64,000 bases of DNA, taken from NCBI GenBank assembly GCA_903847205.1, contig CAINDA010000062.1, positions 62,001 through 126,000 on the forward strand, given 5' to 3'. A program made the translations under genes and the position numbers. The stretch comes from an uncultured Bacteroidota bacterium (GTDB lineage: Bacteria; Bacteroidota; Bacteroidia; 2-12-FULL-35-15). Under the pieces are notes generated by a model, which had not been told where the DNA came from, did not search any database, and saw only the letters and a program-made list of their open reading frames with translations. Position 1 is the first letter of the stretch, and every line of letters begins with the position of its first letter. Positions 1 to 64,000 of this stretch are shown here, one piece after another.

Positions 1-464
1 GATTCATTTTTATTTTTAACACTTATTTTATAATATTTTTCAGCATTTCTGTTATCTATTACGGATTGAATCTGAGAAAACACAAGCAAAATTATCATAA
101 CTGCAACAAGGGTAATGAAAGCCAAAGTATATTCACCTGCACCTATGGCCATTCCAATTGCGGCGCTTACCCAAATTGTTGCTGCTGTTGTTAAACCCGA
201 AACATTTGAGCCGTCTTTAAAAATAGCTCCTGCACCTAAGAACCCCACCCCTACAACAATATTACCTACAACGTGAAAGTCCTTCCCCAAAGCTATTTCT
301 TTTGATATTAATGTAAATAACGTTGCTCCGATTGTAATCAGAGTGATGGTTCTAAAGCCGGCGTTTTTACTTTTATATTCTCTTTCCGCCCCAATTATAG
401 AACCAGCTGTCATTGCAGCCAAAATTTTTAAAATATCCTCATTAATAAAATCCAGAATAACCAT
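1..464 (-). CDS. MgtC/SapB family membrane protein, C-terminus cut by the window edge
   Basis: The reverse strand reads MVILDFINEDILKILAAMTA from position 464 and stays open to base 1, so at least 154 codons are present and the C-terminus lies outside the window. The sequence is strongly hydrophobic. It carries the glycine-rich segments of the MgtC/SapB N-terminal membrane domain: GAERE near residue 26, GNIVVGVGFLGAGAIF near residues 75-90, and GLTTAATIWVSAAIG after it. MgtC-type proteins sit in the inner membrane and are linked to growth at low magnesium or to acid and phosphate stress; the exact role here is not shown. A TAnnTTTG-like -7 element lies at 494-501 on the same strand, about 30 bases before the ATG. 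The next gene upstream on this strand is moaD. Confidence 0.85.
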   Translation of the reverse strand, partial: MVILDFINEDILKILAAMTAGSIIGAEREYKSKNAGFRTITLITIGATLFTLISKEIALGKDFHVVGNIVVGVGFLGAGAIFKDGSNVSGLTTAATIWVSAAIGMAIGAGEYTLAFITLVAVMIILLVFSQIQSVIDNRNAEKYYKISVKNKNE

Positions 465-644
465 GCTGTTGTTTAAATTAAAAAATGCTGTTTCAAAATT
501 AACCTTATTTCAATTAATATCTAAAAAATTTAGAATAAGGTATGCGGTAGTTAAAATATAAAGTTTGAGTATGCAGGTTTCTAATTTTTCTGTATACATT
601 CCCGGAAAAATTCGAATGCCAATTTACAGGCCAAACTCAGGGCT

Positions 645-878
645 TTATCCTCCTGCAAACGGCGGCAATAAGGCTGCAGTGTCGCCGTCATACAGCTTTT
701 GTGTTTTAGTAATTAAATTTTTATTTACTGCAATCCGGTACGATTTATTTTTTAATAAAGGATATTGCCGAAGAAGCACTTCCTTCAATTTTTCAGTATC
801 TTCTATATTTTGTAATTCAATTTTTTCGGCGCCAGCGATGTCTGCGAGTGCCCCGAAAAACATTATATATATTTTCAT
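645..878 (-). CDS. moaD: MoaD-like molybdopterin synthase small subunit (sulfur carrier)
   Basis: A 77-residue ubiquitin-fold protein that ends in the diglycine FAGG. Family knowledge: that C-terminus is adenylated and thiocarboxylated so it can give sulfur to precursor Z during molybdopterin synthesis. Its length and the N-terminal pattern IYIMFFGALADIAGAEKIEL match MoaD. It is divergent from moaA (972), with 93 bases between the two starts, which supports a shared role in molybdenum cofactor synthesis. A TAnnTTTG match on the minus strand (910-917) lies 32 bases before its ATG. A plus-strand frame at 565-909 overlaps it but resembles nothing known. Confidence 0.88.
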   Translation of the reverse strand: MKIYIMFFGALADIAGAEKIELQNIEDTEKLKEVLLRQYPLLKNKSYRIAVNKNLITKTQKLYDGDTAALLPPFAGG

Positions 879-934
879 AAAAACAATCTGTACTTCTTTA
901 ACAGTATAACAAATTTAGAAAATTATTCATGGTT

Positions 935-961
935 TTGAATGAAGAATAAGCCTTAACTTTG
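935..961 (+). promoter_or_regulatory. Candidate Bacteroidota promoter for moaA
   Basis: A TTG at 935-937 and a TAACTTTG match to the TAnnTTTG -7 consensus at 954-961 are separated by 16 bases. The -7 element ends 10 bases before the moaA ATG, so the leader would be very short or absent. Confidence 0.4.
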
Positions 962-971
962 AATTTATAAA

Positions 972-1961
972 ATGCTTACAGATCAGCTATTCGATACTTT
1001 TGGACGCCGTCACGATTATTTGCGCATCTCACTTACAGATGCGTGCAATCTGCGCTGCGTTTACTGCATGCCCAATGAAAAAATGCTGGTTACGCCTTCC
1101 GCAGCGCTTATGCAGGCCGATGAAATAGAAAACATAGCGAGTGTTTTTGCTGCTCTTGGAGTAAAAAAAATTCGGTTAACAGGCGGTGAGCCTCTATTGA
1201 GAAGGGATACTGAGGAAATTATGCTACGGCTTTCAAAACTTCCAGTGGAACTTACTATTAGCACCAATGCTGTTCTGGCTGATAAATACATCGAAACATT
1301 TAAAAAAGCCAATATACGCTCAGTAAATGTAAGCCTGGACACATTGAATCCTGAAGAATTTTCAGCCATTACCAAACGCGGTGATTTTGAAAAAATCTTG
1401 GATAATATTTACCTTTTGCTATCGCAGGATTTTAAAGTGAAAGTAAACATGGTGGTGATGAAAGGCATTAATGAACATGCGATTTTTGATTTTATTAACT
1501 GGACTAAAGATTTTCCGCTCGACGTACGTTTTATTGAATTTATGCCTTTTGCAGGAAATGCATGGCTACCTGAAAAAGTTTTTTCATACGCTGAAATGCT
1601 TAATTTGATTGGTTCGAATTATGAATTTTTAAAACTAGAAGATTCATTGAACGACACATCAAAAAAATATAAGATAAAAGGTTACGCAGGCACTTTTGGG
1701 TTTATAACAACCATCACAGAACCTTTTTGCGGCACATGCAACCGCCTGCGGCTGACCGCTGACGGCAAAATGAAAAACTGTTTACTCTCCTCAGCTGAAA
1801 CTGATTTGCTATCAGCATTGAGAAGCGGAAAAGATATTAAGCCTTTAATCTTATCCTGCTTAAAAAGTAAAAAACTTGAACGCGGAGGGCGCTTCGATTT
1901 CGACAGCAATATAAGTTCAAGCGCTGCAGAGAACAGAAGTATGATTAAAATCGGCGGCTGA
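972..1961 (+). CDS. moaA: GTP 3',8-cyclase MoaA (radical SAM)
   Basis: A 329-residue radical SAM enzyme that converts GTP to 3',8-cH2GTP, the first step of molybdenum cofactor synthesis. The N-terminal cluster motif CxxxCxxC is C25, C29 and C32 in DACNLRCVYCMP. The C-terminal cluster is C253, C256 and C270 in CGTCNRLRLTADGKMKNC. The radical SAM glycine motif is LTGGEPLLR. The protein ends in Gly-Gly, as MoaA proteins typically do. Length is normal for the family. It faces moaD across a short divergent intergenic space. Molybdenum cofactor would serve enzymes such as xanthine dehydrogenase, which feeds the urate pathway encoded next door, although no such enzyme is in the window. Confidence 0.95.
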   Translation: MLTDQLFDTFGRRHDYLRISLTDACNLRCVYCMPNEKMLVTPSAALMQADEIENIASVFAALGVKKIRLTGGEPLLRRDTEEIMLRLSKLPVELTISTNAVLADKYIETFKKANIRSVNVSLDTLNPEEFSAITKRGDFEKILDNIYLLLSQDFKVKVNMVVMKGINEHAIFDFINWTKDFPLDVRFIEFMPFAGNAWLPEKVFSYAEMLNLIGSNYEFLKLEDSLNDTSKKYKIKGYAGTFGFITTITEPFCGTCNRLRLTADGKMKNCLLSSAETDLLSALRSGKDIKPLILSCLKSKKLERGGRFDFDSNISSSAAENRSMIKIGG

Positions 1962-1994
1962 AAATAAACTGTTGAAAAAAAGCCGTTAGATTAC

Positions 1995-2855
1995 TTACAA
2001 TTTATTTATCCATATGCTGATATAATCAGCAACCTCCTGCCAATTGGGCTGTCCGCATATATAATGAGTTCTGCCGGGAAATTCTTTAAAATCCTTCTTA
2101 CTGTCCTTATCTTTATAAGCCTCAAAATTTTTCCTATTTAAAGATGATGGAATAATATGATCTTTTTCACCTGCAATAAAAAGTAATGGGCTGTGAGGCT
2201 TTTTTAAATCAATATAACCGTCTTTCTTGGTACTGCTTCTTGGTATGTTACGGCTTTCAGGAACAACAAATTTATTAAACTCAACTTCAGTCTGCTCCAT
2301 TGTCATTGTGTTGCAGAATGCATAATTGTACCATTTTACTGTCGGCATGCAAACCGAATTTCCTTTGAAAGGATTTATTGTTGGAATGTTGGCTTTCAAA
2401 AAACTCCATTTAAAACTGGAAATCCCTTTAGGCGCAGCTGCATCAATACAGATACCTGCGACGCCCTTATTCATTGAAATAAGTTTCTGAACAGCAAGGC
2501 CCCCCATTGAATGACCAATAAGAATAGGCTTCTCCGGAAGTTTATCGATGAACTTAGCCAAGCTGTCAATTACCTGCCCGAAGGTTAATTTACCTAAATC
2601 CGCATTTATTATTTTTCGCAAATCAGAAGGCTCCCCCTCATGATAAGCATAAGCAGGGGCATAGCAGGTATACCCTTTTGCTTCAAAATATTTTTTCCAG
2701 CTGTCCCAGCTTTTAGGATTCATAAATAAACCGTGAATAAAAACAATGGTTTTTGATTTTATAGCTGGAACTGATGCGGGAGTAGTCATTTTTATTTGTC
2801 CTGTTAAGTTTAAAATTAGTAAGAAAGCAAAGACTGTAGATAATATTTTTTTCAT
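1995..2855 (-). CDS. Alpha/beta hydrolase, exported
   Basis: 286 residues with a hydrophobic N-terminal signal (KKILSTVFAFLLILNLTG). The fold markers are visible: the oxyanion-side FIHGLFMNPKSW near residues 39-50, the nucleophile elbow GHSMGG with S116, a probable acid D232 in GEKDHIIP, and H264 in GRTHYI. Its substrate cannot be told from sequence; related proteins are lipases or esterases. It converges on moaA, with 33 bases between the stops, and sits upstream on the same strand as nothing obviously related. It may have no link to the urate genes. Confidence 0.85.
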   Translation of the reverse strand: MKKILSTVFAFLLILNLTGQIKMTTPASVPAIKSKTIVFIHGLFMNPKSWDSWKKYFEAKGYTCYAPAYAYHEGEPSDLRKIINADLGKLTFGQVIDSLAKFIDKLPEKPILIGHSMGGLAVQKLISMNKGVAGICIDAAAPKGISSFKWSFLKANIPTINPFKGNSVCMPTVKWYNYAFCNTMTMEQTEVEFNKFVVPESRNIPRSSTKKDGYIDLKKPHSPLLFIAGEKDHIIPSSLNRKNFEAYKDKDSKKDFKEFPGRTHYICGQPNWQEVADYISIWINKL

Positions 2856-3044
2856 TCAGTACATAAATAAGTTTATAAAACCATGACAAATATCATATTT
2901 ATTTTTAATTTGACAAGATTTTCAGCCCTTTTTTTGACAGTCCTAATCTTGGAAGCTTTGCAGAGATGAAAAGAATAAGAAAAATTTAATTTTCGAAAGT
3001 GGACATTAACTTAATTATACAGAATTGGAATGAAAAGCAAATCT

Positions 3045-4613
3045 CTATTCTTCTTTGGATCCATTTTCAATCCAGCATTGTATCACATCTCTTTCTTCCT
3101 GAGTCATGTGAGTTTTATTTGCCTGGGGCATAGTACTCGTTGTTACAGCGCGGGCTAAAATCCTTTCGGAAAGACGTATAATGGTTTTGGGATCATCAAA
3201 CATAATACCATTGGGAGCGATTTTTAAAACATCATCTGTAGGTTTTGAAGAATGGCATTGGACGCACCTTTTGGTAATAATTGCGTTCACTTCAGTAAAA
3301 GTTGCAGGTGCATTTTCTTTGCACACAGATTTTGTTTTTGGTGCAGTAATGAAAGCCAAGGCAAATATTCCTGCAGTAGCTGCTGGAAGTATCCACACTG
3401 CTTTTTCTCCTTTTTCTATCAAGTTTAAATAGTGTTTTACCAGAACACTTACTAACGATAAACCAATCAAAACAACCCAGTTGAAAGCACTTCCATAGGT
3501 ACTGGGGAAATGGCTGCTGATCATAATAAAAATTACAGGGAGTGTAAAATAGTTGTTGCTCTTGGAGCGAAGCAATGCATTTTTTCCAAAAGAGGGATCA
3601 ACAGGCCTGCCTTCTTTAGCTGCTTTTACCATCGCCTTCTGGGATGGAATAATAACTCTGAAAACATTGCCGGCCATGAGAGTTCCGATAATCGCCCCTA
3701 CATGAATGTATGCTGCCCTGCTGCTGAAAACATGCAGAAGAAACCAAGCTGCTCCGCATATAAAAATAAATAAAACGGCTCCAAAAAGAATTAAATTTTT
3801 AGCAACAGGAGATTTGCACAACGTATCATAAAATAACCAACTTACAATAAGAGTACCTATGCCTATTGAAATTGCGGCGCTGGATGAAATGTCAAGTACA
3901 GAAGGGTCGATAAGATAGACTTTTGCATCTAAATAATAAACAATTACCAACAGCATAAAGCCGGAAAGCCAGGTAAAATAAGACTCATACTTAAACCAAT
4001 GCAGGTCTTTTGGAATTTCTGCAGGCGCCGTTTTATATTTTTCGAGGTAGTAAAAACCGCCGCCATGAACTGCCCATAAATTGCCGGCTATTCCTTCTCT
4101 CAAATCTTTTGTGCGGTTCAAGCTGTTTTCCAAAAAATTAAAATAAAAAGAAGCACCAATCCATGCAATCCCGAAAACAACATGCATCCATCTCACCAAT
4201 AGATTCAACCATTCCACAACATGCGACTCCATATTGGTTCCCTTTACCAAAGTGAAGCATACATAAAAAAATGCAATTATCAAACTGATGTAGAACAAAA
4301 CCGTTTTAGTTTCTTCTAATTCTTCAATTTTGTCCTTTAATTTTTCTGAAGAAGCTGGCAAAACACCTGAACTTTCATCGGTTTGAGACAGTTCCTGTTT
4401 CAAAAGAGATATAACATTTTTTAGTGCATATAAAACCAGCAGAATAATTAATGAGGGGATCAATATTATTAAAAAATCGGAAGTGTTGAATTTTGTGGAA
4501 AACTGCCCGGCGGCATAACTGTTCGATTCCAAAAATAAAAAAACCAGAAGCAGAAATATTTTTGATAGAGTGCCTGCTTCTCTGACACGGCCGGAGTTCA
4601 ATGTGTTTTTCAT
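3045..4613 (-). CDS. puuD: PuuD-type membrane urate hydroxylase with C-terminal cytochrome c domain
   Basis: 522 residues. Residues from about 130 match the PuuD urate hydroxylase membrane domain: RWMHVVFGIAWIGASFYFNF, NLWAVHGGGFYYLEKY, and several further transmembrane helices. The C-terminus is a cytochrome c domain with CVQCH (C450, C453, H454) and a likely axial Met near 495 in TMPQ. Family knowledge: PuuD oxidises urate to 5-hydroxyisourate at the membrane and passes electrons to the respiratory chain instead of making peroxide. The first 130 residues look like an extension: a signal-like helix (19-35), a helix (47-64), a charged coiled stretch (70-103) and another helix (105-123). It is divergent from the allantoinase operon, separated by 231 bases. 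Confidence 0.9.
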   Translation of the reverse strand: MKNTLNSGRVREAGTLSKIFLLLVFLFLESNSYAAGQFSTKFNTSDFLIILIPSLIILLVLYALKNVISLLKQELSQTDESSGVLPASSEKLKDKIEELEETKTVLFYISLIIAFFYVCFTLVKGTNMESHVVEWLNLLVRWMHVVFGIAWIGASFYFNFLENSLNRTKDLREGIAGNLWAVHGGGFYYLEKYKTAPAEIPKDLHWFKYESYFTWLSGFMLLVIVYYLDAKVYLIDPSVLDISSSAAISIGIGTLIVSWLFYDTLCKSPVAKNLILFGAVLFIFICGAAWFLLHVFSSRAAYIHVGAIIGTLMAGNVFRVIIPSQKAMVKAAKEGRPVDPSFGKNALLRSKSNNYFTLPVIFIMISSHFPSTYGSAFNWVVLIGLSLVSVLVKHYLNLIEKGEKAVWILPAATAGIFALAFITAPKTKSVCKENAPATFTEVNAIITKRCVQCHSSKPTDDVLKIAPNGIMFDDPKTIIRLSERILARAVTTSTMPQANKTHMTQEERDVIQCWIENGSKEE

Positions 4614-4817
4614 ACAGATTCATTGTTTCTTTGAAAATCCATCTGAAATTTGATAATGAATTAATTTACTAATTGTTCTTCTGTTTCATTTTCAAATCTG
4701 TACATTTTCGCATTTCAAGATTTTAATTTTAAAGGGAAATTCAACTAGTAAATTTTCAAATATGCGCATTGAAAAATTCTCCTTTATTTTAATGGCTAAA
4801 TATAGAAACAAGTTTAA

Positions 4818-4825
4818 TATATTTG
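4818..4825 (+). promoter_or_regulatory. Candidate -7 element for the allantoinase operon
   Basis: TATATTTG fits the Bacteroidota TAnnTTTG -7 consensus and ends 19 bases before the allantoinase ATG. No good TTG -33 partner is seen at the right distance. Confidence 0.4.
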
Positions 4826-4844
4826 TTAAAATTGTATCATAATA

Positions 4845-6206
4845 ATGAAAAATTTAGCAGCTGATTTTGGTCTCCACAGTTCAAAAATTCTTATTGAATC
4901 AGAATTTTGTGATGCCACAATTTTAATTAAAGACGGGATTATTTCAGACATTATTTCTGGCAAAATCGCTTCCCCCGATTTCCTTATTGAAGAAGCAGGT
5001 GATTTGATTGTGATGCCCGGAATTATTGATTCACACGTTCATATAAACGAGCCGGGAAGAACCGAATGGGAAGGTTTTGAAACCATTACGAAAGCAGCTA
5101 TAGCCGGCGGTATCACTACTTTGGTTGACATGCCTTTAAATGCAAGCCCCGTAACCACATCCGCGGAAGCGTTTCAGCAAAAACTTGATGCAGCAATGGG
5201 GAAACTATACTGTAACTGTGGGTTCTGGGGAGGAATAGTTCCCGACAACATTGATAAACTGGAAGAATTAATAGATGCGGGAGTATTAGGAATCAAAGCA
5301 TTTTTAACTCATTCAGGAATTGATGACTTTCCGAATGTTACAATTTCTGATCTTAAAAAAGGAATGCCTATTCTTGCAAAACACAATATCCCCCTGCTTG
5401 CACACGCCGAAATTGATGAAGTGCACCCCGGCATTGCAGTGTTTGAAAAAAATCCGACAAATTATAAAGCCTATCTCGGTTCACGCCCTAAAACATGGGA
5501 GGATAAAGCGGTTCGGCTGATGATTGATTTATGCAGAGAATTTAACAGCCCTGTTCATATTGTTCATTTATCCTCTGGCGACAGTATTGAACAGATCAAA
5601 GCAGCGCGTGCAGAAGGGCTTCCTTTAACGGTAGAAACATGTCCGCAGTATCTTTATTTCTGTGCAGAAGAAATTCCAAACTGCAATACTTTATTCAAAT
5701 GCGCTCCCCCTATCCGTGAAAGAGAAAACAATGAAAAGCTCTGGAAAGCATTGAAAGACGGCACAATTGATTTTATTGTTACCGACCACTCCCCTGCTTC
5801 TCCAGAATTAAAAAAAATAGAATCATGCAATTTAAAAGAGGCCTGGGGAGGTATTGCCAGCATACAATTTTCGCTGCCTGTTGTATGGACGGCAGCAAAA
5901 AAAAGAGGTTTCAGCATCAACGAAATTGCTGAACTCATGAGTAAAAATATTGCGAAATTTATAGGCTTTAAAAATAGCAAAGGGCAGATAAAAAAAGGCT
6001 TTGATGCAGATTTAACCGTATGGGATCCTGAGCAGAAATTCATCGCCGCAAAGGAATCTATTCATTACCGCCATAAAATAAGCCCATACGTTGGTGAGGA
6101 ACTGTTCGGCGTTATCAGACAAACGTATGTGAACGGGAAAAAAGTGTTTGAAAACGGAAATTTTATATCTTTACCACAAGGGAAAATCTTATTAAGAAAA
6201 CACTAA
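4845..6206 (+). CDS. allB: Allantoinase
   Basis: 453 residues of the amidohydrolase/dihydroorotase superfamily. The metal-binding HVH is H64 and H66 in GIIDSHVHINEPG. The carbamylated lysine is K151 in LGIKAFLTHSG. Later ligands are in LLAHAE, IVHLSS and VTDHSP. Family knowledge: allantoinase opens allantoin to allantoate. Dihydroorotase is the main alternative, but the HINEPGRTEWEGFET stretch and the neighbours (allantoicase, OHCU decarboxylase, HIU hydrolase) favour allantoinase. It starts the plus-strand urate operon; the next gene begins 6 bases after its stop. Confidence 0.95.
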   Translation: MKNLAADFGLHSSKILIESEFCDATILIKDGIISDIISGKIASPDFLIEEAGDLIVMPGIIDSHVHINEPGRTEWEGFETITKAAIAGGITTLVDMPLNASPVTTSAEAFQQKLDAAMGKLYCNCGFWGGIVPDNIDKLEELIDAGVLGIKAFLTHSGIDDFPNVTISDLKKGMPILAKHNIPLLAHAEIDEVHPGIAVFEKNPTNYKAYLGSRPKTWEDKAVRLMIDLCREFNSPVHIVHLSSGDSIEQIKAARAEGLPLTVETCPQYLYFCAEEIPNCNTLFKCAPPIRERENNEKLWKALKDGTIDFIVTDHSPASPELKKIESCNLKEAWGGIASIQFSLPVVWTAAKKRGFSINEIAELMSKNIAKFIGFKNSKGQIKKGFDADLTVWDPEQKFIAAKESIHYRHKISPYVGEELFGVIRQTYVNGKKVFENGNFISLPQGKILLRKH

Positions 6207-6212
6207 TTTATT

Positions 6213-6530
6213 ATGGCTGACAGGGACTTCAAAACCTTTAAGGAATTTTATCCCTATTATCTGAGTGAGCACAGCCTTATTGGTACGCGTGTTACACATT
6301 TTATAGGCACATCACTCTTTTTAATATTTGCAATGTCTGCATTGTTAGAATTGAAAATTTTATTTCTTATTGAAGGCATTTTTTGTGCATACCTATTTGC
6401 ATGGATAGGTCATTTTTTTATTGAGAAAAACAAACCGGCAACATTCCAGTACCCCTGGATGTCGCTCAAAGGAGATTTTAAATTGTATTTTGATATTTTA
6501 ACCGGTAAACAAGGATTTAAAGGACAATGA
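6213..6530 (+). CDS. Mpo1-like (DUF962) small membrane protein
   Basis: 105 residues with the DUF962/Mpo1 layout. An N-terminal FKEFYPYYLSEH and a TRVTHFIG histidine come before one hydrophobic pair of helices. These are followed by AWIGHFFIEKNKPATFQYP and a final WMSLKGDFKLY segment. Family knowledge: the yeast homologue Mpo1 is an iron-dependent dioxygenase acting on 2-hydroxy fatty acids, and the histidines here are those conserved in the family. The bacterial role is unknown. It lies inside the urate operon, 6 bases after allantoinase and overlapping allantoicase by 4 bases (ATGA), so it is probably co-expressed with them. Confidence 0.8.
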   Translation: MADRDFKTFKEFYPYYLSEHSLIGTRVTHFIGTSLFLIFAMSALLELKILFLIEGIFCAYLFAWIGHFFIEKNKPATFQYPWMSLKGDFKLYFDILTGKQGFKGQ

Positions 6531-7588
6531 TGAAAAATGTTTCAGTTGAAAATATAAAAACAGAAAGCCCGGCATACACAAAATTGACAGATCTTGCTGC
6601 TGAACGTTTCGGCGGGAAAGCACTTGTATGCAGTGATGATTTTTTTGCAGAAAAAGAAAACCTGCTAAAACCCGGCAGAGGTATTTTTATTGACGGTAAA
6701 TATACCGACAGGGGAAAATGGATGGACGGCTGGGAGTCACGCAGGAAGCGGACTGCAGGACATGATTGGTGCATCATTAAACTTGGAACTTCCGGCATTA
6801 TAAGAGGACTGGATATTGACACCAACTTTTTTTTAGGAAACCACCCTCCTTTTGCATCAGTTGAAGCATGCAGTATAATTGGGGCTCCCACGGCTAAAAG
6901 CCTTCAGTCAGCTAAAACCAAATGGACTGAAATCCTTCCTAAATCACCCTTACAACCTGGCAGTCAGAATTTTTTTGAAATTCCAAGTGAAAAAATATGG
7001 ACACATCTGCGCTTAAATATTTTTCCCGACGGCGGAGTTGCCCGTTTGAAGGTATATGGAGAGGTTTATAAAAACTGGAGCCTTGTAAAGCCGCATGAAT
7101 TAGTTGATTTGGCGGCTGCAGTAAATGGCGCCCAATCGGTGTTGTGCAATGATATGTTTTTCAGCCACATGGATAATTTAATAATGCCGGGGCGCGGCGT
7201 TAACATGGGAGACGGCTGGGAAACCAAGCGTAACCGAACTCCCGGCAACCGCGACTGGGTAATTGTAAAACTTGCGCACAAAGGAGAGATAAAAAAAATA
7301 TTGGTTGATACCTCCCATTTTAAAGGGAATTATCCGGATACATGTTCTATTGAAGGAATTAATCTCAGCGATTTACTCCTTCCCGAAAAGGGGGCTGGGG
7401 CGATTGATTTAAATTCTTCTGATTTAAAATGGACTGAAATTTTACCGGCAGTTAAATTGCAGGCAGACTTCGAACATTTTTTTGAAAATCAGATTACCGA
7501 TAGGGGCCATTTTACTCACATCCGCTTAAACATATTTCCTGACGGCGGAATCAGCCGATTGCGATTATTTGGTTTTAAAAAGAAATAA
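6527..7588 (+). CDS. alc: Allantoicase
   Basis: 353 residues made of two allantoicase repeats, about 20-180 and 195-350. Each has the sequence order LLKPGRGIFIDG or LIMPGRGVNMGDG, then GWESRRKR or GWETKRNR, then a GNHPP or GNYPD turn, and ends in THLRLNIFPDGGVARL or THIRLNIFPDGGISRL. Family knowledge: the enzyme splits allantoate to ureidoglycolate and urea. The start overlaps the stop of the Mpo1-like gene by 4 bases, and OHCU decarboxylase follows after a single base, so all are translated as one unit. No urease or ureidoglycolate lyase gene is in the window. Confidence 0.95.
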   Translation: MMKNVSVENIKTESPAYTKLTDLAAERFGGKALVCSDDFFAEKENLLKPGRGIFIDGKYTDRGKWMDGWESRRKRTAGHDWCIIKLGTSGIIRGLDIDTNFFLGNHPPFASVEACSIIGAPTAKSLQSAKTKWTEILPKSPLQPGSQNFFEIPSEKIWTHLRLNIFPDGGVARLKVYGEVYKNWSLVKPHELVDLAAAVNGAQSVLCNDMFFSHMDNLIMPGRGVNMGDGWETKRNRTPGNRDWVIVKLAHKGEIKKILVDTSHFKGNYPDTCSIEGINLSDLLLPEKGAGAIDLNSSDLKWTEILPAVKLQADFEHFFENQITDRGHFTHIRLNIFPDGGISRLRLFGFKKK

Positions 7589-7589
7589 A

Positions 7590-8093
7590 ATGTCCCTCGA
7601 AGAATTAAATAAATTAAGCCGCGATAAAGCCTTTGAAGAATTATTCAAATGCTGCGGTTCTACAGATTGGGCAAGAAATTTAGCTGACTTCAGGCCTTTT
7701 AAAGACAAGCAGGAACTTTTCAAACTTTCTGATATGATTTGGATAAGCTCCGAAATGGAGGATGGACTGGAAGCTTTCTCTCATCATCCAAAAATCGGCG
7801 ACTTAAAAAATCTTGAAAAAAAATTCGCATCAACCAAAGAGTGGGCCGGAGGAGAGCAGGCCGGCGTGAACACCGCTGAACATCAAACGCTCACTGAGCT
7901 GGCCGAAGGCAATAAAGCTTACGAAAATAAATTCGGATATATTTTTATTGTCTGCGCTACTGGTAAAACAGCTGATGAAATGCTTTTGCTTCTCAAAGCC
8001 AGATTAATGAATGATCCGACAACAGAATTTAGAATTGCAATGGCAGAACAAAATAAAATTACTCACCTCCGATTAGAAAAATTATTAGCATGA
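7590..8093 (+). CDS. uraD: 2-oxo-4-hydroxy-4-carboxy-5-ureidoimidazoline (OHCU) decarboxylase
   Basis: 167 residues from the ATG at 7590 (MSLEELNKLS). An upstream in-frame ATG at 7569 lies inside allantoicase and adds only a lysine- and arginine-rich tail of seven residues, so 7590 is preferred. The active-site HHPKIGD (H65, H66) and the later FGYIFIVCATGKTADEMLLLLKARL helix are hallmarks of OHCU decarboxylase. Family knowledge: it decarboxylates OHCU to S-allantoin. Its place between allantoicase and hydroxyisourate hydrolase fits. Confidence 0.95.
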   Translation: MSLEELNKLSRDKAFEELFKCCGSTDWARNLADFRPFKDKQELFKLSDMIWISSEMEDGLEAFSHHPKIGDLKNLEKKFASTKEWAGGEQAGVNTAEHQTLTELAEGNKAYENKFGYIFIVCATGKTADEMLLLLKARLMNDPTTEFRIAMAEQNKITHLRLEKLLA

Positions 8094-8431
8094 GCCAGAT
8101 AACTACACATGTATTAGATACCAGCGCCGGCAGGCCTGCACAGGGCATCACTATTGTTTTAGAGCAACTGAGCAGCGATGGGAAATGGATTCGCCTGGGA
8201 AAGGGAAAAACAAATTCAGACGGCAGGCTTCCAACTTTACTTTCAGATGAAATACAATTAGATCATGCAGTTTACCAGCTTGTTTTTGACACCGGAACAT
8301 ATTTTAAAGTGCAAGGTGTTAAAGGATTTTACCCATCAATTACTATTACATTTGAAATTGCTGATGACACACATTATCATGTACCGCTATTGCTAAACCC
8401 TTTTGGATACAGCACTTACAGAGGGAGTTGA
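8090..8431 (+). CDS. uraH: 5-hydroxyisourate hydrolase (transthyretin-like)
   Basis: 113 residues, the usual length of a cytosolic HIU hydrolase. The conserved catalytic positions are visible: H7 in ITTHVLDTSAGRPA, R46 in NSDGRLP, H97 in HYHVPLLLNPFGYSTY, and the diagnostic C-terminal YRGS. It hydrolyses 5-hydroxyisourate, the PuuD product, to OHCU. The start overlaps the stop of the OHCU decarboxylase gene by 4 bases (ATGA), so the two sequential enzymes are probably translationally coupled. Confidence 0.96.
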   Translation: MSQITTHVLDTSAGRPAQGITIVLEQLSSDGKWIRLGKGKTNSDGRLPTLLSDEIQLDHAVYQLVFDTGTYFKVQGVKGFYPSITITFEIADDTHYHVPLLLNPFGYSTYRGS

Positions 8432-8617
8432 TTTTAATATATTAATTTCGCTACAGTCAATTGAGCTTTGGATCCCCCCCCCTTGCATGATTGGTCGCGT
8501 GAAAGAGAAGGGGGACGCGAAGCATGTGCGCTGCAGAGGGATGAAATTTTTTACAATTTTTAAACTCATAATTAATTTTCAAATATTGAATTATCAAATT
8601 TTCAAATTAAAATAAAT
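8432..8617 (+). other. Intergenic segment with a GC-rich patch
   Basis: 186 bases between uraH and the next gene. Positions 8468-8545 are unusually GC-rich for the region. They hold a run of about nine C bases, a CGCGT/ACGCG inverted pair and two CATG-containing halves, then return to AT-rich DNA. It may be a decayed palindromic repeat. The open frame across it (8403-8615) is low-complexity and not believable as a gene. Confidence 0.4.
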
Positions 8618-10057
8618 ATGAAACTATCAATTACAGCAACCGAAAAAGAATCAATTCTAAATGAACTTGGAAATGCGAATAAAGCATTCCAAAAAATTTA
8701 TCCCGGCGACAGGGCCGACAGACAGCCAGTGCATACAGTCTATGGCGGGGCTGATTTGTTTACTGCTGATTCAGCAGAAAAAATGGGACAGGCTGCAATG
8801 AAAACACTTTTGCACAATGCAGCAGATTTTGTTGAATTTGCTAAAGCCATTGAACTTCCTGGGCATGAGTCGCTGCCATCAGATGCTGCAGGAATAAAAA
8901 ATTTGATTAAAAAAATGGACGCAGCTTCGGAAGCCGATCGCAAAAAAGAAATGGCTTGGTTATCCTATACTACATACAATAAAGTAATTGAAAAATTAAA
9001 AACCGAAGCATTAGAAGATTTTAGAATTGATTTTGAAGACGGCTTCGGAAACCGTTCGTGGGAAGAAGAAGATGCAACTGCCGAGCAGGCTGCAAAGGAA
9101 GCTGCAAAGGGTATGAAAGCAGGCTCTTTACCGCCATTCATAGGAATACGCATTAAACCTTTTACCGAAGATTTGAAAGAACGCGGTGTTAGAACATTGG
9201 ATATTTTTCTGACCACTTTATCAGAAGAAACAAACGGTAAACTTCCTGAAAATTTTGTTGTAATGCTTCCGAAAGTTTCTATTCCTGAGCAGGTAAGTGC
9301 GTTGGTTAAATTGTTCGAAAAAATTGAAGCAAATACAAAAATCCCCAGCGGTGCTTTAAAAATGGAAATGATGGTGGAAACCACGCAGGCCGTAATTAAC
9401 AAGGACGGTGTGAATCCCCTGCGGTCGTTTGTTGAAGCCAGTAAGGGAAGAATGATAGCTACTGCCTTCGGCACTTATGACTATACTGCAGCCTGCAACA
9501 TCACAGCAAAGTATCAGGATATGGGCCATGCTGTCTGCGATTTTGCTCATCATTTTATGAAAGTTTCTTTAGGTGCAACCGGCATCTGGCTGTCTGACGG
9601 CGCTACCAATGTAATGCCGATAGGGCCACACAGAGGAAATAATCTTACACTTGAACAGGAAGCAGAAAATAAAACAGTAGTTCATCGCAGCTGGAAAAAG
9701 GCGTATGATCATACGCGCTATTCCTTGTGGAAAGGCTTATACCAGGGATGGGATTTGAATCCTGCACAATTTCCGATGCGTTATGCTGCAGTGTATTCTT
9801 TCTTTTTAGAAAGCTATGAAGATGCGGCAAAACGTTTAAGAGCATTTGTTGAAAAGGCTGCAAGGGCAACACTTACCGGTGATGTATTTGATGATGCAGC
9901 TACCGGTCAGGGACTGCTTAATTATTTTTTACGCGCAATGAACTGCGGTGCTATTTCTGCTGAAGATGTTACTGCAACCGGATTAACAATGGAAGAAATC
10001 AGGACACGCTCCTTCCTTAAAATTTTAGAAGCAAGACGAAAAAAATTAGCGGTTTAA
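8618..10057 (+). CDS. CitE/malate-synthase-like aldolase superfamily protein (DUF6986 type)
   Basis: 479 residues that look like the HpcH/HpaI-CitE fold with extensions. FRIDFEDGFGNR resembles the LDLEDxV loop of CitE, GIRIKPF the RVNP arginine strand, KMEMMVETTQAV the first metal-binding Glu, and ATAFGTYDYTA the FGxDDxT metal-binding Asp. The C-terminal 140 residues, including YQGWDLNPAQFPMRYAAVY, are longer than in CitE. Family knowledge: these folds join or split glyoxylate-type aldehydes with acyl-CoA or pyruvate-like donors. Its position directly after the urate genes suggests a role on the glyoxylate or ureidoglycolate product; that is inference. It could also be annotated simply as an aldolase or phosphoenolpyruvate kinase-like protein. 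Confidence 0.75.
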   Translation: MKLSITATEKESILNELGNANKAFQKIYPGDRADRQPVHTVYGGADLFTADSAEKMGQAAMKTLLHNAADFVEFAKAIELPGHESLPSDAAGIKNLIKKMDAASEADRKKEMAWLSYTTYNKVIEKLKTEALEDFRIDFEDGFGNRSWEEEDATAEQAAKEAAKGMKAGSLPPFIGIRIKPFTEDLKERGVRTLDIFLTTLSEETNGKLPENFVVMLPKVSIPEQVSALVKLFEKIEANTKIPSGALKMEMMVETTQAVINKDGVNPLRSFVEASKGRMIATAFGTYDYTAACNITAKYQDMGHAVCDFAHHFMKVSLGATGIWLSDGATNVMPIGPHRGNNLTLEQEAENKTVVHRSWKKAYDHTRYSLWKGLYQGWDLNPAQFPMRYAAVYSFFLESYEDAAKRLRAFVEKAARATLTGDVFDDAATGQGLLNYFLRAMNCGAISAEDVTATGLTMEEIRTRSFLKILEARRKKLAV

Positions 10058-10087
10058 AAATAATTCTCATTTAAAAATAATTCTCAT
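10054..10087 (+). repeat. Tandem 17-bp duplication at a gene end
   Basis: TTAAAAATAATTCTCAT occurs twice back to back at 10054-10070 and 10071-10087. The first copy overlaps the stop codon of the preceding gene. It lies just left of the insertion sequence remnant. Confidence 0.8.
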
Positions 10088-10101
10088 TTCATAAAACTTA
10101 A

Positions 10102-10984
10102 CATTAGTGGCCTATAAAAACAAGTTAAAGTTCTTTGACATATTGATAGATAGGAGGATTCAAGATGGAATAGCTCGGTGACGATTTGAATTCGCAGTTT
10201 GAATTATATATTCAATTATGAATCAAGGGAAATATGTAAAGCCAATGGCGGTATAAAGCTGCATACCTTTTATGCTGTCGCAACATCTATTCCCGCTTTT
10301 GTATATATCACACCAGCAAGCGTAAATGATGTTAATGCCCTTGATGTACTGTTGTATGAAGCTGGTGGCTATTTTATAATGGACAGAGGGTATATTGATT
10401 TTGAACGAATTTATATCATCCTCCAACACAAAGCATTTTTGGTTATCAGAGCTAAAAATAATTTTCAATTCAAGCGAATGTATTCGGCTAAGGTTGACAA
10501 ATCAACATGCGTCATGTGTGATCAAATAATACATCCTAGCGGCTTTTATCCATCTAAAGAGTAGACCGGCAAATTACGAAGAATATTTTTTTTGATACTG
10601 AACAACAAAGAACATTTGTCTTTATTACCAACAATGTTACACTCACCGCTCTTGATATTGCTAGGTTAAACAAGTATCGTTGGAAAGTAGAGTTATTCCT
10701 TAAGTGGATGAAACAAAATCTTAAAATAAAATCATTTTGGGGTACTTCTGAAAATGCAGTAAAAACACAAGTATATATTGCCATCATCGCATACACGCTG
10801 GTTGCAGTTATAAAAAGCAAACTTAAAACCAATCGCTCGCCTTACGAAATCTTACAGTTTTTTAGCACATCACTTTTTGACAAAACATAACTAAATCAAC
10901 TACTTCAAAGCCCGATCTCTTAAAATGTCAAAGAACCTAAATACAAACAACTGATAATCAATCTAATTTAATCGGGCACTTCTG
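10102..10984 (+). mobile_element. IS4-family insertion sequence remnant
   Basis: A degraded transposase (next entry) is bounded by imperfect inverted ends. The left end CATTAGTGGCCTATAAA (10102-10118) matches the reverse complement of the right end near 10967-10984 (CAGAAGTGCCCGATTAAA) at about 13 of 17 positions. A second internal inverted pair, GTTCTTTGACA at 10130-10140 and TGTCAAAGAAC at 10926-10936, is perfect over 11 bases. The remnant is about 880 bp. Restoring the missing part of the transposase would bring it to roughly 1.4 kb, which is normal for the family. No clear target duplication is visible at the ends. Confidence 0.75.
10218..10890 (+). pseudogene. IS4-family transposase, internally deleted and frameshifted
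   Basis: The start codon region at 10218 reads MNQGKYV, which I recall as the usual first residues of Bacteroidota IS4 transposases. The sequence then jumps to GGIKLHTFYAV at about 10246, losing around 170 codons including the first catalytic Asp. The remaining part keeps the second Asp in IMDRGYIDF. The C-terminal YRWKVELFLKWMKQNLKIKSF, with the third acidic residue, also survives. An in-frame TAG at 10562-10564 and a frame change in a run of eight T bases at 10586-10593 break the rest, and the last frame ends at 10890. It cannot make an active enzyme. Confidence 0.82.
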
Positions 10985-11079
10985 AATATTGACATTTTTT
11001 AAAAACTCATTTCAATTGGCATAAATTGAACTTTAACCTTTTTAACTTTAAACTTAAGTCTTAAACCTGAAACTTTTTT

Positions 11080-11108
11080 TTGATATAAAGCGGATTTTTC
11101 TACCTTTG
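11080..11108 (+). promoter_or_regulatory. Candidate promoter for the DUF177-rpmF-fatty acid cluster
   Basis: TTG at 11080-11082, an 18-base spacer, then TACCTTTG at 11101-11108 fit the Bacteroidota -33/-7 pattern TTG-N(17-23)-TAnnTTTG. The first ATG follows 26 bases later. Confidence 0.6.
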
Positions 11109-11134
11109 TCCTCCTTCTTTAAAAAGTATGTAAA

Positions 11135-11674
11135 ATGCAGACCCGAAAAGAATACATTATTCAGTTTGTTGGTTTAAGTGCAGGCACGCATTTATATGAT
11201 TTTAATATTGGTGAAAAGTTCTTTAAAAGTTTTGATTATTCTGAGATTAAACAAGCCTCAATTTTAGTGAAGCTTGCGCTTCTGAAGCAGTCAACAATGA
11301 TGGTGTTTCAGTTCGAAATCAGCGGAACGGTAAAAGCAGTGTGCGACCGCTGTGCAGCCGAATTTGATCTGCCCATAAGCGGTAACTACAAGTTGATTGT
11401 AAAAGTCGGAGGCAGTGAAACCGGCGATGAAGACGATGATATCATTACCATTGCAGCCAATGAACACGAACTTGATTTATCACAGTTCTTATACGAATAC
11501 ATTGCATTGTCTGTGCCGATTAAACGGGTTCACCCCGATAATTTGAAAGGTGAAAGTACTTGTGATAAAGAAATGTTAAAGAAATTAAATGACTTTTTGA
11601 TTGAAAATGAAAAAGAAGAAAAGTCTTCTGATGACCCGCGCTGGGACGATTTAAAAAACATTAATTTAAATTAA
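11135..11674 (+). CDS. DUF177 (YceD-like) protein
   Basis: 179 residues with the DUF177 core: a conserved AVCDRCAAEFDLPISG segment and an acidic stretch (GDEDDDIITI). It ends in the family tail with DPRWDDLKNI. Family knowledge: YceD/DUF177 is almost always encoded just before ribosomal protein L32, and in plants and bacteria it is linked to 23S rRNA processing or accumulation. Here rpmF begins 75 bases downstream, which supports the call. It is the first gene after the candidate promoter at 11080-11108. Confidence 0.9.
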   Translation: MQTRKEYIIQFVGLSAGTHLYDFNIGEKFFKSFDYSEIKQASILVKLALLKQSTMMVFQFEISGTVKAVCDRCAAEFDLPISGNYKLIVKVGGSETGDEDDDIITIAANEHELDLSQFLYEYIALSVPIKRVHPDNLKGESTCDKEMLKKLNDFLIENEKEEKSSDDPRWDDLKNINLN

Positions 11675-11748
11675 GACGTCTGAAATAAATAAACAATAGG
11701 TAACAAACAACTAAAAACAAATAATAAACAATTAAATAATAAACTAAA

Positions 11749-11934
11749 ATGCCACATCCAAAGCGAAAATTATCAAGATCTAGAAGAGACAGCCGTAGAG
11801 GTCAGGACAAAGCTGTAGCATCTACACTTTCAACATGCTCAAACTGCGGAGCACCAACATTGTACCACCGTGTATGCGGAGGCTGCGGTTATTACAAAGG
11901 CAAACTTGCAGTTGAGAAAAAAGTTTCGGCTTAA
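11749..11934 (+). CDS. rpmF: 50S ribosomal protein L32
   Basis: 61 residues beginning MPHPKRKLSRSRRDSRRG, the invariant basic start of bacterial L32. It has a zinc-binding set of cysteines in CSNCGAP and CGGCGYYKG. It belongs to the large ribosomal subunit. The keeping of all four cysteines indicates the zinc-binding form of L32. It lies between DUF177 and plsX, the usual order. Confidence 0.97.
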   Translation: MPHPKRKLSRSRRDSRRGQDKAVASTLSTCSNCGAPTLYHRVCGGCGYYKGKLAVEKKVSA

Positions 11935-12046
11935 TCTCAAGGCACTGTTTACAGGCTTAATCGTTAATTGGTATTTTCAATACAGCCAGGTAACATCTAA
12001 AACCTTATAACACCAGATAAATATATAACCATTAATTTTTTACTTT

Positions 12047-12985
12047 ATGAAAATTGGTATAGATATTATGGGCGGTGATTTCGCACCCGATGCAACTGTA
12101 TCCGGGGCTGTTTCAGCTTATAATGAATTACCCAAAGATGTTCGCCTTGTACTCATAGGCGATGAAAAAGTGATTGTTTCATGCCTTGCGAAGCATAACG
12201 CAGACCCTGGCAATTTCGATATTGTACATGCCTCTGAAGTAATTGGTATGGGTGAACATCCTACCAAAGCCTTTACACAGAAACCCAATTCTAGCATTAG
12301 CATTGGGTTTCATCTTTTAAAGGAGGGGAAAATAGACGGCTTTGCCAGCAACGGCAATACCGGCGCAATGCTGGTAGGCTCTATGTTTAGTGTAAAAACT
12401 ATCCCTGGTGTAATACGTCCATGCATCACAACTATACTGCCTAAAGAAAACGGCGGAGTGGGTTTAATACTCGATGTAGGTATTAATGCGGACTGCAAAC
12501 CAGATGTATTATACCAATTTGCAGTAATCGGCTCACTTTATGCAGAGCATGTTTACGGCATTAAAAACCCGAAAATCGGTTTATTAAATATTGGTGAAGA
12601 GCCCGAAAAAGGCAATCTTGTAGCTCAGGCTGCACATGGTTTAATGAAAGACAGCAGCGATTTTAATTTTATCGGCAACGTTGAAGGACGTGATGTTTTT
12701 ACCGATTTAGCCGATGTTATTGTCTGCGATGGGTTTACCGGCAATATTGTTTTAAAACAGGCGGAAGCATTTTATACCATGATCAGAAGAAGAGGTATAA
12801 AAGATGAATATTTCAACCGTTTCAACTATGAAAATTACGGAGGAACACCCGTATTGGGAATCAATTCAACAGTAATGATCGGTCACGGCATTTCTAATGA
12901 AACTGCCGTAAAAAATATGCTTCTTGTTACCAAAGATATAATTGAAGCAAAACTTTCTGATAAAATAAAATCTGCATTTCAATAA
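12047..12985 (+). CDS. plsX: Phosphate acyltransferase PlsX
   Basis: 312 residues starting KIGIDIMGGDFAPDATVSGA, the PlsX signature. Later conserved parts are SNGNTGAMLVGSMF, LLNIGEEPEKGN and VCDGFTGNIVLK. The enzyme makes acyl-phosphate from acyl-ACP for phospholipid synthesis. The stop codon shares one base with the fabH start (TAATG), so translation is probably coupled. Length and motifs are complete. Confidence 0.97.
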   Translation: MKIGIDIMGGDFAPDATVSGAVSAYNELPKDVRLVLIGDEKVIVSCLAKHNADPGNFDIVHASEVIGMGEHPTKAFTQKPNSSISIGFHLLKEGKIDGFASNGNTGAMLVGSMFSVKTIPGVIRPCITTILPKENGGVGLILDVGINADCKPDVLYQFAVIGSLYAEHVYGIKNPKIGLLNIGEEPEKGNLVAQAAHGLMKDSSDFNFIGNVEGRDVFTDLADVIVCDGFTGNIVLKQAEAFYTMIRRRGIKDEYFNRFNYENYGGTPVLGINSTVMIGHGISNETAVKNMLLVTKDIIEAKLSDKIKSAFQ

Positions 12986-13980
12986 TGACTAAAATAACTG
13001 CTGCTATTACCGCTGTTGCGGGTTATGTTCCCGAATTTATTCTGTCGAATACAGAACTCGAAAAAATGGTTCCTACAACTTCGCAATGGATTGAGGAACG
13101 CACAGGGATTAAAGAACGCAGAATATTGAAAGGCGAAGGCTTAGGCACTTCTGATATGTGCGTTCCTGCAGTTGAACTTCTCCTAAAAAAACGCGGTATC
13201 AGTGCTTTAGATATCGACATGATTATTGTGGGTACTGTTACACCTGATTTTGTTTTTCCTGCTACTTCCAATGTTATATGTGACAAAATAGGCGCTGTAA
13301 ATGCCTGGGGATTTGACTTAGCGGGTGGGTGCTCCAGCTTTCTTTACGCACTTGCAACAGGATCGCAGTTTATCGAAACCGGAAAATATAAAAAAGTTAT
13401 TGTTGTGGGCGGAGATAAAATGTCGTCAATAATGGATTATACCGATCGCTCTACCTGCATCATTTTCGGCGACGGAGCCGGGGCAGTTCTGCTGGAGCCG
13501 GATACAGAAGGGTTAGGACTTATTGATTCTATCTTAAAAGTTGACGGATCTGGCCGCAAGTACCTTCATCAAAAAGCCGGAGGTTCTGTAAAACCGCCCT
13601 CACACGAGAGTATTGATGCAAAAGAACATTACGTGTTTCAAGACGGACAGCCGGTTTTTAAAAGAGCCGTAGTATGCATGGCAGAAGTGTCGGCAGAAAT
13701 AATGGAAAAAAATAAATTGAAATCAGAAGATGTTGCATGGCTGGTGCCGCATCAGGCAAACAAACGCATAATAGACGCAACAGCACACAGAATGGGGCTT
13801 CCGCAGGAAAAAGTAATGTTGAATATTCAAAAATACGGCAATACTACTTCTGCAACAATCCCTCTTTGTTTATGGGATTATGAAAAACAAATGAAAAAAG
13901 GAGACAATATTATTATTTCCACTTTCGGCGCAGGCTTCACTTGGGGAGCAATTTATTTGAAATGGGCTTACAATAGTTGA
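12985..13980 (+). CDS. fabH: Beta-ketoacyl-ACP synthase III FabH
   Basis: 331 residues. The catalytic triad of the family is present: C116 in DLAGGCSSFLYAL, H256 in VPHQANKRI and N286 in KYGNTTSAT. It condenses acetyl-CoA or a branched starter with malonyl-ACP to begin fatty acid synthesis. It follows plsX with a one-base overlap and is followed 105 bases later by accB, so the cluster covers starter synthesis, elongation precursor supply and acyl transfer. Confidence 0.97.
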   Translation: MTKITAAITAVAGYVPEFILSNTELEKMVPTTSQWIEERTGIKERRILKGEGLGTSDMCVPAVELLLKKRGISALDIDMIIVGTVTPDFVFPATSNVICDKIGAVNAWGFDLAGGCSSFLYALATGSQFIETGKYKKVIVVGGDKMSSIMDYTDRSTCIIFGDGAGAVLLEPDTEGLGLIDSILKVDGSGRKYLHQKAGGSVKPPSHESIDAKEHYVFQDGQPVFKRAVVCMAEVSAEIMEKNKLKSEDVAWLVPHQANKRIIDATAHRMGLPQEKVMLNIQKYGNTTSATIPLCLWDYEKQMKKGDNIIISTFGAGFTWGAIYLKWAYNS

Positions 13981-14085
13981 AAGTTTGAAAGTTGAAGGTT
14001 ATAAAGTTTAGATTAGGCATTAAACCATCATAACAATATAGCAATTCAACAATTTAGCTTAAGAACAATTTAACAATATAAAAAG

Positions 14086-14586
14086 ATGAAATTAACCGAA
14101 ATTCAGGATTTAATAAAGTTCGTAGCAAAATCAGGCGTAAGCGAGGTTGAGTTAGAAACTAAAGATGTAAAAATTATTATTAAAACATCATCTTCAAAAA
14201 GTAAAGAACAGTTTTTTGTTCAAACTTCATCCCCCGCGCCTCTACAGACTAGTGCACCTGCACAGCATTATGAGGCACCAGTGGCAATAGAAGCAAAAGC
14301 TGCTGAAGTAAAAATGCCGGCAGCAATTGATACGGATGAATCAAAATATGTTACTGTTAAATCACCGATGGTTGGTACCTTCTACCGCTCTTCTGCGCCT
14401 GATAAACCTTTGTTTGTTAACGTAGGCGATGAAATTACTCCCGGAAAAGTTACCTGCATCATTGAAGCAATGAAACTATTCAATGAAATTGAATCGGAAA
14501 TCAAAGGTAAAATTGTAAAAGTATTGGTAAATGATGCTACTCCTGTTGAGTACGATCAGGCTTTGTTTTTAGTTGATCCTGCTTAA
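14086..14586 (+). CDS. accB: Biotin carboxyl carrier protein of acetyl-CoA carboxylase
   Basis: 166 residues. The N-terminal region (MKLTEIQDLIKFVAKSGVSE) is followed by a flexible Ala/Pro-rich linker (about 60-90). The biotinyl domain carries the attachment lysine K130 in EAMKLFNEIE. The SPMVGTFYRSSAP segment with its thumb-like loop marks AccB rather than another biotinyl protein. It works with AccC, encoded 94 bases downstream, to make malonyl-CoA. Confidence 0.97.
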   Translation: MKLTEIQDLIKFVAKSGVSEVELETKDVKIIIKTSSSKSKEQFFVQTSSPAPLQTSAPAQHYEAPVAIEAKAAEVKMPAAIDTDESKYVTVKSPMVGTFYRSSAPDKPLFVNVGDEITPGKVTCIIEAMKLFNEIESEIKGKIVKVLVNDATPVEYDQALFLVDPA

Positions 14587-14591
14587 ATTTC

Positions 14592-14669
14592 AGTTTAAAG
14601 TTTAAAGTTCAAAGTTCTATGCTGATTAAGCTTGGCACTTTCAAACTTTAAACTTTAAAACTTTAAACT
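14592..14669 (+). repeat. AAAGTTT-type inverted repeat between accB and accC
   Basis: The left arm at 14592-14616 is built of AGTTTAAAGTTTAAAGTT units. The right arm at 14636-14669 is built of the reverse units AACTTTAAACTTTAAA. Together they could fold into a long AT-rich hairpin in the accB-accC transcript. Related blocks lie at about 11025-11075 and 13975-14015. Confidence 0.6.
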
Positions 14670-14680
14670 CATTAAAAAAG

Positions 14681-16021
14681 ATGTTCAAAAAAATACTTGT
14701 AGCAAACAGGGGGGAAATAGCCTTACGCGTAATCCGCACTTGTAAAGAAATGGGAATTAAAACGGTTGCAGTTTATTCAAGCGCCGACAAAGATTCGTTA
14801 CATGTTAAATTTGCCGATGAGGCTGTATGTATAGGCCCTCCGCCAAGCAAAGATTCTTATTTAAATATTCCAAGTCTTATTTCCGCAGTGGAAATAACCG
14901 ATGCAGATGCAATACATCCCGGTTACGGTTTCTTATCTGAAAATGCAAAATTTTCGAAAATCTGCCAGGATAATAATATTAAATTTATTGGTGCTTCGCC
15001 CGAAATGATTAACTCCATGGGAGATAAAGCATCGGCAAAATCTACAATGATAGCTGCCGGAGTTCCCTGCGTTCCTGGTTCGGAAGGATTATTGGAAAGC
15101 TCTGATCATGCTAAAGAACTGGCTCCTGCAATAGGCTACCCTGTAATTATTAAGGCTACAGCTGGCGGAGGCGGAAGAGGTATGCGCATTGTCTGGAAAG
15201 AGGAAGATATGGAAGCGCTTTATGATTCAGCATTTAAAGAAGCTGAAGCGGCATTTGGCAACGGCGCAATGTATATGGAAAAATACATTGAAGAACCGCG
15301 ACATATCGAAATCCAAATTGTAGGCGACCGATACGGAAAAGCCTGCCACTTATCAGAAAGAGACTGCTCCATTCAAAGACGTCATCAAAAATTAGTGGAG
15401 GAAACACCCTCTCCGTTTATGACTCCGGAGCTGCGTGATGCAATGGGCGCCGCTGCAATTAAGGCTGCATTAGCTGTGAAATATGAAGGTGTAGGCACCG
15501 TAGAATTTTTGGTTGACAAGCACCGCAATTTCTTTTTCATGGAAATGAATACCCGCATACAGGTGGAACACCCCATTACTGAAGAAGTAATTAATTATGA
15601 CCTGATACGCGAACAGATATTAGTTGCCGCAGGTGTTCCTATTTCAGGAAAAAATTATTTTCCGCAGCTGCATGCAATAGAATGCCGTATCAATGCGGAA
15701 GATCCCTTTAACAATTTCCGTCCTTCCCCGGGAAGGATTGTAAACCTTCATACTCCCGGCGGACATGGTGTTCGCATTGATTCGCACATTTACGCGGGCT
15801 ATACCATTCCTCCTAATTACGACAGCCTTGTTGCAAAGCTTATTACTGTTGCGCAGACGCGTGAAGAGGCCATTGCGAAGATGCACCGTGCATTGAGTGA
15901 ATACGTAATTGAAGGTATAAAAACTACTATCCCTTTCCATTTAAAATTAATGAAAGACGAAGATTTTATCAAAGGAAACTATACAACTAAATTTTTGGAA
16001 AGTTTTGTTTTAACAGAATAG
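14681..16021 (+). CDS. accC: Acetyl-CoA carboxylase biotin carboxylase subunit
   Basis: 446 residues, the usual size. It starts [20 protein letters not shown] and keeps the ATP-grasp parts: the glycine-rich loop [12 protein letters not shown], the [13 protein letters not shown] stretch, and the catalytic [19 protein letters not shown]. It carboxylates biotin on AccB with ATP and bicarbonate. It is the last gene of the cluster; a hairpin terminator follows at 16043. Confidence 0.98.
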
Positions 16022-16042
16022 AAACGAATTTTTTCTAAAAAT

Positions 16043-16076
16043 AGAAACGGTTCTGAAATATTTTCAAACCGTTTTT
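16043..16076 (+). terminator. Terminator after accC
   Basis: The arms AAACGGTT (16045-16052) and AACCGTTT (16067-16074) pair. The stem can be lengthened with a few bulges towards the loop. T-rich sequence follows. Confidence 0.75.
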
Positions 16077-16109
16077 GTTTTTAGTTTAATCTTTAAAAAA
16101 AACAAAAAA

Positions 16110-16829
16110 ATGAAACAGATTTCATCCTTTTTATTAAAAGGAAATTACGATTATCCGGCATCCTTTCGGATCATTGAGATACTTGGTATTATTGCATTTA
16201 CTGTATTCTGTATTCTGCTGTATTTACAGCTGATCAGCCCATTTGGCCATACAATGCCTAACTGGTTAAGCCTTGCTTTAATTTCCCTCGTTCTGCTTGC
16301 GTATTTTACGGCTGATTTTATTTCAGGTTTTGTTCATTTTCTTGGAGATACTTTTGGAACTCCGGAAACCCCCGTCCTTGGCCCAGGATTTATTAAACCA
16401 TTTCGCGACCACCATACCGACCCTCAAGGTATTGTCCGCCATGATTGGATTGAGGTGAATGCAAGTAATTGTATTGTCTGCTTATTTATTCTAATCCCGG
16501 TTTATTTTTTTGTTCCTATACACACAAGTACTATCGGGTATCTTACTGCATTTTATTTAATGATGGTGGTGCTTTTTATTTTGTGCACCAATCAATTTCA
16601 CAAATGGGCTCACATGGAAAAACCTCCTGTTTTAATTGCAGCTCTGCAAAAGATGGGGCTCATTCTTCCCCCCGATCACCACAACGTTCATCACACAGCG
16701 CCAAACGATAAGTATTACTGCATCACCTGCGGCTGGATGAATTCATTTCTCTTTAAAATTCATTTTTTTGAATTTTCCGAAAAGGTGATAAGGAAAATAT
16801 TTCCAGACCGGACAAAGCGTAAGGCTTGA
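16110..16829 (+). CDS. CarF/TMEM189-family desaturase-like membrane protein
   Basis: 239 residues with four likely membrane helices and the histidine motifs of the CarF/TMEM189 (Kua, PEDS1) family. These are GFVHFLGDTFG, KPFRDHHTDPQGIVRHDWIE, NQFHKWAH and the C-terminal PPDHHNVHHTAPNDKYYCIT. Family knowledge: CarF and human TMEM189 are plasmanylethanolamine desaturases that introduce the vinyl-ether bond of plasmalogens using oxygen, and CarF is also needed for light signalling in Myxococcus. The motif set is complete, so enzyme activity is plausible. It follows the accC terminator by about 35 bases and probably has its own promoter. Confidence 0.85.
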   Translation: MKQISSFLLKGNYDYPASFRIIEILGIIAFTVFCILLYLQLISPFGHTMPNWLSLALISLVLLAYFTADFISGFVHFLGDTFGTPETPVLGPGFIKPFRDHHTDPQGIVRHDWIEVNASNCIVCLFILIPVYFFVPIHTSTIGYLTAFYLMMVVLFILCTNQFHKWAHMEKPPVLIAALQKMGLILPPDHHNVHHTAPNDKYYCITCGWMNSFLFKIHFFEFSEKVIRKIFPDRTKRKA

Positions 16830-16912
16830 TGTTACTGCAGGGTTTTATTCTGAAAAGAACACGGTTTAATTTTAAAGCTCCATTTAAGCCGGATTAACTA
16901 CTGAGTTTTATA

Positions 16913-17464
16913 TCAGATTTCCCCTTCAATCCAATTGGTTATTTCTTCACTGTCAGGCTTTGTTCGAGAACCCACCGAACGCACCCATTGGCCTTTTTCA
17001 TCAATGAGGAACTTATGAAAATTCCATCTAACAGAACCATCCTCCACTCCATTTTCTGATTTATTTTGAAGCCATTTGTAAAGGGGAGCCATGTCATCTC
17101 CTTTCACAGAAATTTTAGACATCATGGGGAATGTGACTCCGTAATTTTTTGTGCAGAACGTTTTTATTTCCGGGTCTGATCCAGGTTCCTGCCCTCCAAA
17201 ATTATTTGCAGGAAATCCAATTATTACAAAATTTTTGTCTTTGTATTTAATATAAAGTTCCTGGAGTTCTTTATATTGAGGTGTGAATCCACATTCTGAT
17301 GCAGTGTTCACAACCATAACTTTTTTACCTTTCAGCTGGGCCATGTCAAATTCCTTTCCTTCAATATCTTTTACTTTGAAATCGTATAATGTTTTAGCCG
17401 CCGGTTTGAAAGCAAAACCGAAAAAAGAAAAAATTCCGATGAGAATAATAGTGTTGGTTTTCAT
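16913..17464 (-). CDS. Thioredoxin-type glutathione peroxidase-like protein, exported
   Basis: 183 residues with an N-terminal hydrophobic signal (IILIGIFSFFGFAF). The peroxidatic cysteine is C58 in NTASECGFTPQYKEL. Catalytic partners Q92 (GGQEPG) and W147-N148 (VRWNFHKFLID) are present. A second cysteine C104 (TFCTKNYG) sits where thioredoxin-dependent family members keep the resolving Cys. The common FPCNQF motif reads FPANNF here. It probably reduces peroxides outside the cytoplasm using thioredoxin-like donors. The stop is on the minus strand, facing the CarF-like gene. Confidence 0.9.
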   Translation of the reverse strand: MKTNTIILIGIFSFFGFAFKPAAKTLYDFKVKDIEGKEFDMAQLKGKKVMVVNTASECGFTPQYKELQELYIKYKDKNFVIIGFPANNFGGQEPGSDPEIKTFCTKNYGVTFPMMSKISVKGDDMAPLYKWLQNKSENGVEDGSVRWNFHKFLIDEKGQWVRSVGSRTKPDSEEITNWIEGEI

Positions 17465-17707
17465 TTTTTTATTTTTAAAAATTGCATGTAACCTGATTAA
17501 ATAAGCCTTTCATCAAAGCCAAAGATAAGAATATTACAAAACGGAGGCTGGATAAATTAAAAAACAGGATGAAAAAAAATCATAATTGATATTTTCAACC
17601 TTTCTAAAACATTAGAGTTGTAAGAGCAAGTGAAAATTTTCAGTAAAGACAATGCTTTCAAAAGGGATAAAAAAAGCATACCATTTCTGATATGCTTTCC
17701 ATAAAAG

Positions 17708-17789
17708 TGCCTGGGACGAGAGTCGAACTCGCACGTCTTACGACATACGCCCCTCAAGCGTACATGTCTGCCAATTTCATCACCCGGGC
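17708..17789 (-). tRNA. tRNA-Leu (anticodon GAG)
   Basis: The minus strand from 17789 reads GCCCGGGTGATGAAATTGGC and folds as a class II tRNA. The anticodon arm TACGC-TTGAGGG-GCGTA gives GAG. A long variable arm GTC-GTAA-GAC follows, then a T arm with TTCGACT in the loop. The acceptor stem ends CCCAGGC with discriminator A and no encoded CCA. One pair, C4-A69, does not match. Confidence 0.9.
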
Positions 17790-17833
17790 TGAACGGCAAA
17801 GTTAATTTTATTAACTGCACTATGCAAGTTAAT

Positions 17834-19882
17834 TTAAATAATATTCAATTGGCTCAAAGCTTCGGCAGCCTCGGTTACCGGCTTGCTGCAGGTTTTATTG
17901 GAACAAATGTAAATAAATGTTTTTTCCGCAGTCCATCTGTTCTTTAATAATGGAAGCCCGCTTTCATTGGCATTTCCAGCAAACAAACTATTGGGGATAT
18001 AATACTCATTAAAAGCCTTTCGTTTTTCAGCAGTAAGTTCACCTGTAATTGCAATCTCAAAAAACGGCTGTGTAAAATTCAATAGCAGCGTTGACCAATT
18101 GCTGTATCCAGAGCCATAATTAACAATATCTGCCAGCATGTTATTAAGCATTTTACGGCTCATATTTAGGTACGCTTCATTTTCAAAATGATGACCCAGA
18201 ATGAATAATGATTTGGCAATACTGGAGTTGGAGGCAGGAATTACATTGTCTGATAATTCCATTTTTCTGCTGATGAGTGCAGTGTCTTTATCGGAAGTAA
18301 AATAAAACATACCGCTCTTTACATCCTGAAAATGATTGATAACATACTTCATCAGCTCATCCGCTTTATGCAGGTAATGTTCGTCGAAATCAGCTTCATA
18401 CAAGGCTGTAAGAGCTTCAATAGTAAAACAATAATCTTCTAAGTATCCGTTAATATTTGATTTGCCGTTTTTGTAATTATGATTTAAGCTTCCGTCCTTA
18501 TTTAACTGCTTGTCCAAAATAAAATCTGCATTTTTTTTTGCAGCATCTAAGAAAGGCTGTTCATTAAAAACATTATAGGCATCCACATATCCCTTTAACA
18601 TCAATGCGTTCCAGGATGTCAGCGTTTTATCGTCCAATCCCGGTCTGATTCTTTTTTTACGAATTTCTAAAAGCTGTTTTTTCATTTCAGTGACAGCTGA
18701 TTGAAGTTCAGCAATACTCAAATTGTATTTCGCTGCAATGATTTCATCGCTTACATTCCGCAGTAAAATATAATTATCATGTTCCCACAACCCGAGTTCA
18801 TTTACATTGAAATAATCAGAAAACAAATTAAATTTGCCTTTTAAAATATGCTGGAGTTCATCCTTTTTCCATACGTAATATTTCCCTTCTACCCCTTCCG
18901 AATCTGCATCTAATGCAGAATAAAAGGCCCCTTCGGGAGATGTTAATTCCCTGGCGGTGAAGGCAAGTGTTTCATATACTACTTGTTTATATAAAGGATT
19001 TTTAGAAGCCTGGAATGCCTCGCTGTAAAGCGTTACAAGCTGAGCATTATCGTACAGCATTTTTTCGAAATGGGGGGCTTTCCAATAAGGATCAACTGAG
19101 TAACGCGAAAAACCGCCGCCAATTTGATCGTAAATACCGCCGTATGCCATTTTCTGAAGCGTAAGATGAACATGCGTCAAAGCTTCTTCCCCTGACTCTT
19201 CCGTAACAGCAGCAGAAAAGGCATAACGGAGCAGAAACTGATAATTATTCGGAAGTGGGAATTTTGGCGCTCTGTCCGGACCGCCATCTACAGTATCAAA
19301 ATTTAATTTCCAATTGTTATAGCTTTGATTTATTGTTTCAATACTAAATTCTTGCTGAGGCTTATCAGTTTTTATCAGCTCTGCTTTCTTAACACTATCT
19401 GTGAGCTGATTTGCATAGTCAAGCATTTTGTCTTTATTATCACGGTATAAATCTGCAAGGTGAAGCAGTATATTTATCCACTGAGCTTTTTGAAAATACG
19501 TTCCGCCGTAAACGGGTCTGCCGTCGGGCAAAGCAAAACAGTTGAGCGGCCAGCCCCCCTGCCCTGTCATCAGCTGAACTGCATGCATATAAACCTGGTC
19601 AATGTCGGGTCTTTCCTCGCGGTCAACTTTTATACAGACAAAATGCGTATTCATAATTTCTGCGGCAGCTTCGTCTTCAAATGTTTCATGTTCCATCACA
19701 TGACACCAATGGCAGGCAGAGTAACCGATACTAATTAAAATAAGTTTGTCCTCCCGCTTTACTTTTTCAAGTGTTTCATTATTCCAGGCATGCCAGTTTA
19801 CCGGGTTATGCGCGTGCTGCAATAAATACGGACTAGTTTCATTAATGAGCACATTCGTATGTTTGGGTTTTCCTATTTCCAT
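17834..19882 (-). CDS. DUF255 thioredoxin-domain protein (YyaL/SPATA20 family)
   Basis: 682 residues, the full length of the family. The N-terminal 160 residues form the DUF255 thioredoxin-like domain with a CxxC at C57 and C60 ([16 protein letters not shown]). The motif [24 protein letters not shown] follows. The rest is the (alpha/alpha)6-barrel-like region with [17 protein letters not shown] and [16 protein letters not shown]. Function is unknown in bacteria; the SPATA20/YyaL family has been suggested to act in redox or sugar chemistry. No clear operon partner. Confidence 0.92.
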
Positions 19883-20119
19883 TTTAATTTAATTTGCATA
19901 AAGATATGAATCAATTTTTTGCTGACTCTCAGAGTATTTTAAAAGTGTAAAGCATTTTTCAAATCTCAACGATTGAATTAAAAAGGGGAATGAGTGTTTT
20001 CGTTATGAGATTTTCAAATAACTGAAAACAGGTCTATTTGTGAAGCACAGAATTAAATTTCGTAAATTCTATTGCACCTAATTAACAGAAGAGATAAAAA
20101 ATATTCGAATATAAATCAG

Positions 20120-21061
20120 CTAAAACAGTTTCAGACTCAATATTTTTTCCGCAAGAACATTTGCAATTTTTTCATTACTCTCAATTGTCCAGCCGGCAAT
20201 ATGCGGAGATAGCTGCACTTTATCGCTTTCAATCAAAGCCTTAAACGGCGCAGGAAGATTTACTTTATCAATATTTTCAAATGATACAGCCTCGTATTCC
20301 AGTACATCTAGGCATGCGCCGGATACTTTTCCTGACTTTAAATTTTTTATCAAATCAGCAGTATTCAGGCATTTGCCGCGGGAGGTATTTATGATGTAAA
20401 TATTTTTATTAAAGCGATTGATAAAGTCATCATTAATTAAATAATGGGTTTCAGCAGTTAAAGGAGTGTGCAAACTAAGCACATCCGCTTCAGTGAAAAT
20501 CTGTTCTAGCGAAGATTCAATAATTTTATCAGTTCCAAAATTATTTTTGTACTTATCATAAACCAATATTTTTACTCCGAATCCTTTTAAGCGCTCAGCA
20601 AGGGCATTGCCCATATTTCCGTACCCGATAATCCCAACAGTTTTTCCCATTAATTCAATACCGCGGTTTCTTTCACGTATCCATTTTCCTTCACGCACCT
20701 CTTTATCTGCTCTGTTTAAATTATTGAAAAGAGATAACAACATTCCTAAAGCATGTTCTGCCACTGCATCGCGGTTTCCTTCAGGAGCATGCAGACATTT
20801 TATTCCTTTGCTTTCAGCATAAGCAACATCAATATTTTCCATGCCTGCCCCGGCACGTGCAATAAATTTAAGATTGGCGGCTTTATCAATAATTTCTTTT
20901 GTGATCTTTATTTTGCTTCGGATAATAATACCGTCATATAAATGAATGCTGTCAATGATTTCTTCTATCGTCCAATGATAATTCAAATCGCACGTATGTC
21001 CTGCTTTCTCGAGTGTTTCGCGAAGCAAGGGGTGATTTGAATCAATGAATAAAATTTTCAT
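20120..21061 (-). CDS. D-2-hydroxyacid dehydrogenase (phosphoglycerate dehydrogenase-like)
   Basis: 313 residues with the NAD-binding loop GIIGYGNMGNAL near residue 145. Catalytic R228 is in NTSRGKCLN and H287 in QLSPHIAGWT. The fold matches the SerA/hydroxypyruvate reductase group. It has no C-terminal ACT domain, so it is the short form. Substrate (3-phosphoglycerate, hydroxypyruvate or glyoxylate) cannot be decided from sequence. It stands alone on the minus strand. Confidence 0.9.
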   Translation of the reverse strand: MKILFIDSNHPLLRETLEKAGHTCDLNYHWTIEEIIDSIHLYDGIIIRSKIKITKEIIDKAANLKFIARAGAGMENIDVAYAESKGIKCLHAPEGNRDAVAEHALGMLLSLFNNLNRADKEVREGKWIRERNRGIELMGKTVGIIGYGNMGNALAERLKGFGVKILVYDKYKNNFGTDKIIESSLEQIFTEADVLSLHTPLTAETHYLINDDFINRFNKNIYIINTSRGKCLNTADLIKNLKSGKVSGACLDVLEYEAVSFENIDKVNLPAPFKALIESDKVQLSPHIAGWTIESNEKIANVLAEKILSLKLF

Positions 21062-21302
21062 TTATATAATCTGGGTTTATCTGTTCAGGATTTAGAGTGA
21101 GCAGATTTAGAAATTTGAAAAGTAATTATACTAAATCCAAAAAGATTTAAGTCGTTGTACATTAGAATATAGAACGAAGCGGAGAGATCGCAAACAGAGA
21201 CAAAATAGCAGTAATAAAATAAGAACTGGAAACAGTTTTTAAAAATATCTGGGAGGATTTATAGTCCGAGAAAGCATCGAACCTTTCTTATTCATCAGGA
21301 AA

Positions 21303-21596
21303 TTATCTGATGCCGTTTTTTTTGTTTCTCTTTCTAGGTCCTGTTTTTGGCGCGCTAAATCCGTCTCCGTCCACTCTTTTTCTGCCTCTGTCACTTCTCT
21401 TGTAAGATGTTCCATTGTCTTTAATGTTCGGATCATTCTGCGATTTGCCAAAATGGTTCATTTGCTTGTGCGATCTTGATCCGCCGTGAAATACGCGCGA
21501 AAAGAAGCTTCCTGATTTTTCACTGCCGCCTGCCTGCGAATAAGATAAAGTTGATATCCCGACAAAACAAAGCGCTAACAATAGATTTTTTTTCAT
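21303..21596 (-). CDS. Small exported basic protein, function unknown
   Basis: 97 residues if started at MKKNLLLALCFVG (21596), which gives a classic signal peptide ending LSYSQA. A start 36 bases upstream would only add an odd prefix. The mature part is short and very basic, rich in Gly, Ser, Lys and Arg (HGGSRSHKQMNHFG and RSDRGRKRVDGDG), with no known domain. A 213-base frame at 21239-21451 on the same strand overlaps it and is probably a shadow. Confidence 0.6.
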   Translation of the reverse strand: MKKNLLLALCFVGISTLSYSQAGGSEKSGSFFSRVFHGGSRSHKQMNHFGKSQNDPNIKDNGTSYKRSDRGRKRVDGDGFSAPKTGPRKRNKKNGIR

Positions 21597-21789
21597 GAAT
21601 ACAAGTTTAGGAAAAAAAAACTTGAGAACCACACATTTTAAAAAAATGTTGAAAATATTTTAAAAAAAATTAAAATGTGGCCTGATTTATTTTTTTTCTA
21701 AAATTAATGATGCAGAAAATTCTTACAATAAGCACTTAACATATCAAAATTAAATCAATGCAAAAAACAGCTTAAAAGCCTTACGCTGC

Positions 21790-23514
21790 TTACTTCCCGA
21801 CTTTCTGGCTTTCATATATCCGTCGCAATTTTTTGTTCTTTTTAATTCCGAATAATGCTTTGCGGTCATTAAAGTAAATGGCTGAAGAAATATTCTGCCC
21901 TTCCGGAAGTTTTAATTTCTTCACCTGCACATCCGGAAATATTTCATACGTTTTTTCAAGCCCCTCATATTTTAATGGAATACTTAATTTGTTAAACCCT
22001 TCAGAAACCTCTGTCCATCTATAATACGTGGTTCCATCTGAACAATATTGATATTCCAGAAATGGTACTTTATTATTATTGAGATATTGTTCAAAAAACC
22101 AGCTGTAATCTTTTCCGGTTTTTCTGTTTACAATTTCAATAAAAGCAGTTGTGCCGGTTACTTTTAATTTATTTTCATTATAAAAAGTTTTTAAAATGGA
22201 AAAAAACACAGTGTCATTGTTAATATTGTTTCTTAAAGAATGCAGCATCCATGCACTCTTTACATAAACATCTCCGTCGTGATAATCAAAATATCTTCTT
22301 CCGACCGGACCGACTATAGGCAGCTTATTTTTGATTTCCAACCGATAAAAAAACAGGTGGTTAAATGCAATATTTGAATTGTATTCTTTTTCAAGATAAA
22401 GATATTCTCCATACGTTGTAATTCCTTCCTGCAGCCATACATCTGCCAGATCAGCTGCTGTAACAGCATTTCCAAACCATTCATGCCCGCTTTCATGAAG
22501 AATAATATAGTCATCCTTCTCTGTGATATCATTCCTGTATCCGTTTCCGTAGGCAATTGCAGTTTGATGCTCCATACCGGCATACGGCGATTCCACAAGT
22601 TTAAAACCATCGTTGTACCAGGAATATTCGCCGTATAATTCTTCATATGCTTTTATGTGTTTCTTTACCTGCGGGAGATGAGCCGCTGCTTTTTCAGCAT
22701 TTGGTTTAAGAACATAATAACTGATGTTGAGTTTTTTCCCATTGATTCCGGTATAGGAATCATCCAGCCGGACAAAATTCCCGACATAAAAAGTTATATC
22801 ATATAAATTGATCGGGTAGCTCACCTTCCAATTAAATGACTGCGAATTTTGCTTTTTTTCAGCACCAGTAAAAATGCCGTTGGAAACTACAAACAATGTT
22901 GTATCAGGAATTGTAAATCGCATACGGGCACTGTCGGGCTCATCAGAAGTATGATCCTTGCAAGGGAACCAAATACTTGCTCCTTCGGTTTCGCAGACTA
23001 CACCGGCCCAGTCATTTTTCTGTTTATCTTTTTTCCATACGAGTCCGCCTACCCATGGCGGTTTACTGGATATAATTGGTTTGCCGTGATATTTTATATC
23101 AACGCTGAAAGCCTCTCCTTTTTTCAGCCGCTGAGGCAGTTTAATAAACACACCCCTGTATTTTCTGGAATAATTTAAACTTTGTCCTTCTCGCGATTTC
23201 CATCGCAGTTCATCAATAATAAACGGCTGGTCAAGATCCAATTGTATTGAATCAATATCATTCAGAGCCTTCGCCCTTACTTCCACCCAGCCGCCTAATG
23301 TTTTATCCAGTGGATTTATGTTTATATCAAGATCATAAAAAGTAACATCGAAATTTTTTCGTATCGGCGTATTTTCTCCAAGCAGAATTATTTCCTTACT
23401 GAACTTCGGGTATTTTCCGGCTCTTCCGGGATTATGAACTTTAAAATGAATTCCCATCAACCCGCAGGAACTCAAAAATACTGACAATGGGAATAAAAAT
23501 TTTAATTGTTTCAT
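21790..23514 (-). CDS. M1-family metallopeptidase, lipoprotein
   Basis: 574 residues. The N-terminus LFPLSVFLSSCG carries a lipobox with C17, so it is probably an outer-membrane lipoprotein. The zinc site is intact: H340-E341-S-G-H344 and the third ligand E363 in ADLADVWLQE, with the spacing of M1 aminopeptidases. An N-terminal beta domain (residues 50-250) comes before it. The usual GAMEN exopeptidase motif is seen only in changed form, in SPYAGMEHQTAIAYG. It probably cleaves peptides at the cell surface. Confidence 0.9.
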   Translation of the reverse strand: MKQLKFLFPLSVFLSSCGLMGIHFKVHNPGRAGKYPKFSKEIILLGENTPIRKNFDVTFYDLDININPLDKTLGGWVEVRAKALNDIDSIQLDLDQPFIIDELRWKSREGQSLNYSRKYRGVFIKLPQRLKKGEAFSVDIKYHGKPIISSKPPWVGGLVWKKDKQKNDWAGVVCETEGASIWFPCKDHTSDEPDSARMRFTIPDTTLFVVSNGIFTGAEKKQNSQSFNWKVSYPINLYDITFYVGNFVRLDDSYTGINGKKLNISYYVLKPNAEKAAAHLPQVKKHIKAYEELYGEYSWYNDGFKLVESPYAGMEHQTAIAYGNGYRNDITEKDDYIILHESGHEWFGNAVTAADLADVWLQEGITTYGEYLYLEKEYNSNIAFNHLFFYRLEIKNKLPIVGPVGRRYFDYHDGDVYVKSAWMLHSLRNNINNDTVFFSILKTFYNENKLKVTGTTAFIEIVNRKTGKDYSWFFEQYLNNNKVPFLEYQYCSDGTTYYRWTEVSEGFNKLSIPLKYEGLEKTYEIFPDVQVKKLKLPEGQNISSAIYFNDRKALFGIKKNKKLRRIYESQKVGK

Positions 23515-23862
23515 AATTAAATTATAGAAATTTATAAAACCAGCACAGAAATATTGATTGCTGTTTTTGCCAATGAATAAAGGGACTTTAGGCAGTCTGC
23601 TGAAAACTGAAAATTCTTCTTAAAAAGTCCTCTTTAAAAAAATAAAAGAAATCGTTTTAATTTTATTTGCTGAGAATTTTGATACTTTTATTGCTTATAA
23701 AAGTAGGCAAAATAATACTGAGAATAATGCCCCTTTATAAATAACGGATTTGATAATTGCGGCATACAGGATTAAGTGAAACTTATGAGAGCTGGTTTAA
23801 GTTTACACTGCCTGCATCAATCAGACGCAAAATTGTGAAAGAAATAATTTAATCTTTTAACT
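23515..23862 (+). other. Divergent intergenic region
   Basis: 348 bases between the M1 peptidase (minus) and the CoA-transferase (plus). No open frame, RNA gene or clear promoter pair was recognised. The region is AT-rich and must hold the promoters of both genes. Confidence 0.5.
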
Positions 23863-25020
23863 GTGAAAAAAAAACCTTTAACCGGCGTTAAAATTTTAGA
23901 TTTAACACGTCTTCTTCCCGGCCCGATGTGTACGCTTCATTTAGCCGATATGGGAGCTGATGTGCTCAAGATTGAAGAACCTTCAATCGGTGATTACGCA
24001 CGCTGGATGCCTCCGATGCAAAATACAAATTCAACTTTTTTTAACGCCGTAAACCGCAATAAACGTTCAGCAGCCATTGATCTTACAAAAGATGAAGGCC
24101 GCAAAATATTTTTAAAATTAGCCGCTCATGCAGATATAATTGTTGAAAGCTTCCGCCCCGGCGTAGTAAATAAGCTAGGAATAGATTACGATACACTCAA
24201 AAAAATAAATCCAAAATTGATTTACTGCTCCATCACTGGTTACGGCCAGACAGGCCCCTACCGCAATAAAGCAGGCCATGATATTAATTACTGCGCTTAT
24301 ACAGGGGTGCTCGACCGCAAAGGAGCATTTCCTTTTATTCCAAATTTTCAGATTGCCGATATTGCTGGAGGTTCATTGAATGCAGCAATGGGAATACTTG
24401 CTGCGCTTGTGCAGCAGAAAATTACAGGCGAAGGGCAGTATATTGATGTATCAATTATGGATGGAATCCTTGCGCATACAATAACCTCCTTAGCACAGGT
24501 AAACAATGATGACATGGGATTTTTAACTGGGTCCCTCCCCTGCTATTCGACGTATGAAACATCCGATAAAAAATTTATTGCACTCGGCGCGCTGGAATTT
24601 AAATTCTGGGAACGTTTCTGCAAAGCTGTTGATAGAGCTGATCTGATACCTTTTCACATGCCGGAGGAAGAAGAAGCTCCTAAAGTATTTGCTGAAACTG
24701 CAGCAATTTTTAAAAGTAATACAAGGCAATATTGGACTGATAAATTTAATGACATCGACTGCTGTGTATCGCCGGTTCTTTCATTAAAAGAAAGCCTGGA
24801 TAATTCACAGGTAAAGGCAAGAAGCATGATTGAGATAAATAAATATCCCAATGAAGGTGATGTGATACAGTTTGCACTGCCTCTTAAATTCAGCAGTTTT
24901 CAGTTCGAAGCTTCAATGCCTCCGCCGCTTCTCGGTGAGCATACAGAACAGGAGCTGCTGGCCGCAGGCTGTTCAAAAATAGAAATTGAACAATTAAGAG
25001 ATGCCGGGATTATTTTATAA
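23863..25020 (+). CDS. CaiB/BaiF family CoA-transferase, alpha-methylacyl-CoA racemase-like
   Basis: 385 residues from a GTG start. The N-terminal GVKILDLTRLLPGPMCTLHL and the loop NRNKRSAAIDL are typical of class III CoA-transferases. The racemase-like residues are H139 in KAGHDINYCAYTG and D166 in QIADIAGGSLNAAMG, both placed as in alpha-methylacyl-CoA racemase. Family knowledge: AMACR interconverts 2R- and 2S-methylacyl-CoA, which acyl-CoA dehydrogenases then oxidise. The acyl-CoA dehydrogenase gene downstream supports this, but a true CoA-transferase role is possible. Confidence 0.85.
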   Translation: MKKKPLTGVKILDLTRLLPGPMCTLHLADMGADVLKIEEPSIGDYARWMPPMQNTNSTFFNAVNRNKRSAAIDLTKDEGRKIFLKLAAHADIIVESFRPGVVNKLGIDYDTLKKINPKLIYCSITGYGQTGPYRNKAGHDINYCAYTGVLDRKGAFPFIPNFQIADIAGGSLNAAMGILAALVQQKITGEGQYIDVSIMDGILAHTITSLAQVNNDDMGFLTGSLPCYSTYETSDKKFIALGALEFKFWERFCKAVDRADLIPFHMPEEEEAPKVFAETAAIFKSNTRQYWTDKFNDIDCCVSPVLSLKESLDNSQVKARSMIEINKYPNEGDVIQFALPLKFSSFQFEASMPPPLLGEHTEQELLAAGCSKIEIEQLRDAGIIL

Positions 25021-25030
25021 ATTTGGACGT

Positions 25031-25125
25031 GTCCCCCGATAAAAATCTGGGGGGCCGGGCTATCCGCTGCAATCTTTTTTTCGAAATAAAAAAAGGATTT
25101 CCGCTGCTATCCCTCACGCAAAAGA
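25031..25125 (+). repeat. Bacteroidota dispersed palindromic repeat (GGGCTATCCGCTGC type)
   Basis: Two parts: CCCCCGAT/ATCTGGGGGG at 25033-25054, then GGGCTATCCGCTGCAATC and GGATTTCCGCTGCTATCCC flanking a T-rich and A-rich middle, ending CTCACGC. This type of element is common between genes in Bacteroidota. A 12-base core, GCAGCGGATAGC, occurs in the opposite direction at 37146-37157. Confidence 0.7.
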
Positions 25126-25277
25126 GCGTTACCTAATCAAAATATTTTCGGAACGAATTGCTTTGAATGAAAAAGAATATTTAACAAATAATAATTACTA
25201 ATCAATTAACAAACCTCACCTGCTTCCTTCTCACTTAGAAGAAGAAACAAAGAGAGAGGTTAAACACAAACAAAATT

Positions 25278-26417
25278 ATGATACCACGTACACTATTTAC
25301 CGAAGAGCATGAAATGCTTAGAATTGCAGTAAGAGATTTTTTCCTGAAAGAAATTGTTCCGCATCATGATCAGTGGGAGAAGGAAGGACAAATTTCCCGT
25401 GAAGCATGGCTGAAGGCCGGCGAAATGGGTATTCTTTGTCCATGTGCACCGGTTGAATACGGCGGCTCAGGATCTGATTTTCTTTACAGCACTGTGATCA
25501 TTGAAGAGCTTTCAAAAACTGGCTGTTCAGGCCCCGGATTCTTTCTGCATTCGGATATTGTTGCTCCTTATATTTTACATTACGGAACTGAAGAACAGAA
25601 AAAAACATGGATTCCGAAAATGATAAGCGGTGAGGTTATCACTGCTATTGCTATGAGCGAGCCTGCTGCCGGCAGCGATTTGCAGGGAATAAAAACCACA
25701 GCTGTTAAACAGGGAGATCATTATTTAGTAAACGGTTCAAAAACATTTATTACCAACGGCTACATGAGCGATATGGCTATTGTAGTTGTAAAAACCGATC
25801 CTGCTGCTGGTGCAAAAGGAACCAGCTTACTAATAATGGATACCAGCATGAAGGGCTATACTAAAGGCAATCCATTGAAAAAAATCGGCATGAAAGCACA
25901 GGACACCTGTGAATTATTTTTTGATAATGTAAAGGTGCCTCTCACAAATTTATTAGGCAAGGAAGGTGCTGGATTTAATTACCTAATGCAGGAACTTCCG
26001 CAGGAAAGACTCCTGGTAGGCATTATGGCTATTGCAACTGCTGAAACTGCTATCGAAAAAACTATTCAATATACCAAAGAGCGCATTGCTTTCGGCAAGC
26101 CGATTGCTTCTTTTCAGAATACGCGTTTCAGGCTTGCAGAGCTGATTACAGAAACACAGATCGGCAGAGTGTTTGTTGATAAATGTATAGAACTGCATTT
26201 GAAAAATGAATTAGATGTGCCCACTGCAGCCATGCTAAAATATGCAATGACTGAACTGCAATGCAAAGTGGTTGATGAATGCCTTCAGTTCCACGGCGGT
26301 TACGGATATGTTTGGGAATATTGGATTGCGCGCGCTTATGCGGACAGCAGGGTGCAAAAAATTTATGCAGGTGCCAATGAGATTATGAAAGAAATTATTG
26401 CAAGAGCTAATATTTAA
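25278..26417 (+). CDS. Acyl-CoA dehydrogenase, long-chain/isovaleryl-like
   Basis: 379 residues of the FAD-dependent acyl-CoA dehydrogenase family. The FAD and substrate signature is AIAMSEPAAGSDLQGI; later NGSKTFITNGYMSD and the C-terminal FHGGYGYVWEY and YAGANEIMKEIIAR follow. The place of the MCAD catalytic Glu (YEGT) reads YAGA. A Glu at E243 in QELPQERLL is at the position used by LCAD and isovaleryl-CoA dehydrogenases. It probably acts in beta-oxidation or branched acyl metabolism with the AMACR-like gene before it, 258 bases apart. Confidence 0.93.
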   Translation: MIPRTLFTEEHEMLRIAVRDFFLKEIVPHHDQWEKEGQISREAWLKAGEMGILCPCAPVEYGGSGSDFLYSTVIIEELSKTGCSGPGFFLHSDIVAPYILHYGTEEQKKTWIPKMISGEVITAIAMSEPAAGSDLQGIKTTAVKQGDHYLVNGSKTFITNGYMSDMAIVVVKTDPAAGAKGTSLLIMDTSMKGYTKGNPLKKIGMKAQDTCELFFDNVKVPLTNLLGKEGAGFNYLMQELPQERLLVGIMAIATAETAIEKTIQYTKERIAFGKPIASFQNTRFRLAELITETQIGRVFVDKCIELHLKNELDVPTAAMLKYAMTELQCKVVDECLQFHGGYGYVWEYWIARAYADSRVQKIYAGANEIMKEIIARANI

Positions 26418-26448
26418 ACTGCTGGAAGAAAATTTATATGTAATATTA

Positions 26449-26480
26449 TGCCTCTCGGCTTTTGCCGAGAGGCATCTTTT
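26449..26480 (+). terminator. Terminator after the acyl-CoA dehydrogenase gene
   Basis: An 11-bp perfect stem pairs TGCCTCTCGGC (26449-26459) with GCCGAGAGGCA (26464-26474) around a TTTT loop, followed by a short T run. Confidence 0.88.
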
Positions 26481-26616
26481 CAATCAAGGGTTATATCATT
26501 AAATAAACAGATAACTTTTGAAGAGTCGGCGATAACACATTGCAGTTGTTTTCAATTGGAAATGTTAAAGCAGGAGTACCTAAGTAAGTAATTAATTAAA
26601 TTTTAAACTTCCATAA

Positions 26617-27234
26617 ATGAAAATCATTTTGTTCTTCATTATTTTTTTTCCTGCATCTATAAATCTTTTTAAGCACAGCGTTAACAGAGAAAACATAGCA
26701 GCAAAAAAATATAAAACCATTCCCTCTAAAGAGACTCTTGATGCTACTGACAGAAAAAATAAAGAAGCAGTTATTATTTCAGCTGAGACACTGAGAATAA
26801 AAGAGACTAAAAAAACTTCAAACTCAACACACAAAAAAGAGTATTTCAAACTTTTAAATGCAGCCTCTGAAAGTTGGTCAGCAGGTGCAGCAAACGGGGG
26901 AAGCGGAATTGACTATTCTTTTAAAATAAAAATAAAAACTCCAGATAAAATTGTTTTTGACTCCGCTTGGATTAGCGGTAAAGCATACAGCATTTATATT
27001 ACAAAAAAAACAAAAACTGTTTCAAGCCAGCCGATTAAGTATGTCAATGGAGATACGATCACATTAAAGGTTTCCGATATTCATTCTGCTAAAATTAAAA
27101 ATAATAACCCGGCAAATAATAATCCGCCTATAAATTATAAAGGCGCTGCATTAATCGCCTATTCAGTTAATGGAATCAGGGAATACTTTATTGTAAAAGA
27201 AATTAAAAAACAAAAATCAATTAATCGTCAGTAG
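26617..27234 (+). CDS. Hypothetical protein
   Basis: 205 residues with a short hydrophobic N-terminus (ILFFIIFFPASINL), then a Lys/Asn-rich body. No known domain was recognised. A glycine-rich AGAANGGSGIDYSFKIKI segment near residues 87-105 begins a part with regular beta-like alternation. It ends 28 bases before the T9SS type A protein gene and may be co-transcribed with it. It is probably exported and could be a partner of that protein; that is a guess. Confidence 0.55.
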   Translation: MKIILFFIIFFPASINLFKHSVNRENIAAKKYKTIPSKETLDATDRKNKEAVIISAETLRIKETKKTSNSTHKKEYFKLLNAASESWSAGAANGGSGIDYSFKIKIKTPDKIVFDSAWISGKAYSIYITKKTKTVSSQPIKYVNGDTITLKVSDIHSAKIKNNNPANNNPPINYKGAALIAYSVNGIREYFIVKEIKKQKSINRQ

Positions 27235-27262
27235 TTAATTAAACAATTCTAAAAATTGAAAA

Positions 27263-29860
27263 ATGAAAATAATTACAAAGTCAATCCTGCTTCCTGTGTT
27301 TTTGTTTGCGGCTGTTTTGTGCAACGGACAGACATGGATGAAGAATGTCAAAAAAGAAAATCCGACTTTCTATGATATTCAAAAAGCATTTTACGATTCC
27401 AATAAAGACAAAAAAGAAATTAAAAAAAAGAAAGCTCTTGAAGACGGCGACTATGAAAAATTCAAACGCTGGGAATGGTACTGGGGACAGCGAGTTGGGA
27501 AGAGCGGTGAGTTTCCGGCCTCAGATATTTTGTGGAAAGAATTTAAAAAATATAATGATGCTCATTCAAATAAAAGTATGCAGGCTGTAACAAGCAATGC
27601 CAACTGGACTTTCAAAGGAGCGACTACCAGCACCGGAGGCTACGCCGGGATAGGAAGAATTAACTGCATTGCATTTCACCCGACAATTGCACAGACGTTT
27701 TGGGTCGGATGCCCTGCAGGCGGTCTTTGGAAAACCACTGACGGCGGAACAACATGGTCAACCAACACAGATAATAATCCAGTTCTCGGGGTAAGTGATA
27801 TTGCAATCAACCCTTCCAATCCGAGCATTATGTATATCGCAACAGGCGACGGCGATGGCGGCGGTGATACAAAAAGTGTGGGTGTACTTAAATCAATTGA
27901 CGGAGGCGCATCATGGAATACAACAGGATTAAACTGGACGCTATCCTCTCAAAAAGTTATCAGAAGATTAATTATTAATCCTACTAACCCATTGATATTA
28001 CTTGCTGCTGCTTCTGATGGAATCTGGAGAACTGCAAACGGAGGAACAACATGGACAAAACAGAAGACAGGCTGGTTTATTGATATGGAATTTAAACCTG
28101 CTGATCCCAATTTTGTTTATGCTTCAACTTACGACTATAATTCAAACGCGCAGATCTTTACCTCTACAGATGCCGGAATCAGCTGGACACAGGTAACCAG
28201 CTTTACCGGATACGACAGGGTGAGCATTGCAGTATCTGCAAATAACGCGGCCACAGTTAATGCAGTCTGCTCAAACAGCTCTGACGAAGGTTTAGGAGGA
28301 TTATGGAGCTCAACTGACAGCGGTGCTTCCTTCACACAATATTATACCGGAACATGCAGCAACAATTTACTTAACAGCTCATTTGATGCCTCAGCCTGCG
28401 GAGGTCAGGGATGGTACGACTTGGCTTATGCCGTGAATCCGGCCGATGCAAATGAAATTTGGCTGGGAGGAGTGAATACATGGCGTTCGACCGACGGCGG
28501 TGCAAATTGGAATCTGAATGATATATGGACTGGTTCGCAGACTACCACTGTTCCTGAAGTTCATGCTGATAAACATTTTATTGCCTATAACCCTTTAAAC
28601 AATAATGTTTATGAGTGTAACGACGGCGGACTCTACGTTACAAGCAATGCCGGCACAACGTGGACTGACATTACAAACGGAATGGCAATAAGTGAAATTT
28701 ACAGAATCAGTACTTCCGCAACCATTGCAGATATTGTTATCTGCGGGCTTCAGGATAACGGCTCAAAAGAATTATATGCAGGTTCCTGGTATGATGTTAC
28801 TGGGGGCGATGGGATGGAATGTATTATTGATTACACAAATGTAAACATTCAATATGCCACCTATGTTAAGGGGCAGATATCAAAAACTACCGATAGCTGG
28901 TCCAGCTCTAATATTATAGTGAATAATGGCGGAACAGCGGGCACTGTTGATGAAGACGGTGCATGGGTTACTCCATATATTATAAATCCGATGAGCCCAA
29001 ATATACTTCTTGTAGGAAAATCACAGGTTTATCAAACACTTGATACAGGCGCTACATGGGCTCAGTTAGGCACTATTAACGGTATCACCGGAAATATTTT
29101 ATCTATGGCTTATGCGCCTTCCAATACAAATACAATTTATGCAGCATCATCCACCGAGTTATTTCAAACAACGGACGGAGGCACCACATGGAATTTAATC
29201 AGAACATCAACTGATGCAATAACTTACATTGCAGTTGATCCGGCAAATCCTCAAAAAATATTTGTTACTAATTCCGGTTACACAGGAGGCAGTAAAGTCT
29301 GGACGTCGCCTGACGGCGGGGCAACATGGACAAACATTTCCGGAACGCTCCCTAATGTACCTGCTAACTGTATTGTTTATCAAAACGGAAGCAACGCTGG
29401 TTTATATATCGGAACAGATTTAGGAGTTTATTACAGAGATGGATCTATGACAGATTGGATTACATATAATACAGGCCTGCCTAATGTTGTGGTAAGTGAA
29501 CTTGAAATTTCATACATCAATAATAAATTATGGGCAGGAACTTTTGGAAGAGGCTTATGGAATTCTGATCTGTACTCTTCTGTTACAACAGGAATTGCGA
29601 ATAGCAATGTAAGCCCTGATTTCACAGTGTATCCCAACCCAAGCAATGGAAAATTTATTCTGCAGAACTCATCAGCAAGCACCAGCAAGCCTGTTGACAT
29701 TTCAATTTATAATGCTCTTGGAAAAAGAGTATGGGAAGAAAAACAAAGTACGGCTGCTCAGAGAACAATTGATTTGAGCCATGAAACTGCAGGTGTTTAT
29801 TTTGTTCATTTCACAACCGACAATAAAACCACTGTTAAAAAAATAGAAGTAACAAAATAA
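27263..29860 (+). CDS. T9SS type A sorted beta-propeller (BNR/sortilin-like) protein
   Basis: 865 residues. Signal peptide at residues 1-22 (ending LCNGQTW). The middle holds many BNR/Vps10-like repeats, each with TDGGTTW, SIDGGASW or a close form, the pattern of sortilin or exo-alpha-sialidase-like propellers. The C-terminus is a type A T9SS sorting domain: FTVYPNPSNGKFIL, then ISIYNALGKRVW, and TAGVYFVHFTTDNKTTVKKIEV. Family knowledge: the domain directs export across the outer membrane, where it is cut and the protein released or anchored. Substrate of the propeller is unknown. Confidence 0.92.
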   Translation: MKIITKSILLPVFLFAAVLCNGQTWMKNVKKENPTFYDIQKAFYDSNKDKKEIKKKKALEDGDYEKFKRWEWYWGQRVGKSGEFPASDILWKEFKKYNDAHSNKSMQAVTSNANWTFKGATTSTGGYAGIGRINCIAFHPTIAQTFWVGCPAGGLWKTTDGGTTWSTNTDNNPVLGVSDIAINPSNPSIMYIATGDGDGGGDTKSVGVLKSIDGGASWNTTGLNWTLSSQKVIRRLIINPTNPLILLAAASDGIWRTANGGTTWTKQKTGWFIDMEFKPADPNFVYASTYDYNSNAQIFTSTDAGISWTQVTSFTGYDRVSIAVSANNAATVNAVCSNSSDEGLGGLWSSTDSGASFTQYYTGTCSNNLLNSSFDASACGGQGWYDLAYAVNPADANEIWLGGVNTWRSTDGGANWNLNDIWTGSQTTTVPEVHADKHFIAYNPLNNNVYECNDGGLYVTSNAGTTWTDITNGMAISEIYRISTSATIADIVICGLQDNGSKELYAGSWYDVTGGDGMECIIDYTNVNIQYATYVKGQISKTTDSWSSSNIIVNNGGTAGTVDEDGAWVTPYIINPMSPNILLVGKSQVYQTLDTGATWAQLGTINGITGNILSMAYAPSNTNTIYAASSTELFQTTDGGTTWNLIRTSTDAITYIAVDPANPQKIFVTNSGYTGGSKVWTSPDGGATWTNISGTLPNVPANCIVYQNGSNAGLYIGTDLGVYYRDGSMTDWITYNTGLPNVVVSELEISYINNKLWAGTFGRGLWNSDLYSSVTTGIANSNVSPDFTVYPNPSNGKFILQNSSASTSKPVDISIYNALGKRVWEEKQSTAAQRTIDLSHETAGVYFVHFTTDNKTTVKKIEVTK

Positions 29861-29886
29861 CCAAAGCAGGTTAAAAAAACACTTGC

Positions 29887-29951
29887 TGTCATCCTGAGCT
29901 TTTCGCGAAGGATCTTCTGTTAAAAATGATACGCCTCTTATTCAGAAGATG
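29887..29951 (+). repeat. Dispersed repeat (ATCCTGAGC...GAAGGATCTTC type)
   Basis: TGTCATCCTGAGC and CGCGAAGGATCTTC, at 29887-29919, resemble a family of short repeats seen between genes in many bacteria. A distal CAGAAGAT (29944-29951) pairs with the ATCTTCTG near 29912, giving a loose hairpin in the 196-base gap. Confidence 0.6.
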
Positions 29952-29984
29952 TCTCTTGGCAGGCCAATCGGAAAGACATAAAAT

Positions 29985-30018
29985 AAAAAAACAGCCGGAC
30001 ATCATCCGGCTGTTTTTT
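29985..30018. terminator. Bidirectional terminator
   Basis: The stem ACAGCCGGA (29991-29999) pairs with TCCGGCTGT (30005-30013), with A-rich bases before and a T run after. It can stop transcripts from both converging genes (27263 plus and 30057 minus). Confidence 0.88.
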
Positions 30019-30056
30019 ATTACCTGTTATTAAAACAATTAAATTATATTTTAAAT

Positions 30057-32423
30057 TTAAAATGTCATTACAACGCTCACTGTAGGCAGTATTGGCAATT
30101 GGTCAACCCGTTTGTACTGAACGCGGTCGAAATAAAAAATGTTCTGACGGCTGTAAACATTTGTTGCTCCGGCAGCTACTTCTAACTTGGTACGTTCAAA
30201 TAATAAAAAGGTGCGTTTAATATTAATATCCAAACGGTGATACCATGGCAGCTCCTTCACCTGGCTTTGATCAAAGAAATATTTCAAGTTACCGTTTGTG
30301 CCGGTGTAATTGGTATTAACTCCAGAAGAAAAATTTACATCTTCATAAAAACCCCCGGTCGGCGTGAAAGGAAAGCCTGAACCAATATTCCAGCGGGCAT
30401 CAAATTCCCAGTTAAGATTTTTCCCAAAAGTATAAGAAGCCACCACATTGGCATTATGCCTCCTGTCGTAATTAGGGCGGTAAGATACTAAGTTACCATT
30501 TGCATCTGCTAAAACCCCGTCGTAGCGGGTTACAAAACCCAATGAATAAACTACCCAGATATAAATTCTTCTGTAATCATATTTTAAAACCACGTCAACA
30601 CCTGATGCTTTGCCGGTTTCAACAATAAAATCTTTTTTTAATACATCAGGTATAGCGGCATTATCAGGAGTGTCATCAAAAATTTTATTTTTATTAAGAT
30701 TGGTCAGCTGTGTAAAATCTTTCAGATACGCTTCAACATTTAAATCAAGATGTTTTGCAAGGTCAAATTCAAAACCGGAAATGTAATGGTTTGCTTTTTG
30801 AAGATCATGCGTAACAGCGCGTGTGCTTCCGTCAGGATTGGTAAATGAGGTCTGCAGATTATCGGGACCGGAAACAAAACCATAAAATAAATTAACTACA
30901 TCTCTGTCGGAATTGGCCGCAATAAGGTTTTGAGAATACATTCCAGCCGAACATTTGAAACGGATTTTTTTACTGATATTATACTTCAAACTTATGCGCG
31001 GCTCTGGCGACACAGTCGCAAGGGATGCATAATATTGAAATCTGAAACTCGGCTCTATCAATAATTTTTTATGTTTCGATATCCATTTGTATTTCCCGTA
31101 ACCGCCAATTTCAGTGGTATTGTCAGCCTGCGTAATGTGCCGGTTAACTGAATTATAAAAATCAAATGCGGTATGGAAACCATCCACATCCAAACCGTAA
31201 TTCAATTCGTTTTTACCCATAAAATAAGTGAAGCCCACGCCCATGTTAAAGCCGTTAATCGTGCTGCTTTTTTCTGCTTCTCCTTCAGGCTTTAGTTTGA
31301 TGCTGTAGGATGAATATGCAAAATTTCCATTTACCAAAATAGGCGAGTTCTGCGGAACTAATAAAAAATTTCCACCGCCGCCGAATTCCGACCAGCTCAT
31401 ATCCTGAACAGATTTGTAGCTAACTTTATCATTAAAATCAAAACCAAACAAATTTAATTTGCTGCCGTTGTTTGAATTAAGAGATACCTTACCGTAATAA
31501 TCATCAAAGCTGAAAGGCAGCCCGTTCGGATCAACATAAGAATAAAGAACCTTTGATGTTGTGGGCAGATACGATGTTTTGGCTGATAGAATAAATGAAG
31601 CAGTAGTTTTATCACCTTCTTTAAAATGGCCAAGCGGGCCTTCCACTAATACTTTAGAACCAAATGGGCTGGCAGCAACTTTTCCTGCAACGCGTTTTTT
31701 GTTTCCGTCACGTGTTGTAATATCCATAATAGAAGATATCCGCCCGCCATACTCCGCGCCGAAACCGCCGCTGTAAACATCAGCGTTGCGAATTATATCA
31801 GCATCGAATACTGAAAATAAACCAATAGAGTGAAAAGGATTATAAATGGTCATCCCATCCAGCAGCACCTTGTTTTGAACCGGCGAACCGCCGCGTATAT
31901 AAAGCTGCCCTCCCTGATCGCCGGTAAAAATCACACCGGGCAATACCTGTAAATACTGCGCTAAATCAGGCTCACCGCCTACTGTAGGTAATTTTTTAAT
32001 TGCAATAGGATCAATTTTATTTACCGAAACCCTTGTTTCTGTTTCTTTAGCTTCCTGCTCAGCCGAAATTTCAACGCCTTTCAGCTGTACAGCAGATTTA
32101 GTTAAAAACAATTTTTTGCTTACTATCTCTCCGGCCTTTACTGAAACGGCTTCCTGAAGGGTATCGTAACCGAGCATTGAAGTGATCTGAATAGTATAAC
32201 TGCCGGGCGGAACTTTAGAGATTGAAAAAAAACCGTTTACATCTGTAGCAAGTCCCATGGTGGTGCCTTTGAGTACCACATTGGTAAACAATACCGGTTC
32301 CCCCGATTCTTTTAAATAAACAAATCCGCGGATGGTTCCGTTAGTCTGAGAAAATAAAAATCCAGAAATAAAAATGCTGAAAGTAAGCAGTAATGATTTA
32401 ATGTATGATGTATAAACCTGCAT
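30057..32423 (-). CDS. TonB-dependent receptor with carboxypeptidase-regulatory-like domain
   Basis: 788 residues. Signal peptide, then a CarboxypepD_reg-like/SusC-type front domain (about 25-115, GTIRGFVYLKESGEPVLFTNVVLKG). The plug domain follows (PTVGGEPDLAQYLQVLPGVIFTGDQGGQLYIRGGSPVQNKVLLDGM). The remainder is an outer-membrane barrel with the usual alternating beta pattern, ending in aromatic PTVSVVMTF. It takes up a substrate at the outer membrane using TonB energy. The substrate is not shown, and no SusD gene is adjacent, so it is not a SusCD pair. Confidence 0.92.
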   Translation of the reverse strand: MQVYTSYIKSLLLTFSIFISGFLFSQTNGTIRGFVYLKESGEPVLFTNVVLKGTTMGLATDVNGFFSISKVPPGSYTIQITSMLGYDTLQEAVSVKAGEIVSKKLFLTKSAVQLKGVEISAEQEAKETETRVSVNKIDPIAIKKLPTVGGEPDLAQYLQVLPGVIFTGDQGGQLYIRGGSPVQNKVLLDGMTIYNPFHSIGLFSVFDADIIRNADVYSGGFGAEYGGRISSIMDITTRDGNKKRVAGKVAASPFGSKVLVEGPLGHFKEGDKTTASFILSAKTSYLPTTSKVLYSYVDPNGLPFSFDDYYGKVSLNSNNGSKLNLFGFDFNDKVSYKSVQDMSWSEFGGGGNFLLVPQNSPILVNGNFAYSSYSIKLKPEGEAEKSSTINGFNMGVGFTYFMGKNELNYGLDVDGFHTAFDFYNSVNRHITQADNTTEIGGYGKYKWISKHKKLLIEPSFRFQYYASLATVSPEPRISLKYNISKKIRFKCSAGMYSQNLIAANSDRDVVNLFYGFVSGPDNLQTSFTNPDGSTRAVTHDLQKANHYISGFEFDLAKHLDLNVEAYLKDFTQLTNLNKNKIFDDTPDNAAIPDVLKKDFIVETGKASGVDVVLKYDYRRIYIWVVYSLGFVTRYDGVLADANGNLVSYRPNYDRRHNANVVASYTFGKNLNWEFDARWNIGSGFPFTPTGGFYEDVNFSSGVNTNYTGTNGNLKYFFDQSQVKELPWYHRLDINIKRTFLLFERTKLEVAAGATNVYSRQNIFYFDRVQYKRVDQLPILPTVSVVMTF

Positions 32424-32625
32424 GATCTTAAATTATTTGATGCATAAATTAATGCGTCCAAATGTAATAATTAATTGGATAAAAAAATTATTAATGCTTC
32501 TAAGTGAACTCTGAAATGAAATTAAGTGGAAATGAAAACACCCAGAAACAGCTATTACTACAGCAATTACAGAAATTTTTTTAATATTAAAACACTGCCT
32601 GCTTTGTGTAAATGTGCTATGCCTT

Positions 32626-32655
32626 TTGAATTTCATTCAAAAGATACTATATTTG
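32626..32655 (+). promoter_or_regulatory. Candidate promoter with an overlapping palindrome
   Basis: TTG at 32626-32628, 19 bases, then TATATTTG at 32648-32655 give a good Bacteroidota promoter. A TTGAAT-TTC-ATTCAA palindrome (32626-32640) covers the -33 side and could be a regulator site. The leader would be about 180 bases before the ATG at 32840. Confidence 0.5.
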
Positions 32656-32739
32656 GTTATAATATGATGTTTGATGAAGATTTCACTTTGTGAAATTGCA
32701 GGTAAATTTCGTTCGACTGGTTGTGACAACTATCTGTAT

Positions 32740-32770
32740 GACAACAGGCCGAGCCTGTCGAAGCAGGAGT
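32740..32770 (+). repeat. Dispersed repeat (GCCTGTCGAAGCAGG type)
   Basis: CAGGC-CGA-GCCTG (32745-32757) followed by TCGAAGCAGGAG is a short palindromic element of the kind found scattered between bacterial genes. It lies in the leader of the gene at 32840. Confidence 0.55.
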
Positions 32771-32839
32771 ATGTTTTTCAAGCCGGAGAAAAATAAAAAT
32801 CAGCAGCAATTTGAAGCATTTCAATAGAAAATAGTATAA

Positions 32840-35800
32840 ATGGAGCCGGGAGCAAAAATTACTTTTTTTCTGTTTGTTTTTTTATGCCTTTTTGCAAAAG
32901 GCTTTGCCGGAGCTGTAAAAGCAGGCGAACCGCAGAACACAGTTAAATTCACTGAAAATAAAAATCAGTGGGATAAAAATGTATTGTACCGCGCCCAGCT
33001 CGACGGCGGTGTTTTATTTCTCGAAAAAAACTGCTTCACATATAATTTTTATGATAAAGAAACACTTCGTAAAAACCATATTTCAGAAAAGAAAAACGGT
33101 CCGCCCAAGAAAATAGAAGCTATCCGCTCTCATGCATTCCGCATGACCTTTGCCGGTGCTGATACTGCAGCACTTGTATCTTCTAATAATGTAACTCCTG
33201 ACTATTGCAACTTTTACATTGGACAGGATAAAAACAAATGGGCAGGCGGTGTAAAAAATTATAAAGAAGTAAATTATAAAAATTTATATACTGGAATTGA
33301 TCTGCAAGTACTCGGCATGCAGAACAGTATGAAATATAATTTTATTGTCAGCCCGCAGGCGGACCCCGATGCAATTCAGCTGTCTTACGTGGGCCTCGAA
33401 AGCATTATCCTGATGAAGAATTCACTGGTATTAAAAACCAGCCTTAATGAAATTGAAGAACAGAAACCTTATGCCTACCAATTGATAAAGGGCAGAAAGA
33501 AAGAAGTTAAATGTCTTTTTGTTTTAAAAAATGAAACAGTCAGTTTTATTTTTCCGAAAGGATATGATAAAAATGCAGCTTTGATTATTGATCCTGTATT
33601 GGTATTCGCCTGTTCATCGGGTTCAACCGCAGATAATTTCGGCATGACTGCCACTTATGATTCTCATGGCTGCCTGTATGCAGGCGGCACTTGTTTTGAT
33701 CAGGGCTACCCTGTTACAACAGGTGCTTACGATGGCACTTACAACGGTGCAGTAATGGGAGGAAGAACGGATGTAATCATTTCGAAATACGACGCGTCTG
33801 GAACTTTTATGCAGTATTCAACTTACCTCGGCGGAGCATCAGGTACCGAAATTGTAAGCAGCTTAATTGTAAATTCTCAAAACGAGTTAATGCTTTTCGG
33901 TGCAACCGGATCAAATGATTTTCCTGTAACAGCGGGCGCTTATGATGCAACATTTAACGGCGGTTCCTATTTATCGTTTCCGTATAACGGCACAGAATAT
34001 TTGAGCGGCACAGATTTATATGTTTCAAAATTTAACAGCACCGGCACAAGCCTGCTGGCATCCACTTATGTAGGAGGCTCTCAGAACGACGGTGTTAACA
34101 ACAGTTCTACCCTTGTTTATAATTACGGCGATTATTACCGCGGCGAAATACAAACCGATACTTTGGGAAACTGCTACATTGCCAGCTGCACTTATTCGCC
34201 AGACTTTCCGACAACGCCAGGCTCTACACAGCCTGCTGCAGGAGGCGGAATGGACGGGGTAGTGTTTAAAATGAATCCCGGCTTAACTGCTATGACATGG
34301 AGTACATACCTTGGCGGAAATGCCGATGACGGCTGTTATGCGCTCACTATTGATAATTTATTTAATGTTTATACAACCGGCGGAACATCCAGCACTAATT
34401 TCCAAACTACCCCAGGGGCATTCAGTACAAGCTACAATGGCGGTGTTACAGATGGCTTTATTACAAAAATAAAAAATGACGGAACTGCGATTCTTAAATC
34501 AACTTTTGTAGGCACCGGTTCTTACGACCAGTCTTTTTTAATTCAGCTTGACAACAATTTTGATGTGTATATCATCGGGCAGTCAGAGGGTACAATGCCT
34601 GTATCAGCGGGCGTTTATTCAAACCCTAACAGCAAGCAGTTTATCTGGAAAATGAACAGCAATTTAAATACACGATTGCTGACTACTATTTTTGGCAGCG
34701 GTACCGGACAGGTCGACATTTCTCCGTCTGCTTTTTTGGTGGATGTATGCGGCAATATTTTTGTTTCCGGCTGGGGTGGAAACGTTATAACTGGTGTAGC
34801 TACTATGGGTATGCCCGTTACATCTAACGCTTACCAGTCATCAACCGACGGTTTTAATTTTTATTTATTTGTGCTTGCACCTAATGCTTCATCATTTCTT
34901 TACGGTACTTATTTCGGCGGGCCATACAGCAGAGAGCATGTGGACGGCGGAACCAGCCGTTTTGATAAAAAAGGAATTGTTTATCAGGCTGTCTGCGCCG
35001 GCTGCGGAGGCAATGATGATTTCCCTGTAACGCCCGGTTCATGGCCTCATACAGGCTCCAATGTAAATCATTCATTCAACTGCAACGAAGGTGTTTTTAA
35101 ATTCGATTTCCAGCAGTCGGGCGTAAGTGCCGGTGTTATTACATTACCCAATGATACTGTCTGCATCGGGTCACCCATCAATTTTAATAATACAAGCACC
35201 AATGCATTTAATTATTTATGGAATTTCGGCGACGGCTCTGCCATTAATACTGCTGTATCGCCAAGCCACATCTATGCAGCAGCAGGAAGTTATACCGTAA
35301 CGCTTATCGCGATTGATTCTTCAGGCTGCGTATTTTCCGATACTGCACATACCAGAGTTGTGATTCTGCCCCGCCCAGTTGTGAATCTTGGGCCTGATGT
35401 GAAGTTCTGCTCACCCCCTAATGTACCGCTTGATGCAGGAACTACCGGTTTTATTTATACCTGGTCAACAGGCGCTTCAACGCGCACTATCACGGCTTCG
35501 ACAACTGGAACATATTGGGTAAAGGTTGGCAACGGCGTATGCACAGGCTCAGACACTATCAGTATCCAGCAGGTGCCTAAACCTAACTTGGGTAATGATA
35601 CAACTTTGTGCAACGGGCAAAACCTTGTACTGCACGCTCCTTCGGGCGGAGTTTCTTATCTGTGGTCAACTGGAGATGCGGCCTCACAGTCAATCACTGT
35701 TTCTGCTGCCGGGCAGTATTGGGTATCTGTTAATTGGGGAACCTGTACGACAAGCGATACTGTCAGTATAACTGTTGTTCCTTATCCTACAGTAAATCTT

Positions 35801-36478
35801 ACCCCTTCAGTTCAATTCTGTCCCGGCGATTCAATTAAATTAGACCCCGGAAACAGCGCCAATACAACCTACCTATGGTCAACCGGTGCAGTGTCTCAAA
35901 AAATTACAGCTGTTACTGCCGGAATATATTATGTTAAAGCAACAAGCCAGGCTTGCAGTATTTGGGATACAACAATGGTAAACGGCATTCCGCCTCATGG
36001 ATGGCTGAATCACGTTACAGTATGCAATATTGAAAAATACACACTGGATGCAGGGTTTTCTGGAGGCACCTATCAATGGTCAACTGGAGCAAGTACGCAG
36101 CAGATCAGCATTACCGAACCCGGCCCTTACTGGGTAAAGGTGAATAATCATGTATGCTTATATACCGATTCTGTTACTATTGACGGCAGTTTTAGCGGGG
36201 AAGTAATCTGGTTCCCGAATTCATTTACTCCCAACGGCGATAACCTGAATGATTATTTTACAGCCAAAGGCACTGATATTACTGACTTTCAGATGCTGAT
36301 ATTCAACCGCTGGGGAGAACAGATTTTTGAAACAAAAAAAATAGAAGAAGGCTGGGACGGCACCTGCCAGGGGAATCCTGTTGAACAGGACGTTTATATC
36401 TGGAAAATAAAATATAAAACAAAATGCAGCAAAGATCTTTTTGCTGAAAAAATCGGGCAGGTGAATGTTGTGAGGTGA
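32840..36478 (+). CDS. Giant T9SS type B surface protein, DUF7948/SBBP front, Ig-like repeats
   Basis: 1212 residues. Signal peptide (FFLFVFLCLFAKGFAG). The front half (about 25-750) has NTVKFTENKNQWDKN and the long SBBP-type beta-propeller with repeated TYLGG and DFPVT motifs. A PKD domain follows, near 765-850 (NYLWNFGDGSAI). Four Ig-like repeats (CxxxxLDAG...YxWSTGA) come next. The C-terminus is the type B sorting domain: FPNSFTPNGDNLNDYF, LIFNRWGEQIFET and WDGTCQGNPVEQDVYIWKI. Family knowledge: such proteins are moved by T9SS to the cell surface with a PorP/SprF partner. It is a paralogue of the gene at 39464. Confidence 0.92.
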   Translation: MEPGAKITFFLFVFLCLFAKGFAGAVKAGEPQNTVKFTENKNQWDKNVLYRAQLDGGVLFLEKNCFTYNFYDKETLRKNHISEKKNGPPKKIEAIRSHAFRMTFAGADTAALVSSNNVTPDYCNFYIGQDKNKWAGGVKNYKEVNYKNLYTGIDLQVLGMQNSMKYNFIVSPQADPDAIQLSYVGLESIILMKNSLVLKTSLNEIEEQKPYAYQLIKGRKKEVKCLFVLKNETVSFIFPKGYDKNAALIIDPVLVFACSSGSTADNFGMTATYDSHGCLYAGGTCFDQGYPVTTGAYDGTYNGAVMGGRTDVIISKYDASGTFMQYSTYLGGASGTEIVSSLIVNSQNELMLFGATGSNDFPVTAGAYDATFNGGSYLSFPYNGTEYLSGTDLYVSKFNSTGTSLLASTYVGGSQNDGVNNSSTLVYNYGDYYRGEIQTDTLGNCYIASCTYSPDFPTTPGSTQPAAGGGMDGVVFKMNPGLTAMTWSTYLGGNADDGCYALTIDNLFNVYTTGGTSSTNFQTTPGAFSTSYNGGVTDGFITKIKNDGTAILKSTFVGTGSYDQSFLIQLDNNFDVYIIGQSEGTMPVSAGVYSNPNSKQFIWKMNSNLNTRLLTTIFGSGTGQVDISPSAFLVDVCGNIFVSGWGGNVITGVATMGMPVTSNAYQSSTDGFNFYLFVLAPNASSFLYGTYFGGPYSREHVDGGTSRFDKKGIVYQAVCAGCGGNDDFPVTPGSWPHTGSNVNHSFNCNEGVFKFDFQQSGVSAGVITLPNDTVCIGSPINFNNTSTNAFNYLWNFGDGSAINTAVSPSHIYAAAGSYTVTLIAIDSSGCVFSDTAHTRVVILPRPVVNLGPDVKFCSPPNVPLDAGTTGFIYTWSTGASTRTITASTTGTYWVKVGNGVCTGSDTISIQQVPKPNLGNDTTLCNGQNLVLHAPSGGVSYLWSTGDAASQSITVSAAGQYWVSVNWGTCTTSDTVSITVVPYPTVNLTPSVQFCPGDSIKLDPGNSANTTYLWSTGAVSQKITAVTAGIYYVKATSQACSIWDTTMVNGIPPHGWLNHVTVCNIEKYTLDAGFSGGTYQWSTGASTQQISITEPGPYWVKVNNHVCLYTDSVTIDGSFSGEVIWFPNSFTPNGDNLNDYFTAKGTDITDFQMLIFNRWGEQIFETKKIEEGWDGTCQGNPVEQDVYIWKIKYKTKCSKDLFAEKIGQVNVVR

Positions 36479-36504
36479 GCCGTTTATGAAGACTTTTGTT
36501 TCTT

Positions 36505-36714
36505 GAATCTCCACATTTACCGCATGAATTAAGAGTTTTATCACCTAATTGATTATTCATTTCGCTTGAATTAAAGGTCTAACTTCAAGAATGATCATTC
36601 TTATCACGTGAATGAAGATATTTGTGACGCGAATGATCATTCACACAGCTTGAATGATCATTCGAATGACTTGAATGATCATTCACGTCATTTGAATGAA
36701 GATATTTGCTAAAA
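36505..36714 (+). repeat. Ten-unit 21-bp tandem repeat array
   Basis: Units start at 36505, 36526, 36547, 36568, 36589, 36610, 36631, 36652, 36673 and 36694, exactly 21 bases apart. Nine begin GAAT. Four (36589, 36631, 36652 and 36673) begin with the perfect palindrome GAATGATCATTC. Two others (36610, 36694) begin GAATGAAGATATTTG. The array starts 26 bases after the surface protein stop codon and runs into the terminator at 36711. Confidence 0.9.
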
Positions 36715-36735
36715 ACCCCATCATCAGGGGTTTTT
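36711..36735 (+). terminator. Terminator at the end of the 21-bp array
   Basis: AAAAACCCC (36711-36719) pairs with GGGGTTTTT (36727-36735) around a seven-base loop. It is the probable end of the 32840 transcript, placing the repeat array inside its 3' untranslated region. Confidence 0.75.
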
Positions 36736-37226
36736 ATATCATCATCACATTAATAAAAGAATTCATTTTTGTACTGAAGCTCAAAATATTTTTGAGGCGG
36801 ATGATCCCAAACTCATCATGAACATTGACTTTGATAAATTTCTGACACCTTATTTCAATTCGTTTTTTCGATATTATTTCCTAGACTGAAATAAAATATT
36901 TCAATAGAAATTATTTTTTTCAGCATACATACTATTACGGCAGCATCCTGCGCTACCCTATCCGAAGGCATTATAAAGCATCTGGTTTAATTTTTGAATT
37001 TTAAAAAATAATTTGCCGGCTGCAAAATAATAATAATAAACACCTTCTCGTTTTAATAAAATAAAAAAAATAAATAACCTCAAAAAACCTAAATCTATGA
37101 TTACACCCTTAAGCTGCAAAAAAACAATTAATTTATTACTAACCTGCAGCGGATAGCTTTTGTTCGAAATCGCATCCGGAATGTTAAAACAATTAAACTT
37201 TTCGCTGCTCTAAGTAACAAAAGAAA
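36736..37226 (+). other. AT-rich intergenic region before the Fn3 gene
   Basis: About 490 bases without a believable gene. It holds an inverted 12-base copy (GCAGCGGATAGC, 37146-37157) of the core of the repeat at 25031 and an AT-rich stretch with several TAATAA runs. Nothing else was recognised. Confidence 0.5.
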
Positions 37227-37850
37227 ATGAAAAAGTTAATTAAATATGATTTCAGCCATTATAATGTGCTCGAATTTTTTGCCTTAGTTCTTAGAGTTAT
37301 TAAAAACCTCCTTAACAATCCCGATTTCGCTGCTGTTCAAGCCGAAATTGCTCCCCTCCAGCTGTCTGCAAATGACATGAAAGATGCCAACACTGCTACA
37401 TTAAACGGAGGCCCTCAGCAAACCGAAGACCTTGCTGCTAAAAGAGCAATTGTGAATACGCTCATGGTTCAGATGGCATCTGATTGTGAAACTGAATGCG
37501 CCGGCAACCGTGTTAAAGCCCTTGGTACCGGCTTCGATATTTCGAAAGCTTCTTCCATTAAAAAAGTATTCCCTCTAAAGGTAACAGGCGTTGAAGCGCT
37601 TGCCAATGGAGGGGTGGGTATGGTTGATGTAAGCTGGTCACAGGAAGTAAACAGGATTATCTATCGGATAGAAAAAGCTGTTGTTACTAACGGCGCTCCC
37701 GGAACCTTCACCTCTGCCGGCTATACTTCAACAATGAAATATACTGTTACCGGGCTCACTGCCGGTATAGTGTATCAGTTCAGAGTTATTTCAATCAATA
37801 ACCTTGGTGAAGGCGACCCAAGCGATACTGCAACTGCAATGAGTTTATAA
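37227..37850 (+). CDS. Fibronectin type III domain protein
   Basis: 207 residues. The last 90 hold one Fn3-like domain (VDVSWSQEVNRIIYRIEKA ... YTVTGLTAGIVYQFRVISINNLGEGDPS). The first 115 are helical, with LLNNPDFAAVQAEI and a short CETEC cysteine pair. No signal peptide was seen, which is unusual for an Fn3 protein of this phylum; it may be cytoplasmic or use an unrecognised route. No partner is obvious. Confidence 0.7.
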   Translation: MKKLIKYDFSHYNVLEFFALVLRVIKNLLNNPDFAAVQAEIAPLQLSANDMKDANTATLNGGPQQTEDLAAKRAIVNTLMVQMASDCETECAGNRVKALGTGFDISKASSIKKVFPLKVTGVEALANGGVGMVDVSWSQEVNRIIYRIEKAVVTNGAPGTFTSAGYTSTMKYTVTGLTAGIVYQFRVISINNLGEGDPSDTATAMSL

Positions 37851-37964
37851 TTTATTTTGTTTCAGGAATTAATCATAGTCTGCAGGTATTGCAGGCTCTG
37901 ATTTTTTTTTGTGAAATAATGAGTTATTACAACACTTCATCTTAACCTATTCAATAATTTGTTT

Positions 37965-37997
37965 AAGCTTCTCTCATAATTCAGGGAAGCTTTTTTA
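37965..37997 (+). terminator. Terminator after the Fn3 gene
   Basis: AAGCTTC (37965-37971) pairs with GAAGCTT (37986-37992), followed by a run of T bases. It lies about 115 bases after the stop codon at 37850. Confidence 0.7.
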
Positions 37998-38031
37998 TTG
38001 TAAGAATATTACTGCTATCCCAAAGTATACC

Positions 38032-38049
38032 ACTATACATTTGTATAGT
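38032..38049 (+). promoter_or_regulatory. Operator-like palindrome before the DoxX gene
   Basis: ACTATACA-TT-TGTATAGT is a perfect 18-base palindrome, followed at once by the related ACTATAAATTGTATAG. A GTATAC hexamer lies just upstream (38025-38030). The DoxX gene starts 67 bases downstream. It looks like a site for a dimeric repressor; no regulator gene is in the window. Confidence 0.5.
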
Positions 38050-38115
38050 ACTATAAATTGTATAGCATATAAGCGTATGTTTACACCATCAATTAACTAA
38101 TTCAAAACAAATCTT

Positions 38116-38532
38116 ATGGCAGACTCAGAAACCCCAAAACCCAAAGCACTCAACATTACTTTATGGATTGCGCAGATACTGCTGGCTGCACTATTTTTAA
38201 TGGCAGGCCTTACAAAATTCACAGCTTCAATTGAGGAGCAGAGAAGTAAGATGGAATGGGCCAAACATATTTCTGAAGGCTTGATTCATTTTGCGGGAAT
38301 AGTTGAAATAGCCGGCGCATTAGGTTTATTGCTGCCTTCCATTTTAAGAAAAAAGCCGCAATTAACGCCTTGGGCTGCTGTAGGTTTAGCCATTGTAATG
38401 ATATTGGCAGTAATTCTAAATATTTCAATTGGTGAAACAAAAGCCGCAGTTCTTCTTGTATTGCCGGCAATAGCGCTGTTCATTGCCTGGGGCAGATTTA
38501 AAAAAGTACCTATTGCACCTAAATTAAATTAA
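38116..38532 (+). CDS. DoxX-like membrane protein
   Basis: 138 residues, four hydrophobic helices and the DoxX patterns WIAQILLAALFLMAGLTKF and GLIHFAGIVEIAGALGLLLPSIL. Family members sit in the inner membrane, and their function is poorly known (redox or sulfur chemistry in some). The YceI gene follows 162 bases later, a common pairing in this phylum, and both sit behind the palindrome at 38032. Confidence 0.88.
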   Translation: MADSETPKPKALNITLWIAQILLAALFLMAGLTKFTASIEEQRSKMEWAKHISEGLIHFAGIVEIAGALGLLLPSILRKKPQLTPWAAVGLAIVMILAVILNISIGETKAAVLLVLPAIALFIAWGRFKKVPIAPKLN

Positions 38533-38694
38533 AGGGCCGCCGGTTTCAAAATAAAATAAATCACTCTAAAGGATGACCTTTGTCACTGCATGCAATTCTT
38601 TATACAAATGCTTTCGTTTTTAAAGTTTATTATATTTCAGGCTTACCGATACATATTTACAATTTAACATTTACATTAATTTAAAAACAACAAA

Positions 38695-39243
38695 ATGAAA
38701 ACAACAAAATGGGCAATTGACCCTACACATTCTGAAATGCAGTTTAAAATAAAGCATTTAATGATTTCAACAGTAACCGGCCAGTTTAATAAATTCGAAG
38801 GCGGATTTGAATCTGAAGGCGAAGATTTTACAACTGCGAAAGCCCGCATCACTGCCGACATTAATTCTATCAGTACCAACAATGAGCAGCGCGACGCTCA
38901 TTTAAAAGCTTCCGATTTTTTTGACCTCGCGAATCATCCTCAGCTTACTTTTGAATCAGAAAAAATAGAAAAGCTGGATGCTGAAAACTATAAAGTTCAT
39001 GGAACACTTACTATGAGAGGTGTTAGTAAAAAAATTATTTTGGATGCCGAACTCGGCAGCATTACAAAAGACCCATGGGGCAATACACGTGCAGGCTTTT
39101 CATTGAACGGCAAAATAAACCGTAAAGATTTCGGTGTCAGCTTCGGCATGCTTACTGAAACCGGAGGCATTGCCCTTGGTGAAGAAGTAAAAATAAATAT
39201 TAATGCGCAGTTTGTTAAACAAGCCGTAGCAGAATTGGTATAA
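38695..39243 (+). CDS. YceI family protein
   Basis: 182 residues, the lipocalin-like YceI fold: TKWAIDPTHSEMQFKIKHLM, VTGQFNKFEGGFE, RDAHLKASDFFDLANHPQLTFES, and the C-terminal RKDFGVSFG. Family knowledge: YceI proteins bind polyisoprenoid-like lipids. There is no signal peptide here, so it would be cytoplasmic. It probably shares control with the DoxX gene. Confidence 0.93.
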   Translation: MKTTKWAIDPTHSEMQFKIKHLMISTVTGQFNKFEGGFESEGEDFTTAKARITADINSISTNNEQRDAHLKASDFFDLANHPQLTFESEKIEKLDAENYKVHGTLTMRGVSKKIILDAELGSITKDPWGNTRAGFSLNGKINRKDFGVSFGMLTETGGIALGEEVKININAQFVKQAVAELV

Positions 39244-39272
39244 TTTTTTATCTGCGAACAAATAACTTCTAT

Positions 39273-39311
39273 CCCCCTCTCCTTTTTCAAGGAGAGGGGC
39301 AGGGGGTGAGG
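39273..39311 (+). repeat. Dispersed repeat (CCCCTCTCC/GGAGAGGGG type)
   Basis: CCCCTCTCC (39274-39282) pairs with GGAGAGGGG (39291-39299) around TTTTTCAA, followed by CAGGGGGTGAGG. A variant of the same family is found at 48052-48089. Confidence 0.75.
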
Positions 39312-39463
39312 TCTTGTAGAATTCTGATAAAAAACGCAGCCTGAATTACAGCCAGCCTTTTACATTTAACCTCTTCAGGATATTACCCCATTGCTTTTTC
39401 CATTTATTAAAGTTATTTTTGATTAAACAATTTAAAAGTTTTTTTGAAAACCACTCTTTATAA

Positions 39464-42400
39464 ATGAAGCACGGCCAAACAATTTTTATTTTTTCAATGC
39501 TGTTTGTGTTTTCATTTAAAGGTTTTGCCGGCAAGGTCAAAACCAATGAACCTCAGAACACTGTTAAGTTTGCAGAGAATAAAAACCAGTGGGATAAAAA
39601 AGTAATCTTCCGTGCCCAGCTCGACGGCGGTGTTTTGTTTCTCGAAAAAAACTGCTTCACCTATAATTTTTATGATAAAGAATCTCTCCGCGAAACTCAT
39701 GCAGGAGGAGGAAAAAATGCTGCTCCCCCTATCTCCGCATCATTACGCCAGCATGCTTTCCGCATGACTTTTTTAAATGCTATATCATATCCTGAAATAA
39801 AAGCAAAGCAGGAAACACCGGACTATTGCAACTTTTTTATCGGCAGTGATAAAAACAAATGGGCAGGCAATGTAAAAAATTACAAAGAAGTAAATTATCA
39901 AAACCTCTACAAAGGCATTGACCTGCAGGTTCTGGGCATGCAGAACAGCCTGAAATATAATTTCATTGCAGCACCGCTGAGCAACCCCTCTGATATAAAA
40001 CTTTTTTACGAAGGACTCAGTAAAATTGAAATTGAAAAAGGCGCTCTGAAATTAACAACAAGCATTAATGAAATGCAGGAGCAGCGTCCTTATGCCTATC
40101 AATGGATTGAGGGCAGACGTGTTGAGGTGCCCTGCGAGTTTGTTTTAGAAAACTCAGTTGTAAGTTTCAGTTTCCCTCAGGGGTATGAAAAGGGATATGA
40201 ATTGGTGATTGACCCCATACTCGTTTTCGCCTGCACATCGGGTTCTCAGGCCGATAACTTTGGAATGACAGCAACCTACGATTCAAAAGGCGATCTCTAT
40301 TCAGGCGGCACAGCCTTCGGCATAGGCTACCCTGTAACACTGGGTGTGTATGACCCAACCTGGAATGGTTCAAGCACCTATCTAGGAGGAAGAACCGATG
40401 TAGTAATCACAAAATATGATTCATCCGGCACGTTTCTTCAGTATTCAACCTATCTGGGCGGTTCGCATGGGTCTGAAATTGTTACCAGCCTTGTGGTTGA
40501 CGCTCAAAACGATTTGTTATTATACGGCGCAACCGGTTCTAATGATTTTCCCGTTACTTCTAACGCTTTTGACCAGACATTTAACGGAGGAACGCTGCTT
40601 CATTTTATCTGCAACGGAACTTTTTTTGATAACGGCACAGATATTTACGTTGCTAAGTTTAATCCTTCCGGTTCCACCCTTCTTGCATCTACTTACATCG
40701 GCGGAAGCCAGAATGACGGCGTAAATACCAATAACGTAACTGTTCTTACCACTGCCTGCAGCTCTACGCCGACTTTTGAATATCCTTTAGATTCGCTGCA
40801 GTTTAATTACGGTGACCAATACCGGGGAGAAATAAATGTTGATAATAACGGAAACGTTTACATAGCAAGTTCTACCCGTTCGTCTGACTTCCCTATTGTA
40901 AACGGGTTTGATAATACACTTGGCGGAAAACAGGATGCCGTTGTTTTTAAAATGAATCCGAATTTATCTCAGCTGATCTGGAGCACATATTTAGGAGGGA
41001 ACGACAACGATGCCGGCTATGCCCTTGCCTTGGACGATTCATTGAATGTGTATGTAACCGGTGGAACAAGAAGCACTGACTTTCCGGTTACAGCAGGCGC
41101 GGTTCAGGCTTCTTTCGGTGGAGGGAAGGCTGATGGATACATTACCAAAATCAGTAAAAACGGAACCAGTATATTATCCTCCACTTTCTGGGGCTCGGCA
41201 GCTTATGACCAATGTTATTTTGTGCAGTTAGATAAATTCAGCAATGTTTATGTTGTGGGACAAACAGCAGGTGCAATGCCTGTAACGGCAGGTGTTTATA
41301 ACAACCCGAACAGCGGACAGTTCATTACCAAAATGAACAGTACACTTAATACAATGGTGTTTTCTACAGTATTCGGAAGCAGCAGCGTAGCTCCCGATAT
41401 TTCACCTGCAGCTTTTTTGGTTGATTACTGCGGTAATATTTACGTGTCAGGATGGGGCGGCAATATTATTACGAGTATTCCCACCAGCGGAATGCCTGTT
41501 ACTCCAAATGCTTTACAGCTCTCATCAGGCGACGGATATAATTTTTATTTATTTGTACTTTCTACAAATGCTGCTTCATTAGTTTATGCTACCTATTTCG
41601 GCGGTTCTCAGAGCAGAGAACATGTTGACGGCGGCACCAGCCGTTTTGATAAAAAAGGAATTGTTTATCAGGCGGTATGTGCAAACTGCGGCGGCTACTC
41701 TCTTGCAACACGCCACAATGATTTTCCGGTAACGCCTGGATCATGGCCCAATACAGGCTCAAATGTAAATCATAATACGCAGAACTATAACTGTAATATG
41801 GGTGTTTTTAAATTCAATTTTCAAGTTCCTATCGCAACCGCAAGTTTTACTGTTAATCATATTACAGGCTGCGCGCCTGTTACTGTTAATTTTTCTAATC
41901 ACAGCTCGCCCGGAGGCGCTTTTTTATGGGATTTCGGATCAGGGGATACCACTTCTTTAATCCTAAATCCTATAAGAACTTATACAATCCCAGGAACCTA
42001 CCTGATCAAATTGTATGTGAATAATGCTGCCACATGTAATATTGTTGATTCAACTTACCAGTATGTAACGGTGTATCCTGGCATTGATGCAGATTTTAAT
42101 TTTGTTTCCGTTCCCTGCACCAATCAGGTTACATTTCATGATTCATCAGCAGTTGCGCCCATTTCATGGCTTTGGCATTTCGATGACGGCGATTCATCAG
42201 CAGTTCAAAATCCCCAGCATACCTATGCAGCAAACGGAACATACAACGTGCAGCTGATTACTTCTAATAGCCATGGATGCAAGGACACAGCGGTTGTGCA
42301 GGTAAATTTTGCAGGTGCTGTCGCTCTAACGGTGTCACCGAGTGCAACTATCTGTAAAGGCAGTACCGCCCAATTAAATGCTTCCGGAGGTTTTGCTTAC

Positions 42401-43087
42401 AGCTGGACTCCCGCAGCAAGTTTAACAAATGCCTTAATTTCTAATCCCGTTGCTTCGCCCGATACAACCACAATTTATACAGTGGCCGTTAAATTTGTAA
42501 ATGGCCTAGGCGACACCTGCACCCGCTTATTATCAGATACAGTTTTTGTTGTTAATCCCGCCACTTTGCCACTGACAGCAACTGCTGATAAAGACACTAT
42601 TTTAGAAGGCACATCAACAACCATTCATGCAATTACTAATCCCGGATTAACTGTTCTATGGAGCCCTGCAGCAAGTTTAAGTAATCCGAATTTATTAAAT
42701 ACTGAAGCGTCCCCGGCTGTTACAACAACTTACACGGTAACAATAACAGGCACTTCCGGCTGTCCGAAAACAGCATTCATAACTATTTACGTTGTCCCGA
42801 AAAGCTGCAGCCCCGAAAATGTTTTTGTTCCAAACACCTTCAGCCCTAATGGCGATGGGACTAATGATGTTTTATTAGTGAGAGGAAACGAAATAAAAAC
42901 ACTTTATTTTGCAGTGTATAACAGATGGGGACAGCTCGTTTTTGAAACCAGTGATTTAACAAAAGGCTGGGATGGCGTGTACAATGGGATGAAAACAGAT
43001 CCTGTTGTTTATGCTTGGTACTTAACTGCCGGATGTTTTAACGGCGGAGTCTTAAAAAAACAGGGGAATACAACGCTGATAAGGTAA
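39464..43087 (+). CDS. Giant T9SS type B surface protein, paralogue of 32840
   Basis: 1207 residues. Signal peptide (FIFSMLFVFSFKGFAG). The front half repeats the 32840 design almost residue for residue in places (EPQNTVKFAENKNQWDKKV, AQLDGGVLFLEKNCFTYNFY). It has the same propeller and DGGTSRFDKKGIVYQAVCA stretch. Two PKD domains follow (FLWDFGSG near 825, SWLWHFDDGDSSAVQNPQHTY near 905). The last 340 residues, from about PGIDADFNF, match the end of the 43277 gene closely. It ends in a type B sorting domain (VFVPNTFSPNGDGTND, YNRWGQLVFET, KGWDGVYNG, GNTTLIR). Confidence 0.92.
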   Translation: MKHGQTIFIFSMLFVFSFKGFAGKVKTNEPQNTVKFAENKNQWDKKVIFRAQLDGGVLFLEKNCFTYNFYDKESLRETHAGGGKNAAPPISASLRQHAFRMTFLNAISYPEIKAKQETPDYCNFFIGSDKNKWAGNVKNYKEVNYQNLYKGIDLQVLGMQNSLKYNFIAAPLSNPSDIKLFYEGLSKIEIEKGALKLTTSINEMQEQRPYAYQWIEGRRVEVPCEFVLENSVVSFSFPQGYEKGYELVIDPILVFACTSGSQADNFGMTATYDSKGDLYSGGTAFGIGYPVTLGVYDPTWNGSSTYLGGRTDVVITKYDSSGTFLQYSTYLGGSHGSEIVTSLVVDAQNDLLLYGATGSNDFPVTSNAFDQTFNGGTLLHFICNGTFFDNGTDIYVAKFNPSGSTLLASTYIGGSQNDGVNTNNVTVLTTACSSTPTFEYPLDSLQFNYGDQYRGEINVDNNGNVYIASSTRSSDFPIVNGFDNTLGGKQDAVVFKMNPNLSQLIWSTYLGGNDNDAGYALALDDSLNVYVTGGTRSTDFPVTAGAVQASFGGGKADGYITKISKNGTSILSSTFWGSAAYDQCYFVQLDKFSNVYVVGQTAGAMPVTAGVYNNPNSGQFITKMNSTLNTMVFSTVFGSSSVAPDISPAAFLVDYCGNIYVSGWGGNIITSIPTSGMPVTPNALQLSSGDGYNFYLFVLSTNAASLVYATYFGGSQSREHVDGGTSRFDKKGIVYQAVCANCGGYSLATRHNDFPVTPGSWPNTGSNVNHNTQNYNCNMGVFKFNFQVPIATASFTVNHITGCAPVTVNFSNHSSPGGAFLWDFGSGDTTSLILNPIRTYTIPGTYLIKLYVNNAATCNIVDSTYQYVTVYPGIDADFNFVSVPCTNQVTFHDSSAVAPISWLWHFDDGDSSAVQNPQHTYAANGTYNVQLITSNSHGCKDTAVVQVNFAGAVALTVSPSATICKGSTAQLNASGGFAYSWTPAASLTNALISNPVASPDTTTIYTVAVKFVNGLGDTCTRLLSDTVFVVNPATLPLTATADKDTILEGTSTTIHAITNPGLTVLWSPAASLSNPNLLNTEASPAVTTTYTVTITGTSGCPKTAFITIYVVPKSCSPENVFVPNTFSPNGDGTNDVLLVRGNEIKTLYFAVYNRWGQLVFETSDLTKGWDGVYNGMKTDPVVYAWYLTAGCFNGGVLKKQGNTTLIR

Positions 43088-43121
43088 AGAGGTATTTGTC
43101 ACTGTTTATTTTTGCTAAGCA

Positions 43122-43154
43122 AGACCTGTCAGGTTTTAAAAACCTGACAGGTCT
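43122..43154 (+). repeat. Perfect 33-base palindrome
   Basis: AGACCTGTCAGGTTTT (43122-43137) and AAAACCTGACAGGTCT (43139-43154) are perfect complements around a single A. It could fold as a hairpin near the end of the 39464 transcript, but it is better seen as a dispersed palindromic repeat of the phylum. Confidence 0.8.
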
Positions 43155-43218
43155 AAAATAAAGGAAATTAGAGGTTCCTTCATATGAATGCCGGCATCGT
43201 ACAAATAATATGTTTTTG

Positions 43219-43226
43219 TATATTTG
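43219..43226 (+). promoter_or_regulatory. Candidate -7 element for the 43277 gene
   Basis: TATATTTG matches TAnnTTTG and ends 14 bases before the first in-frame ATG (43241) or 50 before the preferred start. Confidence 0.35.
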
Positions 43227-43276
43227 TTTGGATTGAATAAATGGGCCTCAGAAGATTATTCTGGCAAAATTATATA

Positions 43277-46200
43277 ATGAGAAGAAAACATTATTTTATA
43301 TTATTATTAACTCTTCTTTCATTAAAGAGTTTTGCTACTCACATTGTGGGCGGTGAAATATTTTACAATTGTATAGGAGGTAATAATTATCAGATTACAT
43401 TAAAACTTTACAGAGACTGCTTCAACGGCCTGGCTCCGTACGACAATCCAGCAACATTATTTATTTTTAATAATGCAGGAACTCTTGTCGACAGTGTTGA
43501 AATTCCTTTTCCCGGATCTGTTGTTCTGCCTTTCCCCTTAAATAATCCCTGCCTTACACCTCCTACAAATATCTGCGTTGAACAGGCAATTTATCACACC
43601 ACAATAAATCTGCCTCCACTTGCAGGCGGGTATGATATAGTTTACCAGCGCTGCTGCAGAAACGGCACAATATTAAATCTGATAAGTCCCGGTAGTGTCG
43701 GGTCAACTTATATGGCGCATATCCCTGATCCAGGGCTGGCAGTCTGTAACAGCAGTCCTCATTATAATAATTTTCCGCCTATATTTTTATGCGCCGGTGT
43801 TCCTTTAAATTTCGATCATTCAGCAACTGATGTGGACGGCGATTCGCTCTATTATGAATTATGCGATGCGTTTACCGGATTAGATCCAAACTGTCCTATA
43901 TTAGGTCCGCAGACTGCATTCGGCTGTCCTCCCCTCGCTTCACCCCCTCCGTATGCTTTCGTTCCCTGGCTTTCGCCCTACAGCGGAACATATCCATTGG
44001 GTTCATCACCCGCATTGGCGATAGATCATACAACTGGTTTAATGACCGGCACACCCAATACCATTGGGCAGTTTGTTGTTGCTGTATGTGTGAGCGAATA
44101 CAGGCACGGAGTGCTGTTGGATGTGAACAAAAGGGACTTTCAATTTAATGTTGTAAACTGCGGCCAGCCTGTTGCATCTATTCCTACACAGCAGCCGTTT
44201 TGTTTTGGGCAGCCTTCCAATTTTTCGCAGAATTCTTTGAACGCTTTTTCATATCACTGGGATTTTGGCGACCCCGGAACCAGTCTTGATACTTCAAACG
44301 TTATATCTCCTTCATGGACTTATGCGGCAATTGGAACTTACACCGTATCACTTATAGTTAATCCACATACATTGTGTGCAGATACTGCAGCTATAACCGT
44401 TAATGTTAATCCGCTGCCGGCGATGACAAATGCAAACACTGCTACAATCTGCAGCGGGGGCACACTATCAATACCATTAACAAGCAGTATTCCTTCTAAT
44501 TATTCCTGGGTGGCTGCAAATAATCCGAATACCACCGGTGAAAGCATTACAGCGCAGACAGGAAGTACAATAACGAATACAATTACAAATAATACAGTAA
44601 ATGTGCAGACAGTAATTTATACTGTAACGCCGACTTCAAATCCGGGCAACTGTGTCGGAAACGCGCAGACAATAACGGTTACGGTTAATCCTTCGCCTGC
44701 TATGACCAATCCTAACAATGTTGCTATTTGCAGCGGGGGCACTGTAAACATACCATTGACGGGCAGTTCAGCATCTGCATACACTTGGATTGCCACTGAC
44801 AATTTAAACACAACCGGCGAAAGCACAACCACCCAAACGGGAAGCCCTTTAAACAATACAATAACAAATAATACTGCATCAATACAAACGGTAACCTATA
44901 CCATTACACCGACCTCAAGCCCTCAGGGATGTGCAGGAACACCGCAGACTTTAACTGTTTTAGTAGTCCCTCCTCCAACAATGACCAGCCCTGCTTCAGC
45001 TTCTATTTGCAGCGGGGGCACAGTAAGTATTCCGCTCACAGGCAGCCTCCTTTCAACTTACTCATGGATTGCGGCAGACAATCCGAATACAACAGGGGAA
45101 AGTTTAACAACACAGACCGGGAGCCCATTGAGCAATACAATAACTGATAATGCTGCAACTGTGCAGACCGTTACTTACACTGTTACACCTACAACTATTA
45201 TTGCTGCCTGCGCGGGTACACCTCAGACGGTTACAGTAACAGTGAGTCCGCCTCCTGCAATGACTAATTTAAACACAGCAACGATTTGCAGCGGGGATGC
45301 AGTAACGCTTTCATTAACAAGCAGTATTCCTTCCACATTTTCATGGATAGCAGCGAATAACCCAAACACAACCGGAGAAAGCATTACAGCGCAGACAGGC
45401 AGTACATTAACGAATACAATAATAAGTAATGCGCTCTCGGTGCAGACGGTAACTTACACGGTAACGCCCACTTCAACCCCCGGCGGATGCGCTGGAATCC
45501 CGCAGACAATAACGGTTACGGTAAACCCTTCACCTGCTATGACAAATCCAAACAACGCTGCCATCTGCAGCGGAGCCACTGTAAACATCCCATTAACAAG
45601 CAGTTCAGCGGCAGCTTATACCTGGATTGCTGCCGACAATTTAAACACAACAGGCGAAAGCACAACATTACAGACCGGAAGCCCATTGAACAATACAATA
45701 ACAAATACTGTTTCCTCGACACAGTCGGTGATTTATACTGTTACGCCGACATCAAGCCCGCAGGGCTGTGCAGGAACTCCGCAGACTATTACAGTTTCGG
45801 TGATACCTCCTCCTTCAATGACAAGTCCTCTTTCAGCAGTTATATGCAGCGGAGGCACAGTAAGTATTCCGCTCACAAGCAGTTTAGCATCTTCATACAC
45901 CTGGATTGCTTCTGACAATTTAAATACAACAGGAGAAAGCACCACCTTGCAGACAGGAAGCCCCTTAAGCAACACAATAACAAATAATTCTACCTCAACA
46001 CAGACAGTGACATATACGGTAACTCCCACTTCAACTCTCGGCACCTGCCCCGGAACTCCGCAGACAGTGAATGTTTCCGTAAGCCCTCCGCCGACAATGA
46101 CAAGTTTAGACAGCGCAGTAATTTGCAGCGGAAGTGTTGTAACTATACCATTAACCAGCAGTGTTGCCTGCACCTATACCTGGATTGCAACTGACAATGT

Positions 46201-47932
46201 GAATACCACAGGAGAGAGCTTAACACCGCAGTCCGGAAGCCCCTTAAGCAACACTATTTCAACAAATTTGACATCAATACAAACTGTAACATATACAGTA
46301 ACGCCGACATCAATTGCAGGGAATTGCCCAGGCACTCCTCAGACAGTTACTGTAACGGTAAACCCAGCACCAACAATGACCAGCCCGGACACCGCATTTA
46401 TTTGCAGCGGAAGTACAGTAAACATTCCTCTGACAAGTAACTTCATCTGCACCTATACCTGGATTGCTAATGATAACCTGAATACCACCGGCGAAAGTAT
46501 TACAACACAGAACGGAAGCCCATTAAACAACACGATAACAAATAATTCCTCATCAAATCAAAATGTAGACTATACTGTAACACCAATATTAACAATAGGC
46601 ACCTGCGCAGGCATACCGCAGCATGTAACAGTAACAGTGCTCGCTCCCCCTTCAATGACCAGCCCGCCCACTGCGGTTATATGCAGCGATGGCACCGTAA
46701 ATATTCCTTTTACAAGTGACCAGACTTCCACTTATACATGGATTGCTGCAGACAATGCAAACACCACTGGTGAAAGCACAACTGCACAGACCGGCAATTC
46801 ATTGATAAATACAATAACGAATGGGACATCATCGGTGCAGACTGTAACATATACTGTAACGCCGACATCAAGTCCTGCGGGTTGCCTTGGTAATCCGCAG
46901 ACAATAACAGTTACAGTAAATCCAGGTATCAGGGCCGACTTTGATTTCGTATCCCTACCCTGCACCAATCAGGTTACGTTTTACGATTCATCTGCCGCTG
47001 CACCGGTTTCATGGCTTTGGCATTTTGATGACGGCAACTCTTCTACGGTTCAAAACCCTTCTCATACTTATAATTCAGCAGGAACATTTAATGTACAATT
47101 GATTGCATCAACAATTAACGGCTGTAAAGATACCGTTGTTGTTCAGGTTAACCTGGCAGCTGCTATCCCAGTGACAGTGAGCCAAGGCGGTACAATATGC
47201 AAAGGAAATAATATTCAGTTAACTGCCACAGGCGGCTTTGCCTATATTTGGTCGCCTTCAGCGGGTTTAAGCAGCGCTGTTATTTTCAACCCTCTTGCAA
47301 GCCCTGATACTACAACAATCTACAATGTTGCTATTGCAACAGTAAATTCATTAGGCGATACCTGCGTAAAAAATCTTTCAACTACTGTTCATGTTATTGA
47401 CCCCGGGCTGTATTCTATTTCTGCATCAGCAAGCCCGGATACAATTCTGCAGGGCCAGACCTCAATACTTCATGCTCATACAGATACAACCTTAACAGTT
47501 ACCTGGACACCCGCGGCAGGCATGAACAATTCACATTTATTTAATCCTACGGTCAGCCCTGAAACAACCACAGTATACACCGTTTCGATATTAGACAGTG
47601 CCGGCTGCCCTAAAACTGCAGAAGTAACAGTTTATGTAAAATCAATAAAATGCAATGCTTCAGATATTTTTGTGCCCAATACATTTACGCCAAACGGCGA
47701 CGGCAGCAATGATGTTTTATATGTAAGAGGAAATGAAATAAAAGAAGTTTATTTTGCTGTTTATAACAGATTCGGTCAGATGGTTTTTGAGACAAGGGAT
47801 TTAACAAAAGGCTGGGATGGCTTTTACAACGGCATGAAAGAAGATCCTGCCGTGTTTGCATGGTACATAAATGCGAAATGTTTTAACGGTGATGAAGTGA
47901 AAAAGAAGGGGAATGTAACTTTAATAAGATAG
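43277..47932 (+). CDS. Giant T9SS type B surface protein with nine tandem 93-residue PKD-like repeats
   Basis: 1551 residues from the preferred ATG at 43277, which starts a clean signal peptide (RRKHYFILLLTLLSLKSFATHIVGGE). An ATG at 43241 would add 12 residues in front of it. Residues to about 300 are a THIVGG-type front domain, then a PKD domain near 315 (YHWDFGDPG). Nine tandem repeats of 93 residues follow, each with the pattern MTxxxxxxICSGG and YTWIAxDNxNTTGES. The last 335 residues match the end of 39464 and finish in a type B sorting domain (IFVPNTFTPNGDGSND, YNRFGQMVFET, KGWDGFYNG, GNVTLIR). It is a surface adhesin-like protein, with PorP/SprF directly downstream. Confidence 0.92.
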   Translation: MRRKHYFILLLTLLSLKSFATHIVGGEIFYNCIGGNNYQITLKLYRDCFNGLAPYDNPATLFIFNNAGTLVDSVEIPFPGSVVLPFPLNNPCLTPPTNICVEQAIYHTTINLPPLAGGYDIVYQRCCRNGTILNLISPGSVGSTYMAHIPDPGLAVCNSSPHYNNFPPIFLCAGVPLNFDHSATDVDGDSLYYELCDAFTGLDPNCPILGPQTAFGCPPLASPPPYAFVPWLSPYSGTYPLGSSPALAIDHTTGLMTGTPNTIGQFVVAVCVSEYRHGVLLDVNKRDFQFNVVNCGQPVASIPTQQPFCFGQPSNFSQNSLNAFSYHWDFGDPGTSLDTSNVISPSWTYAAIGTYTVSLIVNPHTLCADTAAITVNVNPLPAMTNANTATICSGGTLSIPLTSSIPSNYSWVAANNPNTTGESITAQTGSTITNTITNNTVNVQTVIYTVTPTSNPGNCVGNAQTITVTVNPSPAMTNPNNVAICSGGTVNIPLTGSSASAYTWIATDNLNTTGESTTTQTGSPLNNTITNNTASIQTVTYTITPTSSPQGCAGTPQTLTVLVVPPPTMTSPASASICSGGTVSIPLTGSLLSTYSWIAADNPNTTGESLTTQTGSPLSNTITDNAATVQTVTYTVTPTTIIAACAGTPQTVTVTVSPPPAMTNLNTATICSGDAVTLSLTSSIPSTFSWIAANNPNTTGESITAQTGSTLTNTIISNALSVQTVTYTVTPTSTPGGCAGIPQTITVTVNPSPAMTNPNNAAICSGATVNIPLTSSSAAAYTWIAADNLNTTGESTTLQTGSPLNNTITNTVSSTQSVIYTVTPTSSPQGCAGTPQTITVSVIPPPSMTSPLSAVICSGGTVSIPLTSSLASSYTWIASDNLNTTGESTTLQTGSPLSNTITNNSTSTQTVTYTVTPTSTLGTCPGTPQTVNVSVSPPPTMTSLDSAVICSGSVVTIPLTSSVACTYTWIATDNVNTTGESLTPQSGSPLSNTISTNLTSIQTVTYTVTPTSIAGNCPGTPQTVTVTVNPAPTMTSPDTAFICSGSTVNIPLTSNFICTYTWIANDNLNTTGESITTQNGSPLNNTITNNSSSNQNVDYTVTPILTIGTCAGIPQHVTVTVLAPPSMTSPPTAVICSDGTVNIPFTSDQTSTYTWIAADNANTTGESTTAQTGNSLINTITNGTSSVQTVTYTVTPTSSPAGCLGNPQTITVTVNPGIRADFDFVSLPCTNQVTFYDSSAAAPVSWLWHFDDGNSSTVQNPSHTYNSAGTFNVQLIASTINGCKDTVVVQVNLAAAIPVTVSQGGTICKGNNIQLTATGGFAYIWSPSAGLSSAVIFNPLASPDTTTIYNVAIATVNSLGDTCVKNLSTTVHVIDPGLYSISASASPDTILQGQTSILHAHTDTTLTVTWTPAAGMNNSHLFNPTVSPETTTVYTVSILDSAGCPKTAEVTVYVKSIKCNASDIFVPNTFTPNGDGSNDVLYVRGNEIKEVYFAVYNRFGQMVFETRDLTKGWDGFYNGMKEDPAVFAWYINAKCFNGDEVKKKGNVTLIR
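44423..46933 (+). repeat. Nine tandem repeats of 279 bp (93 codons)
   Basis: The repeat start ATGAC(A/C/T)A lies at 44423, 44702, 44981, 45260, 45539, 45818, 46097, 46376 and 46655, exactly 279 bases apart each time. Repeats 1 and 4, 2 and 5, and 3 and 6 resemble each other more than their neighbours, for example sharing linker ends NPSPA, PPPT/PPPS and SPPPA/SPPPT. This suggests a triplet unit of 837 bp was duplicated. Confidence 0.93.
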
Positions 47933-47940
47933 AACAAACC

Positions 47941-47980
47941 TCTCCTCTTAATCTCCTCTCCACAAGAGAGGAGGCGGAAA
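47941..47980 (+). repeat. Dispersed hairpin repeat (CTCCTCTC/GAGAGGAG)
   Basis: CTCCTCTC (47953-47960) pairs with GAGAGGAG (47966-47973) around CACAA in the gap after the giant gene. It belongs to the same family as the element at 48052. Confidence 0.6.
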
Positions 47981-48018
47981 TTTAACATGAAACGAAAACG
48001 ATAAAAGACAAATCAAAA

Positions 48019-49110
48019 ATGATAAATGAAAATGATAAAGTCAGCTCCTGCCATTCCCCTCTCCTGTGGAGAGGGTTAGGGAGAGGTGTATTGTTCTTTC
48101 TTTCTTTTTTAGCACTCGTTTTTGCCGAGGGCAAAGAAGGGATTTGTTTTGCACAGGACATCCATTGGTCGCAGTTTAATTCATCTCCTCAAAACCTGAA
48201 TCCTGCGCAGACAGGTTTGTTTGACGGGGACTGGCGCTTTGTGGGGAATAACAGAAGTCAATGGGCCGCTATTCCAGTCCCATATCAAACTTACTCTGTT
48301 TCTGCCGATACACGCTTAAAAACAAAATTAAAAAATGATGTGCCGGCCCTTGGATTGATTGTAAACACTGACAAAGCAGGTGATTCAAAATTCAGCACAA
48401 CCCAGGTATTAATATCAGCTTCGTACATTAAAAAGCTGACTGAAGATTCAACTAATTTTATTTCTGTCGGCATTCAGCCGGGAATTACAACAAAAGGATT
48501 TAATATCAATGCACTCACTTTTGATAATCAGTATAACGGCGACAGCTACAATGCAGCGTTAGGCAGCGGCGAAAATTTCAGTAAAACACGCATCACTTAT
48601 TTTGATATGGGCGGCGGACTTACATATTTGTTGAGGAAAACGCGAAGAACACAGGCTAATGCAGGCATTTCTGTATTTCATGTGAACATGCCTAAACAGA
48701 GCTTTTTTAATAATAAAGATATTACTCTGGATATGAAAACCACTATCAACGGCAGTTTAGAAGTCCCCGTGTCCGCTCAGGTAGATGTGCTGCCATCTAT
48801 ATTGTATCAACGGCAGGGCAAATACCACGAAACAGTTTTAGGAGCATTTGGAAAATATTATCTGAAACCTTTTAACGGTGCAGTAACCGCAGTTTCACTC
48901 GGCGGCTTTTACCGCGTACAGGATGCTTTTATTGCTGTTGTAAATATGGATTACCGTAATTTTAATGTCGGCCTCAGCTATGATGTTAATATTTCAAAGC
49001 TTACTGCTGCTTCTAATAACCGCGGGGGCTATGAAATTTCTGTAATTTATATTTTCAAAAAAGAAGTTCCTTTCGTTGCCAAGCAGCGGTTTTGTCCTAT
49101 TTATATGTAA
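48019..49110 (+). CDS. PorP/SprF-family T9SS outer-membrane protein
   Basis: 363 residues. After a hydrophobic stretch (GVLFFLSFLALVFA) the mature part begins AQDIHWSQFNSSPQNLNPAQTGLFDG, the PorP/SprF opening, and continues as a beta-barrel protein to NVGLSYDVNISKL near the end. Family knowledge: PorP/SprF proteins partner type B sorted cargo in T9SS, SprF with SprB in gliding. Here it lies 86 bases after the 1551-residue type B protein. The annotated first 30 residues include SPLLWRGLGRG, which is the translation of a dispersed repeat (48052-48089). A TTG at 48091 is an alternative start but would lose the basic residues before the signal. Confidence 0.9.
   Translation: MINENDKVSSCHSPLLWRGLGRGVLFFLSFLALVFAEGKEGICFAQDIHWSQFNSSPQNLNPAQTGLFDGDWRFVGNNRSQWAAIPVPYQTYSVSADTRLKTKLKNDVPALGLIVNTDKAGDSKFSTTQVLISASYIKKLTEDSTNFISVGIQPGITTKGFNINALTFDNQYNGDSYNAALGSGENFSKTRITYFDMGGGLTYLLRKTRRTQANAGISVFHVNMPKQSFFNNKDITLDMKTTINGSLEVPVSAQVDVLPSILYQRQGKYHETVLGAFGKYYLKPFNGAVTAVSLGGFYRVQDAFIAVVNMDYRNFNVGLSYDVNISKLTAASNNRGGYEISVIYIFKKEVPFVAKQRFCPIYM
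48052..48089 (+). repeat. Dispersed hairpin repeat inside the PorP/SprF 5' coding region
   Basis: CCCTCTCC (48057-48064) and GGAGAGGG (48068-48075) pair around TGT, then TTAGGGAGAGGTGT follows. It is the same type of repeat as 39273-39311, here read in frame as part of the protein. Confidence 0.75.
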
Positions 49111-49113
49111 TGT

Positions 49114-51258
49114 ATGATTTTCAGCAGAAGAAACAAAAATAAAATATTTCCTTTGGAGCATGGCATGCCTGAAATGCTGGCAGCAGTGTCTTTTGATAAG
49201 AATGCGGTGATATCGTTTCCTGAAAAAAAAGAAAAATTTCCAAAGTCGAAAGTGAAAAAAATTATCGGATTATCTTTCATTCTTCTGCTTTTTCAAATCT
49301 CAATTCTTGTATCTCCATTGTGTGCTCAGAAATATAAAACCCTTGTTGAAAGCGGTGATAAAGCATTTGGCGCGAATGATTTTTTCGGCGCTGCAATTTA
49401 TTATAACCAAGCCATACTTCAGGATTCATCTGAAATAGAACTGCAGTATAAATATGCCGAAGCAAGCCGGCTTAATTACGACTATGCTCTTGCAGACCGA
49501 TGGTACGGCAAAGTATATAAAACTGATCCTAAAGGAATAACGTTTCCTGAATGTGTTTTCTGGATTGCTGTGATTAAAAAAAGTCAGGGCAAATACAAGG
49601 ATGCAAAAAAATTATTTGATAAATACGCCAAGAAAAACAAAAAGAAAAAAAATGACTATTTCGTAAAAAAAGCAAATCAGGAAGTTGCCGCCTGCGACTA
49701 TGCAGCAATGGCGACGGCTAATCCTGATAAAAACATAAAAATCATTCATCTCGACAGTGCCGTAAACAGTAAGGTTTCGGAATATGCACCAATCCTGATG
49801 GACAGCACTTTATATTTTTCATCTTTAAGAAACGGAAAAGACCGCGATAAAAAAAACGCTGTTAATTATAATAAAATTTACACCGCCGCATACGACAGGG
49901 CTAAATGGCATAATGCAAAAGAGCTCGACACGCTGTTTAATAAAGAAGGTGTTCACAATGCCAACACCGCATTTAATTCGGATTTCACAAAAATGTACAC
50001 AACACGCTGCGAGCAAAAAAACATGCAGGACTTTAACTGCGAAATTTATTTCTCAGAATTTAAAAACGGGAAATGGGATGCCTTGCTGCGTCTTCCCCAG
50101 GAAATAAATGCAAAAGGTTACACCAATACCCAGCCTGCTGTGGGCTTTTTAGGAAATGATGAAGTCCTGTTTTTTTCATCAAACCGTCCGGGCGGAGAAG
50201 GTAAAATGGACATTTGGTACAGCAGTATAAATAAAGACGGAACTTACGGAAAGGCTGTAAATGCCGGCAAAAAAGTAAATTCCATAGAGGATGAAATCAC
50301 TCCCTTCTACTGCAAACCCTGCCAGGAGCTATTCTTCAGCTCCACATGGCATAAAGGTTTTGGAGGGTTTGATATTTTTAAAAGCAAATATGAAAACAAT
50401 GAACTTGGGCCCCCTGAAAATTTAGGACTGCCTATCAACAGCAGTTATAACGATATTTATTTTTCGATCAGCTCAAAAAGAACAGAAGCTTTTTTATCGT
50501 CCAACCGCCCCGGTTCTTACTTCGAAGAAAAGGAAAGCTGCTGCAATGATATTTATATGTTTAAAATTCCGGGCATTAAAGAACCGCCTAAAAAAGTGGA
50601 GATAGTGGACAGCACACAGATTTTCGTTACACAGATGAAACTGCTCGTACCTCTTACTTTGTATTTTCATAATGACGAGCCGGATAAAAAAACGCTGGCA
50701 ATTACCACCGAAAAAAATTATAAAAAAACGTATGAAGATTATACTGCAATGCGTGAGCAATACAAAAAAGAATATTCGAAAGGGGCAAAAGGCAAAGACA
50801 TAGAACGCGCAGCCGGCGAAATTGACGCACTCTTTGATGACTCTGTGGATGCAGGAATGCAGGATCTTGAAAAATTTGCAGTGCTTATGCTGAAAGTTTT
50901 AAAGAACGGCGAAAAAGTTAACATAACCATGAAGGGCTACTGCAGCCCCTTAGCATCAACCGATTACAATGTAAACCTTGCGAAGCGGAGAATATCAAGT
51001 CTTCGTAATTATTTTGCTGAATACCAAAACGGGGTGTTTCTTCCATACGTGAATAATACAAAAGAAAATGAAGGCAGTATTGCTTATTTTGATGAAGATA
51101 TCGGGGAATTAAAAGCCCGCCCGAATGTGAGTGATGATTATTATGATACCAAAAATTCTATTTACAATCCCGTTGCGGCATTTGAACGTAAAATTCAGAT
51201 CATCGCTATTTCTATAACCTCATCCAAAGTCGAGAAGGCATTAGAAAACAACAAATAA
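49114..51258 (+). CDS. PD40 beta-propeller/OmpA-like peptidoglycan-binding protein
   Basis: 714 residues if started at 49114. A clean signal peptide begins only at codon 47, where GTG at 49252 gives VKKIIGLSFILLLFQISILV ending CAQ, so the true start may be that GTG. TPR-like helices follow (about 75-180), then a PD40 propeller (about 190-490, with LYFSSLRNGKD, VLFFSSNRPGGEGKMDIWYS and LFFSSTWHKGFGGFDIFKS). Near the end is an OmpA-like domain (about 590-690, VNITMKGYCSPLASTDYNVNLAKRRISSL). Family knowledge: such PD40/OmpA proteins are found beside PorP/SprF and may tie T9SS parts to peptidoglycan. It is 3 bases after the PorP/SprF stop. Confidence 0.85.
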   Translation: MIFSRRNKNKIFPLEHGMPEMLAAVSFDKNAVISFPEKKEKFPKSKVKKIIGLSFILLLFQISILVSPLCAQKYKTLVESGDKAFGANDFFGAAIYYNQAILQDSSEIELQYKYAEASRLNYDYALADRWYGKVYKTDPKGITFPECVFWIAVIKKSQGKYKDAKKLFDKYAKKNKKKKNDYFVKKANQEVAACDYAAMATANPDKNIKIIHLDSAVNSKVSEYAPILMDSTLYFSSLRNGKDRDKKNAVNYNKIYTAAYDRAKWHNAKELDTLFNKEGVHNANTAFNSDFTKMYTTRCEQKNMQDFNCEIYFSEFKNGKWDALLRLPQEINAKGYTNTQPAVGFLGNDEVLFFSSNRPGGEGKMDIWYSSINKDGTYGKAVNAGKKVNSIEDEITPFYCKPCQELFFSSTWHKGFGGFDIFKSKYENNELGPPENLGLPINSSYNDIYFSISSKRTEAFLSSNRPGSYFEEKESCCNDIYMFKIPGIKEPPKKVEIVDSTQIFVTQMKLLVPLTLYFHNDEPDKKTLAITTEKNYKKTYEDYTAMREQYKKEYSKGAKGKDIERAAGEIDALFDDSVDAGMQDLEKFAVLMLKVLKNGEKVNITMKGYCSPLASTDYNVNLAKRRISSLRNYFAEYQNGVFLPYVNNTKENEGSIAYFDEDIGELKARPNVSDDYYDTKNSIYNPVAAFERKIQIIAISITSSKVEKALENNK

Positions 51259-51287
51259 ACCAAGCTGTTTCTTTAGAAAACGGGAAT

Positions 51288-51324
51288 AAAAAAAGATATT
51301 GAATTTATTTCAATATCTTTTTTT
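51288..51324. terminator. Bidirectional terminator
   Basis: AAAAAAAGATATTGAA (51288-51303) and TTCAATATCTTTTTTT (51309-51324) pair perfectly around TTTAT. With the flanking A and T runs it can end the 49114 transcript and the small minus-strand gene at 51394. Confidence 0.9.
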
Positions 51325-51393
51325 ATGATTTTTTTGTATAATTATTTTTAACAAATCCTACCTGAAAATCAGGCATCAGATAAGTTGAACTTG

Positions 51394-51579
51394 TTACTGA
51401 AGTGTTTGTTTTTCTTTGGCTTCTTTATTAAATTTAGCCTGCATGCGCAGCCAGGTAACAACAAGTCCGGCTATCAAAAGCCAAAAGAAAACGTTTGGTG
51501 CATTCCCGATTCCCTTCATGAATGTAAATGTCCATTGAAAAAAATGCCCAATCCCGTTAAAAACATCTGTCATATTCAT
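51394..51579 (-). CDS. Small membrane protein, DUF6341-like
   Basis: 61 residues with one hydrophobic helix (VFFWLLIAGLVVTWL) and a basic/acidic tail (KFNKEAKEKQ). Size, the FNGIGHFFQW opening and the position opposite a DUF6427 gene fit the small DUF6341 group of this phylum. The overlapping plus-strand frame (51385-51585) has no membrane character and is a shadow. Function unknown. Confidence 0.55.
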   Translation of the reverse strand: MNMTDVFNGIGHFFQWTFTFMKGIGNAPNVFFWLLIAGLVVTWLRMQAKFNKEAKEKQTLQ

Positions 51580-51701
51580 ATCTAAAATATTTTATTGATT
51601 GAGGTCAAAAATACAAATTTTATTTATAACACATACTTTTTTGAACTAATTTTAGCGCGGACTTAAATGTTCAAAAGCTATTCACAGAATAAAGCATATT
51701 T

Positions 51702-52691
51702 ATGTTTGTACGTTTTTTCAAAAACAATTCACCGTCATCATATATTCTGCTGCCCATATTTGCTTTAGTATTATGGCTTGCAGGTTTCTGGGGAGGGAAC
51801 AGCACAGTGATAAGATACGGAATGCCACTTTACGAAATACTTGCCAGGCCACTCGAAACAATTCCTTTAATAGCAAAATTAACAGCCCTCATTTTAGTTC
51901 TTAGCGAAGCCTTTTTACTGAATTATATTGTAAACGAAAACGAAATACTTGCGAGGCCCTCATTTCTCCCAGCATTGCTATATATTGTTTTTATGAGCAG
52001 CGATATTTCTATGCTGCGCCTCTACCCGATTTTGTTCTCTAATTTTTTTATTCTGCTTGCCATTTACAGGCTGGCTGGTTCATACCGCGAAAACAGAGCT
52101 TTTTCAAATTCATTTGATGCAGGCCTCCTTCTCGCGGCAGCTTCCTTATTTTATTTTCCAAGTATAATTTTTTTACCATTAATAGGCGTAGCTTTTGTTC
52201 TTTTCCGCCCGTTTAACTGGCGCGAATGGGTCATTTCGTTTATCGGTATTTTAGTTCCGTATGTATTTGTATTTATTTATTATTTCTGGAATGATATCTT
52301 AAAATATTGGTGGGATGATAAAATGTTTTATCCTGCTTTGAGAGAGCAGGCCAAATCGAATTTAGCTGCAAGCGGGCACGCACATTATTTTATGTTAAGC
52401 GTTGTTTTTGTAATTGTTTTATTTGCATTAGGTAAATTATTTAAAGGTTCCTCCGAGACTTCTCAAAGAAGCAGAAAGGGTACACTCTTGCTTATCTGGT
52501 TTTCCGCATTTGCTTTCATATCAGTGTTTTTGGGTTCAGAATTGTCCATTCGGAGTTTTGCCGCGTTAACAATACCTTTATCAGTATTTTGCGCCGGGTA
52601 TTTCTTGAATGTAAAAAAAGGATGGTGGGGCGAGTTGCTTTTTCTTTTGCTGTTAATCTCTATTTTTATTTATCAATTTTCAGCGCACTGA
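51702..52691 (+). CDS. DUF6427 family membrane protein
   Basis: 329 residues with about nine hydrophobic helices. The opening FVRFFKNNSPSSYILLPIFALVLW and the RPFNWREWVISFIGILVPYVF segment are those of DUF6427, a family found almost only in Bacteroidota near purine or glycosyltransferase genes. Function unknown. purQ follows 84 bases later. A DUF6341-like protein is divergent from it. Confidence 0.8.
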   Translation: MFVRFFKNNSPSSYILLPIFALVLWLAGFWGGNSTVIRYGMPLYEILARPLETIPLIAKLTALILVLSEAFLLNYIVNENEILARPSFLPALLYIVFMSSDISMLRLYPILFSNFFILLAIYRLAGSYRENRAFSNSFDAGLLLAAASLFYFPSIIFLPLIGVAFVLFRPFNWREWVISFIGILVPYVFVFIYYFWNDILKYWWDDKMFYPALREQAKSNLAASGHAHYFMLSVVFVIVLFALGKLFKGSSETSQRSRKGTLLLIWFSAFAFISVFLGSELSIRSFAALTIPLSVFCAGYFLNVKKGWWGELLFLLLLISIFIYQFSAH

Positions 52692-52737
52692 TTATCAAAC
52701 CGACGAATCAAACCAATTTCAGCGAGGTTATATTTCG

Positions 52738-52745
52738 TATATTTG
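52738..52745 (+). promoter_or_regulatory. Candidate -7 element for purQ
   Basis: TATATTTG matches TAnnTTTG and ends 30 bases before the purQ ATG. No clear TTG partner was seen. Confidence 0.4.
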
Positions 52746-52775
52746 TTTCTTAAAATCTGTCAATAAACTTTCGTT

Positions 52776-53471
52776 ATGAGCAAATTTGGAGTAGTAGTTT
52801 TTCCCGGATCAAACTGTGATCAGGATATGATTTATGTGTTGCGTGAAATCATGGGGCAGGAAGTAACTGAACTGTGGCATAAGGATGCTGACCTTAAAGG
52901 ATGCGATTTCATTATTCTTCCAGGAGGTTTTTCTTACGGCGATTATCTGAGATCAGGCGCTATTGCACGTTTTTCGCCTATAATGGAAAAAGTTATTGAG
53001 TTTGCCGGAAAAGGCGGCTATGTATTGGGCGTATGCAACGGCTTTCAGATATTATGCGAAGCTGGATTACTGCCTGGAGCATTGTTGCAAAATTCAGAGC
53101 TGAAATTTATTTGCAAAAATATTTTCATAAAAGCCGAAAACAATGATGTTTTAATTACATCTGAAATTCCAAAAGGACAAGTGCTTAAGATACCAATTGC
53201 ACACGGTGAAGGAAGTTTTTATGCTGATGCTCAAACTTTGAAACAACTGAATGCAGACGGACAGATCATTTTCCGCTACTGCGATGAAAATGGAAAAATA
53301 ACTGACATTGCGAACCCGAACGGGGCCTGCGAAAATATTGCCGGTATATGCAACGCCGGGAAAAATGTCTTTGGAATGATGCCGCATCCAGAGCGTGCAG
53401 CTGACGGCCAGTTAAGTAATATTGACGGACGCTGGATTTTCGATTCGATTTTAAGTCTTGTAAATAATTAA
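52776..53471 (+). CDS. purQ: Phosphoribosylformylglycinamidine synthase glutaminase subunit PurQ
   Basis: 231 residues of the class I glutamine amidotransferase type. Nucleophile C87 is in [12 protein letters not shown], with H204 and E206 in [28 protein letters not shown] is the PurQ opening. It supplies ammonia to PurL in purine synthesis. A purQ gene separate from purL implies the split PurS/Q/L form, although purL and purS are not in the window. Confidence 0.95.
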
Positions 53472-53570
53472 ATTTTTTCAGGAAGGGCAGAAATTTTCAA
53501 GATAATCTCTTTTAAATAACTTTAATTAATAAAACAAAAATAGCGTATTTACAACTATCACGTTTTTACA

Positions 53571-53729
53571 ATGAAAATTTTAATTAAGAAACTCCCTTCA
53601 GTTTTCGTTTTGCTTTTGGCCGCATCGCTGCTGTCATCTTGTTATACTCATAACAAAAAAAAGCACTGTGCTGACTGTCCTAAATGGAATAAAATAGAAA
53701 ATCCAAAAAACTCATTAAAACAAATTTAA
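53571..53729 (+). CDS. Tiny lipoprotein
   Basis: 52 residues, MKILIKKLPSVFVLLLAASL then LSSC with a lipobox Cys at C24. A 28-residue mature part with CADCPKW follows, then a polar tail. The Cys pair resembles small lipoproteins of this phylum that have no known role. It lies alone in the 458-base gap between purQ and feoA. The gap also holds the candidate feoA promoter. Confidence 0.6.
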   Translation: MKILIKKLPSVFVLLLAASLLSSCYTHNKKKHCADCPKWNKIENPKNSLKQI

Positions 53730-53894
53730 TTGTTTTAAAATCCAATTTTCTCCTTTATCGTTTATCATTCGCGACCAGTATTATAAACTCTTCCTGCCAA
53801 TCAGGACTTATAAATCAAGCTGTTTAACATTAAATCATCTAAAAATACCCACTTTTAGGTATCCCTATGATTTCGGGATGGCTTAAAAAGGCCG

Positions 53895-53902
53895 TACCTT
53901 TG
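53895..53902 (+). promoter_or_regulatory. Candidate -7 element for feoAB
   Basis: TACCTTTG matches TAnnTTTG and ends 27 bases before the feoA ATG. The -33 side is unclear. Confidence 0.45.
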
Positions 53903-53929
53903 TTCTAGTAACAAAACCGGTATTTTAAA

Positions 53930-54181
53930 ATGAAATCTTTGCCTTTGATGAATCTATCTCAGTTGAAAATAGGAGAAAGTGCAGTTATCAATTCATTTAC
54001 TGATAAACACATGGCACTTAAGCTCCTAGAAATGGGCTGCACACCGGGCGAGGTGGTAAAACTCGACCGCATTGCTCCAATGGGAGACCCTATTGCCATT
54101 ACCGTTTCGGGCTACCTGCTCAGCCTTCGTAAAGCGGAAGCTTCAACTATACTAGTATCGCTGCTGGCAGCTAAAATCTAA
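53930..54181 (+). CDS. feoA: Ferrous iron transport protein A (FeoA)
   Basis: 83 residues of the FeoA SH3-like fold, with LSQLKIGESAVINSF, the ALKLLEMGCTPGEVVKLDRIAPMGDP core and a final LRKAEASTILV. It sits 15 bases before feoB and helps iron(II) import through it. Confidence 0.95.
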   Translation: MKSLPLMNLSQLKIGESAVINSFTDKHMALKLLEMGCTPGEVVKLDRIAPMGDPIAITVSGYLLSLRKAEASTILVSLLAAKI

Positions 54182-54196
54182 TAATTTTTAACTGCG

Positions 54197-56356
54197 GTGG
54201 GGAATCAATCATTTGTAAATTTTTCTGAAAGAACTTCCATAAAAGTCGCGTTGGTAGGAAATCCCAACAGCGGTAAATCTACACTGTTTAATGCTCTTAC
54301 AGGCTTAAATCAAAAAACAGGAAATTTCCCCGGCGTAACAGTTGATAAAAAATCCGGCTTCCTGAAAATTGCCGGTGAAGGACTTGACCATACAGTAAAT
54401 GTAGAATTTGTTGATTTACCAGGCACTTACAGCCTTTATCCAAAATCCCTTGACGAACGTGTTGCCTTTGAAGTCCTCTGCAATCCAGGCAACGAAGATT
54501 ATCCGGATGTTACAATTATAGTTGCCGATGCAAGCAATTTAAAACGTAATTTGTTTTTAGTATCACAAATCATAGATTTAAAAACGCCTGTGATTCTCAC
54601 ATTAAATATGATGGATTTAGTGGAAAAAGAAGGCGATATAATTGATACAGTAAGGCTTTCCGAAAAATTAGGTGTAAAAACAATTGCGGTAAGCGCACGC
54701 AGCAAAGGAGGTGTTGAAGCTTTGAAGCAGGCACTGTTACAGCCATTACCTGTTCCTCAATATGATTTTGTTGATATTAAAAAACTGGCTCCCGAGCTGA
54801 TTGATGACATTGCGGGTATTATAAAAGTGAACAGTGATTTCGCGGCATTTCAAATTATAAATAATTTTTCGGAGATACATTACTTTGATAAAGAACCTGG
54901 CAAAAAAGAAAAAATTGCGGCTCTTTTAAATGCTGAAACAATTGATACAAACAAGCTTCAATCGCAGGAAACAGTAGAACGTTACAAAGTAATTAATCGT
55001 ATTGCAGAGGAATGCATCACGCATAAATCAGAAGTTAAAACAGAATCGTTCAGTCATAAACTTGACAGCATTTTAACGCACCATATCTGGGGATACGCCA
55101 TTTTTTTAGGTATTCTGTTTCTTATTTTTCAAACCATTTTTTTTCTTGCCGCATATCCAATGAAATGGATTGAAATGTTGTTTGTTTCTTTTTCCACATT
55201 GGCAAGTCATACACTGCCGCACGGCGAATTGGCAAACTTATTTGTAAACGGAATTTTAGCGGGCTTAAGCGGAGTTGTTGTTTTTGTTCCCCAGATTGCC
55301 CTGTTGTTTACATTTATTGCCATACTAGAAGATACCGGATATATGGCCCGCGTAAGTTTTATCATGGACAAGCTTATGCGCAGATTCGGATTAAACGGAC
55401 GTTCGGTAATTCCTCTGATGAGCGGTGTGGCCTGCGCCATTCCTGCAATTATGAGTACCCGTACCATGAGCAGCTGGAAAGAACGGATAATCACAATAAT
55501 GGTAACACCGCTGATGAGCTGTTCCGCCAGGCTGCCTGTTTATACTCTATTGATTTCATTGGTAGTTCCGGCTGATAAAACGTTGGGATTCTTTAATTAC
55601 CAGGGACTTATTTTAATGTGTTTGTACCTGATCGGTTTTATTGCTGCGATGACCGCGGCGTTTGTAATGCAGCAGATTTTAAAAGCAAGGGAGAAAAGTT
55701 ATTTTATAATGGAACTGCCTGTTTACCGCAGTCCGCAATGGCGGACAGTGTGGCTGACTATTTTTGATAAAGTAAAATCATTTTTATTTGATGCCGGTAA
55801 AATCATTCTGGCGATATCCGTAATACTTTGGTTTTTATCTTCTCATGCGCCAAGCGGAACTATGGAAAAAATCGAAAAAAAATATGAAGATCCTGCAGTG
55901 ACCTCAAAATACAGCGAGGGAGAGCGCAATGCTAAAATTTCATCTGAAAAACTTGAAGCATCCTATGCCGGAATACTGGGCAAATCAATAGAACCTGTTA
56001 TTGCACCATTAGGTTTCGATTGGAAAATAGGAATAGCACTGGTTACTTCATTTGCTGCCCGCGAAGTGTTTGTAGGCACCATGGCAACAATTTATAGCGC
56101 CGGAAGTTCCGACAACACCCAAACGATAAGAGAAAAAATGCATGCAGAAATAAATCCCGAAACAGGACAGCCTAAATTTTCCATTGCAGTAGGATTTTCA
56201 CTTTTGATTTTTTATGCATTTGCGATGCAGTGCATGAGCACCATGGCGGTTGTTTACCGCGAGACAAAACACTGGAAATGGCCGGTGATTCAGTTTCTGT
56301 TTATGGGCACTTTGGCTTATATTTCCAGCTTTATAGTATATCACTTGCTGAAATAA
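54197..56356 (+). CDS. feoB: Ferrous iron transporter FeoB
   Basis: 719 residues from a GTG start. An N-terminal G domain has the P-loop GNPNSGKST (residues 21-29), FPGVTVDKKSG, VDLPGTYSL and LNMMDL. A long membrane part follows with two gate-like repeats (YMARVSFIMDKLMRRFGLNGRSVIPLMSGVACAIPAIM and CSARLPVYTLL). It moves iron(II) across the inner membrane driven by GTP. Length is normal, and feoA is directly upstream. Confidence 0.97.
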   Translation: MGNQSFVNFSERTSIKVALVGNPNSGKSTLFNALTGLNQKTGNFPGVTVDKKSGFLKIAGEGLDHTVNVEFVDLPGTYSLYPKSLDERVAFEVLCNPGNEDYPDVTIIVADASNLKRNLFLVSQIIDLKTPVILTLNMMDLVEKEGDIIDTVRLSEKLGVKTIAVSARSKGGVEALKQALLQPLPVPQYDFVDIKKLAPELIDDIAGIIKVNSDFAAFQIINNFSEIHYFDKEPGKKEKIAALLNAETIDTNKLQSQETVERYKVINRIAEECITHKSEVKTESFSHKLDSILTHHIWGYAIFLGILFLIFQTIFFLAAYPMKWIEMLFVSFSTLASHTLPHGELANLFVNGILAGLSGVVVFVPQIALLFTFIAILEDTGYMARVSFIMDKLMRRFGLNGRSVIPLMSGVACAIPAIMSTRTMSSWKERIITIMVTPLMSCSARLPVYTLLISLVVPADKTLGFFNYQGLILMCLYLIGFIAAMTAAFVMQQILKAREKSYFIMELPVYRSPQWRTVWLTIFDKVKSFLFDAGKIILAISVILWFLSSHAPSGTMEKIEKKYEDPAVTSKYSEGERNAKISSEKLEASYAGILGKSIEPVIAPLGFDWKIGIALVTSFAAREVFVGTMATIYSAGSSDNTQTIREKMHAEINPETGQPKFSIAVGFSLLIFYAFAMQCMSTMAVVYRETKHWKWPVIQFLFMGTLAYISSFIVYHLLK

Positions 56357-56470
56357 TATTCTCCCTTCTGTTAAGATTCAAAAAAAGCAATATCAATTTC
56401 GATTATGTATTTCCTTATTTTTGTTTAAAGATTTTTCAGTAATTCTAAAAAAATACAATTCAAATAAGCA

Positions 56471-57094
56471 TTGAATCAAGTCGATCGCAACCAGTTTATA
56501 CTCCATAAGTACATTCCCGAAAAAGCTGTGCCTGTTATATCCGAATGGATATTTCAATTTGATTTTAAGCTAAGGATTAAAAAAAGCCGTTCAACAAAAT
56601 ACGGTGATTACCGCCCTCCTGTTAATGGCGAAAACCATTTAATCACTATCAATTATGACATGAATAAGTATGCGTTTTTAATTACTCTGGTTCATGAAAT
56701 TGCACATTTATCCAACTACAATAAAAATAAAGACAGGGTTAAACCTCACGGTGATGAGTGGAAACTGCATTATAAATTATTGATGCAGCGGTTTTTAATT
56801 CCTGATATTTTTCCGGTTGATATAATAACTGCGCTTCGAAAATACATGAATAACCCAGCCGCATCAAGCTGTTCTGATCACAATTTACTTCGGGTCTTAA
56901 AAAAATATGATATCCGGCAGGATACAGTTTTATTAGAGGAGCTTTCAATCGGCACTATATTTCGATACAACAAAAGCAGGGATTTTATAAAAGGAGAGCA
57001 GATTCGAAAACGTTTTAAGTGCAAAGAATTAGTTACTAACCGCGTATATTTATTTAACCCGCTTGTGGAGGTATTAGTGGTCAATAATCCTTGA
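56471..57094 (+). CDS. SprT-like zinc metalloprotease-fold protein
   Basis: 207 residues from a TTG start. The SprT-like zinc motif is H75-E76-I-A-H79 in VHEIAHLSNY, and a further His lies in RVKPHGDEWK. There is no zinc ribbon of the classic type at the C-terminus; instead a KCKELVTNRVYLFNPLVEV tail is seen. Function unknown; such proteins are often DNA-linked proteases. It follows feoB by 114 bases. Confidence 0.8.
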   Translation: MNQVDRNQFILHKYIPEKAVPVISEWIFQFDFKLRIKKSRSTKYGDYRPPVNGENHLITINYDMNKYAFLITLVHEIAHLSNYNKNKDRVKPHGDEWKLHYKLLMQRFLIPDIFPVDIITALRKYMNNPAASSCSDHNLLRVLKKYDIRQDTVLLEELSIGTIFRYNKSRDFIKGEQIRKRFKCKELVTNRVYLFNPLVEVLVVNNP

Positions 57095-57214
57095 TTAGGC
57101 TAATTTGATGAAGAGCCGATTAAAAAGTAATCAACATAGATGGTTCGCCTTGCGGTTTTTCTTAAATTTGTTTATCAACGGATAGAGTATTAATAAGGTT
57201 TAAAAACATTTTAT

Positions 57215-58507
57215 ATGAGCGCAGCTACATTAGATAAAAAAAATGATTTGATAGTTTCAAAACTTGCCGAAAATATTATTGGATCCGAAATTATTAAACT
57301 GGCAGCTGAAGTAAACGAAAAAATTAAAAAAGGAGAGAAGATATATAATCTTACGATAGGTGATTACAATCCCGCAGTATTCCCTATTCCGGCAGAATTA
57401 AAGCAGGCAATCATTGAAGCTTATCAAAATGATCAGACGAATTATCCTGCAGCTGATGGTATGCTGGAACTGCGTCAGGCGGTATCAAAATTATTGCTGG
57501 AACGAGGAAATTTAGATTATAAAACAGACGAAATTGTAATTGCAGGCGGCGCACGTCCCATTATTTATGCGATATTCCGGGCATTGGTTGATGACGGCGA
57601 TACAGTTTTATTTCCCGTCCCATCCTGGAATAACAATCACTATGCTTATTTGAATAATGCAAAACAGGTTTTGATTGAAACCAGCCCATCTACCAATTTC
57701 ATGCCTACTGCCGCAGATTTAAAACCTTATATCAGTACAGCAAATTTAATTGCTTTGTGCTCTCCGCTAAATCCAACAGGTACAACATTCCGAAAAAAAG
57801 ATCTGGAAGAAATTTGTGATTTGATTCTGAGCGAAAATTTAATACGCGAGAACGAAAAGAAAAAACCTTTGTACTTAATGTATGACCAGATTTACTGGGC
57901 TCTTACGCAGGGAGAAATTAAGCATTACAATCCGGTAACGCTTCGCCCGGAAATGAAAAACTATACAGTTTTTGTGGATGGTATTTCAAAATCCTTGGCA
58001 GCCACCGGTGTTCGTGTGGGCTGGTCAATGGGGCCGAAAAAAATTATTGAAAAAATAAAAATGATCTTAACGCATGTCGGGGCATGGGCTCCCAGGGCTG
58101 AACAGCTGGCAGTTGCAAAATATCTGAATGGTTTAGATAATTACGACAAATTTCTTATTGATATAAAAACAAAACTAAACGACCGCCTGGTTGGTTTTTA
58201 TAAAGGATTCCAAAGTTTAAAAGCTGAAGGTTTTAAAGTGGATGCAATTGCTCCTGAAGCTGCAATTTATTTAACTGTACAATTCAGTCTGCACGGACAG
58301 AAAACAGCTGACGGCACTGTATTAAAAACAACACAGGATGTAACCAAGTATATTTTGGATGAAGCGAAAACTGCTTTCGTTCCTTTTTATGCATTTGGAG
58401 CTTCTCATGATTCAAGCTGGTACCGCTTGTCAGTGGGCACTTGTAAAACAGAAGATGTGAACGGCGTGATTGAAAATTTACGGGCCGCATTGAAAAGGTT
58501 ATCATAA
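57215..58507 (+). CDS. Pyridoxal-phosphate aminotransferase, class I/II
   Basis: 430 residues. PLP lysine K259 is in VDGISKSLAATGVRVGWSMG. Other class I/II parts are GDYNPAVFPIPAEL, GGARPIIYAIFRAL, SPLNPTGT and YDQIYWAL. It is probably an aspartate or aromatic aminotransferase; the exact substrate is not shown. It starts 120 bases after the SprT-like gene and is followed by a guanylyltransferase. Confidence 0.92.
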   Translation: MSAATLDKKNDLIVSKLAENIIGSEIIKLAAEVNEKIKKGEKIYNLTIGDYNPAVFPIPAELKQAIIEAYQNDQTNYPAADGMLELRQAVSKLLLERGNLDYKTDEIVIAGGARPIIYAIFRALVDDGDTVLFPVPSWNNNHYAYLNNAKQVLIETSPSTNFMPTAADLKPYISTANLIALCSPLNPTGTTFRKKDLEEICDLILSENLIRENEKKKPLYLMYDQIYWALTQGEIKHYNPVTLRPEMKNYTVFVDGISKSLAATGVRVGWSMGPKKIIEKIKMILTHVGAWAPRAEQLAVAKYLNGLDNYDKFLIDIKTKLNDRLVGFYKGFQSLKAEGFKVDAIAPEAAIYLTVQFSLHGQKTADGTVLKTTQDVTKYILDEAKTAFVPFYAFGASHDSSWYRLSVGTCKTEDVNGVIENLRAALKRLS

Positions 58508-58580
58508 TTCATTTTCAAAAAACTTTTCAGCTATCCCCTTTGCTTGAGATGAAAAAAATTATTTGTTGAATTAAAAATAT

Positions 58581-59675
58581 ATGGAAAATAAAAATAAATA
58601 TTGCGTGATAATGGCAGGAGGAGTTGGCAGCCGTTTTTGGCCGATGAGCAGGACAGCACACCCCAAGCAGTTTATGGATATTTTAGGAACAGGGCAGACG
58701 TTGCTTCAGCAAACGTATAACCGCTTTCTTCGTCTTTGTCCGAAAGAAAATATTTACATTGTTACCAATGATTCATATATTGATTTTGTAAAAGAACAGA
58801 TACCCGGAATTGATAACTCAGTAATTTTAAGCGAACCTGCGCGTAAAAACACAGCACCCTGTGTTGCCTATGCCTGTTATAAAATAGCGCAGTTAAACCC
58901 TGATGCAGTAACTGTAATTGCACCTTCCGATCATTTAATAACAAAAGAAGATACATTTGTTAAAGCCATAAAATCCTGTTTTAAAAAGGCTGCCGAAGAA
59001 AACTGCCTCCTTACTTTGGGCATCCGGCCAAGCAGGCCGGACACTGGTTACGGCTATATTCAATACATAGAATCTGAAATAAAAGAGAGAGACATCCGGA
59101 TAAAAAAAGTGAAAACATTTACTGAAAAACCGGATTTAGAAATGGCTAAATTCTTTTTACAGAGCGGCGATTTTCTTTGGAATGCCGGCATTTTCATTTG
59201 GAGTGTAAAGAGTATAATCAAAGCTTTTGAAACGTATTCGCCAGAGTTAGATATTCTTTTCAGGGAGGGAAATTCAGTTTACAATACACCGAAAGAAGCC
59301 GGTTTTATTGCCGAAGTTTATTCCCAATGCAAAAATATTTCCATTGATTATGCAGTAATGGAAAAAGCCGACAATGTTTATGTACGTGCATCTGTCATAG
59401 GCTGGAGCGATCTTGGAACGTGGGGATCTCTGTATGATCATATCAAATGCGATGAAGATAAAAATGCGATTGTCGGCAAAAATGTAATCAATTACAATTC
59501 TAAAAACTGCATTGTAAATGTCCCCAAAGATAAGCTGGTGATACTTCAGGGGCTTGACGGCTATATTGTAGCAGAGTCTGACGGTATCTTATTAATCTGT
59601 AAAAAAGAAGATGAGCAGCAGATAAAAACTTTTGTGAATGACGTAAAAATAACAAAAGGGGAAAAGTTTGTTTAA
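58581..59675 (+). CDS. Mannose-1-phosphate guanylyltransferase
   Basis: 364 residues. The nucleotide-binding opening is VIMAGGVGSRFWPMSRTAHPKQF. The TEKPDLEMAKFFLQSGDFLWNAGIFIW stretch and the IDYAVMEKADNVYVRASVIGWSDLGTW region are typical of GDP-mannose pyrophosphorylase. It makes GDP-mannose for surface polysaccharides. The C-terminal isomerase domain of bifunctional ManC is absent, so it is the monofunctional form. Confidence 0.93.
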   Translation: MENKNKYCVIMAGGVGSRFWPMSRTAHPKQFMDILGTGQTLLQQTYNRFLRLCPKENIYIVTNDSYIDFVKEQIPGIDNSVILSEPARKNTAPCVAYACYKIAQLNPDAVTVIAPSDHLITKEDTFVKAIKSCFKKAAEENCLLTLGIRPSRPDTGYGYIQYIESEIKERDIRIKKVKTFTEKPDLEMAKFFLQSGDFLWNAGIFIWSVKSIIKAFETYSPELDILFREGNSVYNTPKEAGFIAEVYSQCKNISIDYAVMEKADNVYVRASVIGWSDLGTWGSLYDHIKCDEDKNAIVGKNVINYNSKNCIVNVPKDKLVILQGLDGYIVAESDGILLICKKEDEQQIKTFVNDVKITKGEKFV

Positions 59676-59955
59676 ATTTCAGCGTCGTAAAGCCTGCTGA
59701 TTGGGTTATACAGGGCAACTCTCAATTCTAAGGTTGTTTCATCCTACTGCCTATTTATTGATTTCCATTTTTAACCACTTGTCTTTTAAAATAAATATTC
59801 AGGCACAAAATACTTATCCAGGCAATAGCCTCATTCTGCCAGAAGAGCCTCAGTTCAGTAATCGCTGTTGAGACAAACTGCTTTTCTGAGCTATCAATAA
59901 AAACGCTTGTGCACCCTGAAGTCCATATCTTAAAGTTAAAACCGAAAAAAATTAA

Positions 59956-62214
59956 ATGAAAAAAACAGTATTAATATCATTCTTGATTCTGCTGTATTTT
60001 AATTTGTTTTGTCAGAATGAGAAAAGAAATAAGGATTTTAATTTGGGTTTCGAAAAAATTAACAAGGGCGATAAACTTCCTGAACACTGGACTAAATGGG
60101 GCGCTGATGATTACAGCCTTTTAATTGATACTGTAGAAAAACACGGTGGAAAAGCTTCTCTTCTTATTGAACACTCCGGCAGTAAATCAGAAAAATCTAT
60201 CGGCAGCTGTGTTTATAAAATTCCTGCAGACTATCTTGGAAACGAAATTGAATTGAGAGGGTATTTGAAACTTCAAAATGTTTTAAATGGTTCGGCCGGT
60301 CTTCTTTTAAGAATCGATGATAAGGCCGGGAAAATATTAGAATTCGAAAATGGGCATCAGAAAGGCTTGCAGGGCACAACAAGCGAATGGAATTATTATT
60401 CTGTTTCAATACCTATCCCCACACAGGCAAAAAACATTTACATCGGCGCATGGCTTTCGGGATCTGGTAAATTATGGATGGATGATTTTGAGGTGCTGAT
60501 AAACGGTAAAGATATTTCAGAAGCAAAGCAGAGAGTAAAAATTGAGCTGAAAGCAGACAGAGACAATGAGTTTGATAAGGGCTCCAAAATTTCTTCAATC
60601 CAATTAACACCCGAAAAAATTGAATACCTGACACTTCTCGGCAAGGTTTGGGGTTTCTTAAAATATTATCATCCTGCAATAGCAAAAGGCAATTTTAATT
60701 GGGATTACGAATTATTCAGAATCCTTCCTAAAATCACAAGCTGTAAAAATGAAATAGAAATAAACGCTGTTTTGTCCTCTTGGATTGCAAATATGGGAGA
60801 GTTTAAACATTCCGATGTAAAAAAAATCGACAGCTCTAAAGTGAAATTCTTACCTGATCTGCAATGGATAAACGACACTGTACAATTAGGTCCGCAGTTA
60901 GCAGCACAGCTTCGCCAAATTAAAGATGCGGAGCGCACGAATGAAAATTATTATATTGAATTAACGGCAGAAGCTGGAAATCCAAAATTCGAAAATGAGA
61001 AAGTATACAGCCAGTTATCTTATCCTGATGCAGGTTTCCAGATTTTATCTTTATACCGATATTGGAATATGATTCAATACTTTTACCCTTATAAAAATTT
61101 GTTTGATGAAAATTGGAACAGTGTTCTAAAAGAATTTATTCCAAAATTTACTTCAGCTTCAAATGAACTCGAATATAAACTTACAGTGTTATCATTAATT
61201 GGACGTATTCATGATACCCATGCAAACATTCTGGCACCGGAAGCTGCTCTCTCCGCATTCAAGGGAATTAACAACTCCTCTGCAGAGATTAGTTTTATTG
61301 AAAACAAAGCAGTTGTTACCGGAACAATTGAAATGGGTTTGGATCAAAGACAAGAACTCAGTGCAGGAGATATAATTCTTAAAATAAATAATAGAAATAC
61401 AGATGATGTTGTGCAGCAAAAATTAGAATATTCGCCTGCCTCCAATTATCCCGCACAGTTGAGAAACATGGCGTCTGACCTTTTGAGAACAAATGATACA
61501 GTTTTAAATATTACCTTTCAGCGAGGCGATTCAATTAAAACAGCCAGAGTAAAATGTTATTCCCGAAGTAAAATATACAATTCAAAAGCAGCTCTGAAAA
61601 AAGATACCTGCTTCAGATATCTGGCGCCAGATATAGCTTATATCTATACAGGGAGTATCAAAAACAGATATTTAGAAAAAATGATGCCTGACCTGATGAA
61701 ATCAAAAGGAATGGTAATTGATTTACGCTGCTATCCTTCTGAATTTATTGTGTTCACACTGAGCAGCTATCTGCTGCCTAAATCTATTAGGTTTGCAGCA
61801 TTTACAAATGGAAATATTATTACGCCGGGCCTTTTTACTTTTACTGGAAACGATTTAAAAATCGGCGAAAGAAACAGGAAATATTATAAAGGTAAAGTCG
61901 TAATAATTGTAAATGAAACAACTCAGAGTCAGGCGGAATACACCGCAATGGCACTCCTTACAGCTCCCAATGTTACCATTATAGGAAGTACAACAGTGGG
62001 GGCAGACGGCAATGTTTCAGCAATTAATCTGCCCGGCGGAATTAAGACACAGATCAGCGGCATCGGCGTTTATTATCCTGACGGAAGGGAAACACAGCGG
62101 ATCGGAATTGTTCCTGACATTGAAGTTCATCCCACTATTAAAGGGATATCTGAACATAGAGACGAATTGCTTGAGAGGGCTGTATATATAATTAACAGTG
62201 CGAAAGGACATTAA
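59956..62214 (+). CDS. S41 family peptidase, exported
   Basis: 752 residues with a signal peptide (LISFLILLYFNLFCQ). A carbohydrate-binding-like N-terminal part follows (about 25-175). An S41 helical region with LGKVWGFLKYYHPAIAKGNFNWDYELF and YRYWNMIQYFYPYKNLF comes next, then a PDZ-like stretch (about 445-510). The catalytic part has S658 in ETTQSQAEYTAMALL. It probably degrades proteins outside the cytoplasm. The stop overlaps the stop of the minus-strand gene at 62211. Confidence 0.88.
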   Translation: MKKTVLISFLILLYFNLFCQNEKRNKDFNLGFEKINKGDKLPEHWTKWGADDYSLLIDTVEKHGGKASLLIEHSGSKSEKSIGSCVYKIPADYLGNEIELRGYLKLQNVLNGSAGLLLRIDDKAGKILEFENGHQKGLQGTTSEWNYYSVSIPIPTQAKNIYIGAWLSGSGKLWMDDFEVLINGKDISEAKQRVKIELKADRDNEFDKGSKISSIQLTPEKIEYLTLLGKVWGFLKYYHPAIAKGNFNWDYELFRILPKITSCKNEIEINAVLSSWIANMGEFKHSDVKKIDSSKVKFLPDLQWINDTVQLGPQLAAQLRQIKDAERTNENYYIELTAEAGNPKFENEKVYSQLSYPDAGFQILSLYRYWNMIQYFYPYKNLFDENWNSVLKEFIPKFTSASNELEYKLTVLSLIGRIHDTHANILAPEAALSAFKGINNSSAEISFIENKAVVTGTIEMGLDQRQELSAGDIILKINNRNTDDVVQQKLEYSPASNYPAQLRNMASDLLRTNDTVLNITFQRGDSIKTARVKCYSRSKIYNSKAALKKDTCFRYLAPDIAYIYTGSIKNRYLEKMMPDLMKSKGMVIDLRCYPSEFIVFTLSSYLLPKSIRFAAFTNGNIITPGLFTFTGNDLKIGERNRKYYKGKVVIIVNETTQSQAEYTAMALLTAPNVTIIGSTTVGADGNVSAINLPGGIKTQISGIGVYYPDGRETQRIGIVPDIEVHPTIKGISEHRDELLERAVYIINSAKGH

Positions 62215-62906
62215 TAATCTTTGTAATCCTTTACTTTTTTTCCGTTATACGATCCTGAAAAATATAAAATAAAACGGAGACCGGCCATACTCTGAGCCTG
62301 ATTCCAATCGGCAAACAGGCAGAACCCGGCTCCGACATCATATGTTATTTTTTTTACTACTTCGCCTTCAATAAATAAACCTGGTTTACTAAATGGTCTT
62401 ACACTAAATTTATTTGTGTCAATCTGTGTAATCAAATTGCCTGTAGAATAGGATAACCCCAAAAATGCAGCAAAATGATAATCCTTGTCCTCAAAGCGTT
62501 TGCCGTAACATAAATGAAGACTGTAGTTATCATAGTAACTGAATTTAGGGCCGCTAAGCATTCCTCCAGCCTGGAAATAATTTTTTTTAACATGGAAATT
62601 AAAATCCATTCCGCCGACAAAACCAAGAGGTTTGCCATAACTTAAATTTTGCTGCACACCGCCCCCAAGAGTCAGCCAGTTGTTGTAATAATAAAATTTA
62701 TTATTGTTGATTATAAAAAGACTGTCCTCCGGGTTTGTTTTTTTTTTATTTTTTACTGCATTTTTTTTATCATCAACAGCTTGGTAATGCCTGCCGTTAA
62801 TAATTACTTCATCTGCAGCTTTTATTGTGTCTGTCTGCGCTGACAAATACTTAGGGACAATAAAAATTATTGCGAAAGAAAATAATATGGATGTGTGTGT
62901 TTTCAA
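62211..62906 (-). CDS. Outer-membrane beta-barrel-like protein
   Basis: 231 residues. Signal peptide (ILFSFAIIFIVPKYLSAQ), then a short charged part (KKNAVKNKKKTNPED). The rest is a regular alternating beta pattern rich in Gly and Tyr, ending in a polar tail. It resembles small outer-membrane proteins of this phylum and has no known function. Its stop codon overlaps that of the S41 peptidase gene on the other strand (62211-62214). Confidence 0.65.
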   Translation of the reverse strand: MKTHTSILFSFAIIFIVPKYLSAQTDTIKAADEVIINGRHYQAVDDKKNAVKNKKKTNPEDSLFIINNNKFYYYNNWLTLGGGVQQNLSYGKPLGFVGGMDFNFHVKKNYFQAGGMLSGPKFSYYDNYSLHLCYGKRFEDKDYHFAAFLGLSYSTGNLITQIDTNKFSVRPFSKPGLFIEGEVVKKITYDVGAGFCLFADWNQAQSMAGLRFILYFSGSYNGKKVKDYKDY

Positions 62907-62967
62907 AAGACAAATAAAACGGATAGCATACTAATTTTAAAAAACCTCTCAAATGAAAAGCAAATTA

Positions 62968-63041
62968 CCACGGAGACAATGAGAACACAAAGAAACACCG
63001 AGAAAAAACTCCGTGAAACTCTGTGTTCTCTATACCTCTGC
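62968..63041 (+). repeat. Dispersed repeat (CCACGGAGAC...CTGTGTTCTC type)
   Basis: GAGAACACAAAG (62981-62992) and CTCTGTGTTCTC (63019-63030) pair with one mismatch, and CGGAG/CTCCG pieces flank them. This type of element is common between genes in this phylum. It fills much of the 194-base gap before fumC. Confidence 0.7.
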
Positions 63042-63100
63042 ACTAAAACTTTGAGTTTTTTACAGATGGAAATATTTTGCGATCTCAAAAAGCTTAATAA

Positions 63101-64000
63101 CTAAGCATGTTTAAGAGAGCCGGTCATATCTTCTGGTTTTACCCATTCATCAAATTGTTCGTTAGTTACTAAATGAAGTTCAATTGCAGCTTCACGCAAA
63201 GTCTTATTTCCTTTGTGCGCTGTTTTTGCAATTTTAGCTGCATTTTCATAGCCGATATGAGTGTTCAAAGCAGTAACAAGCATCAGTGAATTTTCGAGAT
63301 GCTGTTTTAGTATTGGTAAATTAGGTAAAATACCGATGGCGCAATTATCATTAAATGAAACACATGCATCACCTATCAAACGCGCGGACTGCAATACATT
63401 CGATGCAATCACTGGTTTAAAAACATTTAATTCAAAATGGCCGTTTGATCCGCCGATTGATACTGCAACATCATTTCCCATAACCTGAGCGCAAACCATA
63501 GTCAATGCTTCGGGCTGAGTTGGGTTTACTTTGCCTGGCATAATGGATGATCCCGGCTCGTTATCGGGGATAATGATTTCGCCGATGCCACAGCGAGGAC
63601 CTGAACTCAGCATACGCACATCATTCGCTATTTTCATCAAAGCTACAGCAGAACGTTTTAAAGCCCCTGATAATTCAACCATTGCGTCATGTGCAGCTAA
63701 AGCTTCAAATTTATTTGGTGCTGTTACAAACGGGAGTCCGGTTAGGTCCGCAATTTTTCTCGCTACCAACACATCGTATCCTGCAGGAGTATTAAGGCCT
63801 GTACCAACTGCTGTACCACCTAATGCTAGTTCGCTGACCATTTCCAAAGCATTTTTAACAGCGCGGATACTGTTTGTGATTTGTTGTGCATAGCCCGAAA
63901 ACTCCTGCCCAAGGGTTAAAGGCGTTGCATCCATAAAATGCGTACGCCCTGTTTTTACAATACTTTTAAACTCAACAGATTTTTTCTGAAGCGTATTTCT
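63101..64000 (-). CDS. fumC: Fumarate hydratase class II, N-terminus cut by the window edge
   Basis: 300 codons are visible on the minus strand, open to base 64000. The family signature [16 protein letters not shown] is clear, with [21 protein letters not shown] near the cut end and [17 protein letters not shown]. It makes malate from fumarate in the citrate cycle. The C-terminus (MTGSLKHA) ends at 63101. Roughly 160 residues should lie outside the window. Confidence 0.95.

Follow-up and report, generated by a model that had tools for sequence, protein, structure and literature searches.

Mostly unrelated 21-bp tandem arrays in the non-coding DNA of some Bacteroidia keep an exact two-turn spacing

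The non-coding DNA of some Bacteroidia carries a class of tandem arrays whose units, mostly unrelated in sequence from one array to the next, follow an exact period of 21 bases, two turns of B-DNA, or of 42, four turns. These arrays are short of insertions and deletions, show an excess of dyad symmetry, turn over rapidly and are patchily spread among species. The near-universal period suggests a spacing rule. Tentatively, and at somewhat less than an even chance, we propose that the spacing is held at two turns by a putative cooperative, oligomeric DNA-binding protein of low specificity, acting on fast-evolving non-coding arrays. One such array lies in the window, the whole 64,000-nucleotide stretch analysed here, which belongs to contig C62 in a genome of 5.49 Mb and 72 contigs (G000).

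In the window, ten abutting units occupy positions 36505–36714 (consensus GAATGATCATTCnnnnnnnnT; no strand assigned), with a unit starting every 21 bases from 36505 to 36694. GAAT opens nine of the ten, the exception being the unit at 36547, which begins with AATT, and four units (36589, 36631, 36652 and 36673) begin with the perfect 12-bp palindrome GAATGATCATTC, at 36589–36600, 36631–36642, 36652–36663 and 36673–36684. Cutting the units every 21 bases bore out each of these features as given in the first-pass annotation. A weak, diverged unit in register with the array, TTATGAAGACTTTTGTTTCTT, precedes it at 36484–36504, and counting this unit the periodicity begins near 36486. Tandem Repeats Finder recovers the array with scores of 78–115. 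The upstream gene (32840–36478, plus strand; 1212 aa) encodes DUF7948, PKD domains and a C-terminal CHU_C type IX secretion signal, and the last base of its stop codon is 36478. A terminator-like nine-pair hairpin, AAAAACCCC-ATCATCA-GGGGTTTTT, adjoins the last unit at 36711–36735 (plus strand) and, being symmetric, is possibly bidirectional. The array had thus been placed correctly between stop codon and terminator; since the hairpin adjoins its last unit, it would be a 3′ untranslated region, and the transcription claimed for it earlier is plausible at this locus, with the terminator directly 3′.

The neighbourhood of the array holds several other features. A paralogue of the upstream gene, again of the DUF7948/PKD/CHU_C type (1207 aa), lies at 39464–43087, and in several species of the genus such copies occur in clusters. 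A 279-bp tandem repeat (44540–46548) lies within a 1563-aa open reading frame (43241–47932), which is followed by a PorP/SprF gene and looks like a repeat protein secreted through the type IX system. The sole Rfam match in the window at gathering score is a Flavo-1 RNA (RF01705; 25049–25124, minus strand; 58.4 bits), and Rfam gave no match at the array. Orthologues of the upstream gene in G022, G002, G013, G023 and G029, which are 65–70% identical, have no 3′ array in the flanks fetched. The lack of conservation in relatives that had been named as a point against the array is therefore true of the site, but untrue of the phenomenon.

The array is not peculiar to one gene. An absence of other arrays from the genome had been named as a further point against it; the opposite was found. 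Across the whole G000 genome, four GAATs at 21-bp steps with at most two mismatches gave 260 matches in many places. When every period from 7 to 60 was scored in 783 kb of this genome, fetched in stretches that favoured contigs with GAAT arrays, 23 arrays were found at period 21 and 27 at period 42, with at most 11 at any other period; the same detector found no array at any of these periods in shuffled sequence. After merging there were 27 arrays of 62–569 bp, with mostly different unit sequences. About 11 of the 27 are GAAT arrays on contigs picked for them, so that an unbiased count for the 783 kb would be nearer 16, from which we estimate that the genome has on the order of a hundred arrays or more. 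The arrays occupy convergent, divergent and tandem intergenic gaps and flank conserved housekeeping genes too, and some overlap short open frames because the unit length is a multiple of three. A tie to surface genes or to gene 3′ ends, as first supposed, is not supported by this placement, nor are large neighbours robustly enriched (p about 0.05 in G000 and 0.6 in the rich clade described below). Two different 21-bp arrays (G000:C22:64145–64511 and 69782–69960) lie either side of one 1658-codon open reading frame. Several contigs start within arrays, and arrays may break metagenome assemblies.

The spacing itself is strikingly uniform. Of the 1075 steps between successive units in 91 arrays, 1064 measure exactly 21 bases, and in the first sample from the rich clade none of 310 steps departs from 21. 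Compared with whichever of the preceding four units is most similar to it, a unit carries about four substitutions. Aligned non-coding DNA of the genus contains 6.1 substitutions per indel (522 to 86), compared with 2802 substitutions to 8 indels in a set of 48 arrays, or about one indel per 350–400 substitutions. Because a fixed-lag detector favours in-phase arrays, its bias was simulated at the genus indel rate (6:1) and similar divergence. The simulation expects approximately 15% of steps to be off 21 and a ratio near 28, whereas the arrays show about 1% and 350. The depletion of indels, about tenfold or more, is therefore taken as real, in agreement with the earlier view that exact phasing with varying units is unlike ordinary slippage or drift. 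Spacing strictly kept in whole helical turns is also one defining feature of a phased, iteron-like protein-binding array, which the window array may be, as first suggested; the nuclear proteins then named as binders are inapplicable to a bacterium.

Ordinary neutral minisatellites, changing by slippage and unequal exchange and having a 21-bp unit through chance or descent, would fit some of these properties. The units run head to tail and fall in the minisatellite range of about 10–100 bp, the edges are more diverged than the centre in several arrays, including that of the window, and alternating or higher-order units occur in several arrays. However, nearly every array has a unit of 21 or 42 bp, so that length is not independent from locus to locus, the same period recurs on unrelated sequences in different families of the class, and indels lie far below the neutral rate of these genomes even with detection bias allowed for. 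This origin is accordingly disfavoured, and we consider it improbable.

The 21-bp unit is indivisible, since there is no excess identity at lags of 7, 10, 11 or 14; helical sub-repeats of 10–11 bp and heptamers were rejected on the same grounds. Mean excess identity is higher at lag 42 than at lag 21, and many arrays have a 42-bp unit or alternating A and B units. A coding (heptapeptide) repeat was also rejected: 24 of 48 arrays are open in some frame versus 23 expected from column-permuted arrays, and variation lacks a codon pattern, with codon-position bias in only 2 of the 48. Bending predicted with wedge parameters exceeds that of shuffled DNA but equals that of column-permuted arrays, showing that it follows from the period alone, and selected intrinsic curvature was rejected as well. 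The units abut without spacers and vary throughout, which is not the form of a CRISPR array.

Dyad symmetry is significant (p<0.05) in 34 of 91 arrays, where about 5 would be expected. Over 83 arrays, the mean excess of compensatory covariation was 0.0035 (s.e. 0.0067), with a few exceptions such as L260 and L293. As the dyad arms generally do not covary, the symmetry seems to stem from the founding unit more than from upkeep by compensation. These results bear on whether the arrays act as RNA hairpins in untranslated regions, for example in transcript stability or termination. The dyad excess is consistent with such a role, as are the terminator 3′ of the window array and the folding of that array's transcribed strand, which is better than that of shuffles (z −5.75, the folded stretch including the terminator). 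Yet compensatory change between units is not general, and many arrays lie in divergent gaps; the RNA structure entertained in the first-pass annotation is thus very unlikely to explain the class. Among the 36 genomes of the genus, SbcD exceeds the family cut-off in only two (G016 and G006), a scarcity which, we suggest, may provide a permissive background for palindromic repeats; loss of SbcCD, a nuclease of palindromes, as the switch was rejected, SbcD being absent nearly genus-wide from rich and poor species alike. Outside the genus, two 21-bp arrays (L234:3976–4263 and L095:13125–13330) conserve only a short core (TATTAATTG, CTATTAATA) and, being variable elsewhere, look from their sequences more like spaced binding sites.

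Turnover was followed by setting three array loci of G014 against their counterparts in sister species. Near glutamate dehydrogenase, G014 alone among the species tested has an array, which sits with one extra gene in a segment of about 1.9 kb absent from G012. At the asparagine synthase locus, only G005 among the sisters has an array, which is short and has a different unit, and at the PIF1-like helicase locus no sister species has one in the stretch fetched. At two array sites other than that near glutamate dehydrogenase, homology ends at the gene end. Related units account for 7 of 361 same-genome pairs and 0 of 767 cross-genome pairs, with no shared palindromic family of the REP/BIME type. 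Three unit families recur within G000 at two or three loci each, a frequency biased upward because the families were partly found through the GAAT search; that of GAATGATCATTC is also present at C41:162964 and C50:142. When eight family loci were compared by BLAST with about 1 kb of flank, the longest matches listed fell only at the arrays or within tens of bases of them, and a scan of the genome collection for the exact palindrome pair returned nothing. The arrays therefore turn over fast, and unit families recur within, and not between, the genomes sampled.

The one-gene insertion in G014, the two sites where homology stops and the recurrence of unit families at other loci would also be expected of sites of recombination or integration through which gene cassettes move, as first suggested for surface genes. 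Only three sites were examined, however, and no site sequence is shared; there is no recombinase among the neighbours scanned, and conserved housekeeping genes are flanked as well. We regard this as the least probable of the explanations considered.

With one genome compared per species, those rich in GAAT-pattern arrays among the 36 species of the genus are G000, G004, G005, G012, G014, G015, G027 and G034; the majority of the others have few matches or none. In a FeoB tree, all of these except G000 group in a single clade, which has full support and contains no array-poor species, and G000 stands apart, which implies two gains, or a single gain plus losses. Stretches from G015, G027 and G004 again have periods of exactly 21 or 42 bp, at about one array per 15–30 kb, and G016 and G002, counted as array-poor, have few arrays. 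The FeoB of G016 is identical to that of RIFCSPLOWO2_12_FULL_35_15. The named relatives are uncultured, and the isolate names of several suggest MAGs from lakes or groundwater. Across the class, 103 of 396 genomes have at least one GAAT-pattern match, some of which are merely 7-bp microsatellites. In G266, which belongs to another family and where periods 21 and 42 again dominate, 80 kb contain about 14 non-coding arrays, and G364 has several as well, all at 21; the pattern-positive G155 and G143 yielded none in the small samples taken. Arrays are thus abundant in one clade of the genus, separately in G000, and in scattered other families of the class.

The arrays might instead be functionless products of a mutational ruler, a hypothetical lineage-specific enzyme or repair path that duplicates exactly 21 bp, for instance through nicks 21 nt apart, fill-in and joining, with recombination expanding the result. 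A ruler of this kind would give unrelated units one fixed length, and the patchy distribution, rapid turnover, presence in every gap type and ordinary, transition-biased substitutions are all in keeping with it. Conversely, 42-bp or alternating A/B units are not made by single 21-bp duplications, the dyad excess is left unexplained, and the enzyme is hypothetical. Mutagenic reverse transcription was rejected, as the substitutions have no A-specific signature and the presence of reverse transcriptase (RVT_1) does not track the arrays. The absence of a common sequence and the fast turnover slightly favour a ruler, which we hold to be a possible, if somewhat doubtful, source of the period.

Two other features, the frequency of 42-bp units and the excess of dyads, slightly favour selection for helical phase, most simply through a cooperative protein. 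Under this proposal, arrays would arise, grow by one or more whole units and vanish between species, related copies sometimes appearing at other loci of the same genome, and those that keep their units on one helix face would be kept or copied. The likeliest reason would be that protein dimers occupy successive two-turn sites and polymerise along one face, with a putative use in nucleoid bridging or in insulation between genes. The window array would be transcribed as a 3′ untranslated region, with no RNA function implied. Several points count against the proposal: unit sequences are too divergent between arrays for a single sequence-specific protein to read them all, curvature does not point to selection on shape apart from the period, the absence of arrays at the orthologous sites tested is expected of neutral repeats too, and contigs with GAAT arrays were over-sampled in G000. 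More broadly, and in our view rather unlikely, a chromosome-wide organising system in some Bacteroidia would read spacing and not sequence, any 21-bp unit in two-turn phase serving as a loading or bridging site for a polymerising protein, with arrays spreading and re-forming quickly.

Mostly unrelated arrays with an exact two-turn period and indels far below the neutral rate imply some means of gauging the length of DNA or its helical phase, and a binding protein and a mutational ruler alike offer a testable mechanism in separate families of one class. A full-text literature search, with most subscription journals outside its scope, returned no description of genome-wide 21-bp arrays in Bacteroidota, which is a weak sign of novelty. 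Several known systems each share single features with the arrays. Bacterial minisatellites, or VNTRs, are likewise intergenic and tandem, expand by whole units, have diverged edges and turn over fast; unlike them, mostly unrelated arrays here agree in unit length throughout the genome, and length variants are all but absent. REP/BIME and other dispersed palindromic repeats are intergenic, often have dyad symmetry and are sometimes clustered, but they share sequence within a genome, whereas the arrays described here have nothing in common but the period, most having a unit peculiar to themselves. Both of these systems thus fail a defining feature that was tested. Iteron arrays and the centromeres of plasmids, the 43-bp sopC repeats among them, are helically phased direct repeats, sometimes with an inverted repeat in each unit; however, they number one or few per replicon and have a cognate protein, as opposed to an estimated hundred or more arrays per chromosome with no common sequence. 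Finally, marine Beggiatoaceae have abundant intergenic sets of TAACTGA direct repeats, 169 in one draft genome (PMC4679880). Those sets have in common one conserved 7-base sequence, while the arrays described here have in common one length, on which the sequence varies.
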